Source: Bacillota bacterium (GTDB lineage: Bacteria; Bacillota; Desulfitobacteriia; Desulfitobacteriales; JAJXUE01). Taken from it: a stretch of 59,762 bases of DNA. A program made the translations under genes and the position numbers. The notes under the pieces are model-generated. The model searched no databases, was not told where the DNA came from, and saw only the letters and a program-made list of their open reading frames with translations. The DNA is taken from NCBI GenBank assembly GCA_021783135.1, contig JAJXUE010000001.1, positions 175,055 to 234,816 on the forward strand. Reading direction: 5' to 3'. Below are positions 1 to 59,762 of the stretch, piece by piece; within the stretch, counting starts at the first letter, position 1; each line of letters opens with the position of its first letter.

Positions 1-729
1 GCCAGACCCTTCGCGAAGGAGATACAAGACGTGTTGGCCCGATTGGCTCAGGCAGCTGCCGGAGCAAGACATCCGTTATTGGAACAACGCGAAGTCAATA
101 ATGTCGCATATGTTGTGGTATCTGCGGACAGAGGTTTGTGCGGCGGATACAACAGTAACGTAATTCGTATGGCTGCAGCCCATATAACGCACAGCGAAGT
201 TCCCTCCCAAGTCCTTGCCGTAGGACGTAAATCACGCGACTTTTTTCGGCGTATCGGCGCAACTGTTACGGATGAGTTTGTCGGTTTAGGGGACGAGCCG
301 TCCTTCTTTCAGGCCAAGGCTATAGCTGAACAAGTTGTAAATTTATATATCCAGGGTAAAGTTGACGAGGTCCACCTGGTTTATACCGAGTTTATCAGTG
401 CTATAGGCCAACGCCCGGTAAGTGTTAAGCTTTTGCCGCTTAAAGCCCCAACAGAACAAAGCGGTCCTAAGCCAAGTTATCTGTTTGAACCTTCTGCCGA
501 GACAATCTTAGAGACCTTGTTGCCAAAGTATGTAGAGACTCTGCTCTTCCGCGCTTTACTCGAGGCCAAAGCCAGTGAGCAAGGAGCCAGGATGACCGCG
601 ATGGGTTCTGCTACCGATAATGCAAATGAAATGATTGACCGGCTGACTCTGATTATGAATCGCGCCCGGCAGGCCGCCATTACCAAAGAAATTTCGGAAA
701 TTGTCGGTGGTGCCGCATCCCTGGAATAA
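1..729 (+). CDS. atpG: ATP synthase F1 gamma subunit (5' end outside window)
   Basis: Gamma subunit, the central rotor shaft of the F1 ATP synthase on the inner face of the membrane. The reading frame is open from base 1 (ARPFAKEIQDVLARL...), so the gene begins left of the window. About 242 residues are visible of the roughly 285 usual for the family. Diagnostic stretches are SADRGLCGGYN near the N-terminal side and the C-terminal helix with MTAMGSATDNANEMI followed by RARQAAITKEISEIV, which inserts into the alpha/beta ring. It is followed 44 bp later by atpD in the standard operon order. The GTG at 31 is internal, not the start. Identification is very secure. Confidence 0.97.
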   Translation, partial: ARPFAKEIQDVLARLAQAAAGARHPLLEQREVNNVAYVVVSADRGLCGGYNSNVIRMAAAHITHSEVPSQVLAVGRKSRDFFRRIGATVTDEFVGLGDEPSFFQAKAIAEQVVNLYIQGKVDEVHLVYTEFISAIGQRPVSVKLLPLKAPTEQSGPKPSYLFEPSAETILETLLPKYVETLLFRALLEAKASEQGARMTAMGSATDNANEMIDRLTLIMNRARQAAITKEISEIVGGAASLE

Positions 730-764
730 TGTGCAAGCAAGGAAAATCTTTCTAAAGGAGGTAA

Positions 765-2171
<1,407 letters not shown>

Positions 2172-2174
2172 GCT

Positions 2175-2582
2175 ATGGCAGATTTCAAATTGGAAGTCGT
2201 GGCACCTGAAGGTAAGGTAGTCGGAGCGGATGTACAATTTGTCAAGCTTCCTTCGGTTGAGGGAGAATTGGGTATTTTGGCACATCACACCCCATTAATT
2301 GGCGCGTTAAAAGTAGGAATTATTCGTTATACTAAAGACGAAAAATCTTACCGAATTGCTACAAGTGGCGGATTTGTTGAAGTTGCTAACAATAAGGTAA
2401 CTGTACTGGCTGAAACTGCAGAACCGGGGGATCTCATTGATCTGGAGCGGGCCCTTGCCGCTAAGGAGAGGGCAATGCAGCGGATTAATGAGCGAAATAC
2501 GGAATCTGATATCAAAAGAGCCGAATTTGCCCTCCAACGCGCCATTAACCGGATTAAGGCGGCAGAAGGCACAGAAGGCTAG
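2175..2582 (+). CDS. atpC: ATP synthase F1 epsilon subunit
   Basis: Epsilon subunit (135 aa), which couples the rotor to the c-ring and inhibits ATP hydrolysis. The N-terminal beta-sandwich (FKLEVVAPEGKVVGADVQFV... with PSVEGELGILAHHTPLI) is followed by the C-terminal helical hairpin rich in E, R and A (LERALAAKERAMQRI). TTGGAGG overlapping the atpD end serves as ribosome site; only 3 bp separate the two genes. A strong terminator follows, so this closes the atp operon. Confidence 0.96.
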   Translation: MADFKLEVVAPEGKVVGADVQFVKLPSVEGELGILAHHTPLIGALKVGIIRYTKDEKSYRIATSGGFVEVANNKVTVLAETAEPGDLIDLERALAAKERAMQRINERNTESDIKRAEFALQRAINRIKAAEGTEG

Positions 2583-2600
2583 ACAACCAAAATGGTCTTG

Positions 2601-2631
2601 AGGCAGGCATTGCGATATGCCTGCCTTTTTG
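2601..2631 (+). terminator. Intrinsic terminator of the atp operon
   Basis: Perfect 10-bp stem AGGCAGGCAT/ATGCCTGCCT with a 6-nt loop followed by TTTTT, 18 bp after atpC. Confidence 0.9.
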
Positions 2632-2695
2632 CGTAGTGTTATGTTTAAACTCCTACTATGAGGTCAACAATAAACATAGAGGGGAGTCGTTTAAA

Positions 2696-3334
2696 ATGAA
2701 AGCATTGCGCAAAAGTGGAATATTAATTATAATCACTATGTCCCTTTTTCTTACCTCCGGCACCAGCCAGCTCAGCGTGGCGCAGCAACGGCTGGAAGTG
2801 GCTTTGGGGAACCTGGGGGCGAAGAACTTTAGGTCCGAGATAACCGCGTGGGCACCGAAGCCAATTGTGCGCAGTGAAATTCCTGGCGGCATACTAACTG
2901 TGCCACCGTTCACGCCGGATGGATGGAGCGTCGCAGAACGCAAGGTAGTGGATGGAAGGCGTAGTTTTACGGTAAGATCTCTGCAAACAGGGCGTAGCCT
3001 GCACTTGATTAGTGACTACACACAAACACGGGATGCTATGATCCAAAGTGGTGGAGGAGCTTACTTAACAGCTAGCTTTACTCTCCCAACTTATCCGGTC
3101 GCCAATTATAAGACACTAGGACGAAGAATTTTTGACTTACTCGGGGCTGAAACTCTTACTCAAGAGGTGCTAACTTCTAATTTGTATAGTGCAGCAGCTA
3201 AAATTCCGGGTTGGGGCAAGTCAGTTTGGGCAGGTCAAGACGAAATTAACCTTGAGGTATTAATTAGACCCGGCAGTGACGCAACTTTAACGCATGTCTA
3301 TCTGCTGGCACCTGACTTAATTGGTGATTTGTAA
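2696..3334 (+). CDS. Secreted YwmB-like protein
   Basis: Predicted exported protein of 212 aa of unknown biochemical role. The start is ATG 2696, behind GAGGGGAG; a longer frame from 2636 lacks a ribosome site. The N-terminus has two basic residues, a hydrophobic core (GILIIITMSLFL) and a plausible signal peptidase site near SVA-Q. The rest has no recognised catalytic motif. The position between the atp operon and murA-spoIID is where Bacillus carries ywmB (TATA-box-binding-like fold, secreted). Length and the C-terminal LGA...LYSAAAKIPGWG region are compatible with that family. The assignment rests mostly on context plus weak similarity recalled by eye; it could be an unrelated exported protein. 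Confidence 0.6.
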   Translation: MKALRKSGILIIITMSLFLTSGTSQLSVAQQRLEVALGNLGAKNFRSEITAWAPKPIVRSEIPGGILTVPPFTPDGWSVAERKVVDGRRSFTVRSLQTGRSLHLISDYTQTRDAMIQSGGGAYLTASFTLPTYPVANYKTLGRRIFDLLGAETLTQEVLTSNLYSAAAKIPGWGKSVWAGQDEINLEVLIRPGSDATLTHVYLLAPDLIGDL

Positions 3335-3364
3335 ATAGTTACCTCGACAAATTCATTCTAAAAT

Positions 3365-3394
3365 AGAGGATATTTGAACAAAATTGGAGAATTA
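3365..3394 (+). promoter_or_regulatory. SigH-type promoter upstream of murA (perfect match)
   Basis: AGAGGATAT at 3365-3373, a 12-nt spacer, then GGAGAATTA at 3386-3394. Every position fits RNAGGAWWW-N11/12-RNNGAATWW, the published SigH pattern. It lies 95 bp before the chosen murA start, in a 155-bp gap after the YwmB-like gene. It belongs to a set of seven such sites in the window. Confidence 0.65.
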
Positions 3395-3489
3395 ACCTTA
3401 GATTTTTGCGTTTCAATTGTGCTTAGGCTGGGGAGGTGCATCCTGACGCAATGGCCGTTGTGAAGACGGTTGCGGACAGGAAGGATAAT

Positions 3490-4737
3490 TTGGACAAAAT
3501 ACTGGTCAAGGGCGGCAATCCTTTAGTAGGTAAGGTCACAGTCAGCGGGGCAAAGAATGCGGTATTGCCCATCATAGCCGCTTCAATTTTAGCGGGCAGC
3601 CCGGTACAAATAGATGATGTACCCAACTTGACCGATGTCGATACAATTTGTCAGGTGATTGCAAGCTTAGGCGTAGCCGTGGCTCGGGATGGGAATACAG
3701 TAAAAGTGGATCCTGCCGGATTGGATACCTTTGAGGCACCACACGAATTAGTCAGTAAAATGCGCGCGTCTGTAGTGGTGATGGGTGCCTTACTAGCGCG
3801 TATGGGCAAAGCCAGGATATCACATCCCGGCGGGTGCGCAATAGGCTCAAGGCCGATTAACTGGCACCTTAAAGGACTAGAGGCTTTAGGGGCCCAGATT
3901 CGAATTAACCACGGTTACCTTGAAGCCACTGCCGCAAGCTTAAAGGGTGCTAGGATCTACTTAGACTTTCCCAGCGTGGGAGCGACGGAAAATATTATGA
4001 TGGCTGCCTCAATGGCCAAGGGCACAACTATTATCGAGAACTCAGCCCAAGAGCCGGAAATCGTCGATTTAGCTAATTTCATCAATGAAATGGGCGGTAA
4101 AGTTCGGGGAGCCGGGACAAATGTGATCAGAATTGAAGGAGTTTCGCACCTGAACGGCGCTGTGCATAGTATTATTCCCGATCGAATCGAAGCCGGAAGT
4201 TACCTTGTGGCTGCTGCCCTGACTGGCGGCGATGTTACGGTAGAGAATGTAATTATTGATCACCTGAAGCCTGTACTGGCTAAACTGCGCGAGTCAGGTG
4301 TTGAGGTAATCGAAGCAGACACTAGTCTCAGAGTGATAAGAAGATCCGAACTTAAGGGAATCGACTTTAAGACGCAAGTTCATCCGGGATTTCCGACTGA
4401 TTTGCAGGCTCCGATGATGGCTTTGACCACAATGGCAAGAGGAACCAGTATCATAACGGAAACAGTATTTGAAAATAGGTTTATGCATGTTGAAGAATTG
4501 AAACGTATGGGAGCAAACATACGAATTGAAGGACGTACGGCCATAGTAGATGGCGTTGCAAGGCTTACAGGTGCCCAGGTGAAGGCGACTGACCTAAGGG
4601 CCGGAGCTGCGCTCCTTGCTGCCGCCTTGAGCGCAGAAGGTGTCACTGAAATCGAAAACACGTACCATATTGATCGAGGGTACGAGAACATAGTTGAAAA
4701 ATTACAAGGGCTCGGCGCCCAGATCAGTAGAGCATAA
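3490..4737 (+). CDS. murA: UDP-N-acetylglucosamine 1-carboxyvinyltransferase
   Basis: First committed enzyme of peptidoglycan synthesis: transfers enolpyruvate from PEP to UDP-GlcNAc in the cytoplasm. The start chosen is TTG 3490, five bases after AGGAAGG. It gives the canonical N-terminus [23 protein letters not shown] and 415 aa, the family length. The in-frame GTG 3436 and ATG 3451 would add an unusual extension. The active-site cysteine is Cys116 in [11 protein letters not shown] (codon 3835-3837), so it is a Cys-type, fosfomycin-sensitive form by family knowledge. Conserved GFPTDLQAP and the arginine-rich [10 protein letters not shown] follow. A perfect SigH-type promoter precedes it and a terminator follows directly. 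The neighbours ywmB-like and spoIID match the Bacillus order. Confidence 0.96.
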
Positions 4738-4762
4738 ACGTGACATAAGGTCACGTTTTTTT
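4737..4762 (+). terminator. Intrinsic terminator of murA
   Basis: Stem AACGTGAC/GTCACGTT, loop ATAAG, then a run of T. It starts at the last base of the murA stop codon. Confidence 0.88.
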
Positions 4763-4806
4763 GCATAGCTATGGTTAAAGGCTTGTACGAAAACGGAGGA
4801 AGTGTG

Positions 4807-5757
4807 ATGCGAAAACCTCTGGTAGCTTTAATCATCGCGGTAATCGGCTTGGGTATGCTCTTGCCGATCGTAATTATTACCCTGCAAAAAGATAAAAACC
4901 CTCACCACGGTATGACGGGGGTACGCATGTTGTTGCCTGATGGCCAAATAAAGGTTTTAGACTTAGAGCAATACCTCGTTGGAGTGGTCGCAGCGGAAAT
5001 GCCTGCGTCCTTCGCTCCGGAGGCAATTAAGGCTCAAGCTGTGGCAGCACGAACTTATGTGGCTCAGATTCTATCCCAACCGGACATTAGCAGTCGCCAC
5101 TACGATGTAGACACCACCCAAAAGACACAAGGCTGGTTGTCTGACGCTGCCATGCGTCAACGCTGGGGGATTATGCGCTACATACCCTATAAGTTAAGAA
5201 TTGAAAAAGCCGTGCAGGAAACTAAAGGTCTAGTCTTGATTTACGGGGGGACCTATGTAGAAGCCTTTTATTTTTCCAACGCGGGGCGGCTCCCAACGGA
5301 AAAGGCCGATGACGTTTGGGGTGCTCCATTACCATACCTTACCAACGTCCCACCTGAGAGCGTTGAAAAAAGCAAGTTTGTGGTTAGTAGCTCCTTTACT
5401 TCCGCCCAGTTAGATGCCAAGCTGGGAAGCTCGCTTGACAAAAGGAGGAGCCCGGGACCGAAGGATGTTAAGATTACGGAGCGTACCACAGCGGGGCGAG
5501 CTAAAACCGTGCGCGTTGGCAGCAAACTGTATCAAGCCACGTGGCTAAGATCACAATTAGGGCTTAAATCGACGGACTTTGTGCTTAGTTTCAGTAATGG
5601 CAAGGTTGTTTTCACTACCTATGGGAATGGGCATGCAGTTGGCATGTCTCAGTACGGAGCTAACTACTTGGCCCAGGAAGGCAAGAATTTTACTGCAATA
5701 TTGCAGCATTATTATCCAGGAACTAAGCTTATCGACATTAATAGTAGTAATGGCTAA
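4807..5757 (+). CDS. spoIID: Stage II sporulation protein D (lytic transglycosylase)
   Basis: Membrane-anchored peptidoglycan transglycosylase of the DMP complex (SpoIID-SpoIIM-SpoIIP), which drives engulfment of the forespore. ATG 4807 follows CGGAGGA; 316 aa. One N-terminal membrane segment (ALIIAVIGLGMLLPIVIITL) is followed by the SpoIID domain: GVVAAEMPASFAPEAIKAQ with the conserved catalytic glutamate, AVAARTY, YVEAFYFSNAGR, and GNGHAVGMSQYGAN near the C-terminus. The family usually has S-x-GG after YF-S; here SNAGR is a slight variant. It sits between murA and the spoIIQ-like gene. I see no convincing SigE promoter in the short gap, which is largely taken up by the murA terminator. Confidence 0.94.
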   Translation: MRKPLVALIIAVIGLGMLLPIVIITLQKDKNPHHGMTGVRMLLPDGQIKVLDLEQYLVGVVAAEMPASFAPEAIKAQAVAARTYVAQILSQPDISSRHYDVDTTQKTQGWLSDAAMRQRWGIMRYIPYKLRIEKAVQETKGLVLIYGGTYVEAFYFSNAGRLPTEKADDVWGAPLPYLTNVPPESVEKSKFVVSSSFTSAQLDAKLGSSLDKRRSPGPKDVKITERTTAGRAKTVRVGSKLYQATWLRSQLGLKSTDFVLSFSNGKVVFTTYGNGHAVGMSQYGANYLAQEGKNFTAILQHYYPGTKLIDINSSNG

Positions 5758-5781
5758 TTATGTAAAATAATGGAAACAATA
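5753..5781 (+). promoter_or_regulatory. Candidate SigF promoter upstream of spoIIQ
   Basis: GCTAA (5753-5757), a 14-nt gap, then GGAAACAATA (5772-5781). The -10 half fits the forespore SigF pattern GGNNANAHTR at every position; the -35 half differs from GYWTA at one. It lies 19 bp before the spoIIQ-like start and overlaps the end of spoIID. SpoIIQ is a SigF gene in Bacillus, so the position makes sense. Confidence 0.5.
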
Positions 5782-5800
5782 TACCTGAGGTGATTAAATA

Positions 5801-6523
5801 ATGAAATTACCCCAGGTTTTTTATTGGCAATCCATGCGAAAAATGTTGGATAAGCTTGCGGTTAGACGCATGGGAATTTTAATCGGGGCTCTTTGCGTAA
5901 CTATTTTTGCCGGGGTAGTACTGTTGGCAATACGTAATTACAATGGTCAAGCACTATCCCCACCTGCTTCAGCAACGCCAGTTGCGTCCGTTCCCAACAT
6001 AGCCATGACCCAATCACACCCATCAGCGCAGCAAACACCATTGGCAACCAAGCCGTCTGCACTGACAACCCTACCAGCAATGACGGCTCCTCAGAAAAAA
6101 ATCGTAAAAAATCCGCACCAAGCCTTACAATTAAAAGATTTCCAACAACCGATTCAAGGTATAACAATTAGGGGCACTAGTAGAGGTCTAATTTGGTGGC
6201 CGCTTCTTGCCGATTTTCGCCAACATCTCGGTGAGGATATCACTGCTAAGGTGGGGACAAAAGTATGTGCACCTGCGGCAGGAACTGTGAGTGAAGTCGG
6301 GATTGACCCAATATATGGCGAAGTAGTAGTCATTCAACACGCCGATGGCTGGCAAACAGTATATGGTCAGTTGGGGGAACGTACGGTCAAATTGAAACAA
6401 ATTGTCCAGCAAGGGCAACTATTAGGTCGGATAGCAGAATCAAACGGAGGGGAGGCCGACCTTCCTGCCCATTTGCATTATGAAATATGGCATCAAGATA
6501 AACCGGTTCAACTGGTGAAATAG
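5801..6523 (+). CDS. spoIIQ: SpoIIQ-like M23 (LytM) peptidase
   Basis: Forespore membrane protein expected to pair with SpoIIIAH across the septum during engulfment. 240 aa: a cytoplasmic tail, one membrane segment at about residues 28-47 (ILIGALCVTIFAGVVLLAI), a Pro/Ala/Thr-rich linker, and a C-terminal LytM domain. The zinc ligands look intact: H and D in QHLGEDI, and HxH in HLHYEIW. In Bacillus SpoIIQ one ligand is lost, whereas clostridial homologues keep the set. It may therefore be a working endopeptidase. ATG 5801 follows TGAGGTG by 9 bp. Position after spoIID and before spoIIID supports the name; the alternative is a general M23 hydrolase. Confidence 0.82.
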   Translation: MKLPQVFYWQSMRKMLDKLAVRRMGILIGALCVTIFAGVVLLAIRNYNGQALSPPASATPVASVPNIAMTQSHPSAQQTPLATKPSALTTLPAMTAPQKKIVKNPHQALQLKDFQQPIQGITIRGTSRGLIWWPLLADFRQHLGEDITAKVGTKVCAPAAGTVSEVGIDPIYGEVVVIQHADGWQTVYGQLGERTVKLKQIVQQGQLLGRIAESNGGEADLPAHLHYEIWHQDKPVQLVK

Positions 6524-6576
6524 GAAATAAACAGTATTCTGGCTTGGTTTTTCAATTCGAATGGCATCCTATAGGG

Positions 6577-6598
6577 ACATCCTATGGGATGTTTTTTT
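6577..6598 (+). terminator. Intrinsic terminator after spoIIQ-like gene
   Basis: Stem ACATCC/GGATGT with loop TATG, followed by seven T. A similar half-site CATCCTATAGGGA just upstream could extend the structure. Confidence 0.75.
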
Positions 6599-6693
6599 AT
6601 GCGAGAAAATGGCTTTAACGTATGACAATTCGTATAATCTTGCAAAATATTTTGCGAATATTTCGTTATTTAATACATTCTTGACATAAATTC

Positions 6694-6723
6694 GCAGGAG
6701 TTTCTCGGTGTTACAAAGAATCA
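6694..6723 (+). promoter_or_regulatory. SigH-type promoter candidate upstream of PAS-GGDEF-EAL gene
   Basis: GCAGGAGTT (6694-6702), 12-nt spacer, AAAGAATCA (6715-6723). Two positions differ from the SigH pattern (one W in each half). A TTGACA at 6681 lies nearby but has no usable -10 at 16-18 bp. Confidence 0.4.
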
Positions 6724-6777
6724 AACTAAGTCAATTGGTTTAATGTTGTTTTATTCGGCATCTGGGGAGGATATACC

Positions 6778-9057
6778 ATGTTACCAGACAAGTTACACGG
6801 TTCAGTGCTTGAGAAAATGATGAGTGCTTATGCCTATCATCGGATAGTAACGGATGAGCAGGGGATTCCGTTTGACTATGAGTATCTTGAAGTAAATGCT
6901 GCCTTTGAGACTTTTACCGGGATAAATAGGGAACAAGCTATCGGCAGAACCGTGCGGGAACTTATACCGGCTCTTAAATCAGATGCATTTGATTGGGTCG
7001 CCTTTTTTGGGCGTGTGGCATTGACCGGTCAGACGGAAATAACGCAACAGTACTCAGATACACTGCAACGTTGGTATCTGGTTCAGGCATATTCTTTTGC
7101 CCCAGGTTATTTTGCCACGGTTTTTATGGATATTACAGCAATGAAAACGCGTGAAGATGAACTGATCGAAAAAAACGAGGTGATTCAGGACCTTTACCAT
7201 AACCTCGTTGTGTCAGAAGAAAAGCTCAGACAACAGATGGGCGAATTAAGCCAGATGAGTCATGAAATCGTGGTTAATGAAGCCCGTTTAAATCGCGCTC
7301 AAGCTTTGGCCAGGGTCGGCAACTGGGAAATTGACCTCGCCTCGCATGAAATATGGGCGTCAGCTGAAGCATTTCGCTTATATGGTCTGGAACGGGAAAC
7401 GCCCTATTTGCTTTTAACAGACGCCCAAAGGTTTGTAATGCCGGAAGACCGTCATGCTATGGATGAAGCGTTGCAAAAATTACTGACTGAAAGAATAAAA
7501 TATGATATTCAGTTTCGGGTGATTACAGCGGATCGTAAGGAAATCCGTCACATGCATTCTGTTGCGGAACTGGAATTCGATTATTTCGGAAAGCCGGCGC
7601 GCGTGCTGGGAGTAGTGCAGGATGTCAGTGAACGAGTCCACTATTTGCAGGCGTTGGAGACCAAACACGAAGAGCTACTCGCTGTACACGAGGAATTGAC
7701 GGCTACTGAGGAAGAACTGCGCCAACAATACGAGGAGTTGCAGGGAAACCAGGAGCTAATGTGGCAGATGGCCCACATTGACGTGTTGACTGGTCTTCCG
7801 AATCGTACCCTTTGGGAAGAACAGCTGGCAACCGCGTTGGCCCAAACCAGGCACAGCGGACTGAAAGTCGCTGTAATCTTTATTGATTTAGATCATTTTA
7901 AACAAGTAAATGATACTATGGGACATGCTAAGGGTGACGAACTTTTACAGCTTATAGCGCATCGACTTAGTTCCGTGTTACGGGATACCGAAATGTTAGC
8001 ACGTTTTGGCGGCGATGAATTTTTGATTTTAAGCAAAAATGTCGCTTCGATCGCAGAAGTTTCTCTGTTCCTAGCAAAGCTTGTTGAGCTTTTCCAACAG
8101 CCTTATTTCATACAGGGTCTTAGTATAAATATTAGCGCCAGTATTGGGGTTGCCCTTTATCCGGATGAAGGGTCTACCGAAGACGAATTGCTACAAAACG
8201 CTGATACCGCAATGTATCGTGCTAAAGAGCTTGGCCGTAACAGATTTGAATTTTTCAACCTCCAAATGAAACAGGACTTAATGCGTAAAACTGATCTGGA
8301 AAGAAAAATGCGGGCGGCACTGTCGAACCAAGAATTTTTACTTTATTATCAGCCGCAATTTGATGTGCGCACCGGTAAGCTGAGAGGATTTGAAGCCTTG
8401 ATCCGCTGGGAGCAGCCACAGTTGGGGTTCCTCAATCCGTTGGAATTCATTCCACTTGCCGAGGACTCAGGCTTGATTTTGCCCATCGGTCAGTGGGTGC
8501 TCAATACTGCCTGTGCAACAGGTCAGAGGCTTACGGCAAAATATGGCCTACCGGTTACAATTTCCGTGAATATCTCGACACTCCAACTGCAGCAAGGGGA
8601 TTTTGAGGAAACTGTCTGGAGGGCGATTTACGCGTCCGGTTTTAGCCCCAGCCAATTGGAACTGGAAATTACAGAAAGCGTCCTGATTCGCAATTTTGAA
8701 CAGACGCTGACAGTCCTGTGTCGTTTACAGGAAGCCGGTTTTAAAATAGCGCTCGACGACTTTGGCACCGGTTATTCCTCTTTGAGCTATCTGAAGATTC
8801 TTCCAATTAATACTTTGAAAATCGATAAATCATTTATTCAGGAAATCAACTTGGCAACACCGGAAAATGATTTAACGGCAGCTATTATTTCTCTGGTTCA
8901 TTCTCTTAACATTGAGACTATTGCAGAAGGGGTTGAAAACCAGCGTCAGTTGGAATACTTGCATCAGGCTGGATGTGACGGGTTACAGGGATTTTACCTG
9001 GGTAGACCCGTTCCGGAGGAAAGTCTGGACCGCATTTTCCTCCATGAGCAGGAATAG
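6778..9057 (+). CDS. PAS-PAS-GGDEF-EAL cyclic-di-GMP protein
   Basis: 759-aa soluble signalling protein with both c-di-GMP synthase and phosphodiesterase modules. Domains in order: PAS at about 10-125 (YEYLEVNAAFETFTGINREQ split by ear from the track of the chain), a coiled-coil linker at about 125-175, a second PAS at about 175-290 (RVGNWEID...ASAEAFRLYGL), a Glu-rich coiled coil at about 290-335, GGDEF at about 335-500 and EAL at about 505-755. The cyclase signature GGDEF is intact. The inhibitory I-site position reads RDTE instead of RxxD, so product inhibition may be weak. EAL residues are present (FEALIRW, SVNIS, LEITES, DDFGTGYSS, KIDKSF, AEGVEN), so hydrolysis is likely active. ATG 6778 follows GGGGAGG. 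No membrane segment, so the PAS domains probably sense a cytosolic cue. Confidence 0.93.
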   Translation: MLPDKLHGSVLEKMMSAYAYHRIVTDEQGIPFDYEYLEVNAAFETFTGINREQAIGRTVRELIPALKSDAFDWVAFFGRVALTGQTEITQQYSDTLQRWYLVQAYSFAPGYFATVFMDITAMKTREDELIEKNEVIQDLYHNLVVSEEKLRQQMGELSQMSHEIVVNEARLNRAQALARVGNWEIDLASHEIWASAEAFRLYGLERETPYLLLTDAQRFVMPEDRHAMDEALQKLLTERIKYDIQFRVITADRKEIRHMHSVAELEFDYFGKPARVLGVVQDVSERVHYLQALETKHEELLAVHEELTATEEELRQQYEELQGNQELMWQMAHIDVLTGLPNRTLWEEQLATALAQTRHSGLKVAVIFIDLDHFKQVNDTMGHAKGDELLQLIAHRLSSVLRDTEMLARFGGDEFLILSKNVASIAEVSLFLAKLVELFQQPYFIQGLSINISASIGVALYPDEGSTEDELLQNADTAMYRAKELGRNRFEFFNLQMKQDLMRKTDLERKMRAALSNQEFLLYYQPQFDVRTGKLRGFEALIRWEQPQLGFLNPLEFIPLAEDSGLILPIGQWVLNTACATGQRLTAKYGLPVTISVNISTLQLQQGDFEETVWRAIYASGFSPSQLELEITESVLIRNFEQTLTVLCRLQEAGFKIALDDFGTGYSSLSYLKILPINTLKIDKSFIQEINLATPENDLTAAIISLVHSLNIETIAEGVENQRQLEYLHQAGCDGLQGFYLGRPVPEESLDRIFLHEQE

Positions 9058-9063
9058 GCGTAG

Positions 9064-9100
9064 AAAAACACCGGCAAAGCAAGAGCCTGGCGGTGTTTTT
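9064..9100 (+). terminator. Terminator after PAS-GGDEF-EAL gene
   Basis: Stem AAAAACACCG/CGGTGTTTTT with a 17-nt loop, 6 bp after the stop codon. The U-tract is part of the 3' arm. Confidence 0.7.
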
Positions 9101-9120
9101 AAGATATCAATAAATAATAA

Positions 9121-9149
9121 TCAGGCGACCTCACAAAGAGGTCGCCTGA
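9121..9149 (-). terminator. Terminator of the minus-strand lipoprotein gene
   Basis: Perfect 12-bp stem TCAGGCGACCTC/GAGGTCGCCTGA with a 5-nt loop, 18 bp past the stop codon of the minus-strand gene. On the minus strand it is followed by a T-rich stretch (TTATTATTTATTG). Confidence 0.75.
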
Positions 9150-9167
9150 TGAAATTAGAAGTATATA

Positions 9168-10241
9168 TTATTGAATGTTAAAGATGCCCTTCATCCAACC
9201 GTTGGTGATCATAGCACCTTCCCAACCGTCCTTGCCACTGCCACATGCCGCTTCACACTGCCAAGTTAAGGCTGTAGGAGTAGACGGTGTGTGGAAGGTG
9301 AACTCCGTTGTACTATATTTTTCTGAAGCTGTCTTAACAGCGATAGGCACATTAAGCCCTATACTTGAAATTGTAATGGTATGTGCGACATTATTGGTAG
9401 GGATGGACGTAACGGTATTCCCGTCCAAAGCCATTGAGCCACCAACAGTCCCAGTCACCTTATTATCACCAGCCGGAATGCCTGCATTCCCATCATCATA
9501 ACTTTCGATTGCAATGGTAACATCTTGATTTTTCGGTAAGGTGAGGTTTGCTGGTACGAATTGCGGCCAACCTGGTTTTCCATCCATTTTGCCTGTTTCC
9601 ATAGTCATGGTGTAGAAGTTGTTTACAACGTTAAAGGTGCCCTTCATCCAATTATCAGTGGACATAGCGCCTTCCCAACCATCTTTGCCACTGCCACATG
9701 CCGCTTCACACTGCCAATTTAAGACTGTAGGAGTAGACGGTGTGTGGAAGGTGAACGTTGTTACACTATATTTTTCGGAAGCTGTCTTAACAGCGATAGG
9801 TACATTAAGCCCAAGGCTTGAAATTGTAATGGTATGTGCGACATCTTTGGTAGGGATAGATGTTACGGATTTTCCGTCTAAAGTCATTGAGCCACCAACA
9901 GTCCCGGTCACCTTATTATCACCAGTCGGAATGCCTGCATTCCCATCATCGTAACTGTTAATTGTAAGGGTAACATCTGCATTAGCGGGCAAAGTAAGGT
10001 TGCCCGGTACGAATTTGGGCCACCCTGGTTTCCCGTCCATCTTGCCCGTTTCCATGGTCATGGTAAAACTTGCTTTTGTAGCACTGTTGGATGCTGCTGT
10101 GGTGCTTACGGTTGAAGTGGTTGTCGGACTTGGACTAGATGGGCTGGCAGTTGATGCAGAAGTACCATTACTAGAGGCTCCACATCCTGCAAGTAGTAAA
10201 GCCGGTAACACTAAAACTGCAAGGAATACTTTCTTTTTCAT
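9168..10241 (-). CDS. Lipoprotein with two cupredoxin-like repeats
   Basis: 357-aa predicted lipoprotein. Signal peptide MKKKVFLAVLVLPALLLAGC with lipobox LAGC (Cys20), then a Ser/Thr linker, then two nearly identical domains of about 150 aa each. Each carries FTMTMETGKMDGKPGWP, YDDGNAGIP, VAHTITIS...GLNVPI, FTFHTPSTPT, and a closing WQCEAACGSGKDGWEGAM. The VAHT histidine, the CEAAC cysteines and the late methionine sit where a copper-binding beta-sandwich related to cytochrome oxidase subunit II would place ligands. Copper binding is therefore inferred, not shown. The start follows AGGGGAGGAAAAA on the minus strand. No oxidase or electron-transfer genes lie nearby. It could also be a non-metal surface protein. 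Confidence 0.75.
   Translation of the reverse strand: MKKKVFLAVLVLPALLLAGCGASSNGTSASTASPSSPSPTTTSTVSTTAASNSATKASFTMTMETGKMDGKPGWPKFVPGNLTLPANADVTLTINSYDDGNAGIPTGDNKVTGTVGGSMTLDGKSVTSIPTKDVAHTITISSLGLNVPIAVKTASEKYSVTTFTFHTPSTPTVLNWQCEAACGSGKDGWEGAMSTDNWMKGTFNVVNNFYTMTMETGKMDGKPGWPQFVPANLTLPKNQDVTIAIESYDDGNAGIPAGDNKVTGTVGGSMALDGNTVTSIPTNNVAHTITISSIGLNVPIAVKTASEKYSTTEFTFHTPSTPTALTWQCEAACGSGKDGWEGAMITNGWMKGIFNIQ
9171..10070 (-). repeat. Tandem internal duplication, about 450 bp per unit
   Basis: The two halves of the lipoprotein gene (about 9171-9619 and 9620-10070) remain very similar at DNA level. Long stretches such as those at 9275-9300 and 9731-9756 are shared almost base for base. This implies a recent duplication or ongoing gene conversion. 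Confidence 0.85.
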
Positions 10242-10290
10242 GTAGTCTTTTTCCTCCCCTTGTTAAGAATTAGTTGAATTTAACATCATA

Positions 10291-10319
10291 AAATTAACGC
10301 TAAATTAACCTGTTGTCAA
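10291..10319 (-). promoter_or_regulatory. Candidate SigA promoter of the lipoprotein gene
   Basis: On the minus strand, a perfect -35 TTGACA (10319-10314), 17-nt spacer, and a weak -10 TAATTT (10296-10291), about 50 bp before the start codon. Confidence 0.45.
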
Positions 10320-10419
10320 GGAATTGATTCTAAAATACAACACAGGACAGTATAAATTTATAAAATCTTAATTTAATGTTCATACAAACAACACATTTTA
10401 AAGTGAGTCTAGTTTTTGG

Positions 10420-10578
10420 GACGATTTGTTAAGATTCTGTTAAAATCGTCTGTAAAAATGTTGCTGCTGATAGATCTTTGTCCAGGTAGGCCGAACGAAA
10501 GAAATTGCGGTTTTCATCCCCAAAACCGAATAACACTATTTACCAACCTAAGACATCCTTGCGAGGATGTCTTTTTTT
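10420..10578 (+). ncRNA. Possible structured leader or small RNA ending in a terminator
   Basis: This 392-bp gap (10242-10633) holds no gene but three stems in a row: GACGATTT/AAATCGTC (10420-10427 with 10443-10450), CGGTTTT/AAAACCG (10508-10514 with 10522-10528), and a strong intrinsic terminator AGACATCCT/AGGATGTCT (10551-10559 with 10564-10572) followed by eight T. No plus-strand gene lies upstream that this terminator could serve. It may end a small RNA or act as an attenuator in the spoIIID leader. A SigE-like element CATACAAA at 10381 has a weak partner at 10358. No known riboswitch class was recognised. Confidence 0.4.
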
Positions 10579-10633
10579 TATGGGGGTGCATATAAATGAA
10601 GTAAAATTTGACGGACAAAAGGGAGGGCTTGGG

Positions 10634-10882
10634 GTGCAAGAATACATCAGAAAACGGGTGCTGGAAGTAAGCAACTACATTTTGGAATCCAGCTCCACGG
10701 TTCGCCAGACGGCGAACGTGTTTGGAGTCTCGAAAAGCACCGTGCATAAAGATGTCACAGAAAGACTGCCTTTAATTAATGAAAAGCTGGCTTCACAAGT
10801 CAAGAACATACTCGATACCAATAAGGCGGAACGTCATATTAGAGGCGGAGAAGCAACCCGGAAGAAATACCAAGAAAACTAA
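10634..10882 (+). CDS. spoIIID: Sporulation transcription factor SpoIIID
   Basis: Small DNA-binding regulator of mother-cell gene expression during sporulation, activating and repressing SigE- and SigK-dependent genes. The start chosen is GTG 10634, seven bases after GGGAGGG. It yields 82 aa beginning MQEYIRKRVLEVSNYI, matching the family; the longer open frame upstream runs through the terminator and is not coding. The helix-turn-helix is at about residues 20-45 (TVRQTANVFGVSKSTVHKD), followed by TERLPLINEKLA and the basic C-terminus with HIRGGEATRKKY. It precedes mbl, as in Bacillus. Confidence 0.95.
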   Translation: MQEYIRKRVLEVSNYILESSSTVRQTANVFGVSKSTVHKDVTERLPLINEKLASQVKNILDTNKAERHIRGGEATRKKYQEN

Positions 10883-10910
10883 TTTTTTTTGTAAAGAAAT
10901 AGGAAAATTT

Positions 10911-10939
10911 AAAGGATATATAGAAAAAGTAGCGAATAA
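10911..10939 (+). promoter_or_regulatory. SigH-type promoter upstream of mbl (perfect match)
   Basis: AAAGGATAT (10911-10919), 11-nt spacer, AGCGAATAA (10931-10939); every position fits the SigH pattern. It starts 28 bp after spoIIID and 147 bp before the mbl ATG. The terminator hairpin at 10949 begins only about 10 bp past the -10 element, so transcripts would start at or inside its 5' arm. Confidence 0.6.
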
Positions 10940-10948
10940 CCAATCAAG

Positions 10949-10978
10949 ATAGACCTGTCAATTGTCTATTTTTTTTAT
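10949..10978 (+). terminator. Terminator of spoIIID
   Basis: Stem ATAGAC/GTCTAT with a 9-nt loop followed by a run of eight or nine T. It lies 66 bp after spoIIID. Confidence 0.7.
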
Positions 10979-11085
10979 GATAGAGCTGTACAACCAGTTA
11001 AAGTATACTTAGTGAGTACTTCTGCCGAATATATAAGGGGACAAGCGCTAGGTCAACCGAGGCTTGAAAGGAGTAATAGCGGCGA

Positions 11086-12093
11086 ATGTTTGGTTACGGT
11101 AATGATTTAGGCATAGACCTAGGCACTGCAACAATTCTTGTTTACGTAAGGGGCAGGGGTATAGTTTTAAATGAGCCCTCAGTTGTGGCAATTGACAAGA
11201 ATGATGATAAAATAATTGCTGTGGGTGAAGAAGCCAGAGCAATGCTGGGGCGGACCCCCGGCAATATTGTAGCCATTAGGCCATTGCGCGATGGAGTAAT
11301 TGCAGACTATAACACTACCGAGCGTATGCTTAGTTATTTTATTGAAAAAGCTGTTGGCAAAAGGTGGTTTTTTAAGCCCCGCGTGGTTGTTTGCATACCG
11401 TCAGGTGTAACTGAGGTGGAGGAACGCGCCGTAAAACAGGCTGCCACTCAAGCAGGAGCAAAAAGTGCCATTGTAGTGGAGGAGCCTTATGCGGCAGCGT
11501 TAGGGGCAGGTCTTGACATTACCGGTCCCGGTGGTAATTTAGTCGTTGATATTGGTGGTGGTACCACTGATGTAGCGGTAATTTCACTTGGCGGCATTGT
11601 GTGCAAGAAATCGCTGCGCGTTGGAGGCGACAAATTTGATGAGGCTATAGTGCGCTTCATTCGTAAAGAACACAGCGTGATGATTGGGGATCGTAGTGCT
11701 GAACAGATTAAGATTAACGTAGGTGCAGCATTACCACAAGGGAGACCTAGTGGTGAAGATAAATTTGAAGTTCGGGGTCGCGATTTGCTAACCGGCTTGC
11801 CGAAGACGGTAGGGGTAACTTCCCGAGAAGCTTATGCAGCAATGGATGAACAAGTTGAAGCTGTAGTAGGGGCAGTGAAAGAGGTGCTTGAAATGACACC
11901 ACCCGAACTATCAGCTGATATTTTGAATCAGGGCATTGTAATGACCGGCGGAGGCTCGCTGTTGTGGGGTCTTGATATCCGTATTTCCCAAGAAACAGGA
12001 CTTCCGGTCTACGTGGCTGAGGACGCCGTATCTTGTGTCGCGTTGGGAACGGGCAAGGTTCTTCAAGGCGTAAAACGCAGAAGGCTGTTATAA
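11086..12093 (+). CDS. mbl: MreB-family actin homologue (Mbl)
   Basis: Cytoskeletal ATPase that guides lateral wall synthesis by the elongation machinery beneath the membrane. 335 aa. Actin-fold motifs: phosphate 1 DLGTATILVYVRGRGIVLNEPS near the start (key residues D, G, T), phosphate 2 DIGGGTTDVAVISLGG at about 154-169, and the adenosine motif MTGGGSLLWGLD at about 285-296. DLGTAT replaces the commoner DLGTAN. The gene after spoIIID is mbl in Bacillus, hence the symbol rather than mreB; no mreCD neighbours are present. AAAGGAG lies about 12 bp upstream of the ATG, a rather long spacing. Confidence 0.93.
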   Translation: MFGYGNDLGIDLGTATILVYVRGRGIVLNEPSVVAIDKNDDKIIAVGEEARAMLGRTPGNIVAIRPLRDGVIADYNTTERMLSYFIEKAVGKRWFFKPRVVVCIPSGVTEVEERAVKQAATQAGAKSAIVVEEPYAAALGAGLDITGPGGNLVVDIGGGTTDVAVISLGGIVCKKSLRVGGDKFDEAIVRFIRKEHSVMIGDRSAEQIKINVGAALPQGRPSGEDKFEVRGRDLLTGLPKTVGVTSREAYAAMDEQVEAVVGAVKEVLEMTPPELSADILNQGIVMTGGGSLLWGLDIRISQETGLPVYVAEDAVSCVALGTGKVLQGVKRRRLL

Positions 12094-12102
12094 TAAATAC
12101 TG

Positions 12103-12132
12103 AGCCAGGCCTTAAGGCCTGGCTTATTTTTC
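12103..12132 (+). terminator. Terminator of mbl
   Basis: Perfect 9-bp stem AGCCAGGCC/GGCCTGGCT, loop TTAA, then TATTTTTC. A second hairpin CCTCGCC/GGCGAGG follows at 12151-12169. Confidence 0.85.
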
Positions 12133-12192
12133 ACTAGTCAGTAAGTATAACCTCGCCAACCAGGCGAGGGCAGCGGAAGATAGTACGAGGAA

Positions 12193-12223
12193 AAGCGCGC
12201 GCTGAGGAAACCGATGCGCGCTT
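12193..12223 (-). terminator. Terminator of the penicillin-binding protein gene
   Basis: AAGCGCGC/GCGCGCTT stem with a 15-nt loop that includes the end of the stop codon. On the minus strand it is followed by TTTTCC. Confidence 0.6.
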
Positions 12224-14378
12224 ATCTTGTAAAATAGGAAAATAGTTTATTTAGCAATCCGGCGTTGGTGCTGTTTGACTTGGGGGCAGGTAAAGGCCTG
12301 CTTCGTTTAATGTTTGGCGGTACATTTCCTTTCGAACTACTGGGTTTAGCTACTGCTTTTTGCGGGGAATCGGCCTTGGAGTTGTGGGTTGGTCCAGTAT
12401 TTTTCGGCGGTAGGGATTTTGCTTTGGCTTTGGTTACCCAAAGCCTTTGCTCGGCAGCAACCATCGCTTGCGGGGGAGCGGCAAAGTGGGAAGGCGGTTT
12501 ATTTGCTAAGATTTTGGTGAATACTTTATGCCAAATCATGGCCGGATAAGTTCCACCGTAGATCTTTTTCAAATAATGTGTGGGGTTAGTTGTATCATAG
12601 CCAAGCCACACCACGCCCAATAATTCAGGGGTGTAGCCTGCAAACCAGGCATCTTTGTTGCCCTGCTTGATTTGCTTAAACTCCGGCAGTTCCGGCAATT
12701 CAGTAGTGCCTGTTTTACCTGCGGCGGGACGATCGGTTAACTCGGCGGCACGCCCGGTTCCGTCCTTTACGGCGGAGCGTAAAAGGTCCGTCATCATGTC
12801 GGCAGTTGCTTGTTGCATCACTCTTTTTGGTTGCGTCTCAAACTGGACAACAGGTTTACCCGCCCCATCTGTAACCTTGGTGATAGTGTGGGTTTCGATT
12901 TTAATTCCTCGATTAGCCAAAGGAGCATATGCGGAGGCTAACTCCAAAGGTGAAAGGCCTTCAGTAGTTCCGCCTAAGGCCAGACCCAGGACTTTATCCT
13001 GGGAGTTCAAAGATGTAAGGCCTAAACGTTTACCAAAGTCATAACCTGCATCGATGCCGATAAGGTTAAGCAAGTTAATAGCGTAGGTATTTACCGACTC
13101 ATCGATTGCTTTGCGCATGGAAATCTTACCCCACGAGCTATTATTCATGTTTGTGGGAGCATAGGCAGCTGAATTGGAGCCATATACCTTGTTGGAACTG
13201 TCGAGCAGGGTAGCAGGACCATAGCCTTTTTCGATTGCCGGACTATAAACAACTAAGGGTTTAAAGGTTGAGCCCGGTTGACGTTTAAGCATTGTAGCTC
13301 TGTTATAACCACGACGAATCACATGGTAACGACCTCCGACTAAGCCTCGTACGGAACCGCTGGCAGGTTCGATGACCACCATAGCACTCTCCGGTAATTG
13401 CGCGTCCACACTAGGTGGAAAATTTGTTTTGTCGGCATATTCTTCCTCTAAAGTTTTTTGTACGTCACAATCTAGGGTAGTGTAAATTTGTAAGCCACCG
13501 TCATATACATCTGATTCTTTTAAACCATAGGTGTGAATTAATTCCTCAATCACATGATCAAGGAAAAAGGGGTACGGATAATCATCTTTGAGCGTGTGCT
13601 TTTGCGTCGGCAAAGAGGCCTTTAGGGCTGAAGCATATTGCTGAGGCCCAATATAACCGTTATGCAGCATTAGTTGCAGTACCGTGGTACGGCGGTTCTT
13701 AGCTTCTTCCACGCTGCGACAAGGGGAGAAACGATACGGATTTTTGGCTAGGCCGGCTAAGAGAGCACTTTCCGGTAAGTTGAGCTCAGCAGCCGGTTTA
13801 TTAAAATAGGTACGGCTGGCTGCTTCGATTCCATTGGCTCCTTCGCCGAAGTACACCGTATTGAGATATAACTCCAAAATTTCTCGTTTTGAGTAGGCTG
13901 ACTCTACTTGACGCGCCAGGAGAGCTTCTTTGATCTTGCGGCTGATGGTTTGCTCTGGAGAGAGTAGAACGTTCTTGACCAACTGTTGAGTTAGTGTGCT
14001 CGCACCTTCTTGTGCACCGCCGCGTAAATCATTAAGTAATGCACGTCCCAGTCCTAAGTAATCAATTCCGTCATGATCATAGAAACGTGCATCTTCAACG
14101 GCCACAATAGCGTCTTGCATCACAGGTGCAACTTGCTCTAACTTAACCGGCAAACGGTAGGTTTTGCCGCGTAATTGAGTTACTATCTTACCATTGTGAT
14201 CGTAAATGGTGGAAACTGATGGCATGACCCGAAAACTTGCTTTGTTCCATCCGGGCAGCTCTTGAGCAGCCTGCGCGACTAAGAACAGGCATAAAGCTCC
14301 TCCTAACATAAAAATCAGGAGCAAAATCATTGCCGCAGACTGAAGCGCAGATTTAGTTGCGATTTGAAGTCGGCTCAT
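12222..14378 (-). CDS. Class A penicillin-binding protein (PBP1A type)
   Basis: Bifunctional peptidoglycan glycosyltransferase and transpeptidase, 718 aa, membrane-anchored. The start is the ATG at 14378, seven bases after GGGAGGG; a TTG six bases earlier sits too close to that site. One membrane segment at about residues 12-35. The GT51 domain has the catalytic glutamate in AVEDARFYDHDGID and EGASTLTQQLVKN. The transpeptidase has SxxK in GSTFKP, SxN in SVNTYAIN and KTG in AGKTGTTE. The C-terminal 80 residues are Lys/Pro/Ser-rich and probably lie in the wall. It stands alone on the minus strand, divergent from the WecG/TagA gene. Confidence 0.95.
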   Translation of the reverse strand: MSRLQIATKSALQSAAMILLLIFMLGGALCLFLVAQAAQELPGWNKASFRVMPSVSTIYDHNGKIVTQLRGKTYRLPVKLEQVAPVMQDAIVAVEDARFYDHDGIDYLGLGRALLNDLRGGAQEGASTLTQQLVKNVLLSPEQTISRKIKEALLARQVESAYSKREILELYLNTVYFGEGANGIEAASRTYFNKPAAELNLPESALLAGLAKNPYRFSPCRSVEEAKNRRTTVLQLMLHNGYIGPQQYASALKASLPTQKHTLKDDYPYPFFLDHVIEELIHTYGLKESDVYDGGLQIYTTLDCDVQKTLEEEYADKTNFPPSVDAQLPESAMVVIEPASGSVRGLVGGRYHVIRRGYNRATMLKRQPGSTFKPLVVYSPAIEKGYGPATLLDSSNKVYGSNSAAYAPTNMNNSSWGKISMRKAIDESVNTYAINLLNLIGIDAGYDFGKRLGLTSLNSQDKVLGLALGGTTEGLSPLELASAYAPLANRGIKIETHTITKVTDGAGKPVVQFETQPKRVMQQATADMMTDLLRSAVKDGTGRAAELTDRPAAGKTGTTELPELPEFKQIKQGNKDAWFAGYTPELLGVVWLGYDTTNPTHYLKKIYGGTYPAMIWHKVFTKILANKPPSHFAAPPQAMVAAEQRLWVTKAKAKSLPPKNTGPTHNSKADSPQKAVAKPSSSKGNVPPNIKRSRPLPAPKSNSTNAGLLNKLFSYFTR

Positions 14379-14432
14379 TCGCAATCCCTCCCTAATTATT
14401 TTCTCCCGTTACCGCCGGATAATTTATATAAT

Positions 14433-14461
14433 TTGAACTTTTAGGCTAAGTTTGTTAAACT
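14433..14461 (+). promoter_or_regulatory. Weak SigA-like promoter before the WecG/TagA gene
   Basis: TTGAAC (14433-14438), 17-nt spacer, TAAACT (14456-14461), 30 bp before the start codon. Each half matches 4 of 6. Confidence 0.35.
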
Positions 14462-14491
14462 TTTTTCACTAAGTAGAGAAGGTGGCATAAG

Positions 14492-15211
14492 TTGCGCGTT
14501 GATGTTCTAGGTGTAGGAATCGACTGTTTAAGTATGGAACAAGTAGTTGCGGAGATTGTGCGGTTTGTCAGTGAGGGTAAGCCTAGACGTGTGGTAACTG
14601 CAAATCCGGAAATGCTGTATTATGCGCAGCATAAACCGGAAACCAAAGCTTTGCTAAATCAAGCTGATCTAGTTACGGCAGACGGCGAAGGAGTGGTATG
14701 GGCGGCACGGTTCTTGCGTCAGCCTATCCCGCAACGGATTACGGGTATCGACCTGCTCAACGCAGTATTCCCTGTGGCTAACAGCCGTTGTTGGCGCATT
14801 TTCCTTTTAGGCGCGGCGCCAGGGATTGCCGCAGAGGCAGCGCGCAGGCTCAAACTTCAATATCCCAATATTGAGTTTGCAGAGTGTGATGGCTACTTTC
14901 CAGCCTCGCGTGAACCGGAAGTGCTGGCGCAAATTAAACAATTCGCGCCACAGCTGTTGCTAGTGGGTTTGGGCGCTGTGCGGCAGGAGCAATGGATAGC
15001 TGACTATTTAAGTGGTCTAAATGTTCCGGTGGCCATTGGGGTTGGAGGGAGCTTTGATGTCTGGTCAGGCAAACTAAAACGTGCGCCCTACTGGGTGCAA
15101 CGTATCAAGTTAGAATGGTTTTACCGCTTGCTCAGCCAACCGCGGCGGCTCAAACGCCAAATCAATCTGCCTAAGTTTGTTCTGGCCGTAGTGCAACAGA
15201 AATATTTATGA
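14492..15211 (+). CDS. WecG/TagA/CpsF family glycosyltransferase
   Basis: GT26 enzyme that transfers a sugar, typically N-acetylmannosamine, to undecaprenyl-diphosphate-linked GlcNAc in teichoic acid or secondary wall polymer synthesis, at the cytoplasmic membrane face. 239 aa. Motifs: TANPEMLYYA, TADGEGVVWAAR (catalytic Asp region), ITGIDLL, LLGAAPGIAAEAA, LLVGLGAVRQEQWI, GVGGSFDVWSGKLKRAP, and the C-terminal EWFYRLLSQPRRLKRQ that contacts the membrane. TTG 14492 follows GAAGGTGG. Substrate sugars cannot be read from sequence. It is upstream of sigI; its stop codon overlaps the putative SigI promoter. Confidence 0.92.
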   Translation: MRVDVLGVGIDCLSMEQVVAEIVRFVSEGKPRRVVTANPEMLYYAQHKPETKALLNQADLVTADGEGVVWAARFLRQPIPQRITGIDLLNAVFPVANSRCWRIFLLGAAPGIAAEAARRLKLQYPNIEFAECDGYFPASREPEVLAQIKQFAPQLLLVGLGAVRQEQWIADYLSGLNVPVAIGVGGSFDVWSGKLKRAPYWVQRIKLEWFYRLLSQPRRLKRQINLPKFVLAVVQQKYL

Positions 15212-15239
15212 CCCCCGCAAAATAGGTCAAATTTACGTA
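15211..15239 (+). promoter_or_regulatory. Candidate autoregulatory SigI promoter
   Basis: ACCCCC at 15211-15216, which begins on the stop codon of the preceding gene, and CGTA at 15236-15239, 19 nt later. SigI promoters are reported to carry an ACCCCC-like -35 and a CGAA/CGWA -10. The site is 61 bp before sigI, which autoregulates in Bacillus. The spacer length needs comparison with mapped SigI promoters. Confidence 0.5.
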
Positions 15240-15299
15240 TTAAATAGTAAATCGTTCTGGCTCCAGATAGAAAAATTTCGTTCTTGGGGTGGGGATACG

Positions 15300-16040
15300 T
15301 TGGACGCCAGGTGGGATTTGGAAAACAATGGGATAGCTATGGCCCAAAATGACGCTCTTAGACGCGAAGCATATGTAGCAGACCACAGAACCTTTGTGTT
15401 CAGAGTAACCAGCAAGTTTTGTCGCAGGAGCTTAAATTGGGAACAAGATGATGAATTGTCAATAGCGTTAATAGCCTTCAACGAGGCCATTAATGCCTAT
15501 GACCTTACTAGAGGTGTGCCTTTTTTAGCCTTTGCCCGTAGGGTGATGTATAGTCGACTCACTGACTTTGTGCGCAGGGAAGTGAAACATCACACAATAA
15601 GCTTGGATGCAACACTTGAGTCTGAATCTAGCGCGCAATCTGTGCCGGAATCACAGGCAGCGTGGGCCAATTATTCGCGTGAACAGGCCGATCAAGAACG
15701 GGCGGAGGAATTACTCACCTATCAGGCCCGCCTGCAGGAGTTTGGCCTAAGTCTGAACGACCTAGTCAAGGTTTCGCCTAAACATCGCGATACGCGTGAA
15801 AACCTAATGCGAGCTGCCATAGTTTTGTGCTCCAATCCGGAACTACAACGTAGCTTACTGAAAAAAAGGCAGATGCCAATTAAAGAGCTGTCTATAGCAA
15901 GCAGTATCAACCTTAAAACTTTGGAACGGGGACGCAAGTATATCGTTTCAGTAGCACTGATAATTGCGGGCGGCGAGGAATTCTTGCACCTAAGAAGCTA
16001 CATTAAGTTTCCGGGCCAAGGAGGTGTGGTTAATGGCTAA
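15300..16040 (+). CDS. sigI: RNA polymerase sigma factor SigI
   Basis: Alternative sigma factor of the sigma-70 family, linked to heat and wall stress in Bacillus and to polysaccharide sensing in cellulolytic clostridia. 246 aa from TTG 15300, behind GGGGTGGGG. The N-terminal sigma-2 region contains WEQDDELSIALIAFNEAINAY and FLAFARRVMYSRLTDFVRRE; a C-terminal SigI-specific domain replaces region 4 (KELSIASSINLKTLERGRKYI). It overlaps rsgI by 8 bp, the standard sigma/anti-sigma pair. Confidence 0.92.
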   Translation: MDARWDLENNGIAMAQNDALRREAYVADHRTFVFRVTSKFCRRSLNWEQDDELSIALIAFNEAINAYDLTRGVPFLAFARRVMYSRLTDFVRREVKHHTISLDATLESESSAQSVPESQAAWANYSREQADQERAEELLTYQARLQEFGLSLNDLVKVSPKHRDTRENLMRAAIVLCSNPELQRSLLKKRQMPIKELSIASSINLKTLERGRKYIVSVALIIAGGEEFLHLRSYIKFPGQGGVVNG

Positions 16041-17208
16041 AATCAAAGGCGTTGTGGCGCAAATAGAGAAGAATAACTTTATATTAATTACGCCTCAGGG
16101 TGAATTTGTTAAAGCCAGAGCTGCGGGTCGCAAGCCAAACCTAGGACAGGAAATTGAAGGGGAACACTTTGCGCCGGCGTGGCGTAAGTTAGCGCTGGCC
16201 GCGGCTGCAGTGCTGCTAATCGGACTGATGCTGCCCTTTTATCCGCTACTTACCGCCTCCGCACAACCGGCCGCTTATGTTTCCTTGGATATCAACCCCA
16301 GTGTGGAACTGGGGGTAAACAAACAAGGCTCGGTGATAGAGGTGAAGGCCTTCAACCAGGCAGGCAAAGCCTTACTGGACGGACCCGGCGTTGCTCAAAC
16401 CAACGTGTATCAAGCGGTACAAAATTTAGTCAGCAAGGCTATTCAGGCTGGATATATTCAGCAAAGCGCGAGCAATTTGCTGGTAATAAGTTATACAGGC
16501 GATGGCTCCTATAAATTTAATCAACAGGAACTTAACAACTTAGTTAACAACTTAGTTACAGCGGCAAAGCTGCAGGTACAGGTGCTTGTTACCCCGACTA
16601 CATTAGCTGAACATAAACAGGCTTTAGCACAGCAAATGTCCCAGGGACAATATGCTTTGGTACAGGCAGCCAAAGTCAAAGGCTTAAAACTTGACACCGG
16701 CCTAGTGCGCAATAATGGTATCGAACAAGCCTTGCATGCTCAGGGGATAACGATAGCCGAAGTAGCTCCCGCAGTCACGTGGATGGGACCGCCAATCAAC
16801 ACACCTGTAGCGCCGCTCAACCCACTCAAGCCGCTACAAAGGGAACATAGACAACAGACCGAACCAAAGGCGAGTAGTCATTCTGGCACCACGCTTGAAA
16901 CTAATCAAGGTTCTCCTATCGGTGACGCCCAAAGTCACCTGCAAGGCCAACATAACAGCTCCGGTGACAACAGTTCCGCTGTCAATAGCTCCGGTCTCAG
17001 CAGCTCTGGCGATAATAGCTCAAAAGGTAATCACGAGGCTATACATCCGAGCGGCCACGGAACTGGCGAAATCACTGGCAAAACGGGGGGGATGCCTCAT
17101 TCGGGTGATGAAAGGCGACCTTCAAATACAACTGATACCGTTGGGAACAAGCCGAATGAGAACGATGCATCCGGTCAGTACAACAATGATAACCACGGGG
17201 ATCATTGA
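16033..17208 (+). CDS. rsgI: Anti-sigma factor RsgI
   Basis: Membrane anti-sigma factor that binds SigI with its short N-terminal cytoplasmic domain and senses outside signals through its exported part. 391 aa from ATG 16033, six bases after AAGGAGGTG. Residues 1-50 form the RsgI N-domain (KIKGVVAQIEKNNFILITPQ). One membrane segment is at about 55-75 (LALAAAAVLLIGLMLPFY), followed by the conserved periplasmic-type domain with AAYVSLDINPSVELGVN. From about residue 265 the tail is Ser/Asn/Gly/His-rich and probably disordered. There is no carbohydrate-binding or hydrolase module like those on Clostridium thermocellum RsgI proteins, so a wall or envelope cue is more likely. Confidence 0.9.
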   Translation: MAKIKGVVAQIEKNNFILITPQGEFVKARAAGRKPNLGQEIEGEHFAPAWRKLALAAAAVLLIGLMLPFYPLLTASAQPAAYVSLDINPSVELGVNKQGSVIEVKAFNQAGKALLDGPGVAQTNVYQAVQNLVSKAIQAGYIQQSASNLLVISYTGDGSYKFNQQELNNLVNNLVTAAKLQVQVLVTPTTLAEHKQALAQQMSQGQYALVQAAKVKGLKLDTGLVRNNGIEQALHAQGITIAEVAPAVTWMGPPINTPVAPLNPLKPLQREHRQQTEPKASSHSGTTLETNQGSPIGDAQSHLQGQHNSSGDNSSAVNSSGLSSSGDNSSKGNHEAIHPSGHGTGEITGKTGGMPHSGDERRPSNTTDTVGNKPNENDASGQYNNDNHGDH

Positions 17209-17265
17209 AACCGAAGTATTTGTGGTGCCTGATAGGAATATTACGCAACAAGATTGGTGAAAATT

Positions 17266-17312
17266 AAAGCGAAACGCCTATTACCCTCAACAAGTTAGGC
17301 GTTTCGCTTTTT
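17266..17312. terminator. Bidirectional terminator between rsgI and GT4 gene
   Basis: Perfect 15-bp stem (17266-17280 with 17296-17310), 15-nt loop, with T-runs on both strands. It overlaps the stop codon of the convergent minus-strand gene and can serve both genes. Confidence 0.9.
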
Positions 17313-18437
17313 AGCGTGACTTTTAGATGTTTTGCTCGCTGCCTCATAAACTTCGGCAGTCTGCTTGAGCATATTTGTCAGTGAGAACCGGGTGAAGGTT
17401 TGCTGACCTTTTACCCCAAGGTTAGTGGCTAAAGTCTTGTCATCCAGCAAACGGTTAATAGCAGCCGCTAGTTGTAGTGAATCACCGGGAGCAACCAAAA
17501 GTCCGTTAGCTTCATGTGTTACTAACTCAGGTATTCCGCCGACTGCTGAGGCTATCACAGGTTTGGCATAATACATTGCCTCTAGTAGTACCAACCCCAT
17601 TCCCTCGGCAAGGCTGGGTAGGCATAGGATGTCCAAGACGGACATTATCCGCTCGATTTCTTGATAGTAGCCGGTAAAGATTACTTTTCTCTCTAGGCCA
17701 AGGCTCTGCGTCAACCGGTGTAATTCCTCTGCCATAGGGCCGGAACCGGCGAGCAAGAATTTTACTTTAGGATGGCGGGAACTTACTATGGCAGCAGCTT
17801 GTAAAAAGAAATTAAGTCCCTTAACGGGATGAAGTCTGCCTACTGCAGCGACCAGAGGAGTGGTTGAGTCAATTCCTAGTTCAGAGTAAATATCGGAAGA
17901 AGGCGCGATCTTGCGGAAGCGTGCGGAGTCGATCCCGTTATAGATTGTAACTATTTGTTTAGCCCCTCGGCGCTTTACCTCTGTCTGTAAGTAGTCTGAA
18001 ATGGTTATCGCCGTAAAGGTTAGTGGGGTTGTGATTCGATCGAGGATTAGCGCCAGGGCGGCTGCAGTCTTGCGGGTATAATCCTCAGACAAGGAACTGT
18101 GCACGGTCGTGATGATAGGTAACCCAAGCCACCGAGCAGCTAATCTGGCTGTGAGATTAGCTCGGCTGCCGTGTGTATGTACTACGTCAATACGCTCTGT
18201 TTGCATTATGCTTTTTAGTTTGGGAATAACGGATAAGTCAAACGGACTTCGCATGTTCACTGTTCTGACCGGTACGTTTTGCTGCTCAGCCACGTGGTGC
18301 AGCGGACCTTCACAAAGGCATATTAATAAGATATCAAACTTAGCTTTATCCAATCCTTTGCATAGGGCCAGGACATGTTCTTCCGCGCCACCAATCTCAT
18401 TACCGCCAATTACCTGAAGAATACGAATTTTACCCAT
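17295..18437 (-). CDS. Glycosyltransferase family 4
   Basis: 380-aa GT-B fold retaining glycosyltransferase. N-terminal acceptor domain begins ILQVIGGNEIGGAEEHVLAL with the Gly-rich turn of GT4 enzymes and DVVHTHGSRA. The C-terminal nucleotide-sugar domain has AVGRLHPVKG, LLAGSGPMAEEL, GYYQEIERIMSVLDILCLPS and the EX7E motif in PSLAEGMGLVLLEAM. AGGTGA precedes the ATG on the minus strand. It probably acts in exopolysaccharide or wall glycan synthesis with the WecG/TagA and Wzy-type genes around it; donor and acceptor are unknown. Confidence 0.9.
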   Translation of the reverse strand: MGKIRILQVIGGNEIGGAEEHVLALCKGLDKAKFDILLICLCEGPLHHVAEQQNVPVRTVNMRSPFDLSVIPKLKSIMQTERIDVVHTHGSRANLTARLAARWLGLPIITTVHSSLSEDYTRKTAAALALILDRITTPLTFTAITISDYLQTEVKRRGAKQIVTIYNGIDSARFRKIAPSSDIYSELGIDSTTPLVAAVGRLHPVKGLNFFLQAAAIVSSRHPKVKFLLAGSGPMAEELHRLTQSLGLERKVIFTGYYQEIERIMSVLDILCLPSLAEGMGLVLLEAMYYAKPVIASAVGGIPELVTHEANGLLVAPGDSLQLAAAINRLLDDKTLATNLGVKGQQTFTRFSLTNMLKQTAEVYEAASKTSKSHAKKRNA

Positions 18438-18521
18438 GGTTCACCTCACTTGGGCATATTAAAGATATATTATCATAAAATTAATAACTTGGCACTTTGC
18501 CTTGGGTATGGCAGAAATTCA

Positions 18522-18550
18522 CGAGGATTTAGGATGCCAACGTCGAATAC
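18522..18550 (+). promoter_or_regulatory. SigH-type promoter candidate upstream of fabZ
   Basis: CGAGGATTT (18522-18530), 11-nt spacer, GTCGAATAC (18542-18550); two positions differ from the SigH pattern. It is 83 bp before the fabZ start. Confidence 0.35.
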
Positions 18551-18632
18551 GAATAAGACAGTTACACCTAATTAGTTAGATATGTAACTTTTGAGCATAT
18601 ATTATGAGCAGATACAAGGAGGATTATATAGC

Positions 18633-19073
18633 GTGGTTTTAAATGTAACACAGATTCAGGAGATTTTACCGCATCGCTATCCATTCTTATTGGTGGATCG
18701 CATTGACGAGTTAGTGGAAGGAAAACGGGCGGTTGGTATTAAAAACGTTACCGCTAATGAGAACTTTTTCCAAGGCCATTTCCCCGGTAACCCTGTGATG
18801 CCGGGCGTGCTGATTGTGGAGGCATTGGCTCAAGTCGGCGCAATTATCGTACTTGGTTTGCCGGAAAATCGTGGTAGAATAGCTTATTTTGCTGCTATTG
18901 ACAAGTTGAGGATTCGCCGGTCGGTGGTACCTGGTGATCAACTTAAGTTGGATGTAGAAATTACTAAGTTAAGAAGCTCTTTCGGCAGAGGTTTCGGCAG
19001 GGCCTTTGTCGGCGATGAATTGGCAGTGGAAGGGGAATTGACCTTTGCCCTCGGGCCAAAGCCCACAGAATAG
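18633..19073 (+). CDS. fabZ: (3R)-hydroxyacyl-ACP dehydratase FabZ
   Basis: Dehydratase of type II fatty acid synthesis in the cytoplasm. Start GTG 18633, about 10 bases after AAGGAGG, giving 146 aa beginning [17 protein letters not shown], the family norm; an open frame from 18591 would bypass this ribosome site. The hot-dog fold active site is [19 protein letters not shown] with catalytic His and Glu; [11 protein letters not shown] and [15 protein letters not shown] are also typical. It is not in a fab cluster here and overlaps the downstream Wzy-type gene by 29 bp. Confidence 0.96.
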
Positions 19074-21093
19074 ATCACCCATATTGTGGGGAATCGTCTT
19101 TATTCTTATTTTGGCACCCTATCAGCAAGGACTTTTTATGGAGCGAGACTGGCTGGGCGTATGTGGATTAATTGGGTTGCTTGTTGTGTTTGCAGCCTAC
19201 CGCAGACGACCAGGTATCGCTCTGTTTTGTCATGCCTCCGATTGGGCAGGGCTGGGAATGGTCCTGGCTTATTTAATTGCAACCTGCACTGCGGTTAATG
19301 CCAGGGCGGCGACAGTGGAAAGTGTAAAACTCTTGGCAATGCTTGCAGTTTACTGGTTGATAGTATATGGAGGTTTCGGTAAACGTGAAAGAACAGTGTT
19401 GTTGCAGGCAATGTTTTGGGGCGGCTTAGGGGTAGCGCTCTTGGGTATTGCTGCTGCGCTAGGCCTAGTTCAGATTGCGGGCAGTTATCTCGACGGAAGA
19501 ATCTATTCAACTTTCCAGTATCCGAATACATTAGCGACGTACCTTGGCGTGTTGATTATTTTAGGTGTCTATCTCTGGCAAGAATGCCACTCAAATTTAC
19601 AATACGCTTATCCGGTTGCTCTGTACCTCATGGTGGTGTGTTTATTTGGCACTGGCTCAAGGGGTGGGATAGGAACCTTTATGCTGGGCTTGCCGTTCTT
19701 ATGCTGGGCGCTTCCGGCGTTGCAACGGGGCCAATTTGCAATGAAAATAGTCTCTTGCATAGGGATGGGTAGTGCTGCGTGGGCCTGCATTGAAGTCGTG
19801 GGGTTAAACTCCTTCACCGCAGTGCTGGTGGTGATGTTAGGGGCACTGTGTAGTGTATTGCTGGCGGGCGTTATAAGGCACTGTACCAGACGCTCTTGCG
19901 GTCGGTTGGCCTCAGTTGTGCTGCCATGGGCGTTAGCAATGGCTCTATTGGCATTCGGTATTGCTGCGTTTGGTTATGTGGTACATAACGGCGGAAGCAG
20001 CTCTTTGCTGCGTCTGGGGTTTGCCGGATGGCAGGCGCACTCCTTTCAAGAAAGGCTGGCTTATTACCAAGACGGACTGAAGATGCTTATGGATAGACCC
20101 GTTACAGGTTTTGGCGGTGGCGGCTGGGCGATGTATTTGCGCTATCGAAGTTATCCGTACATAGTAAACGACCCACACAGTCAGGTAATCAAAGTAGCAG
20201 TCGAAAGTGGCTGGCTGGGCTTGTTGTGTCTTCTGGCGTGGTGGGCGCTGTTAGTCAAGACCGCGTGGCTGCAAGTGAAGCGGGGTAACAGCGAAGCAGC
20301 CGTATTGTTGGGCTGTGCCTGCCTGCTTGGCGTGCATAGCTTGATTGACTTTGATTTAAGTTATGGATCGATGCAGCTTTTGCTGTGGATTCTGGGGGCG
20401 CTGATAGTCGCCGGAGAGTTTGGGGCAGAGTCGATAGGGGACGGGATTTGGCACCGTTATATATCATTTGGCATGATGTTCTGCATGGGAGTGCTTGTGT
20501 GCGGTATGAGTTTTGCATTGCTAACAGCCGCTAATTTGGCAGATGAGGGCGAGCTGTATGCTGCCCAGGGTAATAACGTTTTGGCCGACAAATATTATCG
20601 TGCTGCTGTAAGATGGGACCCGCTAAATTCATCCTTTCCTGCCGCTTTGGCTCGGATTTATTTGCAGCATAAGCCTCAGCCTGATTATGCCCAGGCCGAG
20701 AAGTTTGCCAAAGCTGCGCTACAGAGAAATAGTGCTGATCCGGGATTAAAGCAGCTTGTAAGCGGGATATGCTTGAAGTGCGGCCAACTTGATCAGGCAG
20801 TTAGTTTAGCGGAAGATAATCTTTCTTTTGCCAATCTTCAGCCTGTTGCCTATGTACAGCTGGCTGAGTTTTATCGATTGGCTGCAGCGAGTGCACAGCA
20901 ACAGGGCAAAGCTGAGCAGGCGCGTGGCTTTCTCCGACAAGGTGCCGGCTTAGCCCGACGTCTACACTTCCGATTGAGCCTTGTGCCAGACCGAGCAGCA
21001 CAGTTGTGGCTTGGTGGTGTACCGGAGGTGCCTGTTCAGCTGCAACGAGAGTGCGCTGCAATGGCGGCAGAAGCAAAGCCGCCAAACTTTTAA
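19045..21093 (+). CDS. O-antigen ligase/polymerase-like membrane protein with TPR tail
   Basis: 682-aa polytopic membrane protein of the Wzy_C/WaaL superfamily. About 10-12 hydrophobic segments span residues 10-490. The family motif region reads [16 protein letters not shown], and the large outer loop contains [15 protein letters not shown] and [17 protein letters not shown]. The C-terminal 180 residues are soluble with TPR-like helices ([20 protein letters not shown]). It probably joins or polymerises lipid-linked glycans or glycosylates surface protein. The start is TTG 19045 inside fabZ behind AGGGGAA, a 29-bp overlap; a later TTG 19084 has no ribosome site. Substrate unknown. Confidence 0.85.
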
Positions 21094-21097
21094 GAGC

Positions 21098-21126
21098 ACT
21101 CTATAGAGTAACCGCAGAGTAACCGC
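21098..21126 (+). repeat. Palindrome plus tandem 11-bp repeat
   Basis: Perfect 12-bp palindrome ACTCTATAGAGT (21098-21109) overlapping two perfect tandem copies of AGAGTAACCGC (21105-21126), immediately after the Wzy-type gene and 52 bp before the next start. Possible protein-binding site. Confidence 0.5.
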
Positions 21127-21177
21127 TGAAGCGTTTTGAGCATAACCCTGTAGTAGAACGGAAAAGGGGTGAAATTT

Positions 21178-21537
21178 ATGCTTAAAGCGCTTACCATTTT
21201 GTTCGCCTGCTACGGACTGGGATGCTTTATTTATTTTCACCTGCGATTAGATGTTAAAGCCCAGATAACTTATGACCTGAGCAACTCAGAACCGGGGGAA
21301 ATGGTTTTGCAAGTACAAGATGCAGAGGAAAATGTGGAAGGATTGGTGCGAGAGTTTGTGAAGACAGAATATCGTTTAAGCCAACCTCATCGTCTTACAG
21401 TCGTGGATACCGGCTCGCAGGATCAAACTAAGGCCATCTTAGCGCGCTTGGGTTATCGCTACCCCTATTTGTCCGTGCAATTTTGCGCCAATCAAGGGGA
21501 AGAGTCCCCGGTCAAGTTTAAGTCTAATTATAAGTAG
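21178..21537 (+). CDS. Short membrane-anchored GT2-like protein
   Basis: 119-aa protein of unknown role. ATG 21178 follows AGGGGTG by about 6 bp (GTG 21169 overlaps that site). One N-terminal membrane segment (ALTILFACYGLGCFIYF), then a segment resembling only the first half of a family 2 glycosyltransferase Rossmann-like domain: MVLQVQDAEENVEGLVREFV and LTVVDTGSQDQTKAIL, the latter like the UDP-binding VVDxGSxDxT strand. No DxD or acceptor half follows, so catalysis is unlikely. It is either a fixed small regulatory or scaffold protein or a decayed transferase. The intact frame and good ribosome site favour a functional gene. Confidence 0.7.
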   Translation: MLKALTILFACYGLGCFIYFHLRLDVKAQITYDLSNSEPGEMVLQVQDAEENVEGLVREFVKTEYRLSQPHRLTVVDTGSQDQTKAILARLGYRYPYLSVQFCANQGEESPVKFKSNYK

Positions 21538-21567
21538 CCTTGGATTCCCAATTAGCGTATGGTAAAA

Positions 21568-21597
21568 AAAGGAATTGATAAGTTTGATAGCGAATCT
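21568..21597 (+). promoter_or_regulatory. SigH-type promoter upstream of comFC
   Basis: AAAGGAATT (21568-21576), 12-nt spacer, AGCGAATCT (21589-21597); one position (first W of the -10 half) differs from the SigH pattern. Transcription should start near 21604. Competence genes are SigH/SigX-driven in several Firmicutes, which suits the comFC gene. Confidence 0.6.
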
Positions 21598-21630
21598 GCC
21601 TCCATAAGCGAAACTTCGCTCAGGAGGTAG
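21596..21630 (+). promoter_or_regulatory. Hairpin masking the comFC ribosome-binding site
   Basis: CTGCCTCC (21596-21603) pairs with GGAGGTAG (21623-21630, one G-U), with an inner stem AGCGA/TCGCT (21607-21611 with 21616-21620) and loop AACT. The 3' arm is the Shine-Dalgarno sequence of comFC. Transcripts reading in from upstream would hide it. Transcripts starting at about 21604 from the SigH-type promoter would lack the outer 5' arm. Confidence 0.55.
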
Positions 21631-21633
21631 AGT

Positions 21634-22371
21634 ATGCCGGGCTTGAACCGTTTAGAGGTGTATTTTACATATTTAACCCAATGGCTAAATCAGGGACTGG
21701 ATTTAATCTATCCAACAGACATAGGGTGTGTTTTGTGTGGGAAGAAAGCTTGCGAGTGTTGGGAACTGGTTTTGCAGGCGTATCATACCGATATTCGCTG
21801 CGACCGCTGCGGCAAATTACTCAGCAAGCCAGGCATTTGTCAGGACTGTACGTTGAGAAGCCCAGGATTTCCTGACCGCGTATTTACATTAGCTCTGTAC
21901 GAAGGACATATGCGAGAAGCTTTGCACCGGCTTAAGTACCGGGGTGATAAAAGGGCGGGTCTTTATTTGGGTGAACTGCTGGCAGCCGGCCCTGGGCGTG
22001 AGGTTTTAAAGCCTGACCTGATTATACCCGTACCTCTTCATCCTAAGAAGCGCCGGAAAAGGGGATATAACCAAGCCCTTATTTTAGGCATCAGTCTGGC
22101 GCAAACGCTCAAGGTGCCATTAAAAACGAACATGCTCTACCGGGTTGCGTATACTCACGCTCAGGCCGATTTGGGTCGCCAGGAGCGCATGCTTAATTTA
22201 GGGAAAGCATTTGTTGCAGCCCCGCATGGTCTTGGCGGCAAAAACGTGTTACTTATCGATGATATTCTGACAACAGGATTTACCTTAGAATTATGCGGGA
22301 GTGCTCTGAGGCAAGCGGGAGTGACCGGGCTTCAGGCCGTTTGTGTTGCTGCGGGACGCGATGGGCGATAG
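21634..22371 (+). CDS. comFC: ComF family DNA-uptake protein (ComFC)
   Basis: 245-aa competence-associated protein with a phosphoribosyltransferase fold, needed for handling incoming single-stranded DNA in transformable bacteria. The N-terminal part has zinc-binding Cys pairs: CVLCGKKAC, CDRCGKLL and CQDC. The PRTase core has LIIPVPLHPKKRRKRGYNQ and the phosphate loop VLLIDDILTTGFT. ATG 21634 follows CAGGAGGTAG. comFA and comFB are not adjacent. Regulation looks special: SigH-type promoter and an RBS-masking hairpin. Confidence 0.93.
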   Translation: MPGLNRLEVYFTYLTQWLNQGLDLIYPTDIGCVLCGKKACECWELVLQAYHTDIRCDRCGKLLSKPGICQDCTLRSPGFPDRVFTLALYEGHMREALHRLKYRGDKRAGLYLGELLAAGPGREVLKPDLIIPVPLHPKKRRKRGYNQALILGISLAQTLKVPLKTNMLYRVAYTHAQADLGRQERMLNLGKAFVAAPHGLGGKNVLLIDDILTTGFTLELCGSALRQAGVTGLQAVCVAAGRDGR

Positions 22372-22476
22372 GCGCAGAGACCCGTCTCCGAGATGATATT
22401 CATGCACATGTCGAACATCTTGCTGTATATAATAGATTAAGCATATTTGCCCATGAAAAAAGCGAGGGGATAAGAC

Positions 22477-22767
22477 ATGTTCCAGGACAAGGAGTTGACC
22501 TGCAAGGAGTGCGGCACAAAATTTATGTTTACAGCGAGCGAGCAGCTTTTTTATGCTGAAAAGGGATTTGAAAATGAGCCGCTGCGTTGCAAAGAATGTC
22601 GCCAAGCGCGTAAGGAGGCCAGGAATCCAGGGCTTAGCGTACGTACGCAGCGTGAAATGCATACTGCTGTATGTGCAGATTGCGGTGTAGAAACGGAGGT
22701 TCCGTTTAAGCCAATTGCTAATCGCCCTGTTTATTGCCGCGACTGTTTTAACCGACGCCGCGCATAA
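22477..22767 (+). CDS. Small double zinc-ribbon protein
   Basis: 96-aa protein with two zinc ribbons: CKECGTKFMF...CKECRQAR (residues about 9-45) and CADCGVETEV...CRDCFNRRR (about 66-95). It belongs to a family of small zinc-ribbon proteins often found in Peptococcaceae-like genomes; function unknown. Such folds bind nucleic acid or protein. ATG 22477 is preceded by AGGGGAT. A TATAAT at 22428 with no good -35 lies upstream. It ends at a terminator at 22815. Confidence 0.88.
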   Translation: MFQDKELTCKECGTKFMFTASEQLFYAEKGFENEPLRCKECRQARKEARNPGLSVRTQREMHTAVCADCGVETEVPFKPIANRPVYCRDCFNRRRA

Positions 22768-22814
22768 TTTTGCCCAGTTATCAGGGCGTACTATCTACTG
22801 CCTTTTGCTCCACA

Positions 22815-22844
22815 AGCGCGACTTAAACAGTTGCGCTATTTTTA
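22815..22844 (+). terminator. Terminator of the zinc-ribbon gene
   Basis: 9-bp stem AGCGCGACT/AGTTGCGCT (one G-U), loop TAAAC, followed by ATTTTTAT, 48 bp after the stop. Confidence 0.75.
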
Positions 22845-22954
22845 TGCACAAAAGGGGTTAGTAGCTAAATGCACAAGCTTATCCACAGAAAAAGGGCTGT
22901 TTTTAAGGGTTACCAACAGGGTTATCCACAATATCCACAGGATGCTTTTCCACA
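22842..22954 (+). other. Cluster of five DnaA boxes
   Basis: In the 470-bp gene-free gap 22768-23238, five 9-mers of DnaA-box type lie in the same orientation: TTATGCACA at 22842, TTATCCACA at 22879 (consensus), TTATCCACA at 22922 (consensus), ATATCCACA at 22931 and TTTTCCACA at 22946. An A+T-rich stretch follows at about 23090-23190. No dnaA or dnaN lies nearby, so a DnaA titration/regulatory cluster is more likely than the replication origin. The rest of the gap holds only the zinc-ribbon terminator and the transporter promoter. Confidence 0.7.
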
Positions 22955-23175
22955 TAAGGCAGAATGCAAACCCAATATGTGTAAGTTAAATCCGGCTTTG
23001 TGAGGAAATATTTGTAGCATAATTGCAGCAATTTCCGCAGTGGCAGTAGTAAACAAAAAGAAAATGCGAGCTGTGAAAACGCTAGTGCATAATGAATACA
23101 ATATGCATAAATCAATACAAATTATAGATTAAATTAGTTTAAAATGCCATCTGGAGGTGTTAAATAAAAAATATA

Positions 23176-23204
23176 TTGAATAAACTTTCGTCTATTTGTA
23201 TAAT
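23176..23204 (+). promoter_or_regulatory. SigA promoter of the amino-acid transporter
   Basis: TTGAAT (23176-23181), 17-nt spacer, perfect TATAAT (23199-23204), 34 bp before the start codon. Confidence 0.8.
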
Positions 23205-23238
23205 AACCTCATCGAAAAGGTGAAAGTGAGGAAATTTA

Positions 23239-24027
23239 ATGCTAAAGGTAATGAAGTTAGCACTGTTAGGGTTACTTGCTATCGGCATCCTGGGGTTGGC
23301 CGGTTGCGGCAGTACAACTACCACAAAAACAGCTCAGGCTCAAAATGTGCTTAGAGTAGGATCGGAAATTGATTATGCACCTTTTGAGTACGTGGATGGT
23401 ACCACAAACCAAAACACCGGATTTGATCTCGATTTGATTAGGGCTGTTGGCAAAGCGGCAGGTTTTGATTCAGTTCAAATTGAAAACATCGCTTGGGACG
23501 GTTTGATTCCCGCACTTAATGACGGAAAAGTTGATGCGGTAATCTCGGCAATGACCATCATTCCAAGCCGTCAAAAGGGAGCCCTTTTTAGTGACAGATA
23601 CTTTCAATCAACGCAATATATTGCGGTTAAGGCAGGCTCTCCAATCAAAAGTGCGGCTGATTTAATTAACAAAAGAGTGGGTGTCCAAACTAATACGACC
23701 GGGCAGTATGCGTGTGAGAAGTTAGGTGTGAAGAACATTTTGAAGTTCGACCAAACTCCGGACGCCTTTAACGCTTTGAAGATTGGTCAAGTTGACGCTG
23801 TCGTTGTCGATTCTCCGGTTGTAATGTGGTTTATCAAACAAAACCCCAGCGCTAATGTGACTGAAATTCAAGGTAACTTCCCGAAAGAATACTACGGTAT
23901 CCCTATGAAATTAGGTAATACGGCCTTAGCCGCTAAAATTAATGCGGGACTTAAGCAGGTCATTGCGGACGGCACATATAACCAAATCTACAAGAAGTAT
24001 TTTAACGAGGACGCACCTAAGTTCTAG
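23239..24027 (+). CDS. Polar amino-acid ABC transporter, substrate-binding lipoprotein
   Basis: 262-aa SBP_bac_3 family lipoprotein. Signal peptide with lipobox GLAGC (Cys23), then two lobes. Typical motifs: LRVGSEIDYAPFEY, GFDLDLIRAVGKAAG, WDGLIPALNDGKVDAVIS, MTIIPSRQKGALFSDRYF, RVGVQTNTTGQYACEKLG, and VDAVVVDSPVV. It captures an amino acid outside the membrane and delivers it to the permease downstream. The ligand could be glutamine, arginine or another polar amino acid; the arginine in IPSRQ is the conserved carboxylate contact. First gene of a three-gene operon; a terminator-like hairpin follows it, which would raise its level over the others. Confidence 0.93.
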   Translation: MLKVMKLALLGLLAIGILGLAGCGSTTTTKTAQAQNVLRVGSEIDYAPFEYVDGTTNQNTGFDLDLIRAVGKAAGFDSVQIENIAWDGLIPALNDGKVDAVISAMTIIPSRQKGALFSDRYFQSTQYIAVKAGSPIKSAADLINKRVGVQTNTTGQYACEKLGVKNILKFDQTPDAFNALKIGQVDAVVVDSPVVMWFIKQNPSANVTEIQGNFPKEYYGIPMKLGNTALAAKINAGLKQVIADGTYNQIYKKYFNEDAPKF

Positions 24028-24060
24028 AGCAACTTTAGTTACAACTAAAAATTGCCAAAA

Positions 24061-24095
24061 AAATAATGCGTAGGGATTCCTTCGCATTATTTTTA
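24061..24095 (+). terminator. Intra-operon terminator/hairpin
   Basis: AAATAATGCG/CGCATTATTT stem with a 12-nt loop, followed by TTTAC, between the binding-protein and permease genes. Partial read-through would set the excess of binding protein. Confidence 0.7.
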
Positions 24096-24129
24096 CGTTT
24101 TATAAATTTAGCCGAAGGAGGAAAGCGAA

Positions 24130-24798
24130 TTGAATTGGCAGCTAAGCATATCAAGTATACCGGACCTGCTGCAGGGGGCTATTTTGACCATCGAGCTTAC
24201 CGCAGTTGCAGTAAGCAGTGGTACGATTATCGGGTTATTGATGGCGATGTGCCGTTTATCGAAGCGTAAATTTTTGTCCGTGCCATCTGCAGTATACGTA
24301 GACTTCTTCCGGGGGACGCCATTGCTAGTGCAACTGTTACTGATTGGTTATGGCGCTCCTCAGGTACTTAATTTTCAGGCGCCGGATAATTGGTTTTATA
24401 TTGCCAGCATTATCGCGTTGGCCTTAAACAGCGGCGCTTACATTACGGAGATATTCCGAGCCGGTATACAATCTATTGACAGGGGACAATCTGAAGCAGC
24501 ACGCTCGCTAGGGATGTCCCAGACCCAGTCCATGCTGTATGTAATTCTACCCCAGGCTGTCAAACGAGTCATTCCGCCTCTTGGCAATGAATTTATCGCG
24601 ATGCTCAAAGATTCCTCGTTGGTTTCCGTATTGGCTATTCAGGAACTGCTGCTTTCCGGTAAAATCATCGTGGGACGTACCTACCAACCATTTCCGGTCT
24701 ATATCATGGTCGCGCTAATTTACCTGGTAATGACTTTCATTATTTCTCGATTTGTCAACTATACTGAAAGGAGGTTTGCCAAAAATGATATCCGTTAA
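24130..24798 (+). CDS. Polar amino-acid ABC transporter, permease
   Basis: 222-aa inner-membrane permease of the His/Glu/Gln/Arg family. About five membrane helices, the N-terminal [19 protein letters not shown] and the EAA loop in [21 protein letters not shown], which docks on the ATPase. TTG 24130 follows GAAGGAGG by 8 bp. Overlaps the ATPase gene by 14 bp. Confidence 0.94.
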
Positions 24799-25507
24799 AA
24801 ATTTGCATAAGTACTTTGGTAAGCTGGAAGTCCTTAAAGGTGTCGATGCCCAAATCGCTGAAAAGGAAGTAGTGGTGGTTATCGGCCCTTCCGGGTCAGG
24901 GAAGAGTACATTTCTGCGTTGTTTGAACAAGTTAGAAGAAGCTACGTCCGGTGAAATTATCATCGATGGCATCCCGCTAAATGATAATGCGACCAATATT
25001 AATATGATTCGGCGCGAAGTGGGCATGGTGTTTCAAAGGTTTAATCTTTTTCCGCACAAAACAGCGCTGAAAAACATTGAGTTGGCACCAATTAAGGTTC
25101 GTGGTCAAGGCCGTCAGGAAGCTGAGCAGAAGGCAAGGGAACTTTTGCGCAAAGTGGGATTGGAAGATAAGGCAGACGTTTATCCGGACCAACTCTCCGG
25201 CGGACAACAACAACGGGTAGCTATTGCGCGCGCTTTGGCAATGCACCCTAAAATCATGTTGTTTGACGAACCTACCTCAGCCCTTGATCCGGAAATGGTG
25301 GGCGAGGTGTTAACCGTAATGAAGAATCTGGCGCGCGAGGGTATGACAATGGTAGTGGTGACTCACGAGATGGGTTTTGCCCGCGAAGTGGGCGATAGGG
25401 TCCTCTTTATGGATGAAGGCATAATTGTTGAGGAGGGCAGCCCGGAAGAAATATTCAGTAACCCTAAAAATCCTCGCACCCAGTCTTTTTTGAGTAAAAT
25501 ATTGTAA
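24785..25507 (+). CDS. Polar amino-acid ABC transporter, ATPase
   Basis: 240-aa ATPase of the GlnQ type. Start ATG 24785 about 9 bp after AAAGGAGG, inside the permease gene. Walker [11 protein letters not shown]-loop [10 protein letters not shown], signature LSGGQQQRV, Walker [15 protein letters not shown] and H-loop VVTHEM are all intact. It closes the operon. Confidence 0.95.
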
Positions 25508-25552
25508 TAAGGACAACTTTTGGTGAATATTCCATCGTTTTGAGTATAACAA

Positions 25553-25581
25553 GCAGGATTTTTCGTATCCTAGAGGAATAA
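25553..25581 (+). promoter_or_regulatory. SigH-type promoter upstream of hpf (perfect match)
   Basis: GCAGGATTT (25553-25561), 11-nt spacer, GAGGAATAA (25573-25581); every position fits the SigH pattern. It is 35 bp before hpf. In Bacillus the orthologue yvyD/hpf is a known SigH (and SigB) target. A TATAAT at 25584 lies just downstream but has no -35. Confidence 0.72.
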
Positions 25582-25615
25582 AATATAATAGCTACCTGAA
25601 GGGAGTGGACGAACT

Positions 25616-26131
25616 ATGATCATTAACGTACGCGGCAAACATATCGAGGTGACAGACGCATTAAGAGAATATGCCGAAAAGCGAGTAGGTAAGCTGGCAA
25701 AATACTTTGACGACATCGAAGACATTCAAGTCACCCTCTTGGTGGAAAAAGATCGCCATCGTGTCGAGGTCACTGCCCATGTCAACGGCATTATCTTGCG
25801 GGGAGAAGAACAAACCTCGGATATGTATTCTTCCATAGACCTGGTGGTAGAAAAACTCGAAAAGCAAATCGAGAAGTACAAAACACGTTTGGCCAAAAAG
25901 GTCCGTGGCGCGGCCTTCAATAACCTGCCCGTAGACCTGCGTGAAGAGGAGATCGAAGTGATTCGTAATAAGCGCTTTGCCGTAAAACCCATGGATCTCG
26001 ACGAAGCAATTATGCAGATGAACTTAGTGGGCCACAGTTTTTATGTTTTTGCCAACGCTGACACTGAGGAAATTAATGTTGTGTACAAGCGTAAAGACGG
26101 TAATTTTGGTTTAATTGAACCAGAACGCTAA
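25616..26131 (+). CDS. hpf: Ribosome hibernation promoting factor, long form
   Basis: 171-aa protein that binds the 30S subunit in stationary phase and dimerises 70S ribosomes to 100S particles. N-terminal S30AE domain (residues 1-100; INVRGKHIEVTDALREYAEKR, EVTAHVNGIILRGEE). C-terminal dimerisation domain (about 115-171; VIRNKRFAVKPMDLDEAIMQM, GHSFYVFANADTEEINVVYKR). ATG 25616 follows AAGGGAG. Monocistronic, with its own SigH-type promoter and terminator; secA lies 3.2 kb further on, a common neighbourhood. Confidence 0.96.
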   Translation: MIINVRGKHIEVTDALREYAEKRVGKLAKYFDDIEDIQVTLLVEKDRHRVEVTAHVNGIILRGEEQTSDMYSSIDLVVEKLEKQIEKYKTRLAKKVRGAAFNNLPVDLREEEIEVIRNKRFAVKPMDLDEAIMQMNLVGHSFYVFANADTEEINVVYKRKDGNFGLIEPER

Positions 26132-26141
26132 AAACTTTTGC

Positions 26142-26171
26142 AAAAGCCACCCGCGTAAACGGGTGGCTTTT
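26142..26171 (+). terminator. Terminator of hpf
   Basis: Perfect 12-bp stem AAAAGCCACCCG/CGGGTGGCTTTT, loop CGTAAA. The U-tract is the end of the 3' arm. Confidence 0.8.
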
Positions 26172-26319
26172 GACGTATAAGTAGGTATAGATTAGAATAA
26201 ATTACCCTTTTAGGAAGAAAAACATATAATTTAGAAAAAATTTACCTAGATTTTGAAGGAATACCCCCAAAGAAGTCGAAACAAATATGTTGAGTTATTG
26301 CATCTTTGGGGAGGTTACC

Positions 26320-26970
26320 ATGCCAATAGACCTTTCGCTCGGCGCTTATGAACAAGCCATTAAGCAGGTCAAATCTGTTATTGCCGCGAGGATTAAGACT
26401 AATCGGGACGGCGAAATCGAAGAGGTACATGTCTTAGCCGGACCGGGACGCAATCCGAAGCAAATAGTGCGGGATATTGAATCAGTCTTAGAGGCGCAGT
26501 TTGACCTACAAGTTGATCATAAGAAAATCAGTGTCGCTCAGGTTGAAGATGAGGATCAATTAAGCGTTGAGACACCTGAAATGATACGCCCCAAACTGGT
26601 TGGTGTCACGTTGCGCACCATTAACAGTATGGCCGAAGCAAAGGTTGAACTTAGTGCCGGCCCCCAATTACTGTATGGCACTATCACTGGTCCTGCTACT
26701 TCACATAATAAGCTACGTCTGTTTGTCGAAGCCACGATTCAGGCTCTTGCAACCCTGACCTTAGAAAGTTGCATGTTTGTAGCAGAAGATGTAGTGATTA
26801 CCAATGTAGCCAAACATCAAGTGGCGATGGTAGTTATTACGCTGGTTAACTCAACCGGTGAACAGTCGCTGTCCGGTTGCGCCATGGTGCGTAGTGACGA
26901 CAGGGAGGCAGTGGTTAAAGCCACTCTAGATGCGGTTAACCGCAAACTGAAGTTTCTCCAAAATGTTTAA
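26320..26970 (+). CDS. Conserved hypothetical protein, soluble, 216 aa
   Basis: Function not known to me. ATG 26320 follows GGGGAGG by 6 bp; a longer frame from 26287 bypasses this site. The N-terminal half (about 1-90) has EEVHVLAGPGRNPKQIVRDI and a DHKKISVAQVED segment. The C-terminal half (about 90-216) is a predicted alternating alpha/beta domain with LVGVTLRTINSMAEAKVEL, AMVVITLVNSTGEQSLSGCA and DDREAVVKATLDAVNRKL. No signal peptide, no membrane helix, no recognisable catalytic motif. It sits alone between hpf and the HD-GYP gene. The clean start and coherent composition make it a real gene. Confidence 0.8.
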   Translation: MPIDLSLGAYEQAIKQVKSVIAARIKTNRDGEIEEVHVLAGPGRNPKQIVRDIESVLEAQFDLQVDHKKISVAQVEDEDQLSVETPEMIRPKLVGVTLRTINSMAEAKVELSAGPQLLYGTITGPATSHNKLRLFVEATIQALATLTLESCMFVAEDVVITNVAKHQVAMVVITLVNSTGEQSLSGCAMVRSDDREAVVKATLDAVNRKLKFLQNV

Positions 26971-27117
26971 ATGTTTATAAGTTTGGCCGGCCTGATTTAC
27001 AATTAGATAAAAAACCAAAAATTACGCTTATTTTTTGTGACTTAGCGAAGCGAAAAAGATAGCGGAGCGGTTAAACCCTAAATTAAACTCTATTTGAATT
27101 TAAGGGAGGTTTACCGC

Positions 27118-27192
27118 ATGAGCAAGGTTTTCAAAGCGTTGACCGTTATCGCAACTCTCGTAGTTGCTGGTGGCGCCACTTTCAGAATCTAA
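27118..27192 (+). CDS. Putative 24-residue hydrophobic peptide
   Basis: Small ORF with ATG 27118, preceded by AAGGGAGG at good spacing, ending at TAA 27192. The product starts MSKVFKALTVIATLVVAGG and ends ATFRI: a basic start, a hydrophobic core of about 13 residues, then a short tail, like a tiny membrane peptide or a signal-peptide-like leader. It is 41 bp before the HD-GYP gene and may be co-transcribed. The 147 bp upstream hold no other gene. It could be a leader peptide that couples translation to the HD-GYP gene. Too short to judge by composition alone. Confidence 0.5.
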   Translation: MSKVFKALTVIATLVVAGGATFRI

Positions 27193-27233
27193 TTGTTAAG
27201 CTGGCCGGTCATAATTTTACTTGAGGTGTGGTT

Positions 27234-28532
27234 ATGCGCAATCTCCCCGCGAGTTTTAAATGGTTTTTTTTAATGGTAGTAACTCTGGCGACATTTTTTA
27301 TGGTAAATACTCTATTAGGTACAGTATGGAACCGAACAGATATTTATGGCCTAATTACTTTCGGCTTAATAGCTGTTGCTAGTGAGTCTCTCCCGGTAGA
27401 ATTACCTAAAGGCGGATTCGTATCTGTCACATACGCTGTTGAGTTTTCGGCAATTATTTTATTTCAGCCGGGGATTGCGATGCTCGTGTCCGCAGTGGCT
27501 GGAATATTTCCGTACTCTAAAGAAGATTTTAAAGGAACATTTTATAAGCGAATTTTTAATGGTGCACAATTTGTTATTTCGCTGAAAGCTGCTAGTTTAG
27601 TAAAGATCATATTCGGTCTACATGGGTACAAGTATAGTGTAGCATCGTTTTTGGTGTATTTAGGTGTTGCTTCTGTCTTTATTTTGGTGAATATGACATT
27701 AGTTTCAATCGCCCTCGGATGTTTACAACGCAAGTATCCGTGGGTTATTTGGTTGAGTAATATTCGATGGGCTCTTCCTAACTTTGCTGCACTGGCTTCA
27801 CTTGGCTTTTTAATGGCTATAATTTATCTAAATGCCGGATCAATCGGGTTGGCGCTATTATTTATTCCGTTATTATTAGCACGACACTCTTTTCAACGTT
27901 ATATGGATATGCGAGCAAATTACCTTAGTACAATTAAAGCATTGGTGCAGGCGATAGAGGCAAAAGACCAGTATACAAAGGGACACTCTGATCGAGTGGC
28001 ACAATTTGTAGTAGCGATAGCGCAACACTTAAAAATGCCGGTGGATAAAATAGACTATATTCAATACGCGGCTATTCTGCATGATGTAGGCAAAATTGGG
28101 GTGAGTGAGGCCATTCTCAACAAAGAGGGTAAGTTGCTCGACGATGAGTGGGAGATTATCCGCAACCATCCTTCAATAGGCCAACAGATCGTGAAAGACA
28201 TTAAATTTCTGTATGATATAGACCGTGGCGTTAGGTATCATCATGAACGGTACGACGGTAGAGGTTATCCGGACGGTCTCGCTGGCGAAGCAATCCCGCT
28301 GGAAGCACGCATAATTGCCGTAGCAGACAGTTATGATGCTATGACCTCGGATCGGAGCTACCGCAAAGGTCGCTCACCCTCCGAAGCAATGGAGGAATTA
28401 TTGCGAGGGAAAGGGACTCAGTTTGATCCCGAACTTGTTGATGTTTTTTGCGGGATTCTCCCGAGTCTGATTGAGCAGGAAGCGGAGGAGACTTCGCGTC
28501 TGGTGAGGCTTGAACAAGAGTGCGCGAGCTAG
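27234..28532 (+). CDS. Membrane HD-GYP domain phosphodiesterase
   Basis: 432-aa protein predicted to hydrolyse cyclic di-GMP. Start ATG 27234 after TTGAGGTG. The N-terminal 220 residues form six to eight membrane helices (a MASE-like sensor: FKWFFLMVVTLATFFMV, LPVELPKGGFVSVTYAVEF). The C-terminal HD-GYP domain has HD in AILHDVGKIGV, HPSIGQQIV, RYHHERYDGRGYPDGL with the GYP motif, and AVADSYDAMTSDRSYR. All metal ligands appear present, so it should be active. Co-transcribed with the DUF5317 gene 9 bp downstream. Confidence 0.93.
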   Translation: MRNLPASFKWFFLMVVTLATFFMVNTLLGTVWNRTDIYGLITFGLIAVASESLPVELPKGGFVSVTYAVEFSAIILFQPGIAMLVSAVAGIFPYSKEDFKGTFYKRIFNGAQFVISLKAASLVKIIFGLHGYKYSVASFLVYLGVASVFILVNMTLVSIALGCLQRKYPWVIWLSNIRWALPNFAALASLGFLMAIIYLNAGSIGLALLFIPLLLARHSFQRYMDMRANYLSTIKALVQAIEAKDQYTKGHSDRVAQFVVAIAQHLKMPVDKIDYIQYAAILHDVGKIGVSEAILNKEGKLLDDEWEIIRNHPSIGQQIVKDIKFLYDIDRGVRYHHERYDGRGYPDGLAGEAIPLEARIIAVADSYDAMTSDRSYRKGRSPSEAMEELLRGKGTQFDPELVDVFCGILPSLIEQEAEETSRLVRLEQECAS

Positions 28533-28541
28533 AGGTGTATA

Positions 28542-29114
28542 ATGCTTATTCAGACCGTTGCAGCTGCAATAATTATAGGCTACCTTAGGGGCGGTAAACT
28601 GACTGGTTTGTCAAATTTGACTTTCCGGGGGCTTTGGCTTATCATAATAGCCTTTTCGCTTCAGGCTGTAGTAAGTTTTACTGGGACCAAACAAGTGCAT
28701 TTAGGACCGACCTGGTTTGTACCTTCACTCCATATTTTGTCTTATCTATTTCTGATAGGATTTACCTTAGCCAATCTTCGCTGGTCTGGATTTAAAGTAG
28801 TAACTTTAGGTATTTTACTTAATTTTTTGGTTATTGCGTTTAACCATGGACAGATGCCGGTAGACGCCACTTTTTTAGACTTACAACAAAAACAGATGCT
28901 GCTTACCGGTCTGGGGACGCACGGTTTGCTGACAGCTAAGTCCACACTAATTTGGCTGGCTGACAGGTTCTTTATTTGGGCTCCCGGTTGGGAAGGCGCG
29001 TTAATTAACCAAGTTTTTAGTATTGGTGATGTTTTGATCGATTTAGGTGTTTTCCTGCTAATTATCGATAGAATGGGCAGAACCGGGACGTATCGCTATA
29101 GTTCCTTTAATTAA
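28542..29114 (+). CDS. DUF5317 family membrane protein
   Basis: 190-aa integral membrane protein with about five helices, matching the DUF5317 family: GYLRGGKLTGLSNLTFRGLWLI near the start (split, key GGKL and FRG), HILSYLFLIGF, LNFLVIAFNHGQMPV (NGGxMPV-like) and the C-terminal QVFSIGDVLIDLGVFLLI. Function unknown. AGAGGTG precedes the ATG, and it follows the HD-GYP gene by 9 bp. The pairing suggests a shared role in membrane signalling. Confidence 0.85.
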   Translation: MLIQTVAAAIIIGYLRGGKLTGLSNLTFRGLWLIIIAFSLQAVVSFTGTKQVHLGPTWFVPSLHILSYLFLIGFTLANLRWSGFKVVTLGILLNFLVIAFNHGQMPVDATFLDLQQKQMLLTGLGTHGLLTAKSTLIWLADRFFIWAPGWEGALINQVFSIGDVLIDLGVFLLIIDRMGRTGTYRYSSFN

Positions 29115-29186
29115 TCCACGATTAAGTCCAGTAATAAGTTGCAGCAAGTTCTCCCTAATGATAAAATAAAAATAGTGTTTTCGTAA

Positions 29187-29212
29187 CAGGAACCGTGTAG
29201 GTTCCTGATTTA
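29187..29212 (+). terminator. Hairpin after DUF5317 gene
   Basis: 8-bp stem CAGGAACC/GGTTCCTG with a 5-nt loop, followed by ATTTAG. The weak U-tract lowers confidence as a terminator. A TATAAT at 29259 before secA has no good -35. Confidence 0.5.
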
Positions 29213-29290
29213 GTCTTGCTTCAGATACGCGATTACAGTCATAAATGGAAAGCGTTTATATAATTAATAAGTTGGGATGTGGAGCGTTTA

Positions 29291-31801
29291 ATGTTTGGTT
29301 TTCTCAAAGATTTACTCGATGACAATGCCAAGGAGATCAAAAAGTTAAGCAAATATGTGGATATCATTAATAAACTCGAACCGGAAATTATGGCCTTAAG
29401 TGATGAGCAGCTTAAAGCTAAGACTGATGAATTTAAGCAAAGAATTGCTGATGGCGCAGAGTTAAACGAATTAATGACGGAGGCCTTTGCGGTAGTTAGA
29501 GAAGCATCACGGCGCGTCTTGGGACAAAGACATTACGATGTGCAGCTTATTGGCGGCATGGTCTTACATCAAGGTAAAATTGCTGAGATGCGTACCGGAG
29601 AAGGAAAGACCTTAGTTGCTACTTTGCCGGCTTATCTCAATGCTTTGCCGGGAAAAGGCGTGCATGTAGTTACCGTCAATGATTATCTTGCTACACGCGA
29701 TAGTCAATGGATGGGTCAAATTTATAATTTTTTAGGCTTGTCAGTCGGGTTAATCGTGCATGGGATTAGTCACGAAGAACGCAACGCAGCTTATGCCGCA
29801 GACATAACCTATGGTACGAATAATGAATTTGGTTTTGATTACCTCAGAGATAATATGGTCACCAGTCACGCAGCATTAGTTCAACGGCCATTAAATTATG
29901 CCATTGTGGACGAAGTGGACTCCATCTTGATTGACGAGGCCAGAACTCCGCTTATTATCTCGGGTGAGGCGGACAAACCTACCGAATTGTACTATAAAGT
30001 TGCCAAAATCATTCCTCGGCTGAAAAAGGAAGAAGACTACAAACTTCACGAGAAAGATAAAATTGTCAACTTGACTGAAGAAGGCGTTGCGCGTGTCGAA
30101 AAAATGTTGGGTGTGGAAAATCTTTACGAAGATGTGCATACCGAACTGTCACATCACGTCAATCAAGCGCTGAAAGCCCACACCTTGTTTAGACGTGATA
30201 AGGACTACGTTGTCAAAGACGGCGAAGTCATCATCGTCGATGAATTTACCGGCCGTCTGATGTTTGGCCGCCGCTATAGTGAAGGACTACACCAGGCTAT
30301 CGAAGCCAAAGAAGGCGTCAAAATTGAGCGTGAATCTCAGACCTTAGCGACGATAACCTTCCAAAACTACTTTAGGATGTATGAAAAATTGGCCGGCATG
30401 ACCGGTACTGCGGAAACGGAAGAGACCGAGTTCCGTAAAATATATAAGCTTGAAGTTATAGTTATCCCTACAAATAAACCAATAGCGCGTATAGATATGC
30501 CGGATGTGGTGTATCGTACGGAAAAGGGCAAGTTTGAAGCTGTGGCCGAAGAAATAGCTGAACGCCACAAAACAGGACAGCCCGTTTTAGTTGGTACGAT
30601 TTCCATTGAGAAATCGGAAGTACTAAGTCAATTATTAGAGCGTCGAGGCATTCCACACCAGGTGCTCAATGCCAAGTTCCACGAGCGAGAGGCAGAAATT
30701 GTGGCCCAGGCTGGTCAGTGCGGCATGGTTACAATTGCTACCAATATGGCCGGTCGTGGTACGGATATCGTGTTGGGTGAGGGTGTAACAGACCTTGGCG
30801 GTCTGCATATTATCGGCACGGAGCGGCATGAAAGCCGGAGGATTGACAACCAATTGCGCGGCCGTGCCGGCAGGCAAGGCGACCCCGGCTCGACGCGCTT
30901 CTATATCGCCATGGAAGATGATTTGATGCGCTTATTTGGCGCGGACAACATTATGGGTATTATGGACAGGTTGGGTATGGACGACACCATGCCGATTGAA
31001 GCAGGGATAATTTCTCGTTCTATAGAAGGTGCACAGCGCAAAGTAGAAAGCCGTAACTTCGATATGCGGAAAAACGTGTTGGATTATGATGACGTCATGA
31101 ACCAGCAACGCGAAGTCATTTATGCTCAGCGGCGGCAGGTACTGCTAGGCGATGACCTGCAAGAAAATATTCTCGACATGTTGGAGACGCTTGTGGATAG
31201 TTCCATTGCGCTGGTTAGTGGCGACAGTCCCTATCCGGAGGAATGGGATATCGAGAGTATGTTGGAGTATATTGACGGCTTATATTTGCCGAACCATTCT
31301 TTAACCAGAGATGATTTGGTAAAGCTTGAGAAGAGTGAAATCAGGGAGCTGCTGTTTGATGAAGCGGTAAAGCTGTATCGTGAACGTGAAGAGCTGTTTG
31401 GTTCAGAGGTTATGCGTGAAATTGAACGAGCCGTAATGCTCCAGGTCGTCGATAATAAATGGATGGATCAGCTCGATGCGATGGATCAACTGCGCGAAGG
31501 TATTGGACTACGCGCCTACGGTCAAAGAGACCCCTTAGTAGAATATAAGTTTGAAGCGTATGATATGTTTAACAGTATGATTGCTTCGATTCAGGAAGAA
31601 TTCATTCGTTACGTACTGCGGGTAAGCCCTGCTGTTGTCGCTGAGCCGCAAGAAAGACCGCAGCATGTGGTGGAAAATCGTTATGCCGACGAAGCAGTCG
31701 TTATGCAGCCTATCCGGGTTGAAAATCAAATCGGGCGCAATGACCCCTGTCCTTGTGGCAGTGGCAAGAAGTACAAAAAGTGCTGTGGAGCAGGTGATTA
31801 A
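29291..31801 (+). CDS. secA: Protein translocase ATPase SecA
   Basis: Motor of the Sec secretion pathway, 836 aa. Start ATG 29291 six bases after GGAG, giving [19 protein letters not shown]. Walker A is [11 protein letters not shown] at about 98-108, Walker B and DEAD-like motif [19 protein letters not shown] at about 205-223; [12 protein letters not shown] and [10 protein letters not shown] are also present. The C-terminus ends with the zinc-binding tail [18 protein letters not shown], which contacts SecB or ribosomes. prfB follows 3 bp later, the usual secA-prfB arrangement. Confidence 0.98.
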
Positions 31802-31804
31802 AAG

Positions 31805-32906
31805 GTGTTGGCAGATTTAAAACGAGATTGTGAAGCAAAGGCCAAAAGCCTGGAAGATCTGAGGGTTTCTCTTTGACGTTGCTAATCGCCAGTTAAAGGT
31901 AGCCGAGTTAGAGCAAGAGATGAATGACCCTTCTTTTTGGGATGACCCCACTGCAGCGCAGAAGATTATGCAGGAACTAACCTTGCAGCAAACTAAAATC
32001 AAATTGTTCGATGACCTCAAAGCTGAAGTCGAGGACGTCCTTACGTTGTGGCAGCTGGGGATGGAAGAACAGGACGAGTCTCTGGAAGGCGAAACAATCA
32101 GGGGACTTGCAAAACTTGATAAGCGCTTTAATGAATTAGAGTTGGAAATACTGCTAAGTGGAGCATATGATCGAAATAATGCGCTGGTTACGCTCCATGC
32201 GGGGGCTGGTGGAACGGAAGCGCAGGATTGGGTAGCCATGCTGTTAAGGATGTATATGCGTTGGGCTGAACGGCGTGGGTTTAAGACAGAAGTGCTTGAC
32301 ATGCTTCCGGGAGAAGAAGCAGGCACCAAGAGTGTGACGATCTCGGTTTCGGGAGAAAATGCTTACGGCTATTTGAAAGCGGAAAAAGGTGTTCATCGCT
32401 TAGTACGCATTTCGCCCTTTGATGCCTCAGGCAGACGCCATACGTCTTTCGCCTCTGTAGATGTAATGCCTGAGGTTGGGGAAGATAAGGAAGTAGACAT
32501 TGCGTCAGAAGACTTGCGTGTTGATACGTACCGAGCGGGAGGTGCAGGCGGCCAGCACGTTAACAAGACCGATTCTGCGGTTAGAATTACGCACGTTCCG
32601 ACCGGAATAGTTGTGCAGTGCCAAAATGAACGTTCCCAAATTCAAAATAGGGCTGCTGCGATGCGCATTTTAATGGCAAAACTATTAGTGCTCAAACGCC
32701 AACAGCAAGAAGAAGAGCTGTCGGAAATTCGCGGCGAACAACAAGAAATTGCTTGGGGCAGTCAGATTCGCTCTTATGTTTTCCAACCCTACAGTATGGT
32801 TAAGGATCATCGTACAAATTATGAAACAGGTAATACTAATGCTGTGATGGATGGGGAACTGGACGAATTTATTGCAGCTTATTTGCAAATGTTTAAAAAG
32901 ATCTAG
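31805..32906 (+). CDS. prfB: Peptide chain release factor 2 with programmed +1 frameshift
   Basis: RF2 releases peptides at UGA and UAA. The gene is in two frames: codons from GTG 31805 (MLADLKRD...) to CTT 31871 and an in-frame TGA at 31874-31876, then +1 frame from GAC 31875 to the stop at 32906. The joined product is about 366 aa, the family length. The slip site CTT-TGA-C is preceded by AGGG, the internal Shine-Dalgarno of the autoregulatory frameshift. Domain motifs: SPF in [12 protein letters not shown] (stop-codon reading) and GGQ in [11 protein letters not shown] (hydrolysis). TTG 31808 is an alternative start. Reading only one frame would truncate it. Confidence 0.95.
31862..31877 (+). 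promoter_or_regulatory. prfB +1 programmed frameshift site
   Basis: AGGG (31862-31865), 5 nt, CTT TGA C (31871-31877). Low RF2 slows decoding of UGA and lets the ribosome slip by one. The spacer is two longer than the optimal 3 nt in E. coli. Confidence 0.92.
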
Positions 32907-32935
32907 AAAAATCGGTATTAAGCCGATTTTTCCCT
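32907..32935 (+). terminator. Terminator of secA-prfB
   Basis: 9-bp stem AAAAATCGG/CCGATTTTT with a 7-nt loop directly after the prfB stop. Confidence 0.85.
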
Positions 32936-33008
32936 TGTTTTTACTACTAAAGTGCGCTAGGCTCAGGTAAACTAAGCGTGGAGATTAGGAGTTATGGAGG
33001 GAATCTCA

Positions 33009-33824
33009 GTGGATAATAATATGCAACAAATCGCGGTGCGGGCCAAAGAAATGCGGCGACAGATTATCCGCATGCTGGCCTCGGCCAAATCAGGGCATCC
33101 GGGTGGGTCTTTGTCCGCGGCAGATATTGTCGCAACTTTATATTTTTCCGAGATGAAGGTTGATCCCGCGCAGAAGGATTGGCCGGAGCGCGATAGGTTT
33201 GTACTTAGTAAAGGGCATGCAGCGCCTGTCTTGTATGCCGCCTTGGCGGAAAAGGGTTTTTTCCCCAAAGAAGATTTACTCAGCCTGCGTCATTTAGGCA
33301 GCTATTTGCAAGGTCACCCCGACATGCTATTGACGCCGGGTGTTGACATGTCGACAGGATCTTTAGGCCATGGTATCTCAGCGAGTGTGGGTATGGCCTT
33401 AGCCGGCAGACTGGATAAAAAGGATTTCCGCGTCTATACCTTGCTGGGTGATGGGGAATGTGAAGAAGGTCTGGTATGGGAAGCAGCAATGGCGGCAGGG
33501 TATTACAAACTGGATAACCTAGTGGGCATTGTCGATCATAATGGTTTGCAAATTGACGGACCGATAGTTGAAGTAATGTCACCTGAACCCTTAGATCAAA
33601 AATGGCAGTCTTTTGGCTGGCACGTTATTAAAATCGATGGGCACGACTATGCAGCTATCCTTGGCGCTTTGGCTGAGGCGAGAGTGACTAAAGGAAAACC
33701 TACCATGATTATCGCCAAAACAATTAAGGGTAAAGGCGTCTCTTTTATGGAGAACCAAGTTGGCTGGCATGGTAACGCGCCAAATCAAGAGCAAGCCGCG
33801 CAGGCTTTGGCGGAACTGGAATAG
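33009..33824 (+). CDS. Transketolase, N-terminal subunit
   Basis: 271-aa thiamine-diphosphate-binding half of a split transketolase, which swaps two-carbon units between sugar phosphates in the pentose phosphate pathway. Start GTG 33009, seven bases after GGAGGG; ATG 32994 overlaps that site. Motifs: SGHPGGSLSAADIVATLYF, SKGHAAPVLYA, GSLGHGISASVGMA and the TPP motif GDGECEEGLVWEA...NLVGIVDHNGLQIDG (in parts). It is followed 10 bp later by the C-terminal subunit gene; both are needed for activity. Confidence 0.94.
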   Translation: MDNNMQQIAVRAKEMRRQIIRMLASAKSGHPGGSLSAADIVATLYFSEMKVDPAQKDWPERDRFVLSKGHAAPVLYAALAEKGFFPKEDLLSLRHLGSYLQGHPDMLLTPGVDMSTGSLGHGISASVGMALAGRLDKKDFRVYTLLGDGECEEGLVWEAAMAAGYYKLDNLVGIVDHNGLQIDGPIVEVMSPEPLDQKWQSFGWHVIKIDGHDYAAILGALAEARVTKGKPTMIIAKTIKGKGVSFMENQVGWHGNAPNQEQAAQALAELE

Positions 33825-33834
33825 GGGGTTTATT

Positions 33835-34773
33835 ATGACTAAGATTGCAACACGTACGGCCTATGGTCAGGCCCTTGTCAAGCTGGGCGAGCAAAATCCG
33901 GATATTGTTGTCCTTGATGCAGATTTGTCTAAGTCCACTAAAACTGCAGATTTTCAAAAGAAGTTTCCCGACCGATTTTTTAATATAGGCATTGCCGAGG
34001 CTAATATGATGTGTATTGCAGCCGGAATGGCGACGACCGGTAAAGTTCCTTTTGCCAGTACTTTTGCTATTTTTGCTACAGGTAGGGCCTTTGAGCAAGT
34101 TCGTAATTCGATTGCGCATACTGAACTGAATGTCAAAATTGCTGCGACGCATGCCGGCATTTCGGTAGGTGAGGATGGCGGTTCACACCAGACGGTAGAA
34201 GATGTTGCGATAATGCGGGTTTTACCTAACATGACGGTTATCGTACCTGCGGACGCTATTGAAACTGCAAGCGCGGTCGAAGTAGCCAGTAAAATGCATG
34301 GTCCGGTGTATATTCGTTTAGGTCGTCTCGATGTACCTGTTGTATTGCCGGAAGACTATCAGTTTGTATTAGGCAAGGCAGTAATTATGCGTGAGGGCTG
34401 GGATGCAGCAGTATTCGCGAATGGTTTAATGGTGGCCAAGGCGCTTGAAGCTGCCGAACAACTTGCGGCACAAGGTATCGAAATTGCTGTAGTCAATGTG
34501 AGCACTATTAAGCCCATAGATAAGGCGACCATTATTGAAGTTGCCAGGAGAGCGGGCGCGGTAGTTACCGCAGAGGAACATAGCATTATTGGCGGGTTGG
34601 GCAGCGCGGTAGCAGAGGTTTTGGCAGAAAACGAGCCTACACCTATGGTTCGGGTGGGGATTCAAGACACCTTTGGTGAGTCAGGTAATCCGGAGGCATT
34701 GCTGGAGAAATACGGTCTTACTGCCGCTAAAATTAGCGAGGCAGTACAAAAAGTGATGCAAAATAAGAAATAA
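33835..34773 (+). CDS. Transketolase, C-terminal subunit
   Basis: 312-aa pyrimidine-binding and C-terminal half of split transketolase. Start ATG 33835 behind AGGGGGT. Motifs: DIVVLDADLSKSTKT, FFNIGIAEANMMCIAAGMA with the catalytic glutamate, HAGISVGEDGGSHQ, and AEEHSIIGGLGSAVAEVL. Possible confusion with DXP synthase is excluded by the split layout and HAGISVGEDGGSHQ. Ends in a terminator. Confidence 0.94.
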   Translation: MTKIATRTAYGQALVKLGEQNPDIVVLDADLSKSTKTADFQKKFPDRFFNIGIAEANMMCIAAGMATTGKVPFASTFAIFATGRAFEQVRNSIAHTELNVKIAATHAGISVGEDGGSHQTVEDVAIMRVLPNMTVIVPADAIETASAVEVASKMHGPVYIRLGRLDVPVVLPEDYQFVLGKAVIMREGWDAAVFANGLMVAKALEAAEQLAAQGIEIAVVNVSTIKPIDKATIIEVARRAGAVVTAEEHSIIGGLGSAVAEVLAENEPTPMVRVGIQDTFGESGNPEALLEKYGLTAAKISEAVQKVMQNKK

Positions 34774-34782
34774 ATAGCGCTT

Positions 34783-34813
34783 AGCCACTGTACAAATCGG
34801 CAGTGGTTTTTGC
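34783..34813 (+). terminator. Terminator of the transketolase operon
   Basis: Stem AGCCACTG/CAGTGGTT (one G-U), 10-nt loop, followed by TTTGC. Confidence 0.75.
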
Positions 34814-34851
34814 TTTTATCCGTCGAGTTAGGTCAGATTAAGTTTGTTTAA

Positions 34852-34880
34852 ACAGGATTCAGAGGACTTTTAGCGAATTA
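34852..34880 (+). promoter_or_regulatory. SigH-type promoter upstream of ftsEX
   Basis: ACAGGATTC (34852-34860), 11-nt spacer, AGCGAATTA (34872-34880); one mismatch (third W of the -35 half). It is 58 bp before ftsE. In Bacillus FtsEX influences entry into sporulation and SigH drives ftsAZ, so the position is meaningful. Confidence 0.6.
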
Positions 34881-34937
34881 ACTTAGGAATGTGAAAGTTA
34901 AAGACCAACCCGCAACAATAATGGGAGGGACTAATCC

Positions 34938-35627
34938 TTGTTTATACAACTTACGAATGTTTCCAAAACCTATCCCAATGGGGTTAGGGCATTGATTGAT
35001 ACCACTTTGCGCATCGATAAAGGAGAATTCGTTTTTTTGGTAGGACCTAGCGGCGCGGGAAAATCGACCATTGTCAAGCTCTTATTTCGGGAGGAACAAG
35101 CTTCGCGCGGTCAGGTGATGGTTAACGGCAAGAATTTAAGCCGGCTTAGGGACGGACGTGTTCCTTATTTTCGGCGTAATATCGGCATGATTTTTCAGGA
35201 TTTTAAACTTTTAGTTAATAAAACTGTGTATGAAAACGTGGCCTTTGCCCTGCAGGTTGTTGGTGCCAGTTCCAAAGAAATTAAGCAAAAGGTACCTGCG
35301 GTGTTGGCCTTGGTAGGGTTAGACAAAAAGGCTGATTTTCTGCCTACCCAGTTATCAGGTGGGGAGCAACAGCGCGTTTGCATAGCGCGAGCAGTTGTCA
35401 ACAATCCGCCATTGGTGTTGGCGGATGAACCAACCGGTAATCTCGATCCGGAAACCTCTTGGGATATTATGAAGCTATTGTTGGATATTAACAAAAGGGG
35501 CACAACGATTGTCATGGGCACACACGCCAAAGACATTGTCGACAGCCTGCGCAAGCGGGTTATTGCGATGGAGCGGGGACGCATTGTGCGGGACGAAGAG
35601 AAAGGAGTCTACGGCAATGAGTTTTAA
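34938..35627 (+). CDS. ftsE: Cell division ATPase FtsE
   Basis: 229-aa ATPase partner of FtsX, energising control of peptidoglycan hydrolases at the septum or side wall. TTG 34938 follows GGGAGGG by 8 bp. Walker A GPSGAGKSTIVKLL, Q-loop IFQDFKLL, signature LSGGEQQRV, Walker B LVLADEPTGNLDPE, H-loop MGTHA. FtsE-specific VSKTYPNGVRAL and VYENVAFAL support the call. Overlaps ftsX by 11 bp. Confidence 0.95.
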   Translation: MFIQLTNVSKTYPNGVRALIDTTLRIDKGEFVFLVGPSGAGKSTIVKLLFREEQASRGQVMVNGKNLSRLRDGRVPYFRRNIGMIFQDFKLLVNKTVYENVAFALQVVGASSKEIKQKVPAVLALVGLDKKADFLPTQLSGGEQQRVCIARAVVNNPPLVLADEPTGNLDPETSWDIMKLLLDINKRGTTIVMGTHAKDIVDSLRKRVIAMERGRIVRDEEKGVYGNEF

Positions 35628-36498
35628 CGCAATTCGCTATGCGGTGACCGAAACATTCTTGTCCTTGAAACGCAATGGTTGGATGGGGCTGGCCTCGGTA
35701 GCAACCGTAGCTATTTCGCTCATAATCTTAGGCTTTGCTGTGACCTTAGTCTATAACACTACAAAAATTACGGGTAATATCGAGTCAAATATCGAAATTT
35801 CGGCGTTCGTAAACACCGCAGCAACAGCAGCTCAGGTTCAGACACTGCAAAATGAAATCCAACAGCTGCCCGATGTCAAATCGGTATCCTTGATATCGAA
35901 AGAAATAGCCTTGCAGCAATATCAAGCCAGTTTAAACAATCAGGTTCTTTCCGATTTGGGCGGCAGTAATCCTCTGCCAGATAAATTTGTCGTTAAAGCC
36001 CAGCTGCCGGAGCAAGTTGCGGGTTTAGCCGGCAAAATAGGCAGTTTACGTGGTATCGATAAAGTTAATTACGGTCAAGGTGTGGTTGATCAACTCCTGA
36101 GTTTTACCCACTGGGCGCGTTGGGTTGGCATCTCCATTATTGCCCTGTTATCGATAGCTTCTATAGTTTTGATATCCATTACAATTCGCCTTACTGTCTA
36201 TGCCCGGCGGCGAGAAATTCAGATTATGAAGTTTGTAGGAGCCACCGACTGGTTTATTCGCTGGCCTTTTCTGATGGAAGGCCTAATCTTGGGCATTGGC
36301 GGTGCTGTTTTGGGCGGAATCGTTGTAATTTACGGTTACGAAAATTTGGTTAGTTACATCCAGGCAAATCTGTCCTTTGTACCTGTTGTCAAAGACCAAG
36401 GTTTTATGGTTATTTTGGCAGCCGTGTTACTGGGCTCCGGCGCTCTGATCGGTGCTGTTGGCAGTATGTTTTCCTTACACAAGTTTCTCAAGGTTTAA
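35617..36498 (+). CDS. ftsX: Cell division permease-like protein FtsX
   Basis: 293-aa membrane protein with four helices: one near residues 22-45 (GLASVATVAISLIILGFAV), then an extracellular domain (about 45-165), then three helices in the FtsX/MacB C-terminal region (WVGISIIALLSIASIVLI, FLMEGLILGIGGAVLGGI, FMVILAAVLLGSGALIGAV). The cytoplasmic RRREIQIMKFVGATDWFIR loop contacts FtsE. Start ATG 35617 after AAAGGAG; a longer open frame from 35509 overlaps ftsE deeply and has no ribosome site. The M23 coiled-coil hydrolase often encoded next in Clostridia is missing. Confidence 0.95.
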   Translation: MSFNAIRYAVTETFLSLKRNGWMGLASVATVAISLIILGFAVTLVYNTTKITGNIESNIEISAFVNTAATAAQVQTLQNEIQQLPDVKSVSLISKEIALQQYQASLNNQVLSDLGGSNPLPDKFVVKAQLPEQVAGLAGKIGSLRGIDKVNYGQGVVDQLLSFTHWARWVGISIIALLSIASIVLISITIRLTVYARRREIQIMKFVGATDWFIRWPFLMEGLILGIGGAVLGGIVVIYGYENLVSYIQANLSFVPVVKDQGFMVILAAVLLGSGALIGAVGSMFSLHKFLKV

Positions 36499-36629
36499 GC
36501 CAGCCTGCGTCGAAAAATATTTTGCTGTTTTGTTTTTGGTCAACAATGGTGTAGTATTAGCATATACCTCTAAAGGACGAACTCTAGCATGTCATAGGTG
36601 GCGAGAATTAGTATAGGCGGGTGTTGTTA

Positions 36630-37808
36630 TTGTCGGAACGTAAAAAGATTTGGCTGGGGATTTTAGCGGTTATTGTGCTATTTAGCTTTATAGTGACAGG
36701 TACCGTTGCTAGTGTAGTAATTACGAATTATGATCATATTGGTCGCTTAATGAAGATTGTTAGTCTCATTAAGAGTGACTATCTCCAGCCTGTGTCAGAT
36801 ACCCAGTTGATAGACGGCGCTATGAATGGCATTGTGCAATCGCTTGGTGACCAGTACTCTGTCTATTTAAATCCCAAAGATAATCAACAAATGTTTGAAT
36901 CCATTGAGGGTCAATTTGGCGGAGTAGGTATAGTTCTAAGTTTAAAAGATCCCCAGCATTTGACCATAGTAAAGACCATCCCGAATAGCCCAGCAGCAGC
37001 ATCTGGTATTAAGTCAGGCGACATCATCACCAAAGTTGATAAAGTCGAGACCTCAACCATTTCTGCCGATAAAGCTGTTACTATGATGCGTGGCAAAGAA
37101 GGTACCAATGTAACCCTAACGGTATATCGTCCCGCGACAAAACAAACGCTCACATTCACACTCACGCGGGCCATTGTTTCCGTGCCCACGGTGCAAGGTG
37201 AAATGTTGCCGGGAAGTAATGATATAGCATATATAAATATTAGCCAGTTTGCTAGTGATACTGGAACGGAAATGGGTCAGGTCTTAAGTCAATTAATGCC
37301 GAAAAAACCGAAAGGTATAATCTTGGACTTGCGCTATAACCCAGGGGGAGAACTTAATGCGGCAGTTCAGACTGCCAGCTATTTCATTCCTAAAGGGCCG
37401 GTTGTGTATATCGTAAACAAATATGGACACACCGATACGGAACAGGCCGCAGACCACTATCTTGGACTCCCGCTTGTGGTTTTAGTCAATCAGGATTCTG
37501 CTTCAGCAGCTGAAATTTTGTCCGGAGCGATTAAGGATTATGGCACTGGAACGTTAGTAGGAACGAAAACATTTGGGAAAGGTATTGTTCAGACTATTTT
37601 TCAGTTAGATGGGGGCGCGGGTGTTAAATTAACCACTGCCAAATACCTAACACCTAAAAAGCACGACATCAATCATATCGGTATCGAACCAAATGTGCAG
37701 GTCGAGCTTGGCAAAGGGCAAACTGTAGTGCAACCACCGAATTCTACCAGTGATTTTGACAACCAATTGCTGAAAGCAATTGCTGTTTTAAAAGCAAAGA
37801 TGAAATAA
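36630..37808 (+). CDS. ctpA: C-terminal processing peptidase CtpA (S41)
   Basis: 392-aa secreted or membrane-anchored serine protease with a PDZ domain. One N-terminal membrane segment (IWLGILAVIVLFSFIVTG). PDZ at about 95-180 (GVGIVLSLKDPQHLTIVKTI, GIKSGDIITKVD). The protease core has ILDLRYNPGGELNAAV, catalytic Ser292 in NQDSASAAEIL and Lys317 in FGKGIVQT, 25 residues apart as in E. coli Tsp. Start uncertain: TTG 36630 (MSERKKIWL) lies 6 bp after GGCGGGTG; GTG 36621 and TTG 36624 are alternatives. It follows ftsEX, as in related genomes, and is followed by a degenerate paralogue. Confidence 0.93.
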   Translation: MSERKKIWLGILAVIVLFSFIVTGTVASVVITNYDHIGRLMKIVSLIKSDYLQPVSDTQLIDGAMNGIVQSLGDQYSVYLNPKDNQQMFESIEGQFGGVGIVLSLKDPQHLTIVKTIPNSPAAASGIKSGDIITKVDKVETSTISADKAVTMMRGKEGTNVTLTVYRPATKQTLTFTLTRAIVSVPTVQGEMLPGSNDIAYINISQFASDTGTEMGQVLSQLMPKKPKGIILDLRYNPGGELNAAVQTASYFIPKGPVVYIVNKYGHTDTEQAADHYLGLPLVVLVNQDSASAAEILSGAIKDYGTGTLVGTKTFGKGIVQTIFQLDGGAGVKLTTAKYLTPKKHDINHIGIEPNVQVELGKGQTVVQPPNSTSDFDNQLLKAIAVLKAKMK

Positions 37809-37818
37809 ATCTATGCCG

Positions 37819-37846
37819 ATGGCCGCAGGGTAATCCTTGCGGCCAT
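37819..37846 (+). terminator. Hairpin after ctpA
   Basis: ATGGCCGCA/TGCGGCCAT stem with a loop of about 10 nt. A weak U-tract (GTTATTTA) follows. Confidence 0.5.
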
Positions 37847-37920
37847 GTTATTTACTGACACCGGAAATTAGTTCTAGCAGGCATGCTTGTACCATAAAGT
37901 AGAACTAAGGGGGTGAAAGT

Positions 37921-38763
37921 GTGCCCGGCAAGAAGTTTAAACGTGCTATACTCGCGCTTGTTGTTAGCTCGGTGCTGGTTAATAGCTTAGTGGGAGCAGT
38001 ATTAATTACTAACTATCAGCATCTGGGCAGCTTAGTGAAAGTCGTATTACTAGTGAGAGGTCTGGCCCTGCCGCAGGTAACGTGGGGGAAAATGCTAGAT
38101 GGAGCCACAGGGGGAATAGTCGCGTCGCTGCAGGATGAACATTCACTTTATCCTGCACCTGCAAATTATCCGCAGGCAGCAAGGCAGATTGAAAACTCTG
38201 TTATGGCTAAGATAATTTACATACCGCAGAAAGTAGGCTATATCAAAATCAATAGTTTCACTGCTCGGACCGAGCAGGACTTAGCTATGGTATGGCCGAC
38301 AGTAACGCATGCTGAAGGCTTAATCTTAGATCTGCGGGATAACCCAGGTGGCAGTCTGAGCGCAGCAGTTGGCGTAGCAAACTACTTCTTGCCTCCCGGT
38401 CCCGCGGTGCAGTTGGTGTACGGCAATGGTAAGCGGGAAAGCTACCCTGTGCAAGGGAAAGGACTAAAGCTGCCGGTAGTTGTATTGGTTAACCACAAGA
38501 CCGCACGTGAGGCCGAAGTTCTAGCTGCAGCCGAACAGGATAAAGGAACGAGTTTGTTAGTCGGAACTACGACGAGGGGCATAGGAGTACGCCAAACTGT
38601 CTATCAAATAGACGCGAAGACAAGTTTGCAGCTTGCTACGGCTAAGTATCTCTCCCCTCTGGGACGTGGCATTGACACAGTGGGAATTGAGCCTGATGTC
38701 AGTGTAGCGGCTGAGTCAGAAATACTTGATGCTGGGTTGAAGGTTTTAGCAGCAGCTCTGTAG
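37921..38763 (+). CDS. S41 pseudoprotease, CtpA paralogue without PDZ
   Basis: 280-aa paralogue of the preceding CtpA that keeps the membrane anchor and fold but looks inactive. The N-terminus aligns (VVSSVLVNSLVGAVLITNYQH with VVITNYDHIGRLMK). It then jumps from LQDEHSLYPAPANYPQ straight to VGYIKINSFTARTEQDL, so the PDZ domain is gone. The core retains GLILDLRDNPGGSLSAAVG. At the catalytic positions Ser becomes Arg196 (NHKTAREAEVL) and Lys becomes Ile221 (TTTRGIGVRQT), still 25 residues apart. GTG 37921 follows AAGGGGGTG. The intact frame argues for a maintained non-catalytic role, for example as a scaffold or inhibitor of CtpA. Confidence 0.88.
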   Translation: MPGKKFKRAILALVVSSVLVNSLVGAVLITNYQHLGSLVKVVLLVRGLALPQVTWGKMLDGATGGIVASLQDEHSLYPAPANYPQAARQIENSVMAKIIYIPQKVGYIKINSFTARTEQDLAMVWPTVTHAEGLILDLRDNPGGSLSAAVGVANYFLPPGPAVQLVYGNGKRESYPVQGKGLKLPVVVLVNHKTAREAEVLAAAEQDKGTSLLVGTTTRGIGVRQTVYQIDAKTSLQLATAKYLSPLGRGIDTVGIEPDVSVAAESEILDAGLKVLAAAL

Positions 38764-38787
38764 AGTCGGCTTTAGTAGATTCCATAA

Positions 38788-38808
38788 AGTCCATAGTCCA
38801 TAGTCCAT
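38788..38808 (+). repeat. Three tandem 7-bp repeats
   Basis: AGTCCAT three times, between the S41 paralogue and its terminator. Slippage-prone; no function apparent. Confidence 0.8.
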
Positions 38809-38815
38809 AGTAGTC

Positions 38816-38845
38816 AGAAGGCTTTTTTCAGCCTTCTTTTGGTTT
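38816..38845 (+). terminator. Terminator after S41 paralogue
   Basis: 7-bp stem AGAAGGC/GCCTTCT, 8-nt loop, followed by TTTGG then TTTTT. Confidence 0.75.
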
Positions 38846-38935
38846 TTATGGAGATTTTTTAGTTTTAGGTGTGAGTATGATAATTTTAACGCAGGCTACA
38901 CTAAAAAATAGCTAGACAAAAGGGGTGATTTAAAA

Positions 38936-40393
38936 ATGAATCCCCATAAAGTAACAGTGTATGCCTTAGCATTACTTATTGCCTTAAGCGGTTTTGGCAC
39001 CGGCTGTGGTGCCATTAATAAGTTAATGGGGCGTTCCCAACCCAAGCAGTCGCAATCCTCTGAGCAGAAGAAAGGCAAGATTGCAGTGCTGTTAGCACCT
39101 GAAGCAGAAAACCAAGCCCAAATTAAAAAAGGCTTGCAGGATGCCGCGAAAAAAGAAGGAGTTAAGTTGGTTTTTCTCACAGGAGAAACGGCACAAAAAC
39201 TTACCCAACAAGGTAAAGATGTTAAGGCCATTATCATGCAAGGCGGCAACCAAGTTCAGAGCTCAAACCCTATGACCCAAAACGAACAGAAGTCAAAGGC
39301 ACCAATTGTAGCCATCGACCAGGTGCCGGGTGTAGATGTTGCCGCTATGGTTATGCCTGACTACTATCATATTGGTGAATTACAAGCTGATTATCTCAAA
39401 GCCACTTTAAAGCAAGGGAATGTGGTGTTACTTCAGTCCGCGCAGCCTGGTGCCGAAGATGTGGTTGCAGGCGTCAAAACAGGTCTGGCACACAATGCGA
39501 GTTTAAAGATAACTCAGACCTTTGCTAGTCCTACCAAGAATACATCACCCACAGCTGCCTTAGGCGAATACCTTAAAGCAAATCGTACCAAGGTTCAAGC
39601 TATTGTGGCTACTGACAGCAAGTTGGCATTAGAGGCAATTGAGGTACTGAAGGAAAATGCTTTGAGTAAGCAGGTAATGCTCGTTGGGGCCGGAACCGAT
39701 ATCAAGGCAGTTGAGAAGATTGCAAGCGGTGAGTTGAATGCGGATGTGGACAAATCGCCCTATTTGCAGGGCTTATATGCGTATAAATTGGCTTCGCAGT
39801 TGAGTAAACAGCAGGCCACCGATGCTGATAAGACCGTTATTACATCAACTGGCGAAACTCCAACCAAGTTGGTGCCGGTTCAATTAGTACGCCGCGAAAA
39901 TCTGGCGCAGTTTCAAAAAATTTATACCCAGCCAGTAGTTGAACCTGAGGCGGAAGCCGGGAAAGAAAAATCAGGCCAAGCAATGCCAAACGCCGGTGGC
40001 CAAGCGGCAGCAGGAGGCTCTGAAGACGGTAGCGCGCAAGGTAGTAGCTCTGAGGGCGGTGGCGCGCAAGGCGGGCAGAGCGGCAAAAACCAAGGCGGCG
40101 GGCAGCAAAGTCAAGCTACAGCAAGCGGTCAAGCGGCCAAAGCGGCGGGAGTTGCTAAGGTCCGAGAAAAGATACGCACGGAGACAACGCGGGAAATGCT
40201 GGGCCAAGACGGTAAGGTAATCGGGACCGAAAGAGAAGTTAAAGAAGAAGTACGCACTCTCCCGCAGGCTTTACTGGAGGCTACCCAAAAAGAAGCTCAA
40301 GCCCAAGCCCAAAAGTCGCAAGGTCAAACTCAAGACCAACAATCCCAGGACAAAAAATCGTCGCAAGGTCAAAGCAGTAAAGAAGATCAGTAG
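38936..40393 (+). CDS. Orphan periplasmic-binding-fold lipoprotein with Gln/Gly/Ser-rich tail
   Basis: 485-aa exported protein. Probable lipoprotein: hydrophobic signal then GFGTGC (Cys25), a slightly off-consensus lipobox. Residues about 45-325 resemble sugar-binding proteins of the RbsB/LacI type 1 fold: KIAVLLAPEAENQAQIKKGL, IIMQGGNQVQ, GELQADYLKATL, AIVATDSKLALEAIEVL, VMLVGAGTDIKAVEKIASGELN. The last 140 residues are low complexity (Gln, Gly, Ser, Ala), interrupted by a charged segment with REKIRTETTREMLGQ and EREVKEEVRTLP, and end in a Gln-rich run. No permease or ATPase is adjacent. It may act as a sensor or wall-associated protein. ATG 38936 follows AGGGGTGATT. Confidence 0.8.
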   Translation: MNPHKVTVYALALLIALSGFGTGCGAINKLMGRSQPKQSQSSEQKKGKIAVLLAPEAENQAQIKKGLQDAAKKEGVKLVFLTGETAQKLTQQGKDVKAIIMQGGNQVQSSNPMTQNEQKSKAPIVAIDQVPGVDVAAMVMPDYYHIGELQADYLKATLKQGNVVLLQSAQPGAEDVVAGVKTGLAHNASLKITQTFASPTKNTSPTAALGEYLKANRTKVQAIVATDSKLALEAIEVLKENALSKQVMLVGAGTDIKAVEKIASGELNADVDKSPYLQGLYAYKLASQLSKQQATDADKTVITSTGETPTKLVPVQLVRRENLAQFQKIYTQPVVEPEAEAGKEKSGQAMPNAGGQAAAGGSEDGSAQGSSSEGGGAQGGQSGKNQGGGQQSQATASGQAAKAAGVAKVREKIRTETTREMLGQDGKVIGTEREVKEEVRTLPQALLEATQKEAQAQAQKSQGQTQDQQSQDKKSSQGQSSKEDQ

Positions 40394-40410
40394 GCGGCGT
40401 ACCCAAACCA

Positions 40411-40463
40411 AGAGGCTGTTGCAAAACGGACGGAATTGTTCGGATGCAACAGCCTCTTTTTTT
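40411..40463 (+). terminator. Strong terminator before uvrB
   Basis: Perfect 13-bp stem AGAGGCTGTTGCA/TGCAACAGCCTCT with a 21-nt loop, followed by seven T. Confidence 0.9.
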
Positions 40464-40519
40464 AAAATTAAAAAGCGCATGCACTCCGCGTGAACTGAGG
40501 CGCGTTTTCTGGGGTGGTA

Positions 40520-40528
40520 TGCTATAAT
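40520..40528 (+). promoter_or_regulatory. Extended -10 promoter of uvrBA
   Basis: TGCTATAAT: perfect -10 (40523-40528) with the TGn extension, 36 bp before uvrB. No clear -35 at 16-18 bp. I see no clear LexA box (GAACN4GTTC type). Confidence 0.6.
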
Positions 40529-40563
40529 TATTTGGTTAGAAACTGCAAGTAGAGGTGAATCCG

Positions 40564-42591
40564 GTGGAATTTTGCCTAAAAGCTCCCTATCTACCTGACG
40601 GCGACCAACCGAAGGCTATTAACGCTTTGGTAAATGGTATCGAAGCAGGGAAAAAATATCAAACCTTGTTGGGCGTTACTGGATCCGGCAAAACCTTTAC
40701 TATGGCCAATGTCATTCAAACGGTCCAAAAACCAACTTTGGTAATTGCGCACAATAAAACTTTGGCAGCGCAGTTGTATGGTGAATTTAAAGAGTTTTTC
40801 CCGGATAACGCGGTTGAGTATTTTGTCAGCTATTATGACTATTATCAACCGGAGGCCTACGTACCTTCTACAGATACCTTTATCGAAAAGGATTCTTCCA
40901 TCAATGATGAAATTGAAAAAATGCGGCACTCCGCTACCGCAGCGTTGTTTGAACGCAGAGATGTTATTGTTGTAGCTAGTGTTTCCTGCATTTACGGCTT
41001 GGGTTCACCGGATGAATATCGTGACATGGTTTTATCGCTGCGCAAAGGCAGTATATACGAGCGGGACGATATCTTACGAAAATTAATTGAAATTCAGTAT
41101 GATCGCAATGATTTAAATTTTACGCGTGGTACCTTCAGGGTGCGCGGGGACGTAGTGGAAATCTACCCGGCATCATATTCGGAACGCGCTGTACGGGTAG
41201 AACTTTTCGGCGATGAAATTGAACGCATTGTAGAAGTGGACACCCTCACTGGGGAAGTATTAGGCGAACGCCGCCACATCTCCATATTCCCCAACACGCA
41301 CTACATTACTGCCAGAGATAAATTGGAATTGGCGGCAGCTAATATCGAGCAAGAGTTGGAGCAACAACTTGCTTCGCTAAAATCACGTGATAAATTATTG
41401 GAAGTACAACGCCTATCGCAACGAACTTATTACGACCTAGACATGCTGCGCGAGGTAGGTTTTTGCAACGGAATCGAAAACTATTCGCGCCATTTGACTT
41501 TTCGGCAGCCGGGAGAACGTCCGTATACCCTGATGGACTTTTTCCCCAAAGATTTTCTGGTCATGGTAGATGAGTCACATGTCACCCTGCCGCAAGTGAG
41601 GGGTATGTATGAAGGTGATCGCAGCCGCAAAACCACACTCGTAGAGCACGGCTTTCGTTTACCCTCTGCGTTGGATAACAGACCGTTGAAATTTCCTGAA
41701 TTCGAAACGATGATCAATCAAGCTGTATTTGTGTCTGCCACACCAGGCCCATATGAACAGGCCCATTGCCCCACCGTAGTAGAGCAATTGATTCGACCAA
41801 CCGGACTGCTGGATCCACCAATTGATGTCAGACCAAGCAAACGTCAAATTGATGATTTATTGGCAGAAATCCGGGAACGTGTTGAACGCCATGAGCGGGT
41901 ACTGGTCACAACGTTAACCAAGAAAATGGCGGAAGAGTTAACGGATTATTTTAAAGAATTGGATGTTAAAGTACGCTATTTGCACTCGGACATTACCACC
42001 TTGGAGCGGATGGAAATATTGCGCGAACTGCGTCTGGGTGTTTTTGATGTTTTAGTTGGAATTAATTTATTGCGTGAAGGTTTGGATATTCCGGAAGTAT
42101 CTTTAGTGGCAATCTTAGATGCAGATAAAGAAGGCTTCTTGCGCTCGGAACGCTCCCTGATTCAGACTGCCGGCAGGGCGGCGCGTAATGTTGCCGGTAA
42201 AGTTATCATGTACGCTGATAAGATTACAGACTCGATGCAAACGGCAATAAGTGAGACTAATCGCAGGCGTACTGTCCAAGCCGCCTATAACAAGGAGCAC
42301 GGGATTGTACCGCAAAGTATTCGCAAAAACATTCATGAAGTGCCGGAAGCGACCATGGTGGCCGAAAAACAAGCCCAGTACGGCAACGCGATACCGACTG
42401 AGGAAAGAGCGCAACTTATTGCCAATTTAGAAACGGAAATGCACGAAGCAGCGAAAAACCTAGAATTTGAACGTGCGGCAGAGCTACGCGATTTGATGCT
42501 GGAGCTAAAGGCGGACAGCAAGCCAAAGGGCTCGCAAGGGCGGGGCCAAAAAGCCAAGGCCCCGCGTGGGCGGGGTCGCAAAGGACTATAG
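40564..42591 (+). CDS. uvrB: Excinuclease ABC subunit B
   Basis: DNA-damage verifying helicase-like subunit of nucleotide excision repair, 675 aa. The start chosen is GTG 40564, six bases after AGAGGTG, giving [19 protein letters not shown] 40555 lies within that site. Walker [14 protein letters not shown], beta-hairpin [20 protein letters not shown] for damage probing, [11 protein letters not shown], helicase motif VI region [19 protein letters not shown], and the C-terminal UVR motif [14 protein letters not shown] that binds UvrC. Followed 11 bp later by uvrA. Confidence 0.97.
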
Positions 42592-42602
42592 TGGAGGCAG
42601 TT

Positions 42603-45422
42603 ATGCAAGACAAAATTGTTGTAAAAGGGGCCAGAGCCCATAATTTAAAAAATATCGATGTGGAAATTCCGCGCGATCGCTTGGTAGTTATTACAGGGTT
42701 ATCTGGGTCAGGCAAGTCGAGCCTGGCCTTTGACACGATATATGCTGAAGGACAACGCCGTTATGTAGAGTCACTTTCTGCTTACGCCAGACAATTTTTG
42801 GGGCAGATGGACAAGCCGGATGTGGATTACATTGAAGGGTTATCGCCCGCTATTTCCATTGATCAGAAAACAACCAGTAAAAATCCCCGGTCCACGGTGG
42901 GAACGGTAACCGAAATTTACGATTATTTACGCCTGTTGTACGCGAGAATTGGCTTGCCGCACTGTCCTAAATGTGGCAAAGAGATTAGCCGGCAAAGCGT
43001 GGAGCAGATGGTTGACCAATTGCTCAAATATCCGGAAGGTACCAGAGTGCAGGTGCTTGCGCCCGTCGTGCGAGGTCGTAAGGGAGAACACCACAAGGTC
43101 TTTGAAGATGTGCGTAAGGCCGGTTATGTGCGGGTTCGGGTTGATGGTGAAGTTATGGAAGTTGATCAAGGTACTGAACTGGAAAAAAATAAGAAACACT
43201 CGATTGAGGTTGTAGTTGACCGGATTGTGCTGCGAGCTGATACTGCCTCCCGTCTGTTCGGTTCGTTAGAGGCTGCGTTGGGCTTGGGTGAAGGAATCGC
43301 GATAGTTGACTTGCAAGGGCATGATGAGTTGATGTTCAGTGAAAATTTCGCCTGTGTGGAGTGCGGTATTTCTCTGGAAGAATTGGCACCGCGCATGTTC
43401 TCCTTTAACAGTCCCTTTGGCGCTTGCCCGGCTTGTACCGGACTGGGCAATATGCAGGAAATCGACCCTGATTTGGTCATACCCGATATGCGCAAGTCTT
43501 TGGCGGGAGGAGCTATTGCACCGTGGAACCGTTCAACCTCTAACTACTATCCTCGCTTGTTGCAAGCAGTAGCAGAGCATTATGGTTTTTCCTTAGACTC
43601 CCCTTTAAACGAACTAAGTCCGGAACACCTCCATGCTATTCTCTACGGCACAGGGGGAGACAAGATTCGCTTTCACTACGAAAATATGTTTAACGAACAC
43701 AAGGTGTACAATACCGCCTTTGAAGGGGTAATTCCCAATCTTGAACGACGTTACCGGGAATCGACGTCCGATTACGTTAGAGCTGAGTTGGAAGAATATA
43801 TGAGTACTAAACCCTGTACGGAATGTGCAGGGGCTCGGTTAAAACCGGAAAGCCTTGGGGTGACGGTTGGTGCCAAAAATCTGTATGAAGTAGGTCAGCT
43901 CTCGATTGAAGATAGCCTTACCTTCTTCGCCGGTCTGCACTTAACAGAGCGGGAAATGATCATTGCCAGGGCCATTCTGAAGGAGATTAAAGAACGCTTA
44001 GGCTTTTTGGTCAATGTAGGATTGGACTATCTAACTCTCGGTCGCGCAGCAGGCACTCTATCAGGCGGAGAAGCGCAGCGAATTCGCTTAGCCACGCAAA
44101 TTGGCTCCAGTCTGATGGGGGTTTTGTACGTCTTAGATGAGCCTAGCATCGGCTTACATCAACGTGATAATGAACGCTTAATTGCTACCCTCAAGCGTCT
44201 GCGCGATTTAGGCAATACGCTCTTGGTAGTGGAGCATGACGAGGATACGATGCTGGCTGCCGATCACATCATCGATATTGGCCCCGGAGCGGGAGCGCAC
44301 GGGGGCGAAGTTGTGGCAGAAGGAACGCTGGAGCAGATCAAACAAGTGCCGCAATCGATTACAGGGGAGTATCTGAGCGGACGCAAAAGTATCCCAGTTC
44401 CACTTCTGCGCCGCCCCCCGAATGGCAAGTGGATAGAAGTCGTGGACGCAACAGAAAATAATTTAAAAAAAGTGACCGCGCGTGTGCCCTTAGGCGTGTT
44501 CACGTGTGTAACAGGGGTATCCGGTTCCGGCAAAAGTACGCTGATTAACGAAGTTTTGTATAAATCACTGGCGCAAAATCTTAGCGGTGCACGCGCTAAA
44601 CCCGGGGCGCATCGGGAAATTAAGGGTATGGAGTATCTGGACAAAGTAATTGATATTGACCAATCCCCCATTGGCCGCACACCTCGCTCCAACCCCGCGA
44701 CGTATACCAGCGTGTTTGATGCCATCCGCGAGCTTTTTTCCCAGACTAATGAGGCCAAAATACGCGGGTACAAACCGGGCAGATTTAGCTTCAACGTTAA
44801 GGGAGGTCGGTGTGAAGCATGTCGTGGCGACGGCATTATTAAAATTGAAATGCACTTTTTACCGGATGTTTATGTGCCGTGTGAGGTATGCAAGGGGCAG
44901 CGTTATAACCGTGAGACTCTCGAAGTTAAATATAAAGGCAAAAATATTGCTCAAGTGCTCGATATGACGGTGGATGAAACGGTAGAGTTCTTTCAACATC
45001 AGCCCAAAATTTACCGAAAGTTGAAGACGATGCAAGATGTCGGCCTTGGGTATATTCGGCTGGGACAGCCTGCCACTACTTTATCCGGTGGCGAAGCCCA
45101 GCGCGTCAAGCTTGCCTCAGAGCTGAGCCGACGCAGTAACGGGAAAACTTTGTATATTTTAGATGAGCCTACGACAGGTTTGCATATTGCGGATATTCAT
45201 AAGCTGCTTGAAGTATTGGCGCGCTTGGTCGAAGCCGGGGACAGTGTACTTGTGATAGAGCATAACCTGGACGTAATTAAAACGGCAGATCATATTTTGG
45301 ACCTCGGGCCAGAAGGTGGGGCCAAAGGAGGCCTGATTATTGCCACCGGGACGCCGGAAGAGATTGCCGCCAACCCTGTGTCCTATACGGGCAAATTTTT
45401 GCAGCGATATCTTAAACATTAG
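42603..45422 (+). CDS. uvrA: Excinuclease ABC subunit A
   Basis: 939-aa damage-recognition ATPase. Start ATG 42603 after GTGGAGG. Two ABC modules: first Walker [20 protein letters not shown] and signature [14 protein letters not shown]; second Walker [17 protein letters not shown] and signature [18 protein letters not shown]. Zinc-binding Cys sets at CPKCG, CVECG...CPACTGLG and [10 protein letters not shown]...[19 protein letters not shown] and [14 protein letters not shown] are typical. uvrC is not in the window. Confidence 0.98.
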
Positions 45423-45472
45423 CTGTGACGATGATAACTATAGCCTAACAATTGAGTGAAGAAGGGTGAATA

Positions 45473-46294
45473 ATGATTAAACTGGTGGCTTTGGATTTGG
45501 ACGATACAACCTTGGACTCTGAGTCAAAAATAAGTAGCCGGACTGCGGCAACTATTCGAGCTGCCATGGCGCAGGGGGTCACCGTTACTCTGGCAACGGG
45601 CCGAATGTACCGTTCCGCCTTGCCCTTTGCGCTGGAGCTGGGTCTGGACGTACCGTTGATTACCTATCACGGTGCCTTAGTGAAGACTTCGCTTGGCCAC
45701 GAAGTACTTTATCACAGACCTGTGCCGCTGGATTTGGCGAGTTATGTGCTTGCTTTTGCCAGCAAACGGCGCTTTGATATTAATCTTTATATGGATGATC
45801 AAGTATACGTGCGGGAAGATAACCGACATATTGAGGACTATATCAAGTTGTCTAAAGTACCTTACTGTAAGGTCGCAGATTTGAACGCTGTTTTGTGCAC
45901 TGAACCTGATAAAATTCTAATTATTGATGAAGAAGCAAAACTTGACGGGTTGGCGCGCGACTTAAAGGAAATGGTAGGCAGCCGTCTGCATATTACCAAA
46001 TCTAAGCCTTATTTTTTGGAAATAACGCACCCTGAGGCGCAAAAGGGCATCGCTTTGGCAACCTTAGCGACAAAGCTTGGTATCGACCGCTCACAAGTAA
46101 TGGCGGTAGGGGATAGTTATAATGATTTAGATATGTTGGAATATGCCGGCATCGGGGTAGCTATGGGTAATGCCCGCACGGAAATTAAAGACCGGGCGGA
46201 CTTTATAACTTTAAGCAATAATGAACACGGCGTAGCCGAGGCGTTCAAGCGCTTTGTCTTAAGTGCAGAATATACTGCCAGTTTAGAAGTATAA
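45473..46294 (+). CDS. Cof-type HAD family phosphatase
   Basis: 273-aa cytoplasmic phosphatase of the HAD IIB (Cof) group, acting on sugar phosphates or nucleotide-like compounds. Motif I LDLDDTTLDS (nucleophile Asp), motif II TLATGRMYRS, then the cap domain at about 85-190, then motif III lysine in EAQKGIAL and motif IV AVGDSYNDLDMLEYAGIGVAMGNA (split: GDSYNDLDM, GVAMGNA). ATG 45473 follows AAGGGTG. Specificity cannot be inferred. Confidence 0.92.
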   Translation: MIKLVALDLDDTTLDSESKISSRTAATIRAAMAQGVTVTLATGRMYRSALPFALELGLDVPLITYHGALVKTSLGHEVLYHRPVPLDLASYVLAFASKRRFDINLYMDDQVYVREDNRHIEDYIKLSKVPYCKVADLNAVLCTEPDKILIIDEEAKLDGLARDLKEMVGSRLHITKSKPYFLEITHPEAQKGIALATLATKLGIDRSQVMAVGDSYNDLDMLEYAGIGVAMGNARTEIKDRADFITLSNNEHGVAEAFKRFVLSAEYTASLEV

Positions 46295-46352
46295 CAGGTT
46301 AAAATGCGGCTTGGTAAAATAATTAAAGTTGGGTAAAATTAAAAAGTCATGA

Positions 46353-46381
46353 TTGAAAATCGGTTAAAAATTTGCTACAAA
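46353..46381 (+). promoter_or_regulatory. SigA-like promoter of the FMN dehydrogenase gene
   Basis: TTGAAA (46353-46358), 17-nt spacer ending TGC, TACAAA (46376-46381): -35 matches 5 of 6, -10 matches 4 of 6 with the TGn extension. 43 bp before the start codon. Confidence 0.55.
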
Positions 46382-46423
46382 TTATTTAGATAGACGAAAC
46401 TAATTGACTGGAGGCAGAATACC

Positions 46424-47437
46424 TTGGATATGAAAACGCTGCGGGACCAAGCCCGTACTAAACTTAAACCCCTATGTCGGGTGTGTCCGGTTTGTGATGG
46501 ACGAAGCTGCGCGGGCGAAGTACCAGGCATGGGCGGTCTGGGCACAGGTGCATCTTTTAAGGCTAATATTGAAGCTATAGCAGCTTACCGTTTGAATATG
46601 CGTACGATTCACTCTGCTACTGCACCCGAAACCACGCTGAATATTTTAGGCCTAAAATTGGCTACCCCGATTATTGGGGCACCGATTACCGGCAATACCT
46701 ATAACATGGGTGGGGCCTTAAGTGAGCAGGAATGGTGTGATGCAGTGGTTAACGCCTGCCGTGAAGTTGGCACTATCAGCGGCATTGGCGACGGAGCTGA
46801 CCCGGAGATGTATAACGCCGGCCTCAAGTCGCTGCAAGCAGCCGATGGATGGGGTATAGCCTTTATTAAACCACGTGCCCAAGAGGAAATTATTAAGCGC
46901 ATCAGGGCGGCGGAAGCGGCAGGTGCCAAGGCCGTAGGAATTGATGTTGATGGTGCAGGTCTGGTCACCATGGCCATGAAGGGACAACCTGTAGGTCCTA
47001 AGACCGCAGCCGAACTGCGCGAGCTAATTCAAGCCACCAAGCTGCCGTTCATTATTAAAGGGATTATGACCGTTGACGAGGCTGAGACTGCTGCCGAAAT
47101 TGGCGCCGCAGCAATTGTAGTTTCCAACCATGGAGGCCGTGTGCTCGACCACAGCCCAGGCACAGCGGAAATTTTGCCGGATATTGTGGATCAGGTGGGC
47201 GACGCCATTACTGTGTTAGTCGATGGAGGAGTGCGCAGCGGAACCGATGTCTTAAAGCTCTTGGCCTTGGGGGCCAAAGCTGTACTTGTTGGACGACCAC
47301 TCATAACTGGAGCCTACGGCGGCGGAGTCGAGGGTGTAAAACTAATTGTGAATACCATGACTAACGAATTAAAGCAAGCCATGATTTTAACAGGGTGTAA
47401 GAGTGTTGAAGAAGTAGATCCGGAGATTCTCTTTTAG
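46424..47437 (+). CDS. FMN-dependent alpha-hydroxy-acid dehydrogenase-like protein with N-terminal Cys cluster
   Basis: 337-aa TIM-barrel flavoprotein of the lactate oxidase/dehydrogenase and IDI-2 superfamily. Key C-terminal motifs: VVSNHGGRVLDHSPGTAEIL (active-site His/Gly-Arg) and VDGGVRSGTDVLKLLALGAKAVLVGRPL (FMN phosphate). The N-terminus has CRVCPVCDGRSCAGEVPGMGG, a four-Cys cluster not found in classical lactate oxidases but known to me from clostridial members; it may hold a metal or Fe-S centre. TTG 46424 follows CTGGAGG by 7 bp; ATG 46430 is a poorer-spaced alternative. Substrate unknown; lactate or another 2-hydroxy acid is plausible. Confidence 0.88.
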   Translation: MDMKTLRDQARTKLKPLCRVCPVCDGRSCAGEVPGMGGLGTGASFKANIEAIAAYRLNMRTIHSATAPETTLNILGLKLATPIIGAPITGNTYNMGGALSEQEWCDAVVNACREVGTISGIGDGADPEMYNAGLKSLQAADGWGIAFIKPRAQEEIIKRIRAAEAAGAKAVGIDVDGAGLVTMAMKGQPVGPKTAAELRELIQATKLPFIIKGIMTVDEAETAAEIGAAAIVVSNHGGRVLDHSPGTAEILPDIVDQVGDAITVLVDGGVRSGTDVLKLLALGAKAVLVGRPLITGAYGGGVEGVKLIVNTMTNELKQAMILTGCKSVEEVDPEILF

Positions 47438-47453
47438 CAAACAAGATAATAAC

Positions 47454-47490
47454 AAAGTGAGGCTGGGAGTTTTCTCAGCCTCACTTTTGT
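47454..47490 (+). terminator. Terminator of the FMN dehydrogenase gene
   Basis: 12-bp stem AAAGTGAGGCTG/CAGCCTCACTTT, 10-nt loop, then TTG. Confidence 0.85.
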
Positions 47491-47507
47491 CAAGCTGCAG
47501 GGGTGAT

Positions 47508-47536
47508 TTGACCCTGAAAGGCGCTTAGCTTATACT
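47508..47536 (+). promoter_or_regulatory. Strong SigA promoter of the radical SAM gene
   Basis: TTGACC (47508-47513), exactly 17 nt, TATACT (47531-47536); 5 of 6 in each half, 33 bp before the start codon. Confidence 0.82.
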
Positions 47537-47568
47537 AAAAGTATCAGTTTGGAGAGAAGAGGGTTTGC

Positions 47569-49335
47569 GTGCGAGTTCTGTTGACTACTTTAAACAGCAA
47601 GTTCATCCATTCTAACTTAGCTTTGCGCTATTTGCAGGAAGCTTGCCCGGCTGAAGAGACCCTGCTCGAGGAATACACGATCAACGACCGCTTAGAGGTT
47701 ATTGCCGGCGAGATATATAAAAGTTGCGCCGATGTTATCGGCTTTTCTTGTTATATATGGAACATAACACAAACCCTAGAATTGGTAGGTATTTTGCGCC
47801 AGGTTGCACCGCGTACGGTAATTATTTTAGGCGGCCCGGAGGTTTCGTATGACCCGGCCGCTTATTTAGCCCCTAGTATGGGTGTTGACTATGTAGTGTT
47901 TGGGGAGGGAGAAGAGACCTTCCGTGAGCTAATTGCGCTCTTAGAAACCGGACCGCGGCAAAACCTGAAACAGTGGCGTGATGCTGCAGGCTTAGCCGAA
48001 ATCAAGGGGCTGGCTTTTAGCACCGCTGCCGCGCCAACGGTGAATGCAGCGCGTGAATTAATTAAAGACTTAGCCCAAATCGCATCCCCTTACATTACAA
48101 CTGCCGGTCTCGAGCATAAGATTGCTTATGTGGAGAGTAGCCGGGGATGTCCGTTTAACTGCCAATATTGTCTGTCGTCGACCTTGGCCGGCGTACGCTT
48201 TTTCCCATGGGAGAGAACTAAAGCAGAATTGCAAAAACTGGTTGCTGCTGGAGTCAAACAAATTAAATTTGTAGACCGAACATTTAACTGTAATCAGGGG
48301 CATGCGCTGAAAGTAATGCGCTATCTGGCGGAATGGCACCCAGCAGTTAATTTTCACTTTGAAATCAGCGCGGATCTGCTTGATGAAACCATGCTTGAAT
48401 TTTTACAGCAGGTGCCGTCGGGGCTATTCCAATTTGAAGTGGGCGTCCAGTCTACGAACCTGACTAGTCTGGACTTAATCTCCCGCCGTACCGATTTAGC
48501 AAAATTAGCTGCAAATGTCAAGGCAGTTAGAGCTGGTGGTCGGGTTAGACAATTTCTTGATTTGATTGCAGGTCTGCCTGGGGAGGACTACCGAAGTTTT
48601 GCTAACTCTTTCAATGAAGTTTTCAGTTGGCAGCCGGACAAAATTCAGTTGGGCTTTCTGAAACTACTAAAAGGCTCTGGCATGCGCAGCAAGGCCGCCG
48701 ATTGGGACTACCGTTTTGCTGCTGCACCACCTTATCAGGTGTTGCAAAATAGCTGGCTCAGTTATGCAGAATTGCTCCGGTTGCAAGGCATCGAAGATAT
48801 GGTGGATAAATTTTTTAATTCCGGACGCTTTAAGCACACCTTGGCTTATCTGATAAACATGTTTGGCGGAGACGCCTTTGCATTGTTTGAAGCCTTAGGG
48901 ACGTATTGGGAGGAAAACGGTTACCACCGTCAAGCCCAGAACGCACGTAAACTTTATGAGCTTTTGGCGGAGTTTTTCCGCGAAAGAATGCGGTTGGAAG
49001 AAACGGAATTTACGGAGCTACTCAAGCTGGATTATCTGCTGTGGGAAAAACCAACTCAGGTACCGACATGGTTTAATTCACCGTCTATACCCTGTTTTCG
49101 GGAACGGGTGGAAACGTTTTTCCGGGAGGGGCTGCTGCAGTTAATGCCCCAACTTAAGCCGCTGTCGCGGCGAGAATTACATAGATATTTTCACCTTGAA
49201 CCGTTTAGTCCATGCTTGGCAGCATACTTGAATCTGCCGCTACTTTCTGAGGAAGAGCCACTTTATCTGCTGTTTTATTATCCGGGCGCGCTCATCAAAG
49301 CGGAACGTCCGGGCTACATTCCCGTTGCACTATAG
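47569..49335 (+). CDS. B12-binding-domain radical SAM protein, DUF4080 C-terminus
   Basis: 588-aa protein. N-terminal cobalamin-binding-like Rossmann domain (about 1-150; VLLTTLNSKFIHSNLALRYL, TVIILGGPEVSYDP, VDYVVFGEGEETFREL). Radical SAM core (about 180-400) with the 4Fe-4S motif CPFNCQYCLSS and ESSRGC; QFEVGVQSTN and DLIAGLPGED follow. The C-terminal 180 residues match DUF4080. Members may be methyltransferases; the substrate is unknown. GTG 47569 follows AGAGGG. It has its own strong promoter, and the binding-protein gene 13 bp downstream is probably co-transcribed. Confidence 0.9.
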   Translation: MRVLLTTLNSKFIHSNLALRYLQEACPAEETLLEEYTINDRLEVIAGEIYKSCADVIGFSCYIWNITQTLELVGILRQVAPRTVIILGGPEVSYDPAAYLAPSMGVDYVVFGEGEETFRELIALLETGPRQNLKQWRDAAGLAEIKGLAFSTAAAPTVNAARELIKDLAQIASPYITTAGLEHKIAYVESSRGCPFNCQYCLSSTLAGVRFFPWERTKAELQKLVAAGVKQIKFVDRTFNCNQGHALKVMRYLAEWHPAVNFHFEISADLLDETMLEFLQQVPSGLFQFEVGVQSTNLTSLDLISRRTDLAKLAANVKAVRAGGRVRQFLDLIAGLPGEDYRSFANSFNEVFSWQPDKIQLGFLKLLKGSGMRSKAADWDYRFAAAPPYQVLQNSWLSYAELLRLQGIEDMVDKFFNSGRFKHTLAYLINMFGGDAFALFEALGTYWEENGYHRQAQNARKLYELLAEFFRERMRLEETEFTELLKLDYLLWEKPTQVPTWFNSPSIPCFRERVETFFREGLLQLMPQLKPLSRRELHRYFHLEPFSPCLAAYLNLPLLSEEEPLYLLFYYPGALIKAERPGYIPVAL

Positions 49336-49348
49336 AAAGGGTGATGAA

Positions 49349-50593
49349 GTGAAACGCCGCTTGAGTATAGTTATGACGTTGTTATTGCTAGTTAGCGTCA
49401 GTGGGTGCGGTTCGCCCCGACCGACGCCAAAGCCTGTGCAGGGTACTGAAGCTCCGCCGGTGATTACCCTCTGGCATTATTATCAAGGGAGTGCCCGGAG
49501 GGGACTGGAACAGGCTGTCAAAAACTTGAATGACAGCAATCCGCCCTATCATCTGCAGCTGCAATACATACCTAAGGCGGATTATTATCAAATGATCAAT
49601 CAAGGCCAAGCCGCAGATAAAGGGCCGGACTTATTTTTGGTTGACCAAAGCCAGATTCCGCAATTATTCGTCAGTGGTGTTATCCAACCGGTGGATAATA
49701 CCTTCACTTACAGTAATTACTTTCAAGCTGCAATTGCGGCTGTGACCTTTAGCGGCAATATCTTAGCTGTGCCTAAGTCAATCAATGTGCCGCTTTTAGC
49801 GTATAACAAGCAGCTGGTTGCCAAGGCGCCGTCAAGCTTTGCCGAGCTACTGAAGGATGCCGCCTCCAACAGCTCCGCCTTCAACAGTACTACCGTGGGG
49901 TTAAGTGGTGATTTGTCCAACCTGTTTCTGAGCGGTGCTTGGTATGCGGGCTTCGGTGGACAGTTTTATAACGACAGTGCCCAGCCAACCTTGGACACCC
50001 CACAGGTGCTCAACTTCTTACAAGGGATAGTCAGCCTAGCTGCCCTCAAGGCGGGAAGCTATGACCCGGTCGCTTCACGCAGCATGTTGCTTGGCGGCTC
50101 CGTACCTTTTGGTCTGATAAGCTCAGCCGAACTTAAACAGTACCAGAGCAGCAAAACTCTTGCCTTTAGCGCACTGCCCCAACCAAACATGACAACCGGT
50201 GCCACCACTGCAAGCAGCCCAACCGGAGCAAACTATGTGCAGGTTGAAGGGTTTGCAGTCAGCGCTAATACCAAGTTTGCTGCCGCTGCCGCCGCCGCTG
50301 CTGCCTACTTAACATCACCACAGGCGGTAGACTTATATTCTGTGCCACAAGGTGAGTTTCCGGCTGAACCGGCGGCTTATACCACCGGTGCGCTGCAAAA
50401 ATCTGCTGTCGCCCAAACTATTAAGAATATCGCGTCTACAGGAGCAGGCTATCCTTTAGATGCCAGGACAAATTTGTTGCTGCCTATCTTGAGTCAAATG
50501 ATCCAAGCAGTAATTAAGGGTACCGCACCAATTCAAGCGATGCAGGCGGGACAAATTAAGGCGAATAAGGCCTTTGGTATCACCTCGCCTTAA
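49349..50593 (+). CDS. Extracellular solute-binding lipoprotein, family 1
   Basis: 414-aa lipoprotein. Start GTG 49349 after AAAGGGTG; signal MKRRLSIVMTLLLLVSVSGC with lipobox VSGC (Cys20). Family 1 (MalE-like) motifs: VITLWHYYQGSARRGLEQAV, LQYIPKADYYQMI, GPDLFLVDQSQIPQLFVSG, GNILAVPKSINVPLLAYNKQL. Family members bind sugars or similar solutes. No permease or ATPase genes follow, so it is an orphan component. A run of Ala (AAAAAAAAAYL) near residue 310 is notable. Co-transcription with the radical SAM gene is likely. Confidence 0.87.
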   Translation: MKRRLSIVMTLLLLVSVSGCGSPRPTPKPVQGTEAPPVITLWHYYQGSARRGLEQAVKNLNDSNPPYHLQLQYIPKADYYQMINQGQAADKGPDLFLVDQSQIPQLFVSGVIQPVDNTFTYSNYFQAAIAAVTFSGNILAVPKSINVPLLAYNKQLVAKAPSSFAELLKDAASNSSAFNSTTVGLSGDLSNLFLSGAWYAGFGGQFYNDSAQPTLDTPQVLNFLQGIVSLAALKAGSYDPVASRSMLLGGSVPFGLISSAELKQYQSSKTLAFSALPQPNMTTGATTASSPTGANYVQVEGFAVSANTKFAAAAAAAAAYLTSPQAVDLYSVPQGEFPAEPAAYTTGALQKSAVAQTIKNIASTGAGYPLDARTNLLLPILSQMIQAVIKGTAPIQAMQAGQIKANKAFGITSP

Positions 50594-50663
50594 CCCTGAA
50601 AATTACAGGCAAAGTTTTGTGGCATACTAAGACCGGTAAAAATTTCGGCGTGAGGTGAAGGCA

Positions 50664-51425
50664 GTGAAATTTTCCGGTGATTACCACATGCATTCTAAGT
50701 ATAGTGACGGCAGAGCCACAGTACGGGAAATGGTTCAAGCGGGACGCCGCGAAGGGCTGCAAGCGATGGCCATTACCGACCATGGGCCGCACAATGTAGG
50801 CTTTGGCATTAAGAATTCAGCTGCATTTTTAGATCTAAAACAAGAGTTAGCACGTATGAATGACGAATATCTTGATATTAATCTTTTAGTGGGTTGTGAG
50901 GCTGATATTGTCGGGATGGACGGCGAAATCGATGTGCCTGAGGATATCTACCGGCAATTGGATTTGTTGATTGTAGGTCTGCATCCTTTAGCCCGCCCCA
51001 ACAATCTTGTAGATCTTTGGCCGTTAAATATCCGCAACCAACTCGCACGCTATTCCCACAGTCAGCGGCAAAAGGTTATCGCCGGCAATACAAAGACTTT
51101 AATTGCAGCGATGGAGAAGCATCCGGTTAATATTATCAGCCATCCGGGTCTGGGTATGCCAATTGAGGTGGCGGAAGTGGCACGGGCCTGTGTACGCAAT
51201 AACGTGTTTTTTGAAATTAATACCGGTCACCATTTTCCTTCGCTGGAGGATGTGCGTACTGCCTATCGAGAGGGAGTCGACTTTATTGTTGACAGTGACG
51301 CCCACTTCGTAGCAAGTGTCGGTCAGCTGGACTACGGAGCGAGGGTTTTGGAACGAGCCGGAGTCCCAGTGGAGCGGATTGCCAACGCCTGCGGAGAAGG
51401 AAAAACATTACCTTGGGAGAAATAA
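50664..51425 (+). CDS. PHP domain metal-dependent phosphoesterase
   Basis: 253-aa PHP-fold enzyme. Start GTG 50664 behind TGAGGTG (the GTG at 50655 lies inside that site). Metal-binding motifs: DYHMHSKYSDG, ITDHGPHNVGF, GCEADIVGMDGE, ISHPGLG, EINTGHH and VDSDAHF. It resembles the YcdX/histidinol-phosphatase-like group; substrate unknown. It precedes rapZ-yvcK-whiA, a neighbourhood seen in Peptococcaceae-like genomes. Confidence 0.9.
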   Translation: MKFSGDYHMHSKYSDGRATVREMVQAGRREGLQAMAITDHGPHNVGFGIKNSAAFLDLKQELARMNDEYLDINLLVGCEADIVGMDGEIDVPEDIYRQLDLLIVGLHPLARPNNLVDLWPLNIRNQLARYSHSQRQKVIAGNTKTLIAAMEKHPVNIISHPGLGMPIEVAEVARACVRNNVFFEINTGHHFPSLEDVRTAYREGVDFIVDSDAHFVASVGQLDYGARVLERAGVPVERIANACGEGKTLPWEK

Positions 51426-51476
51426 TATAGTACGTTGCCAGCTTAAGTTGGTTGGATAGAGTTGGGGGAGAACAAT

Positions 51477-52370
51477 ATGACGGCACAGGAACTTCAATTG
51501 GTACTTATTACAGGTCTGTCCGGCGCAGGCAGAACAGTGGCGATGCAAAGCCTGGAAGATCAAGGTTATTTTTGTGTAGATAACCTGCCTCCGTCTTTAA
51601 TCGAGAAATTCGCGGAGTTATGCGCCCAATCCGCCGGCGCCATCAGTAAAATTGCCCTCGTATGCGATTTGCGCAGCGGCGAATTTTTTGCTCCCCTCGC
51701 TGATATTCTTACCAGCCTGCGTAAAAAAGGCTTAGCATTTGAAATCTTGTTTCTAGAGGCGTCAGATGAAGCTCTTATCCGTCGCTACAAAGAGTCACGG
51801 CGACGGCATCCCTTGTCTTACCAAGGCCAAATTACAGACGGCATTGCCGCAGAAAGAATGCAATTAGCTGATTTACGCGGACTCGCCAACAAGATAATTG
51901 ACACTTCAACACTCTCCTCCCGCCAGTTGCGGGAAATGGTAGCAGATATCTATGGCGATAAAAAAGTAAAACAGCGTCTTAATATCTCGGTGATTTCTTT
52001 CGGCTTTAAATACGGCATCCCGATGGACGCTGACGTAATGTTTGATGTCAGATTTTTACCCAATCCCTTTTATGTCGAGGAGCTTCGCCCTTTAACAGGC
52101 GAAGACCCTAAAGTTAAGGATTATGTCTTTAAGGGGGAGGTAACTAAGAATTTCCTGACCAAGACTATGGATTTGTTAACTTACATTTTGCCGCACTACA
52201 TTAAAGAGGGTAAGAATCACCTGGTAATCGGCATTGGCTGTACAGGTGGCCAGCATCGCTCCGTCGCCTTGGCGGAGGAAATCGCTGCCAAGCTGCGAAC
52301 AGATGGGTACCAGGTTTGTGTAAAGCATCGGGATACTTTGCGCAATCTTGCAGGAGGGGCCAGGGTGTGA
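51477..52370 (+). CDS. rapZ: RNase adapter / nucleotide-binding protein RapZ (YvcJ)
   Basis: 297-aa ATP/GTP-binding protein. In E. coli it guides RNase E to GlmZ; in Bacillus YvcJ affects competence. Start ATG 51477 behind GGGGGAG. The P-loop is GLSGAGRT (Arg in place of Lys, common in the family). Others: YFCVDNLPPSLI, CDLRSGEFF, RRHPL, and the C-terminal GIGCTGGQHRSVALAE. Overlaps yvcK by 4 bp (GTGA). Confidence 0.95.
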   Translation: MTAQELQLVLITGLSGAGRTVAMQSLEDQGYFCVDNLPPSLIEKFAELCAQSAGAISKIALVCDLRSGEFFAPLADILTSLRKKGLAFEILFLEASDEALIRRYKESRRRHPLSYQGQITDGIAAERMQLADLRGLANKIIDTSTLSSRQLREMVADIYGDKKVKQRLNISVISFGFKYGIPMDADVMFDVRFLPNPFYVEELRPLTGEDPKVKDYVFKGEVTKNFLTKTMDLLTYILPHYIKEGKNHLVIGIGCTGGQHRSVALAEEIAAKLRTDGYQVCVKHRDTLRNLAGGARV

Positions 52371-53710
52371 GAATTTTAAAATGGCTTTATCCTAACCTTG
52401 GGATCAAACGCTGGTTTATTGTGGCATCTTCAGGTATTTTTCTGTTTGCCGTAGGGTTAGCCGTTTCCAATAACGGTGAGTCACTTGGGTACGTTGAATT
52501 AAAAATGAAGCAGTTTGTCTATTTCATCACTGGGGAAACCCACTGGACTGCAGTGCCGGCAGGAATTGCAGTTTCCTTGATTGGACTGCTGTTAATTGCG
52601 ATCGGCTTTCGCAAGATGCTTAAGGCCTTTATCAGCGCCTTAATGCCGGATTATGAGACCAGCATCGTGGACACTATTTATGAAAAAAGCCAGCTCAAGC
52701 GGGGTCCCAAGATAGTGGTAATCGGTGGCGGAACCGGTTTGTCAGTGTTGTTGCGCGGATTGAAACAATATACCAGTAATCTTACCGCCATTGTTACAGT
52801 ATCTGATGATGGGGGCAGTTCCGGCCGCTTGCGAGAAGATTTGGGTATCTTGCCGCCGGGAGATATCCGCAACTGCTTGGTAGCATTGGCAGATACCGAG
52901 AATTTGATGGACGAACTTTTTTCGTACCGGTTCGATTGCGGTGGGACGTTGACTGGACACAGTTTAGGCAACTTGTTAATTGCGGGCATGACCGATATTG
53001 CCGGTGATTTCCAAAAGGCGATCGACCAGATTAGTAAGGTTTTGGCGATACGCGGTAAGGTTTTAGCCTCGACGCTGGAACAGGTGACTTTAGGCGCGGA
53101 GTTGGAGGATGGGTCAGTTATTAAGGGTGAGAGCAACTTTCGCAACTTTCGCAGCCCGATCAAGCGGGTGTTTCTGGAACCAGACATCTGCGCTACTGTG
53201 CCGGAGGCCATGGAGGCAATCTTTGCGGCGGAAGCAATTATCCTTGGTCCGGGTAGTCTCTATTCGAGCGTTATCCCTAACCTCCTGGTGGACGATATTC
53301 AGCGTGCAATACGCCAAGCGACAGCGTTAAAGCTTTACGTGTGCAACGTAATGACTGAACCGGGTGAAACTACCAACTATACCGCATCCCAGCATCTCAA
53401 AGCACTGATTGAGCATTGCGGCGAAGGCCTGGTGGACGCTGTAATGGTTAACACAGAAGAAATTCCGGTGCATCTCTTGCAAAAGTACAAGAGCAAGGGA
53501 GCGATACCGGTTTATGCAGATATTAAGGAATTGGAGCAGCTGGCAATAAGGGTCATTGAAGAAGACCTGATTTACGAAACTGATTTGGTGCGTCATCACC
53601 CGGAAAAACTGGCAAAATGTATTATTCGCTCAATATTCCGTTCCAAAAACCTGCGGGAACGGGTTACTTTGGTAGATGAATACTTGCTACAGCGCAAACT
53701 TAATGCCTGA
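52367..53710 (+). CDS. yvcK: YvcK/GlmR family gluconeogenesis-morphology factor
   Basis: 447-aa UDP-sugar-binding protein of the CofD-like superfamily, needed for wall precursor supply on gluconeogenic carbon. Start GTG 52367, seven bases after AGGAGGGG. Unlike Bacillus YvcK it has two N-terminal membrane segments (about 17-37 WFIVASSGIFLFAVGLAVS and 60-85 AGIAVSLIGLLLIAIGF); the core begins at about residue 105 (KIVVIGGGTGLSVLLRGLK, VTVSDDGGSSGRLREDLG, PPGDIRNCL). The membrane extension is known in other Clostridia. Confidence 0.93.
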   Translation: MRILKWLYPNLGIKRWFIVASSGIFLFAVGLAVSNNGESLGYVELKMKQFVYFITGETHWTAVPAGIAVSLIGLLLIAIGFRKMLKAFISALMPDYETSIVDTIYEKSQLKRGPKIVVIGGGTGLSVLLRGLKQYTSNLTAIVTVSDDGGSSGRLREDLGILPPGDIRNCLVALADTENLMDELFSYRFDCGGTLTGHSLGNLLIAGMTDIAGDFQKAIDQISKVLAIRGKVLASTLEQVTLGAELEDGSVIKGESNFRNFRSPIKRVFLEPDICATVPEAMEAIFAAEAIILGPGSLYSSVIPNLLVDDIQRAIRQATALKLYVCNVMTEPGETTNYTASQHLKALIEHCGEGLVDAVMVNTEEIPVHLLQKYKSKGAIPVYADIKELEQLAIRVIEEDLIYETDLVRHHPEKLAKCIIRSIFRSKNLRERVTLVDEYLLQRKLNA

Positions 53711-53733
53711 TGACTTGACAAGAGGTGGAATTA

Positions 53734-54675
53734 GTGTCCTTTAGCGGTAAAACTAAAGAGGAATTGGCCCGGATTGAGGTGGAACGGGGCTGCTGCCAAT
53801 TAGCGGAATTGGCAGCACTGGTGCGGATGGATGGGACCTTACAAATTAGCTCCAATCGGCGGATTTCGCTGAATATTGAGAGTGAGAGCGCGCCGGTGGC
53901 GCGGAAAATATTCAAGCTGGCCAAGTTAAGATTGGGAGCTCCCGTGGAAATAGCAGTGCGGCGTAAATTACGCTTAAAAAAGCACAATTCCTACCTGGTG
54001 CGCATCAGAGTTAATGATAAGGTGTTACAGGACTTAGGCTTGGTTGAACAGGACATGCAGATAAGTCCCGGAATTAAACCGGAGCTGCTCAAAAAGGCCT
54101 GCTGCCGCAGAGCATACCTGCGCGGAGCGTTTTTGGGCGGGGGTTCCATCAATAATCCGGAAGGTACATATCACCTGGAGATTATCACGAACGATGAAAC
54201 CCACGCTAAAGCACTATGTAAACTAATCAACCGGTTTAACCTTGGGAGTAAGATTAGTCCCCGTAAAAATTGGTTTATTGTGTATCTTAAAGAAAGCGAG
54301 CATATCGCCGACTTTTTAACCATAATCGGTGCGCATCGCGCCTTACTGGAATTCGAAAACGTCAGGGTGCTCAAAGGGGTTCGCAATCAAGTTAACCGAC
54401 TGGTCAATTGTGAGACCGCGAATTTGGGCAAGACGGTAGATGCGGCTGTGCGCCAAATTGAGAATATTCGGGTAATATCCGAATCTATTGGGCTAGACAA
54501 ATTGGAGAAACCGCTCCAACAATTGGCGGAGACGAGGTTGGAAAATCCGGAAATAAGTCTCAAAGAATTAGGTGAGATGTTAAGTCCAAAAGTAGGGAAG
54601 TCCGGGGTTAACCACCGCATGCGCAAGTTGGAAAAAATAGCTGAGCGCTTGAGTGAGTTCCCGGCAAAAAGGTGA
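53734..54675 (+). CDS. whiA: DNA-binding protein WhiA
   Basis: 313-aa regulator with an N-terminal LAGLIDADG-like fold and a C-terminal helix-turn-helix, linked to cell division and chromosome segregation. Start GTG 53734 after AGAGGTGG. Motifs: MSFSGKTKEELARIE, CCRRAYLRGAFLGGGSINNPE, YLKESEHIADFL, NCETANLGKTVDAA, and the HTH ISLKELGEMLSPKVGKSGVN. It follows yvcK directly, the universal Gram-positive order. Confidence 0.95.
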   Translation: MSFSGKTKEELARIEVERGCCQLAELAALVRMDGTLQISSNRRISLNIESESAPVARKIFKLAKLRLGAPVEIAVRRKLRLKKHNSYLVRIRVNDKVLQDLGLVEQDMQISPGIKPELLKKACCRRAYLRGAFLGGGSINNPEGTYHLEIITNDETHAKALCKLINRFNLGSKISPRKNWFIVYLKESEHIADFLTIIGAHRALLEFENVRVLKGVRNQVNRLVNCETANLGKTVDAAVRQIENIRVISESIGLDKLEKPLQQLAETRLENPEISLKELGEMLSPKVGKSGVNHRMRKLEKIAERLSEFPAKR

Positions 54676-54679
54676 TAAG

Positions 54680-55189
54680 ATGCGTCGTTTAGCCTCCATT
54701 CGTTTTGCAGACGGGAAAAACTCCATGCAGCATCTCCGTGAAACTGCCTCTATGGTAAGGATAATTAGGAATTTCGCAGTGATTCAAGTCAGTAGATATA
54801 TTCCTTTTTTGCGGCTTAAAAATTGGCTTTTTCGCAGTTGTTTAGGTATGCAGGTCGGCCAATACGTTTCGGTGGGTCTTATGGTGATGCTCGATATAGT
54901 TAAGCCGGAATTGATTCACTTGGGTAATAACTGCATTATCGGTTACAATACCACGATATTGGCGCATGAATATTTAATTGAGGAGTTCCGCTACGGTGAG
55001 GTGAGTATCGGAGAAAACGTCTTGATAGGAGCTAATTGTACAATTTTAGCCGGTATAAGTATTGGGCACAACGCTGTGGTCGCTGCGGGCACGGTGGTTA
55101 CGCAAGATGTTGCACCATTTACATTGGTTGGTGGCAATCCGATGCAAGTGTTGCGTCGACCGGACATGGACAAGTCGCCACAAACATAG
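54680..55189 (+). CDS. Hexapeptide-repeat acyltransferase
   Basis: 169-aa left-handed beta-helix acyltransferase. ATG 54680 follows AAGGTG, 4 bp after whiA. A basic amphipathic N-terminus is followed by hexapeptide repeats from about residue 60: VGQYVSVGLMVMLD, LIHLGNNCIIGYNTTILAH, VSIGENVLIGANCTILAGI and SIGHNAVVAAGTVVTQDV. Acetyl-CoA and a sugar or lipid acceptor are typical; the acceptor is unknown. Translationally coupled to whiA. Confidence 0.88.
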   Translation: MRRLASIRFADGKNSMQHLRETASMVRIIRNFAVIQVSRYIPFLRLKNWLFRSCLGMQVGQYVSVGLMVMLDIVKPELIHLGNNCIIGYNTTILAHEYLIEEFRYGEVSIGENVLIGANCTILAGISIGHNAVVAAGTVVTQDVAPFTLVGGNPMQVLRRPDMDKSPQT

Positions 55190-55237
55190 GAATGTAATAG
55201 CCGCAAGAATAGTTACTAATTTCAGGAGGTGGGTCTA

Positions 55238-56617
55238 TTGCGTCTGGGTTATTCGTTAAATTTAGAACAGACTCAAAAGTTAATTATGACTCCTGAATTG
55301 CGTCAGGCCATTACTATCCTGCAAATGCCTGCTATTGAGTTAAGCCAGTATGTCGAGCAGGAACTGTTGGAAAATCCTTTATTGGAAGTAAAAGAGGACG
55401 TGGAAGAGGAACAAGCTGAGGTTAGCCCGCCTGCGGCCGAGCGCGATCCTGATTGGCAGGAGTATTTTCAGGACAGAAGTGATTTAGGCCTAAATCAGCC
55501 TAAGCGCGAGGAATATAATGAATATACCTACGAGAACTTTCTGGTCTCCACCTTAACTTTACAAGAGCACTTGACGCGGCAACTTGACTTAGCTGCAAGA
55601 TCAGCGGAAGAAAAAGAGATTGGGGAATATTTAATCGGCAACATCGATGACAATGGTTATTTAAACATTTCACTCGAGGATGCCGCCCAGGCGCTGCATT
55701 ACAGTGAACAGCGATTAGCTGAAGTATTGCAGCTGATCCAAGGCTTTGAACCAACGGGCGTTGGGGCACGTAATTTAGAGGAGTGCCTCTTATTGCAATT
55801 AGCCCAGCTTGAGGACGCACCACCACTGGCTGAAGCGCTAATTAAACATCATTTAATAGACTTGGCTGCCGGGAAGGTTACTAAAATAGCCTCTGCCCTG
55901 AAAATTATACCCAAGGAAGTTCAGGAATTAGGGGATTTTGTGCGCACCTTGGATCCGAAGCCCGGGCGACAATTCGGTTCAGGTAAGGATGTGCGTTACA
56001 TCGTGCCGGATGTTGTAGTGGAAAAGGTTAACGGTGAGTATATTGTGCTGATCAATGACACTACAGTACCGCGCCTAGGCATTAACCGAGGGTATCGCGA
56101 GGCGTTGATCAACAAGGAGGACACAGAAGCTAAACAGTTCGTGGAAAACAAACTGCATGCAGCCGCCTTTTTAATCAGGAGTATTGAGCAGCGCAGATTA
56201 ACCTTATATAAGGTAGTAAACTGCATTATCGATTTGCAACGGGAGTTTTTCGATAAGGGCATTAAGTTTTTAAGGCCAATGACTCTGCGTGAAGTGGCTG
56301 AGCTAGTCAACCTGCACGAATCAACAGTTAGCCGCGCGACCTCCGGCAAATTCATGCAAGCGCCGCAAGGAGTTTTCGAACTAAAGTTCTTCTTTGACAG
56401 CGGGGTGGAGAATGAAGCCGGTAACATGACCTCGTCTGAATCAATTAAACGGCTGCTGAAGGATCTATTGGACGCTGAAGATAGTGCGAATCCGCTGAGT
56501 GACCAAAAAGTAGCTGATATCCTAAATCATCAGGGCATCAACATATCGCGGCGCACTGTAGCTAAGTACCGCGAAGAAGTTGGCATTCCTTCCACTTCAC
56601 TGCGCAAAAGATATTAG
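55238..56617 (+). CDS. rpoN: RNA polymerase sigma-54 factor
   Basis: 459-aa sigma-54. Start TTG 55238 after AGGAGGTGGG. Region I is Gln/Leu-rich (LNLEQTQKLIMTPELRQAI), an acidic region II follows (about 45-75), then the core-binding region III, the HTH (TLREVAELVNLHESTVSRA) and the RpoN box SRRTVAKYREE near the C-terminus. Sigma-54 needs an enhancer-binding activator; none is in the window. It precedes glycolytic genes. Confidence 0.96.
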   Translation: MRLGYSLNLEQTQKLIMTPELRQAITILQMPAIELSQYVEQELLENPLLEVKEDVEEEQAEVSPPAAERDPDWQEYFQDRSDLGLNQPKREEYNEYTYENFLVSTLTLQEHLTRQLDLAARSAEEKEIGEYLIGNIDDNGYLNISLEDAAQALHYSEQRLAEVLQLIQGFEPTGVGARNLEECLLLQLAQLEDAPPLAEALIKHHLIDLAAGKVTKIASALKIIPKEVQELGDFVRTLDPKPGRQFGSGKDVRYIVPDVVVEKVNGEYIVLINDTTVPRLGINRGYREALINKEDTEAKQFVENKLHAAAFLIRSIEQRRLTLYKVVNCIIDLQREFFDKGIKFLRPMTLREVAELVNLHESTVSRATSGKFMQAPQGVFELKFFFDSGVENEAGNMTSSESIKRLLKDLLDAEDSANPLSDQKVADILNHQGINISRRTVAKYREEVGIPSTSLRKRY

Positions 56618-56649
56618 TACAATTCAAGCATTAGACGGGAGGGTTGCCA

Positions 56650-57627
56650 ATGCAGCACCCTGCTATTTTAGGACTTGATATTGGGGGCACTTTGCTCAAA
56701 ATGGGCTTGGTAAACCAACAGGGGGATTTGTTGTGCTGGGATGAAAAACCATACCTCGCAGGTAATAATTATCAAGCGCTACTTCATTTAGGCGCGACAA
56801 TGGCAGAGGACTTACTACGCAAAGCACGGTGCAGTTGGCAGGATATTGCGGGTGTGGGCGTGGGAATTGCGGCTTTTTTGGACTTGCCGCGTGGGATAGT
56901 GGTTGAGGCCGTAAATCTGGGCTGGCATGATGTCCCCTTACGGCAAGATCTCGAGAAATTGTGGTCAAAACCGGTTTATGTGGATAATGACGCCAATGTT
57001 GCCGCGCTGGGCGAAAAATGGGCCGGCGTAGGGAAAGGGTCAGATAATTTGCTTTGTTTGACCCTTGGTACCGGTGTCGGGGGAGGCGTGGTAATCGGCG
57101 GTAATATATATCACGGCGCCAACGGTTCGGCGGGAGAGATTGGTCATCTTACGGTAAAACGCCGGCGCGGTCATCCGTGTAATTGCGGCAAACGAGGGTG
57201 CCTGGAAACGGAGGTTTCGGCCAGAGCAATCGTCCGAGAGACGCTTGCACGAATAAAATTAATCCAATCTGAGCAACTGCAGCAAGAATATCAAGCCACG
57301 GGGACGTTAAGCGGGCAGTCGGTTATCAAACAAGCTATCGAGGGCGAACCGGTGTGTTGCAAGGTTATTGCACAAGCCGGCCGCGTTTTGGGGCGCGCGT
57401 TGGCAGAAATCAGCTACGTGTTAAACCCGGAGCTCATCATCATTGGTGGCGGCCTCTCTATTGCTGGGGAGATTCTGTATAGCCCGCTACGTGCGGCTTA
57501 TGCTGCTAACGTTTTGCCGTGCGTAGGTCAAGCTACAGCGATAGTCGCCGCCCAACTGGGGAATAAGGCCGGTATGATCGGTGCAGCGAAGTTAACTCAA
57601 GGTGCCGCGCACCAATTTAAAGCATAA
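56650..57627 (+). CDS. ROK family glucokinase
   Basis: 325-aa sugar kinase. ATG 56650 follows GGGAGGG by 6 bp. ATP-phosphate motif LDIGGTLLKMGLV; catalytic Asp in VDNDANVAALGE; LTLGTGVGGGVVIGG; GEIGH; and the zinc site CNCGKRGCLET diagnostic of ROK proteins. No N-terminal HTH, so it is a kinase and not a ROK repressor. Glucose is the likeliest substrate given pfkA, gap and pgk downstream. Confidence 0.9.
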   Translation: MQHPAILGLDIGGTLLKMGLVNQQGDLLCWDEKPYLAGNNYQALLHLGATMAEDLLRKARCSWQDIAGVGVGIAAFLDLPRGIVVEAVNLGWHDVPLRQDLEKLWSKPVYVDNDANVAALGEKWAGVGKGSDNLLCLTLGTGVGGGVVIGGNIYHGANGSAGEIGHLTVKRRRGHPCNCGKRGCLETEVSARAIVRETLARIKLIQSEQLQQEYQATGTLSGQSVIKQAIEGEPVCCKVIAQAGRVLGRALAEISYVLNPELIIIGGGLSIAGEILYSPLRAAYAANVLPCVGQATAIVAAQLGNKAGMIGAAKLTQGAAHQFKA

Positions 57628-57636
57628 GGAGAGTAA

Positions 57637-58602
<966 letters not shown>

Positions 58603-58631
58603 ATCAAATACCACATCCTTAAGCTGGGTAA

Positions 58632-59675
<1,044 letters not shown>

Positions 59676-59677
59676 AA

Positions 59678-59699
59678 AGAGGGGCAGACCCCTCTAGTT
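59678..59699 (+). terminator. Hairpin between gap and pgk
   Basis: 7-bp perfect stem AGAGGGG/CCCCTCT, loop CAGA, then AGTTTT. Possibly a partial terminator or an mRNA processing/stability element. Confidence 0.5.
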
Positions 59700-59719
59700 T
59701 TGTGGAAAGGGGACTCCAG

Positions 59720-59762
59720 ATGCAAAAGAAAACGGTCAAAGATTTTGTGGTAAGGGCAAGAG
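59720..59762 (+). CDS. pgk: Phosphoglycerate kinase, N-terminal fragment
   Basis: ATG 59720 after AAAGGGGA opens a frame MQKKTVKDFVVRAR that runs off the window. It fits the beginning of phosphoglycerate kinase (MxKKTVxD...), the gene that normally follows gap. Only 14 residues are visible, so the call leans on context. Confidence 0.75.
   Translation, partial: MQKKTVKDFVVRAR

Follow-up and report, generated by a model that had tools for sequence, protein, structure and literature searches.

A Predicted Pseudoprotease of the C-terminal Processing Peptidase Family Encoded beside an Intact ctpA Gene in a Bacillota Bacterium

The ctpA Locus and Its Expression Signals

The stretch of DNA analyzed here (the window, 59,762 nucleotides) comes from a draft genome of 2.7 Mb, in which it lies on contig C9. 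Within it, ftsE (34938–35627, plus strand, assigned from its open reading frame and ABC motifs), ftsX (about 35617–36498, plus strand, assigned from its open reading frame), ctpA, the gene for the protein designated CtpA2, and a lipoprotein gene all run in one direction and are followed by uvrB and uvrA. The ctpA gene (36621–37808, plus strand) encodes an intact CTP of 395 residues with an anchor, a dimerization region, a PDZ domain, and an S41 domain containing Ser295, Lys320, and Gln324. The CtpA2 gene (37921–38763, plus strand) starts with GTG and encodes a protein of 280 residues without a PDZ domain, classified from its open reading frame, Pfam, alignment, and an AlphaFold model as a CTP/S41 pseudoprotease; the lipoprotein gene, of the periplasmic-binding type, lies 3' of it (38936–40393) in the same direction as ctpA. 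Open reading frame calls and alignment agree with the original prediction that a 280-residue S41 protein stands in tandem with an intact CtpA. These two proteins are the only S41 matches in the whole genome; a contig scan with the CtpA2 sequence alone gave no match, and one with an alignment returned general CTPs only. Elsewhere in the window, the minus strand at 9168–10241 encodes a 357-residue lipoprotein built from a tandem pair of nearly identical halves, each about 145 residues long, and 15300–17208 encodes a SigI-like sigma factor and, after it, an RsgI-like membrane protein whose tail is of low complexity.

The family used for comparison consists of three genomes, that of the window (G000) and two from one other genus (G001 and G002). 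The usual neighbor of ftsX, a gene for a PcsB-like protein with a coiled coil and an M23 hydrolase domain, adjoins ctpA in 65 of the 74 genomes of the order, including G001 and G002, but is absent from the window locus, where no remnant of it was found in the 122 bases between ftsX and ctpA (36499–36620). No PcsB was found elsewhere in the window genome, the best CC_PcsB score being 21 bits against a cut-off of 27. The absence is not unique, as initially considered, since genus g16 (G031 and G041) also has no PcsB-like gene at the locus, and its single ctpA is intact. At 36499–36660, ctpA has a conserved promoter-like sequence of its own (GTAGTATTA...GCATATA) that is common to the three family genomes. 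The partner of FtsEX in B. subtilis is CwlO, and by analogy FtsEX of the window genome could have as its partner a coiled-coil NlpC/P60 hydrolase of 385 residues with a weak PcsB coiled-coil score (978–2132 of L160, on contig C66). The absence from the genome of the PcsB-type hydrolase normally encoded between ftsX and ctpA weakens the proposal that CtpA2 serves FtsEX-linked wall hydrolysis.

A terminator-like hairpin follows ctpA (37819–37846, plus strand), with an equivalent G+C-rich hairpin in both relatives; because such a hairpin separates ctpA from the second gene in all three genomes, CtpA2 is probably transcribed on its own. Between the hairpin and the ribosome-binding site lies an upstream element, GTTCTAG-N15-CATAAAG (37871–37899, plus strand), which is not a good fit to the sigma-70 consensus and may represent a promoter or operator. 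Its 3' half, GCTTGTACCATAAAG (37885–37899), is identical at 15 of 15 positions in all three family genomes, between which neutral sites are saturated, and the spacer has otherwise diverged. An exact match to GCTTGTACCATAAAG occurs once in each of these genomes, and matches with two mismatches are close in number to control counts, so that a role as a regulon signal was rejected; as there is no convincing set of further sites, the sequence is taken as locus-specific. The ribosome-binding site is AAGGGGGTG (37907–37915, plus strand), and a G-rich site is also present in G001 and G002. An inverted repeat upstream of CtpA2, TTAGTTCTA/TAGAACTAA, was dismissed because it is not conserved in the relatives.

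Catalytic Residues, Domains, and Predicted Structure of CtpA2

The sole Pfam domain in CtpA2 is Peptidase_S41 (PF03572; 134 bits against a cut-off of 24), whereas the neighboring CtpA has PDZ and S41 domains. With TIGR00225 (prc, C-terminal processing peptidase), CtpA2 scores 134.6 bits, below the cut-off of 218.6, and CtpA scores 316; CtpA2 is also below the threshold of the CtpB_N-like Pfam model. Pfam finds no PDZ domain in its 280 residues, a length that compares with about 375–395 in active CTPs. The N-terminal part, on the plus strand like the features that follow, comprises an anchor helix (residues 4–30; 37930–38010), seen in the sequence and helical in the AlphaFold model, and the predicted equivalent of the N-terminal dimerization region of CTPs (residues 31–72, with helices at 32–48 and 55–69; 38011–38136), placed from the model and with its role taken from published structures (PMC3808539, PMC8764530). 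The alignment places the scar of the excised PDZ domain at residues 92–96 (38194–38208), where QIE is fused to NSV and about 85–90 residues are missing relative to the orthologues.

Assignment of the catalytic triad follows Ser309, Lys334, and Gln338 of B. subtilis CtpB (PMC3808539). In the alignment, CtpA Ser295 corresponds to Arg196 of CtpA2 (codon cgt, 38506–38508), with the next Ala changed to Glu197, and CtpA Lys320 corresponds to Ile221 (codon ata, 38581–38583), but the third residue of the triad, Gln324 of CtpA, is kept as Gln225 (codon caa, 38593–38595). The Val to Arg224 change, like that to Glu197, places a charge beside the old active site. The replacements of Ser by Arg196 and of Lys by Ile221 that were originally predicted are thus confirmed, and the anchor helix, ribosome site, and full reading frame are all present. 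With Ser and Lys lost and with Arg196, Glu197, and Arg224 now in or next to the catalytic motifs, CtpA2 is expected to be unable to hydrolyze peptides. The alternative that it retains enzymatic activity through a catalytic residue at a new position could appeal to the retention of Gln225 and of the Gly-rich oxyanion motifs, but it would have to accommodate the loss of both nucleophile and base, charged residues in the site, and an alignment with no conserved replacement Ser or Lys at neighboring positions, and we regard it as very improbable.

The selectivity of these changes can be judged from 83 active CTPs of many phyla, among which 16 alignable columns are invariant. CtpA2 keeps 14 of the 16, and the two that changed are the catalytic Ser and Lys; by counting, the chance of exactly that pair among 16 invariant residues is 1/120. 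A 17th invariant residue, CtpA Arg183, falls at the border of the segment missing from CtpA2 with the PDZ domain and was counted as deleted; its equation with CtpB Arg168 was rejected, as a better alignment puts Arg183 in the deleted segment. The pattern indicates that selection has released only the catalytic Ser and Lys and the PDZ gate.

An AlphaFold2 model of CtpA2, computed from an alignment of 42 CTPs, of which 40 came from fetched loci and the other two are the proteins of the window, has a mean pLDDT of 88.8 and a pTM of 0.75. It contains the anchor helix, the two dimerization helices, the cap helix, and the core, and residues 92–94, in the PDZ scar, are the only segment with a pLDDT below 50. 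The top Foldseek matches in the PDB are P. aeruginosa CtpA (7rpq) and B. subtilis CtpB (4c2c), with TM scores of about 0.7, and CtpA2 is, by descent and predicted fold, a member of the S41/CTP family. These two proteins (MEROPS S41A) are its best matches by both sequence and fold and have in common with it an anchor or signal, the dimerization helices, the cap, the S41 core, and the triad Gln, but CtpA2 lacks their PDZ domain and has the catalytic Ser and Lys replaced. Foldseek also matches a PDZ-deleted form of Prc (6iqu) and modules of the interphotoreceptor retinoid-binding protein (IRBP). The Prc deletion resembles CtpA2 as a PDZ-less CTP, which has a stable fold with a misaligned active site (PMC6686036), but it is a laboratory construct of an active enzyme from a monomeric branch of the family.

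The modules of IRBP have, like CtpA2, an S41-like fold without a PDZ domain; they have no protease function and bind retinoids. These matches suggest an alternative in which a CtpA2 homodimer is a stand-alone binding protein, its old substrate tunnel or cap holding a peptide or small ligand and CtpA being uninvolved. Separation from ctpA by a terminator, the upstream element of its own, and a dimerization region that is not specially matched to CtpA are compatible with this. IRBP differs from CtpA2 as a secreted, multi-module lipid carrier of vertebrates with neither dimerization helices nor a membrane anchor. The introduction of Arg and Glu at the old active site and the tandem placement with ctpA in all three genomes speak against a stand-alone binding protein, which we consider unlikely.

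Origin of the Second Copy and Selection on CtpA2

In G001 and G002, a second CTP is encoded directly after ctpA. It is orthologous to CtpA2, with 52% identity over 277 sites, and has the same upstream element, but it keeps the PDZ domain, the Ser (in TASAAE), and the Lys (in TYGKG), all of which CtpA2 lacks, and is presumably active. Because the orthologues in the same place are intact in both relatives, the three losses fall on the lineage of the window, and the PDZ domain has truly been excised from CtpA2, as was originally predicted. The further claim that PDZ, Ser, and Lys were lost together holds in that the losses share one lineage, but their order cannot be read.

The three second copies form one clade in the tree (100/100). 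Their lineage, which is 39–45% identical to ctpA and in tandem with it in all three family genomes, is placed with moderate support closer to the CTPs of Pelotomaculum relatives and to that of a Peptococcaceae MAG (L047) than to the neighboring ctpA. The CTP of the MAG (5947–7149 of L047) groups with the second-copy lineage at 92/97, and its fetched flanks contain no ftsE or ftsX. Given this tree position, CtpA2 is best described as an old paralogue or a transferred gene and not a fresh duplicate; recent tandem duplication of ctpA was rejected, the second copy being an older CTP lineage of uncertain source. Its designation as a paralogue beside CtpA stands as regards a tandem S41 relative but not as a recent copy of the neighboring gene. 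Across the remaining 71 genomes of the order, a single ctpA-type gene (about 400 residues) is the general rule, usually with a second S41 protein (about 560 residues) encoded elsewhere, and this larger protein is absent from all three family genomes. A genome of the same class (G079) has sequence in common with Heliophilum fasciatum, which suggests that the window belongs to the part of the Firmicutes that includes heliobacteria and Desulfitobacterium.

The branch leading to CtpA2 in the tree is about twice as long as those of the active orthologues (0.80 versus about 0.46). This faster evolution, together with the absence of the PcsB-like gene that is present in both relatives and most of the order, would be accounted for if CtpA2 were a relic: a PcsB-like M23 wall hydrolase, encoded two genes upstream, may have been processed or degraded by the second CTP, and once the hydrolase was lost, the protease would have been freed from selection, would have lost Ser, Lys, and PDZ, and would now be in early decay. 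MepM is among the wall hydrolases that P. aeruginosa CtpA degrades (PMC6050968), which makes the disappearance of a hydrolase client a reasonable rival cause for the loss of protease function. It should be recognized, however, that loss of PcsB and loss of protease function are one coincidence on one lineage, which proves nothing, and that g16, the one other genus examined that lacks PcsB at the locus, keeps its sole ctpA intact, although the second copy was never there.

The substitution pattern also argues against a relic. Identity between CtpA2 and the active orthologue at codon positions 1, 2, and 3 is 61, 70, and 31%, compared with 77, 91, and 33% for ctpA in the same genome pair. Since the two genes are saturated to the same degree at third positions, it is justified to tie the dS of CtpA2 to that of ctpA in the home-made codon likelihood model with which ω was estimated. 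With dS tied, ω is 0.14 for CtpA2, 0.11 for the active second copies (difference p = 0.5), and 0.044 for ctpA, and ω = 1 is rejected for CtpA2 (2ΔlnL = 46.7); with dS untied, the same test gives 2ΔlnL of 3.65 but is weak and uninformative because dS is saturated. In simulations of neutral decay that scored stops only, the frame remained stop-free in 8.6% of runs after 100 substitutions (0.36/codon, about 6% of the branch) and in 1.5% after 150. Codon-position identity, ω, and the stop-free frame together therefore indicate constraint for nearly all of the branch, and averaged over the branch, CtpA2 is, on these sequence measures, under purifying selection. Because the dead form is found in one genome only, selection before the loss of catalysis is not separable from selection after it, and with three genomes a very recent start of decay, within less than about 6% of the branch, may have occurred. 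Random decay, moreover, is unlikely to strike precisely Ser and Lys out of all the invariant residues, and the upstream element is untouched. We consider the relic explanation improbable.

The distribution of the changes is also informative. The dimerization helices are 62% identical to those of the active orthologue and two later core segments 62–67%, compared with 50% for the active-site stretch and 25% for the PDZ-facing cap helix, whereas no segment of ctpA is better conserved than its active-site stretch (82%). Constraint on CtpA2 appears to have moved off catalysis and stayed on the fold and dimerization. Retention of the gene, as the original prediction proposed, is supported by purifying selection across the branch, losses among invariant residues that are confined to catalysis, the conserved upstream element, and the confident predicted fold; ω is not near 1, and close relatives for a frameshift comparison do not exist.

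A Possible Dead Subunit of CTP Dimers

The retention of fold, membrane anchor, control sequence, and reading frame suggests that CtpA2 probably has a non-cutting job and is not junk; that it is kept and non-proteolytic we regard as probable with good confidence. For the fuller description of CtpA2 as a membrane-anchored CTP pseudoprotease kept for a non-cutting function, likely as a dead protomer in dimers of the CTP type, our confidence is evenly balanced. CtpB molecules, like those of P. aeruginosa CtpA, are joined to each other by a four-helix bundle of their N-terminal helices (PMC3808539, PMC8764530), and the retained helices of CtpA2 would allow dimers of this type, with CtpA or with itself. 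As a dead protomer, CtpA2 might lower or redirect the activity of CtpA at the membrane; alternatively, it might hold CtpA clients uncut. Deletion of the PDZ domain alone makes CtpB a constitutively active protease (PMC3808539), and because removal from a live enzyme would thus leave an ungated protease, the loss of catalysis probably preceded or accompanied that of the PDZ domain.

A partnership with CtpA is plausible from the model, but that CtpA2 works by pairing with CtpA is a tentative proposal. The dimerization region is 45% identical to that of CtpA from the same genome in CtpA2 and 45–48% in the active orthologues, which is no special match, and segment identities gave no signal of co-evolution or gene conversion between the two proteins. 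The most specific version, in which CtpA2 uses the N-terminal helices common to both proteins to pair with CtpA, and serves as an inbuilt subunit, either dominant-negative or client-holding, that evolved after loss of the FtsEX-linked PcsB hydrolase, is doubtful. Precedents for such an arrangement include iRhoms, which are pseudoproteases, and the trypanosome prozyme (PMC5201418), dead paralogues that stand beside an active relative and regulate it, much as CtpA2 appears to be dead beside CtpA; however, their folds are unrelated to that of CtpA2, and regulation is demonstrated there and inferred here.

CTPs control wall hydrolases and sporulation signaling, and the modes of their own control in the papers cited are a PDZ gate or a partner lipoprotein. 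In a limited search of the open-licence literature, no pseudoprotease among bacterial CTPs came to light, a weak indication of novelty. If the interpretation is correct, CtpA2 would be a natural CTP without gate and catalysis but with the dimerization part kept, and would be a system in which control by dead subunits could readily be tested; the active orthologues in the sister genus provide a natural before-and-after pair.
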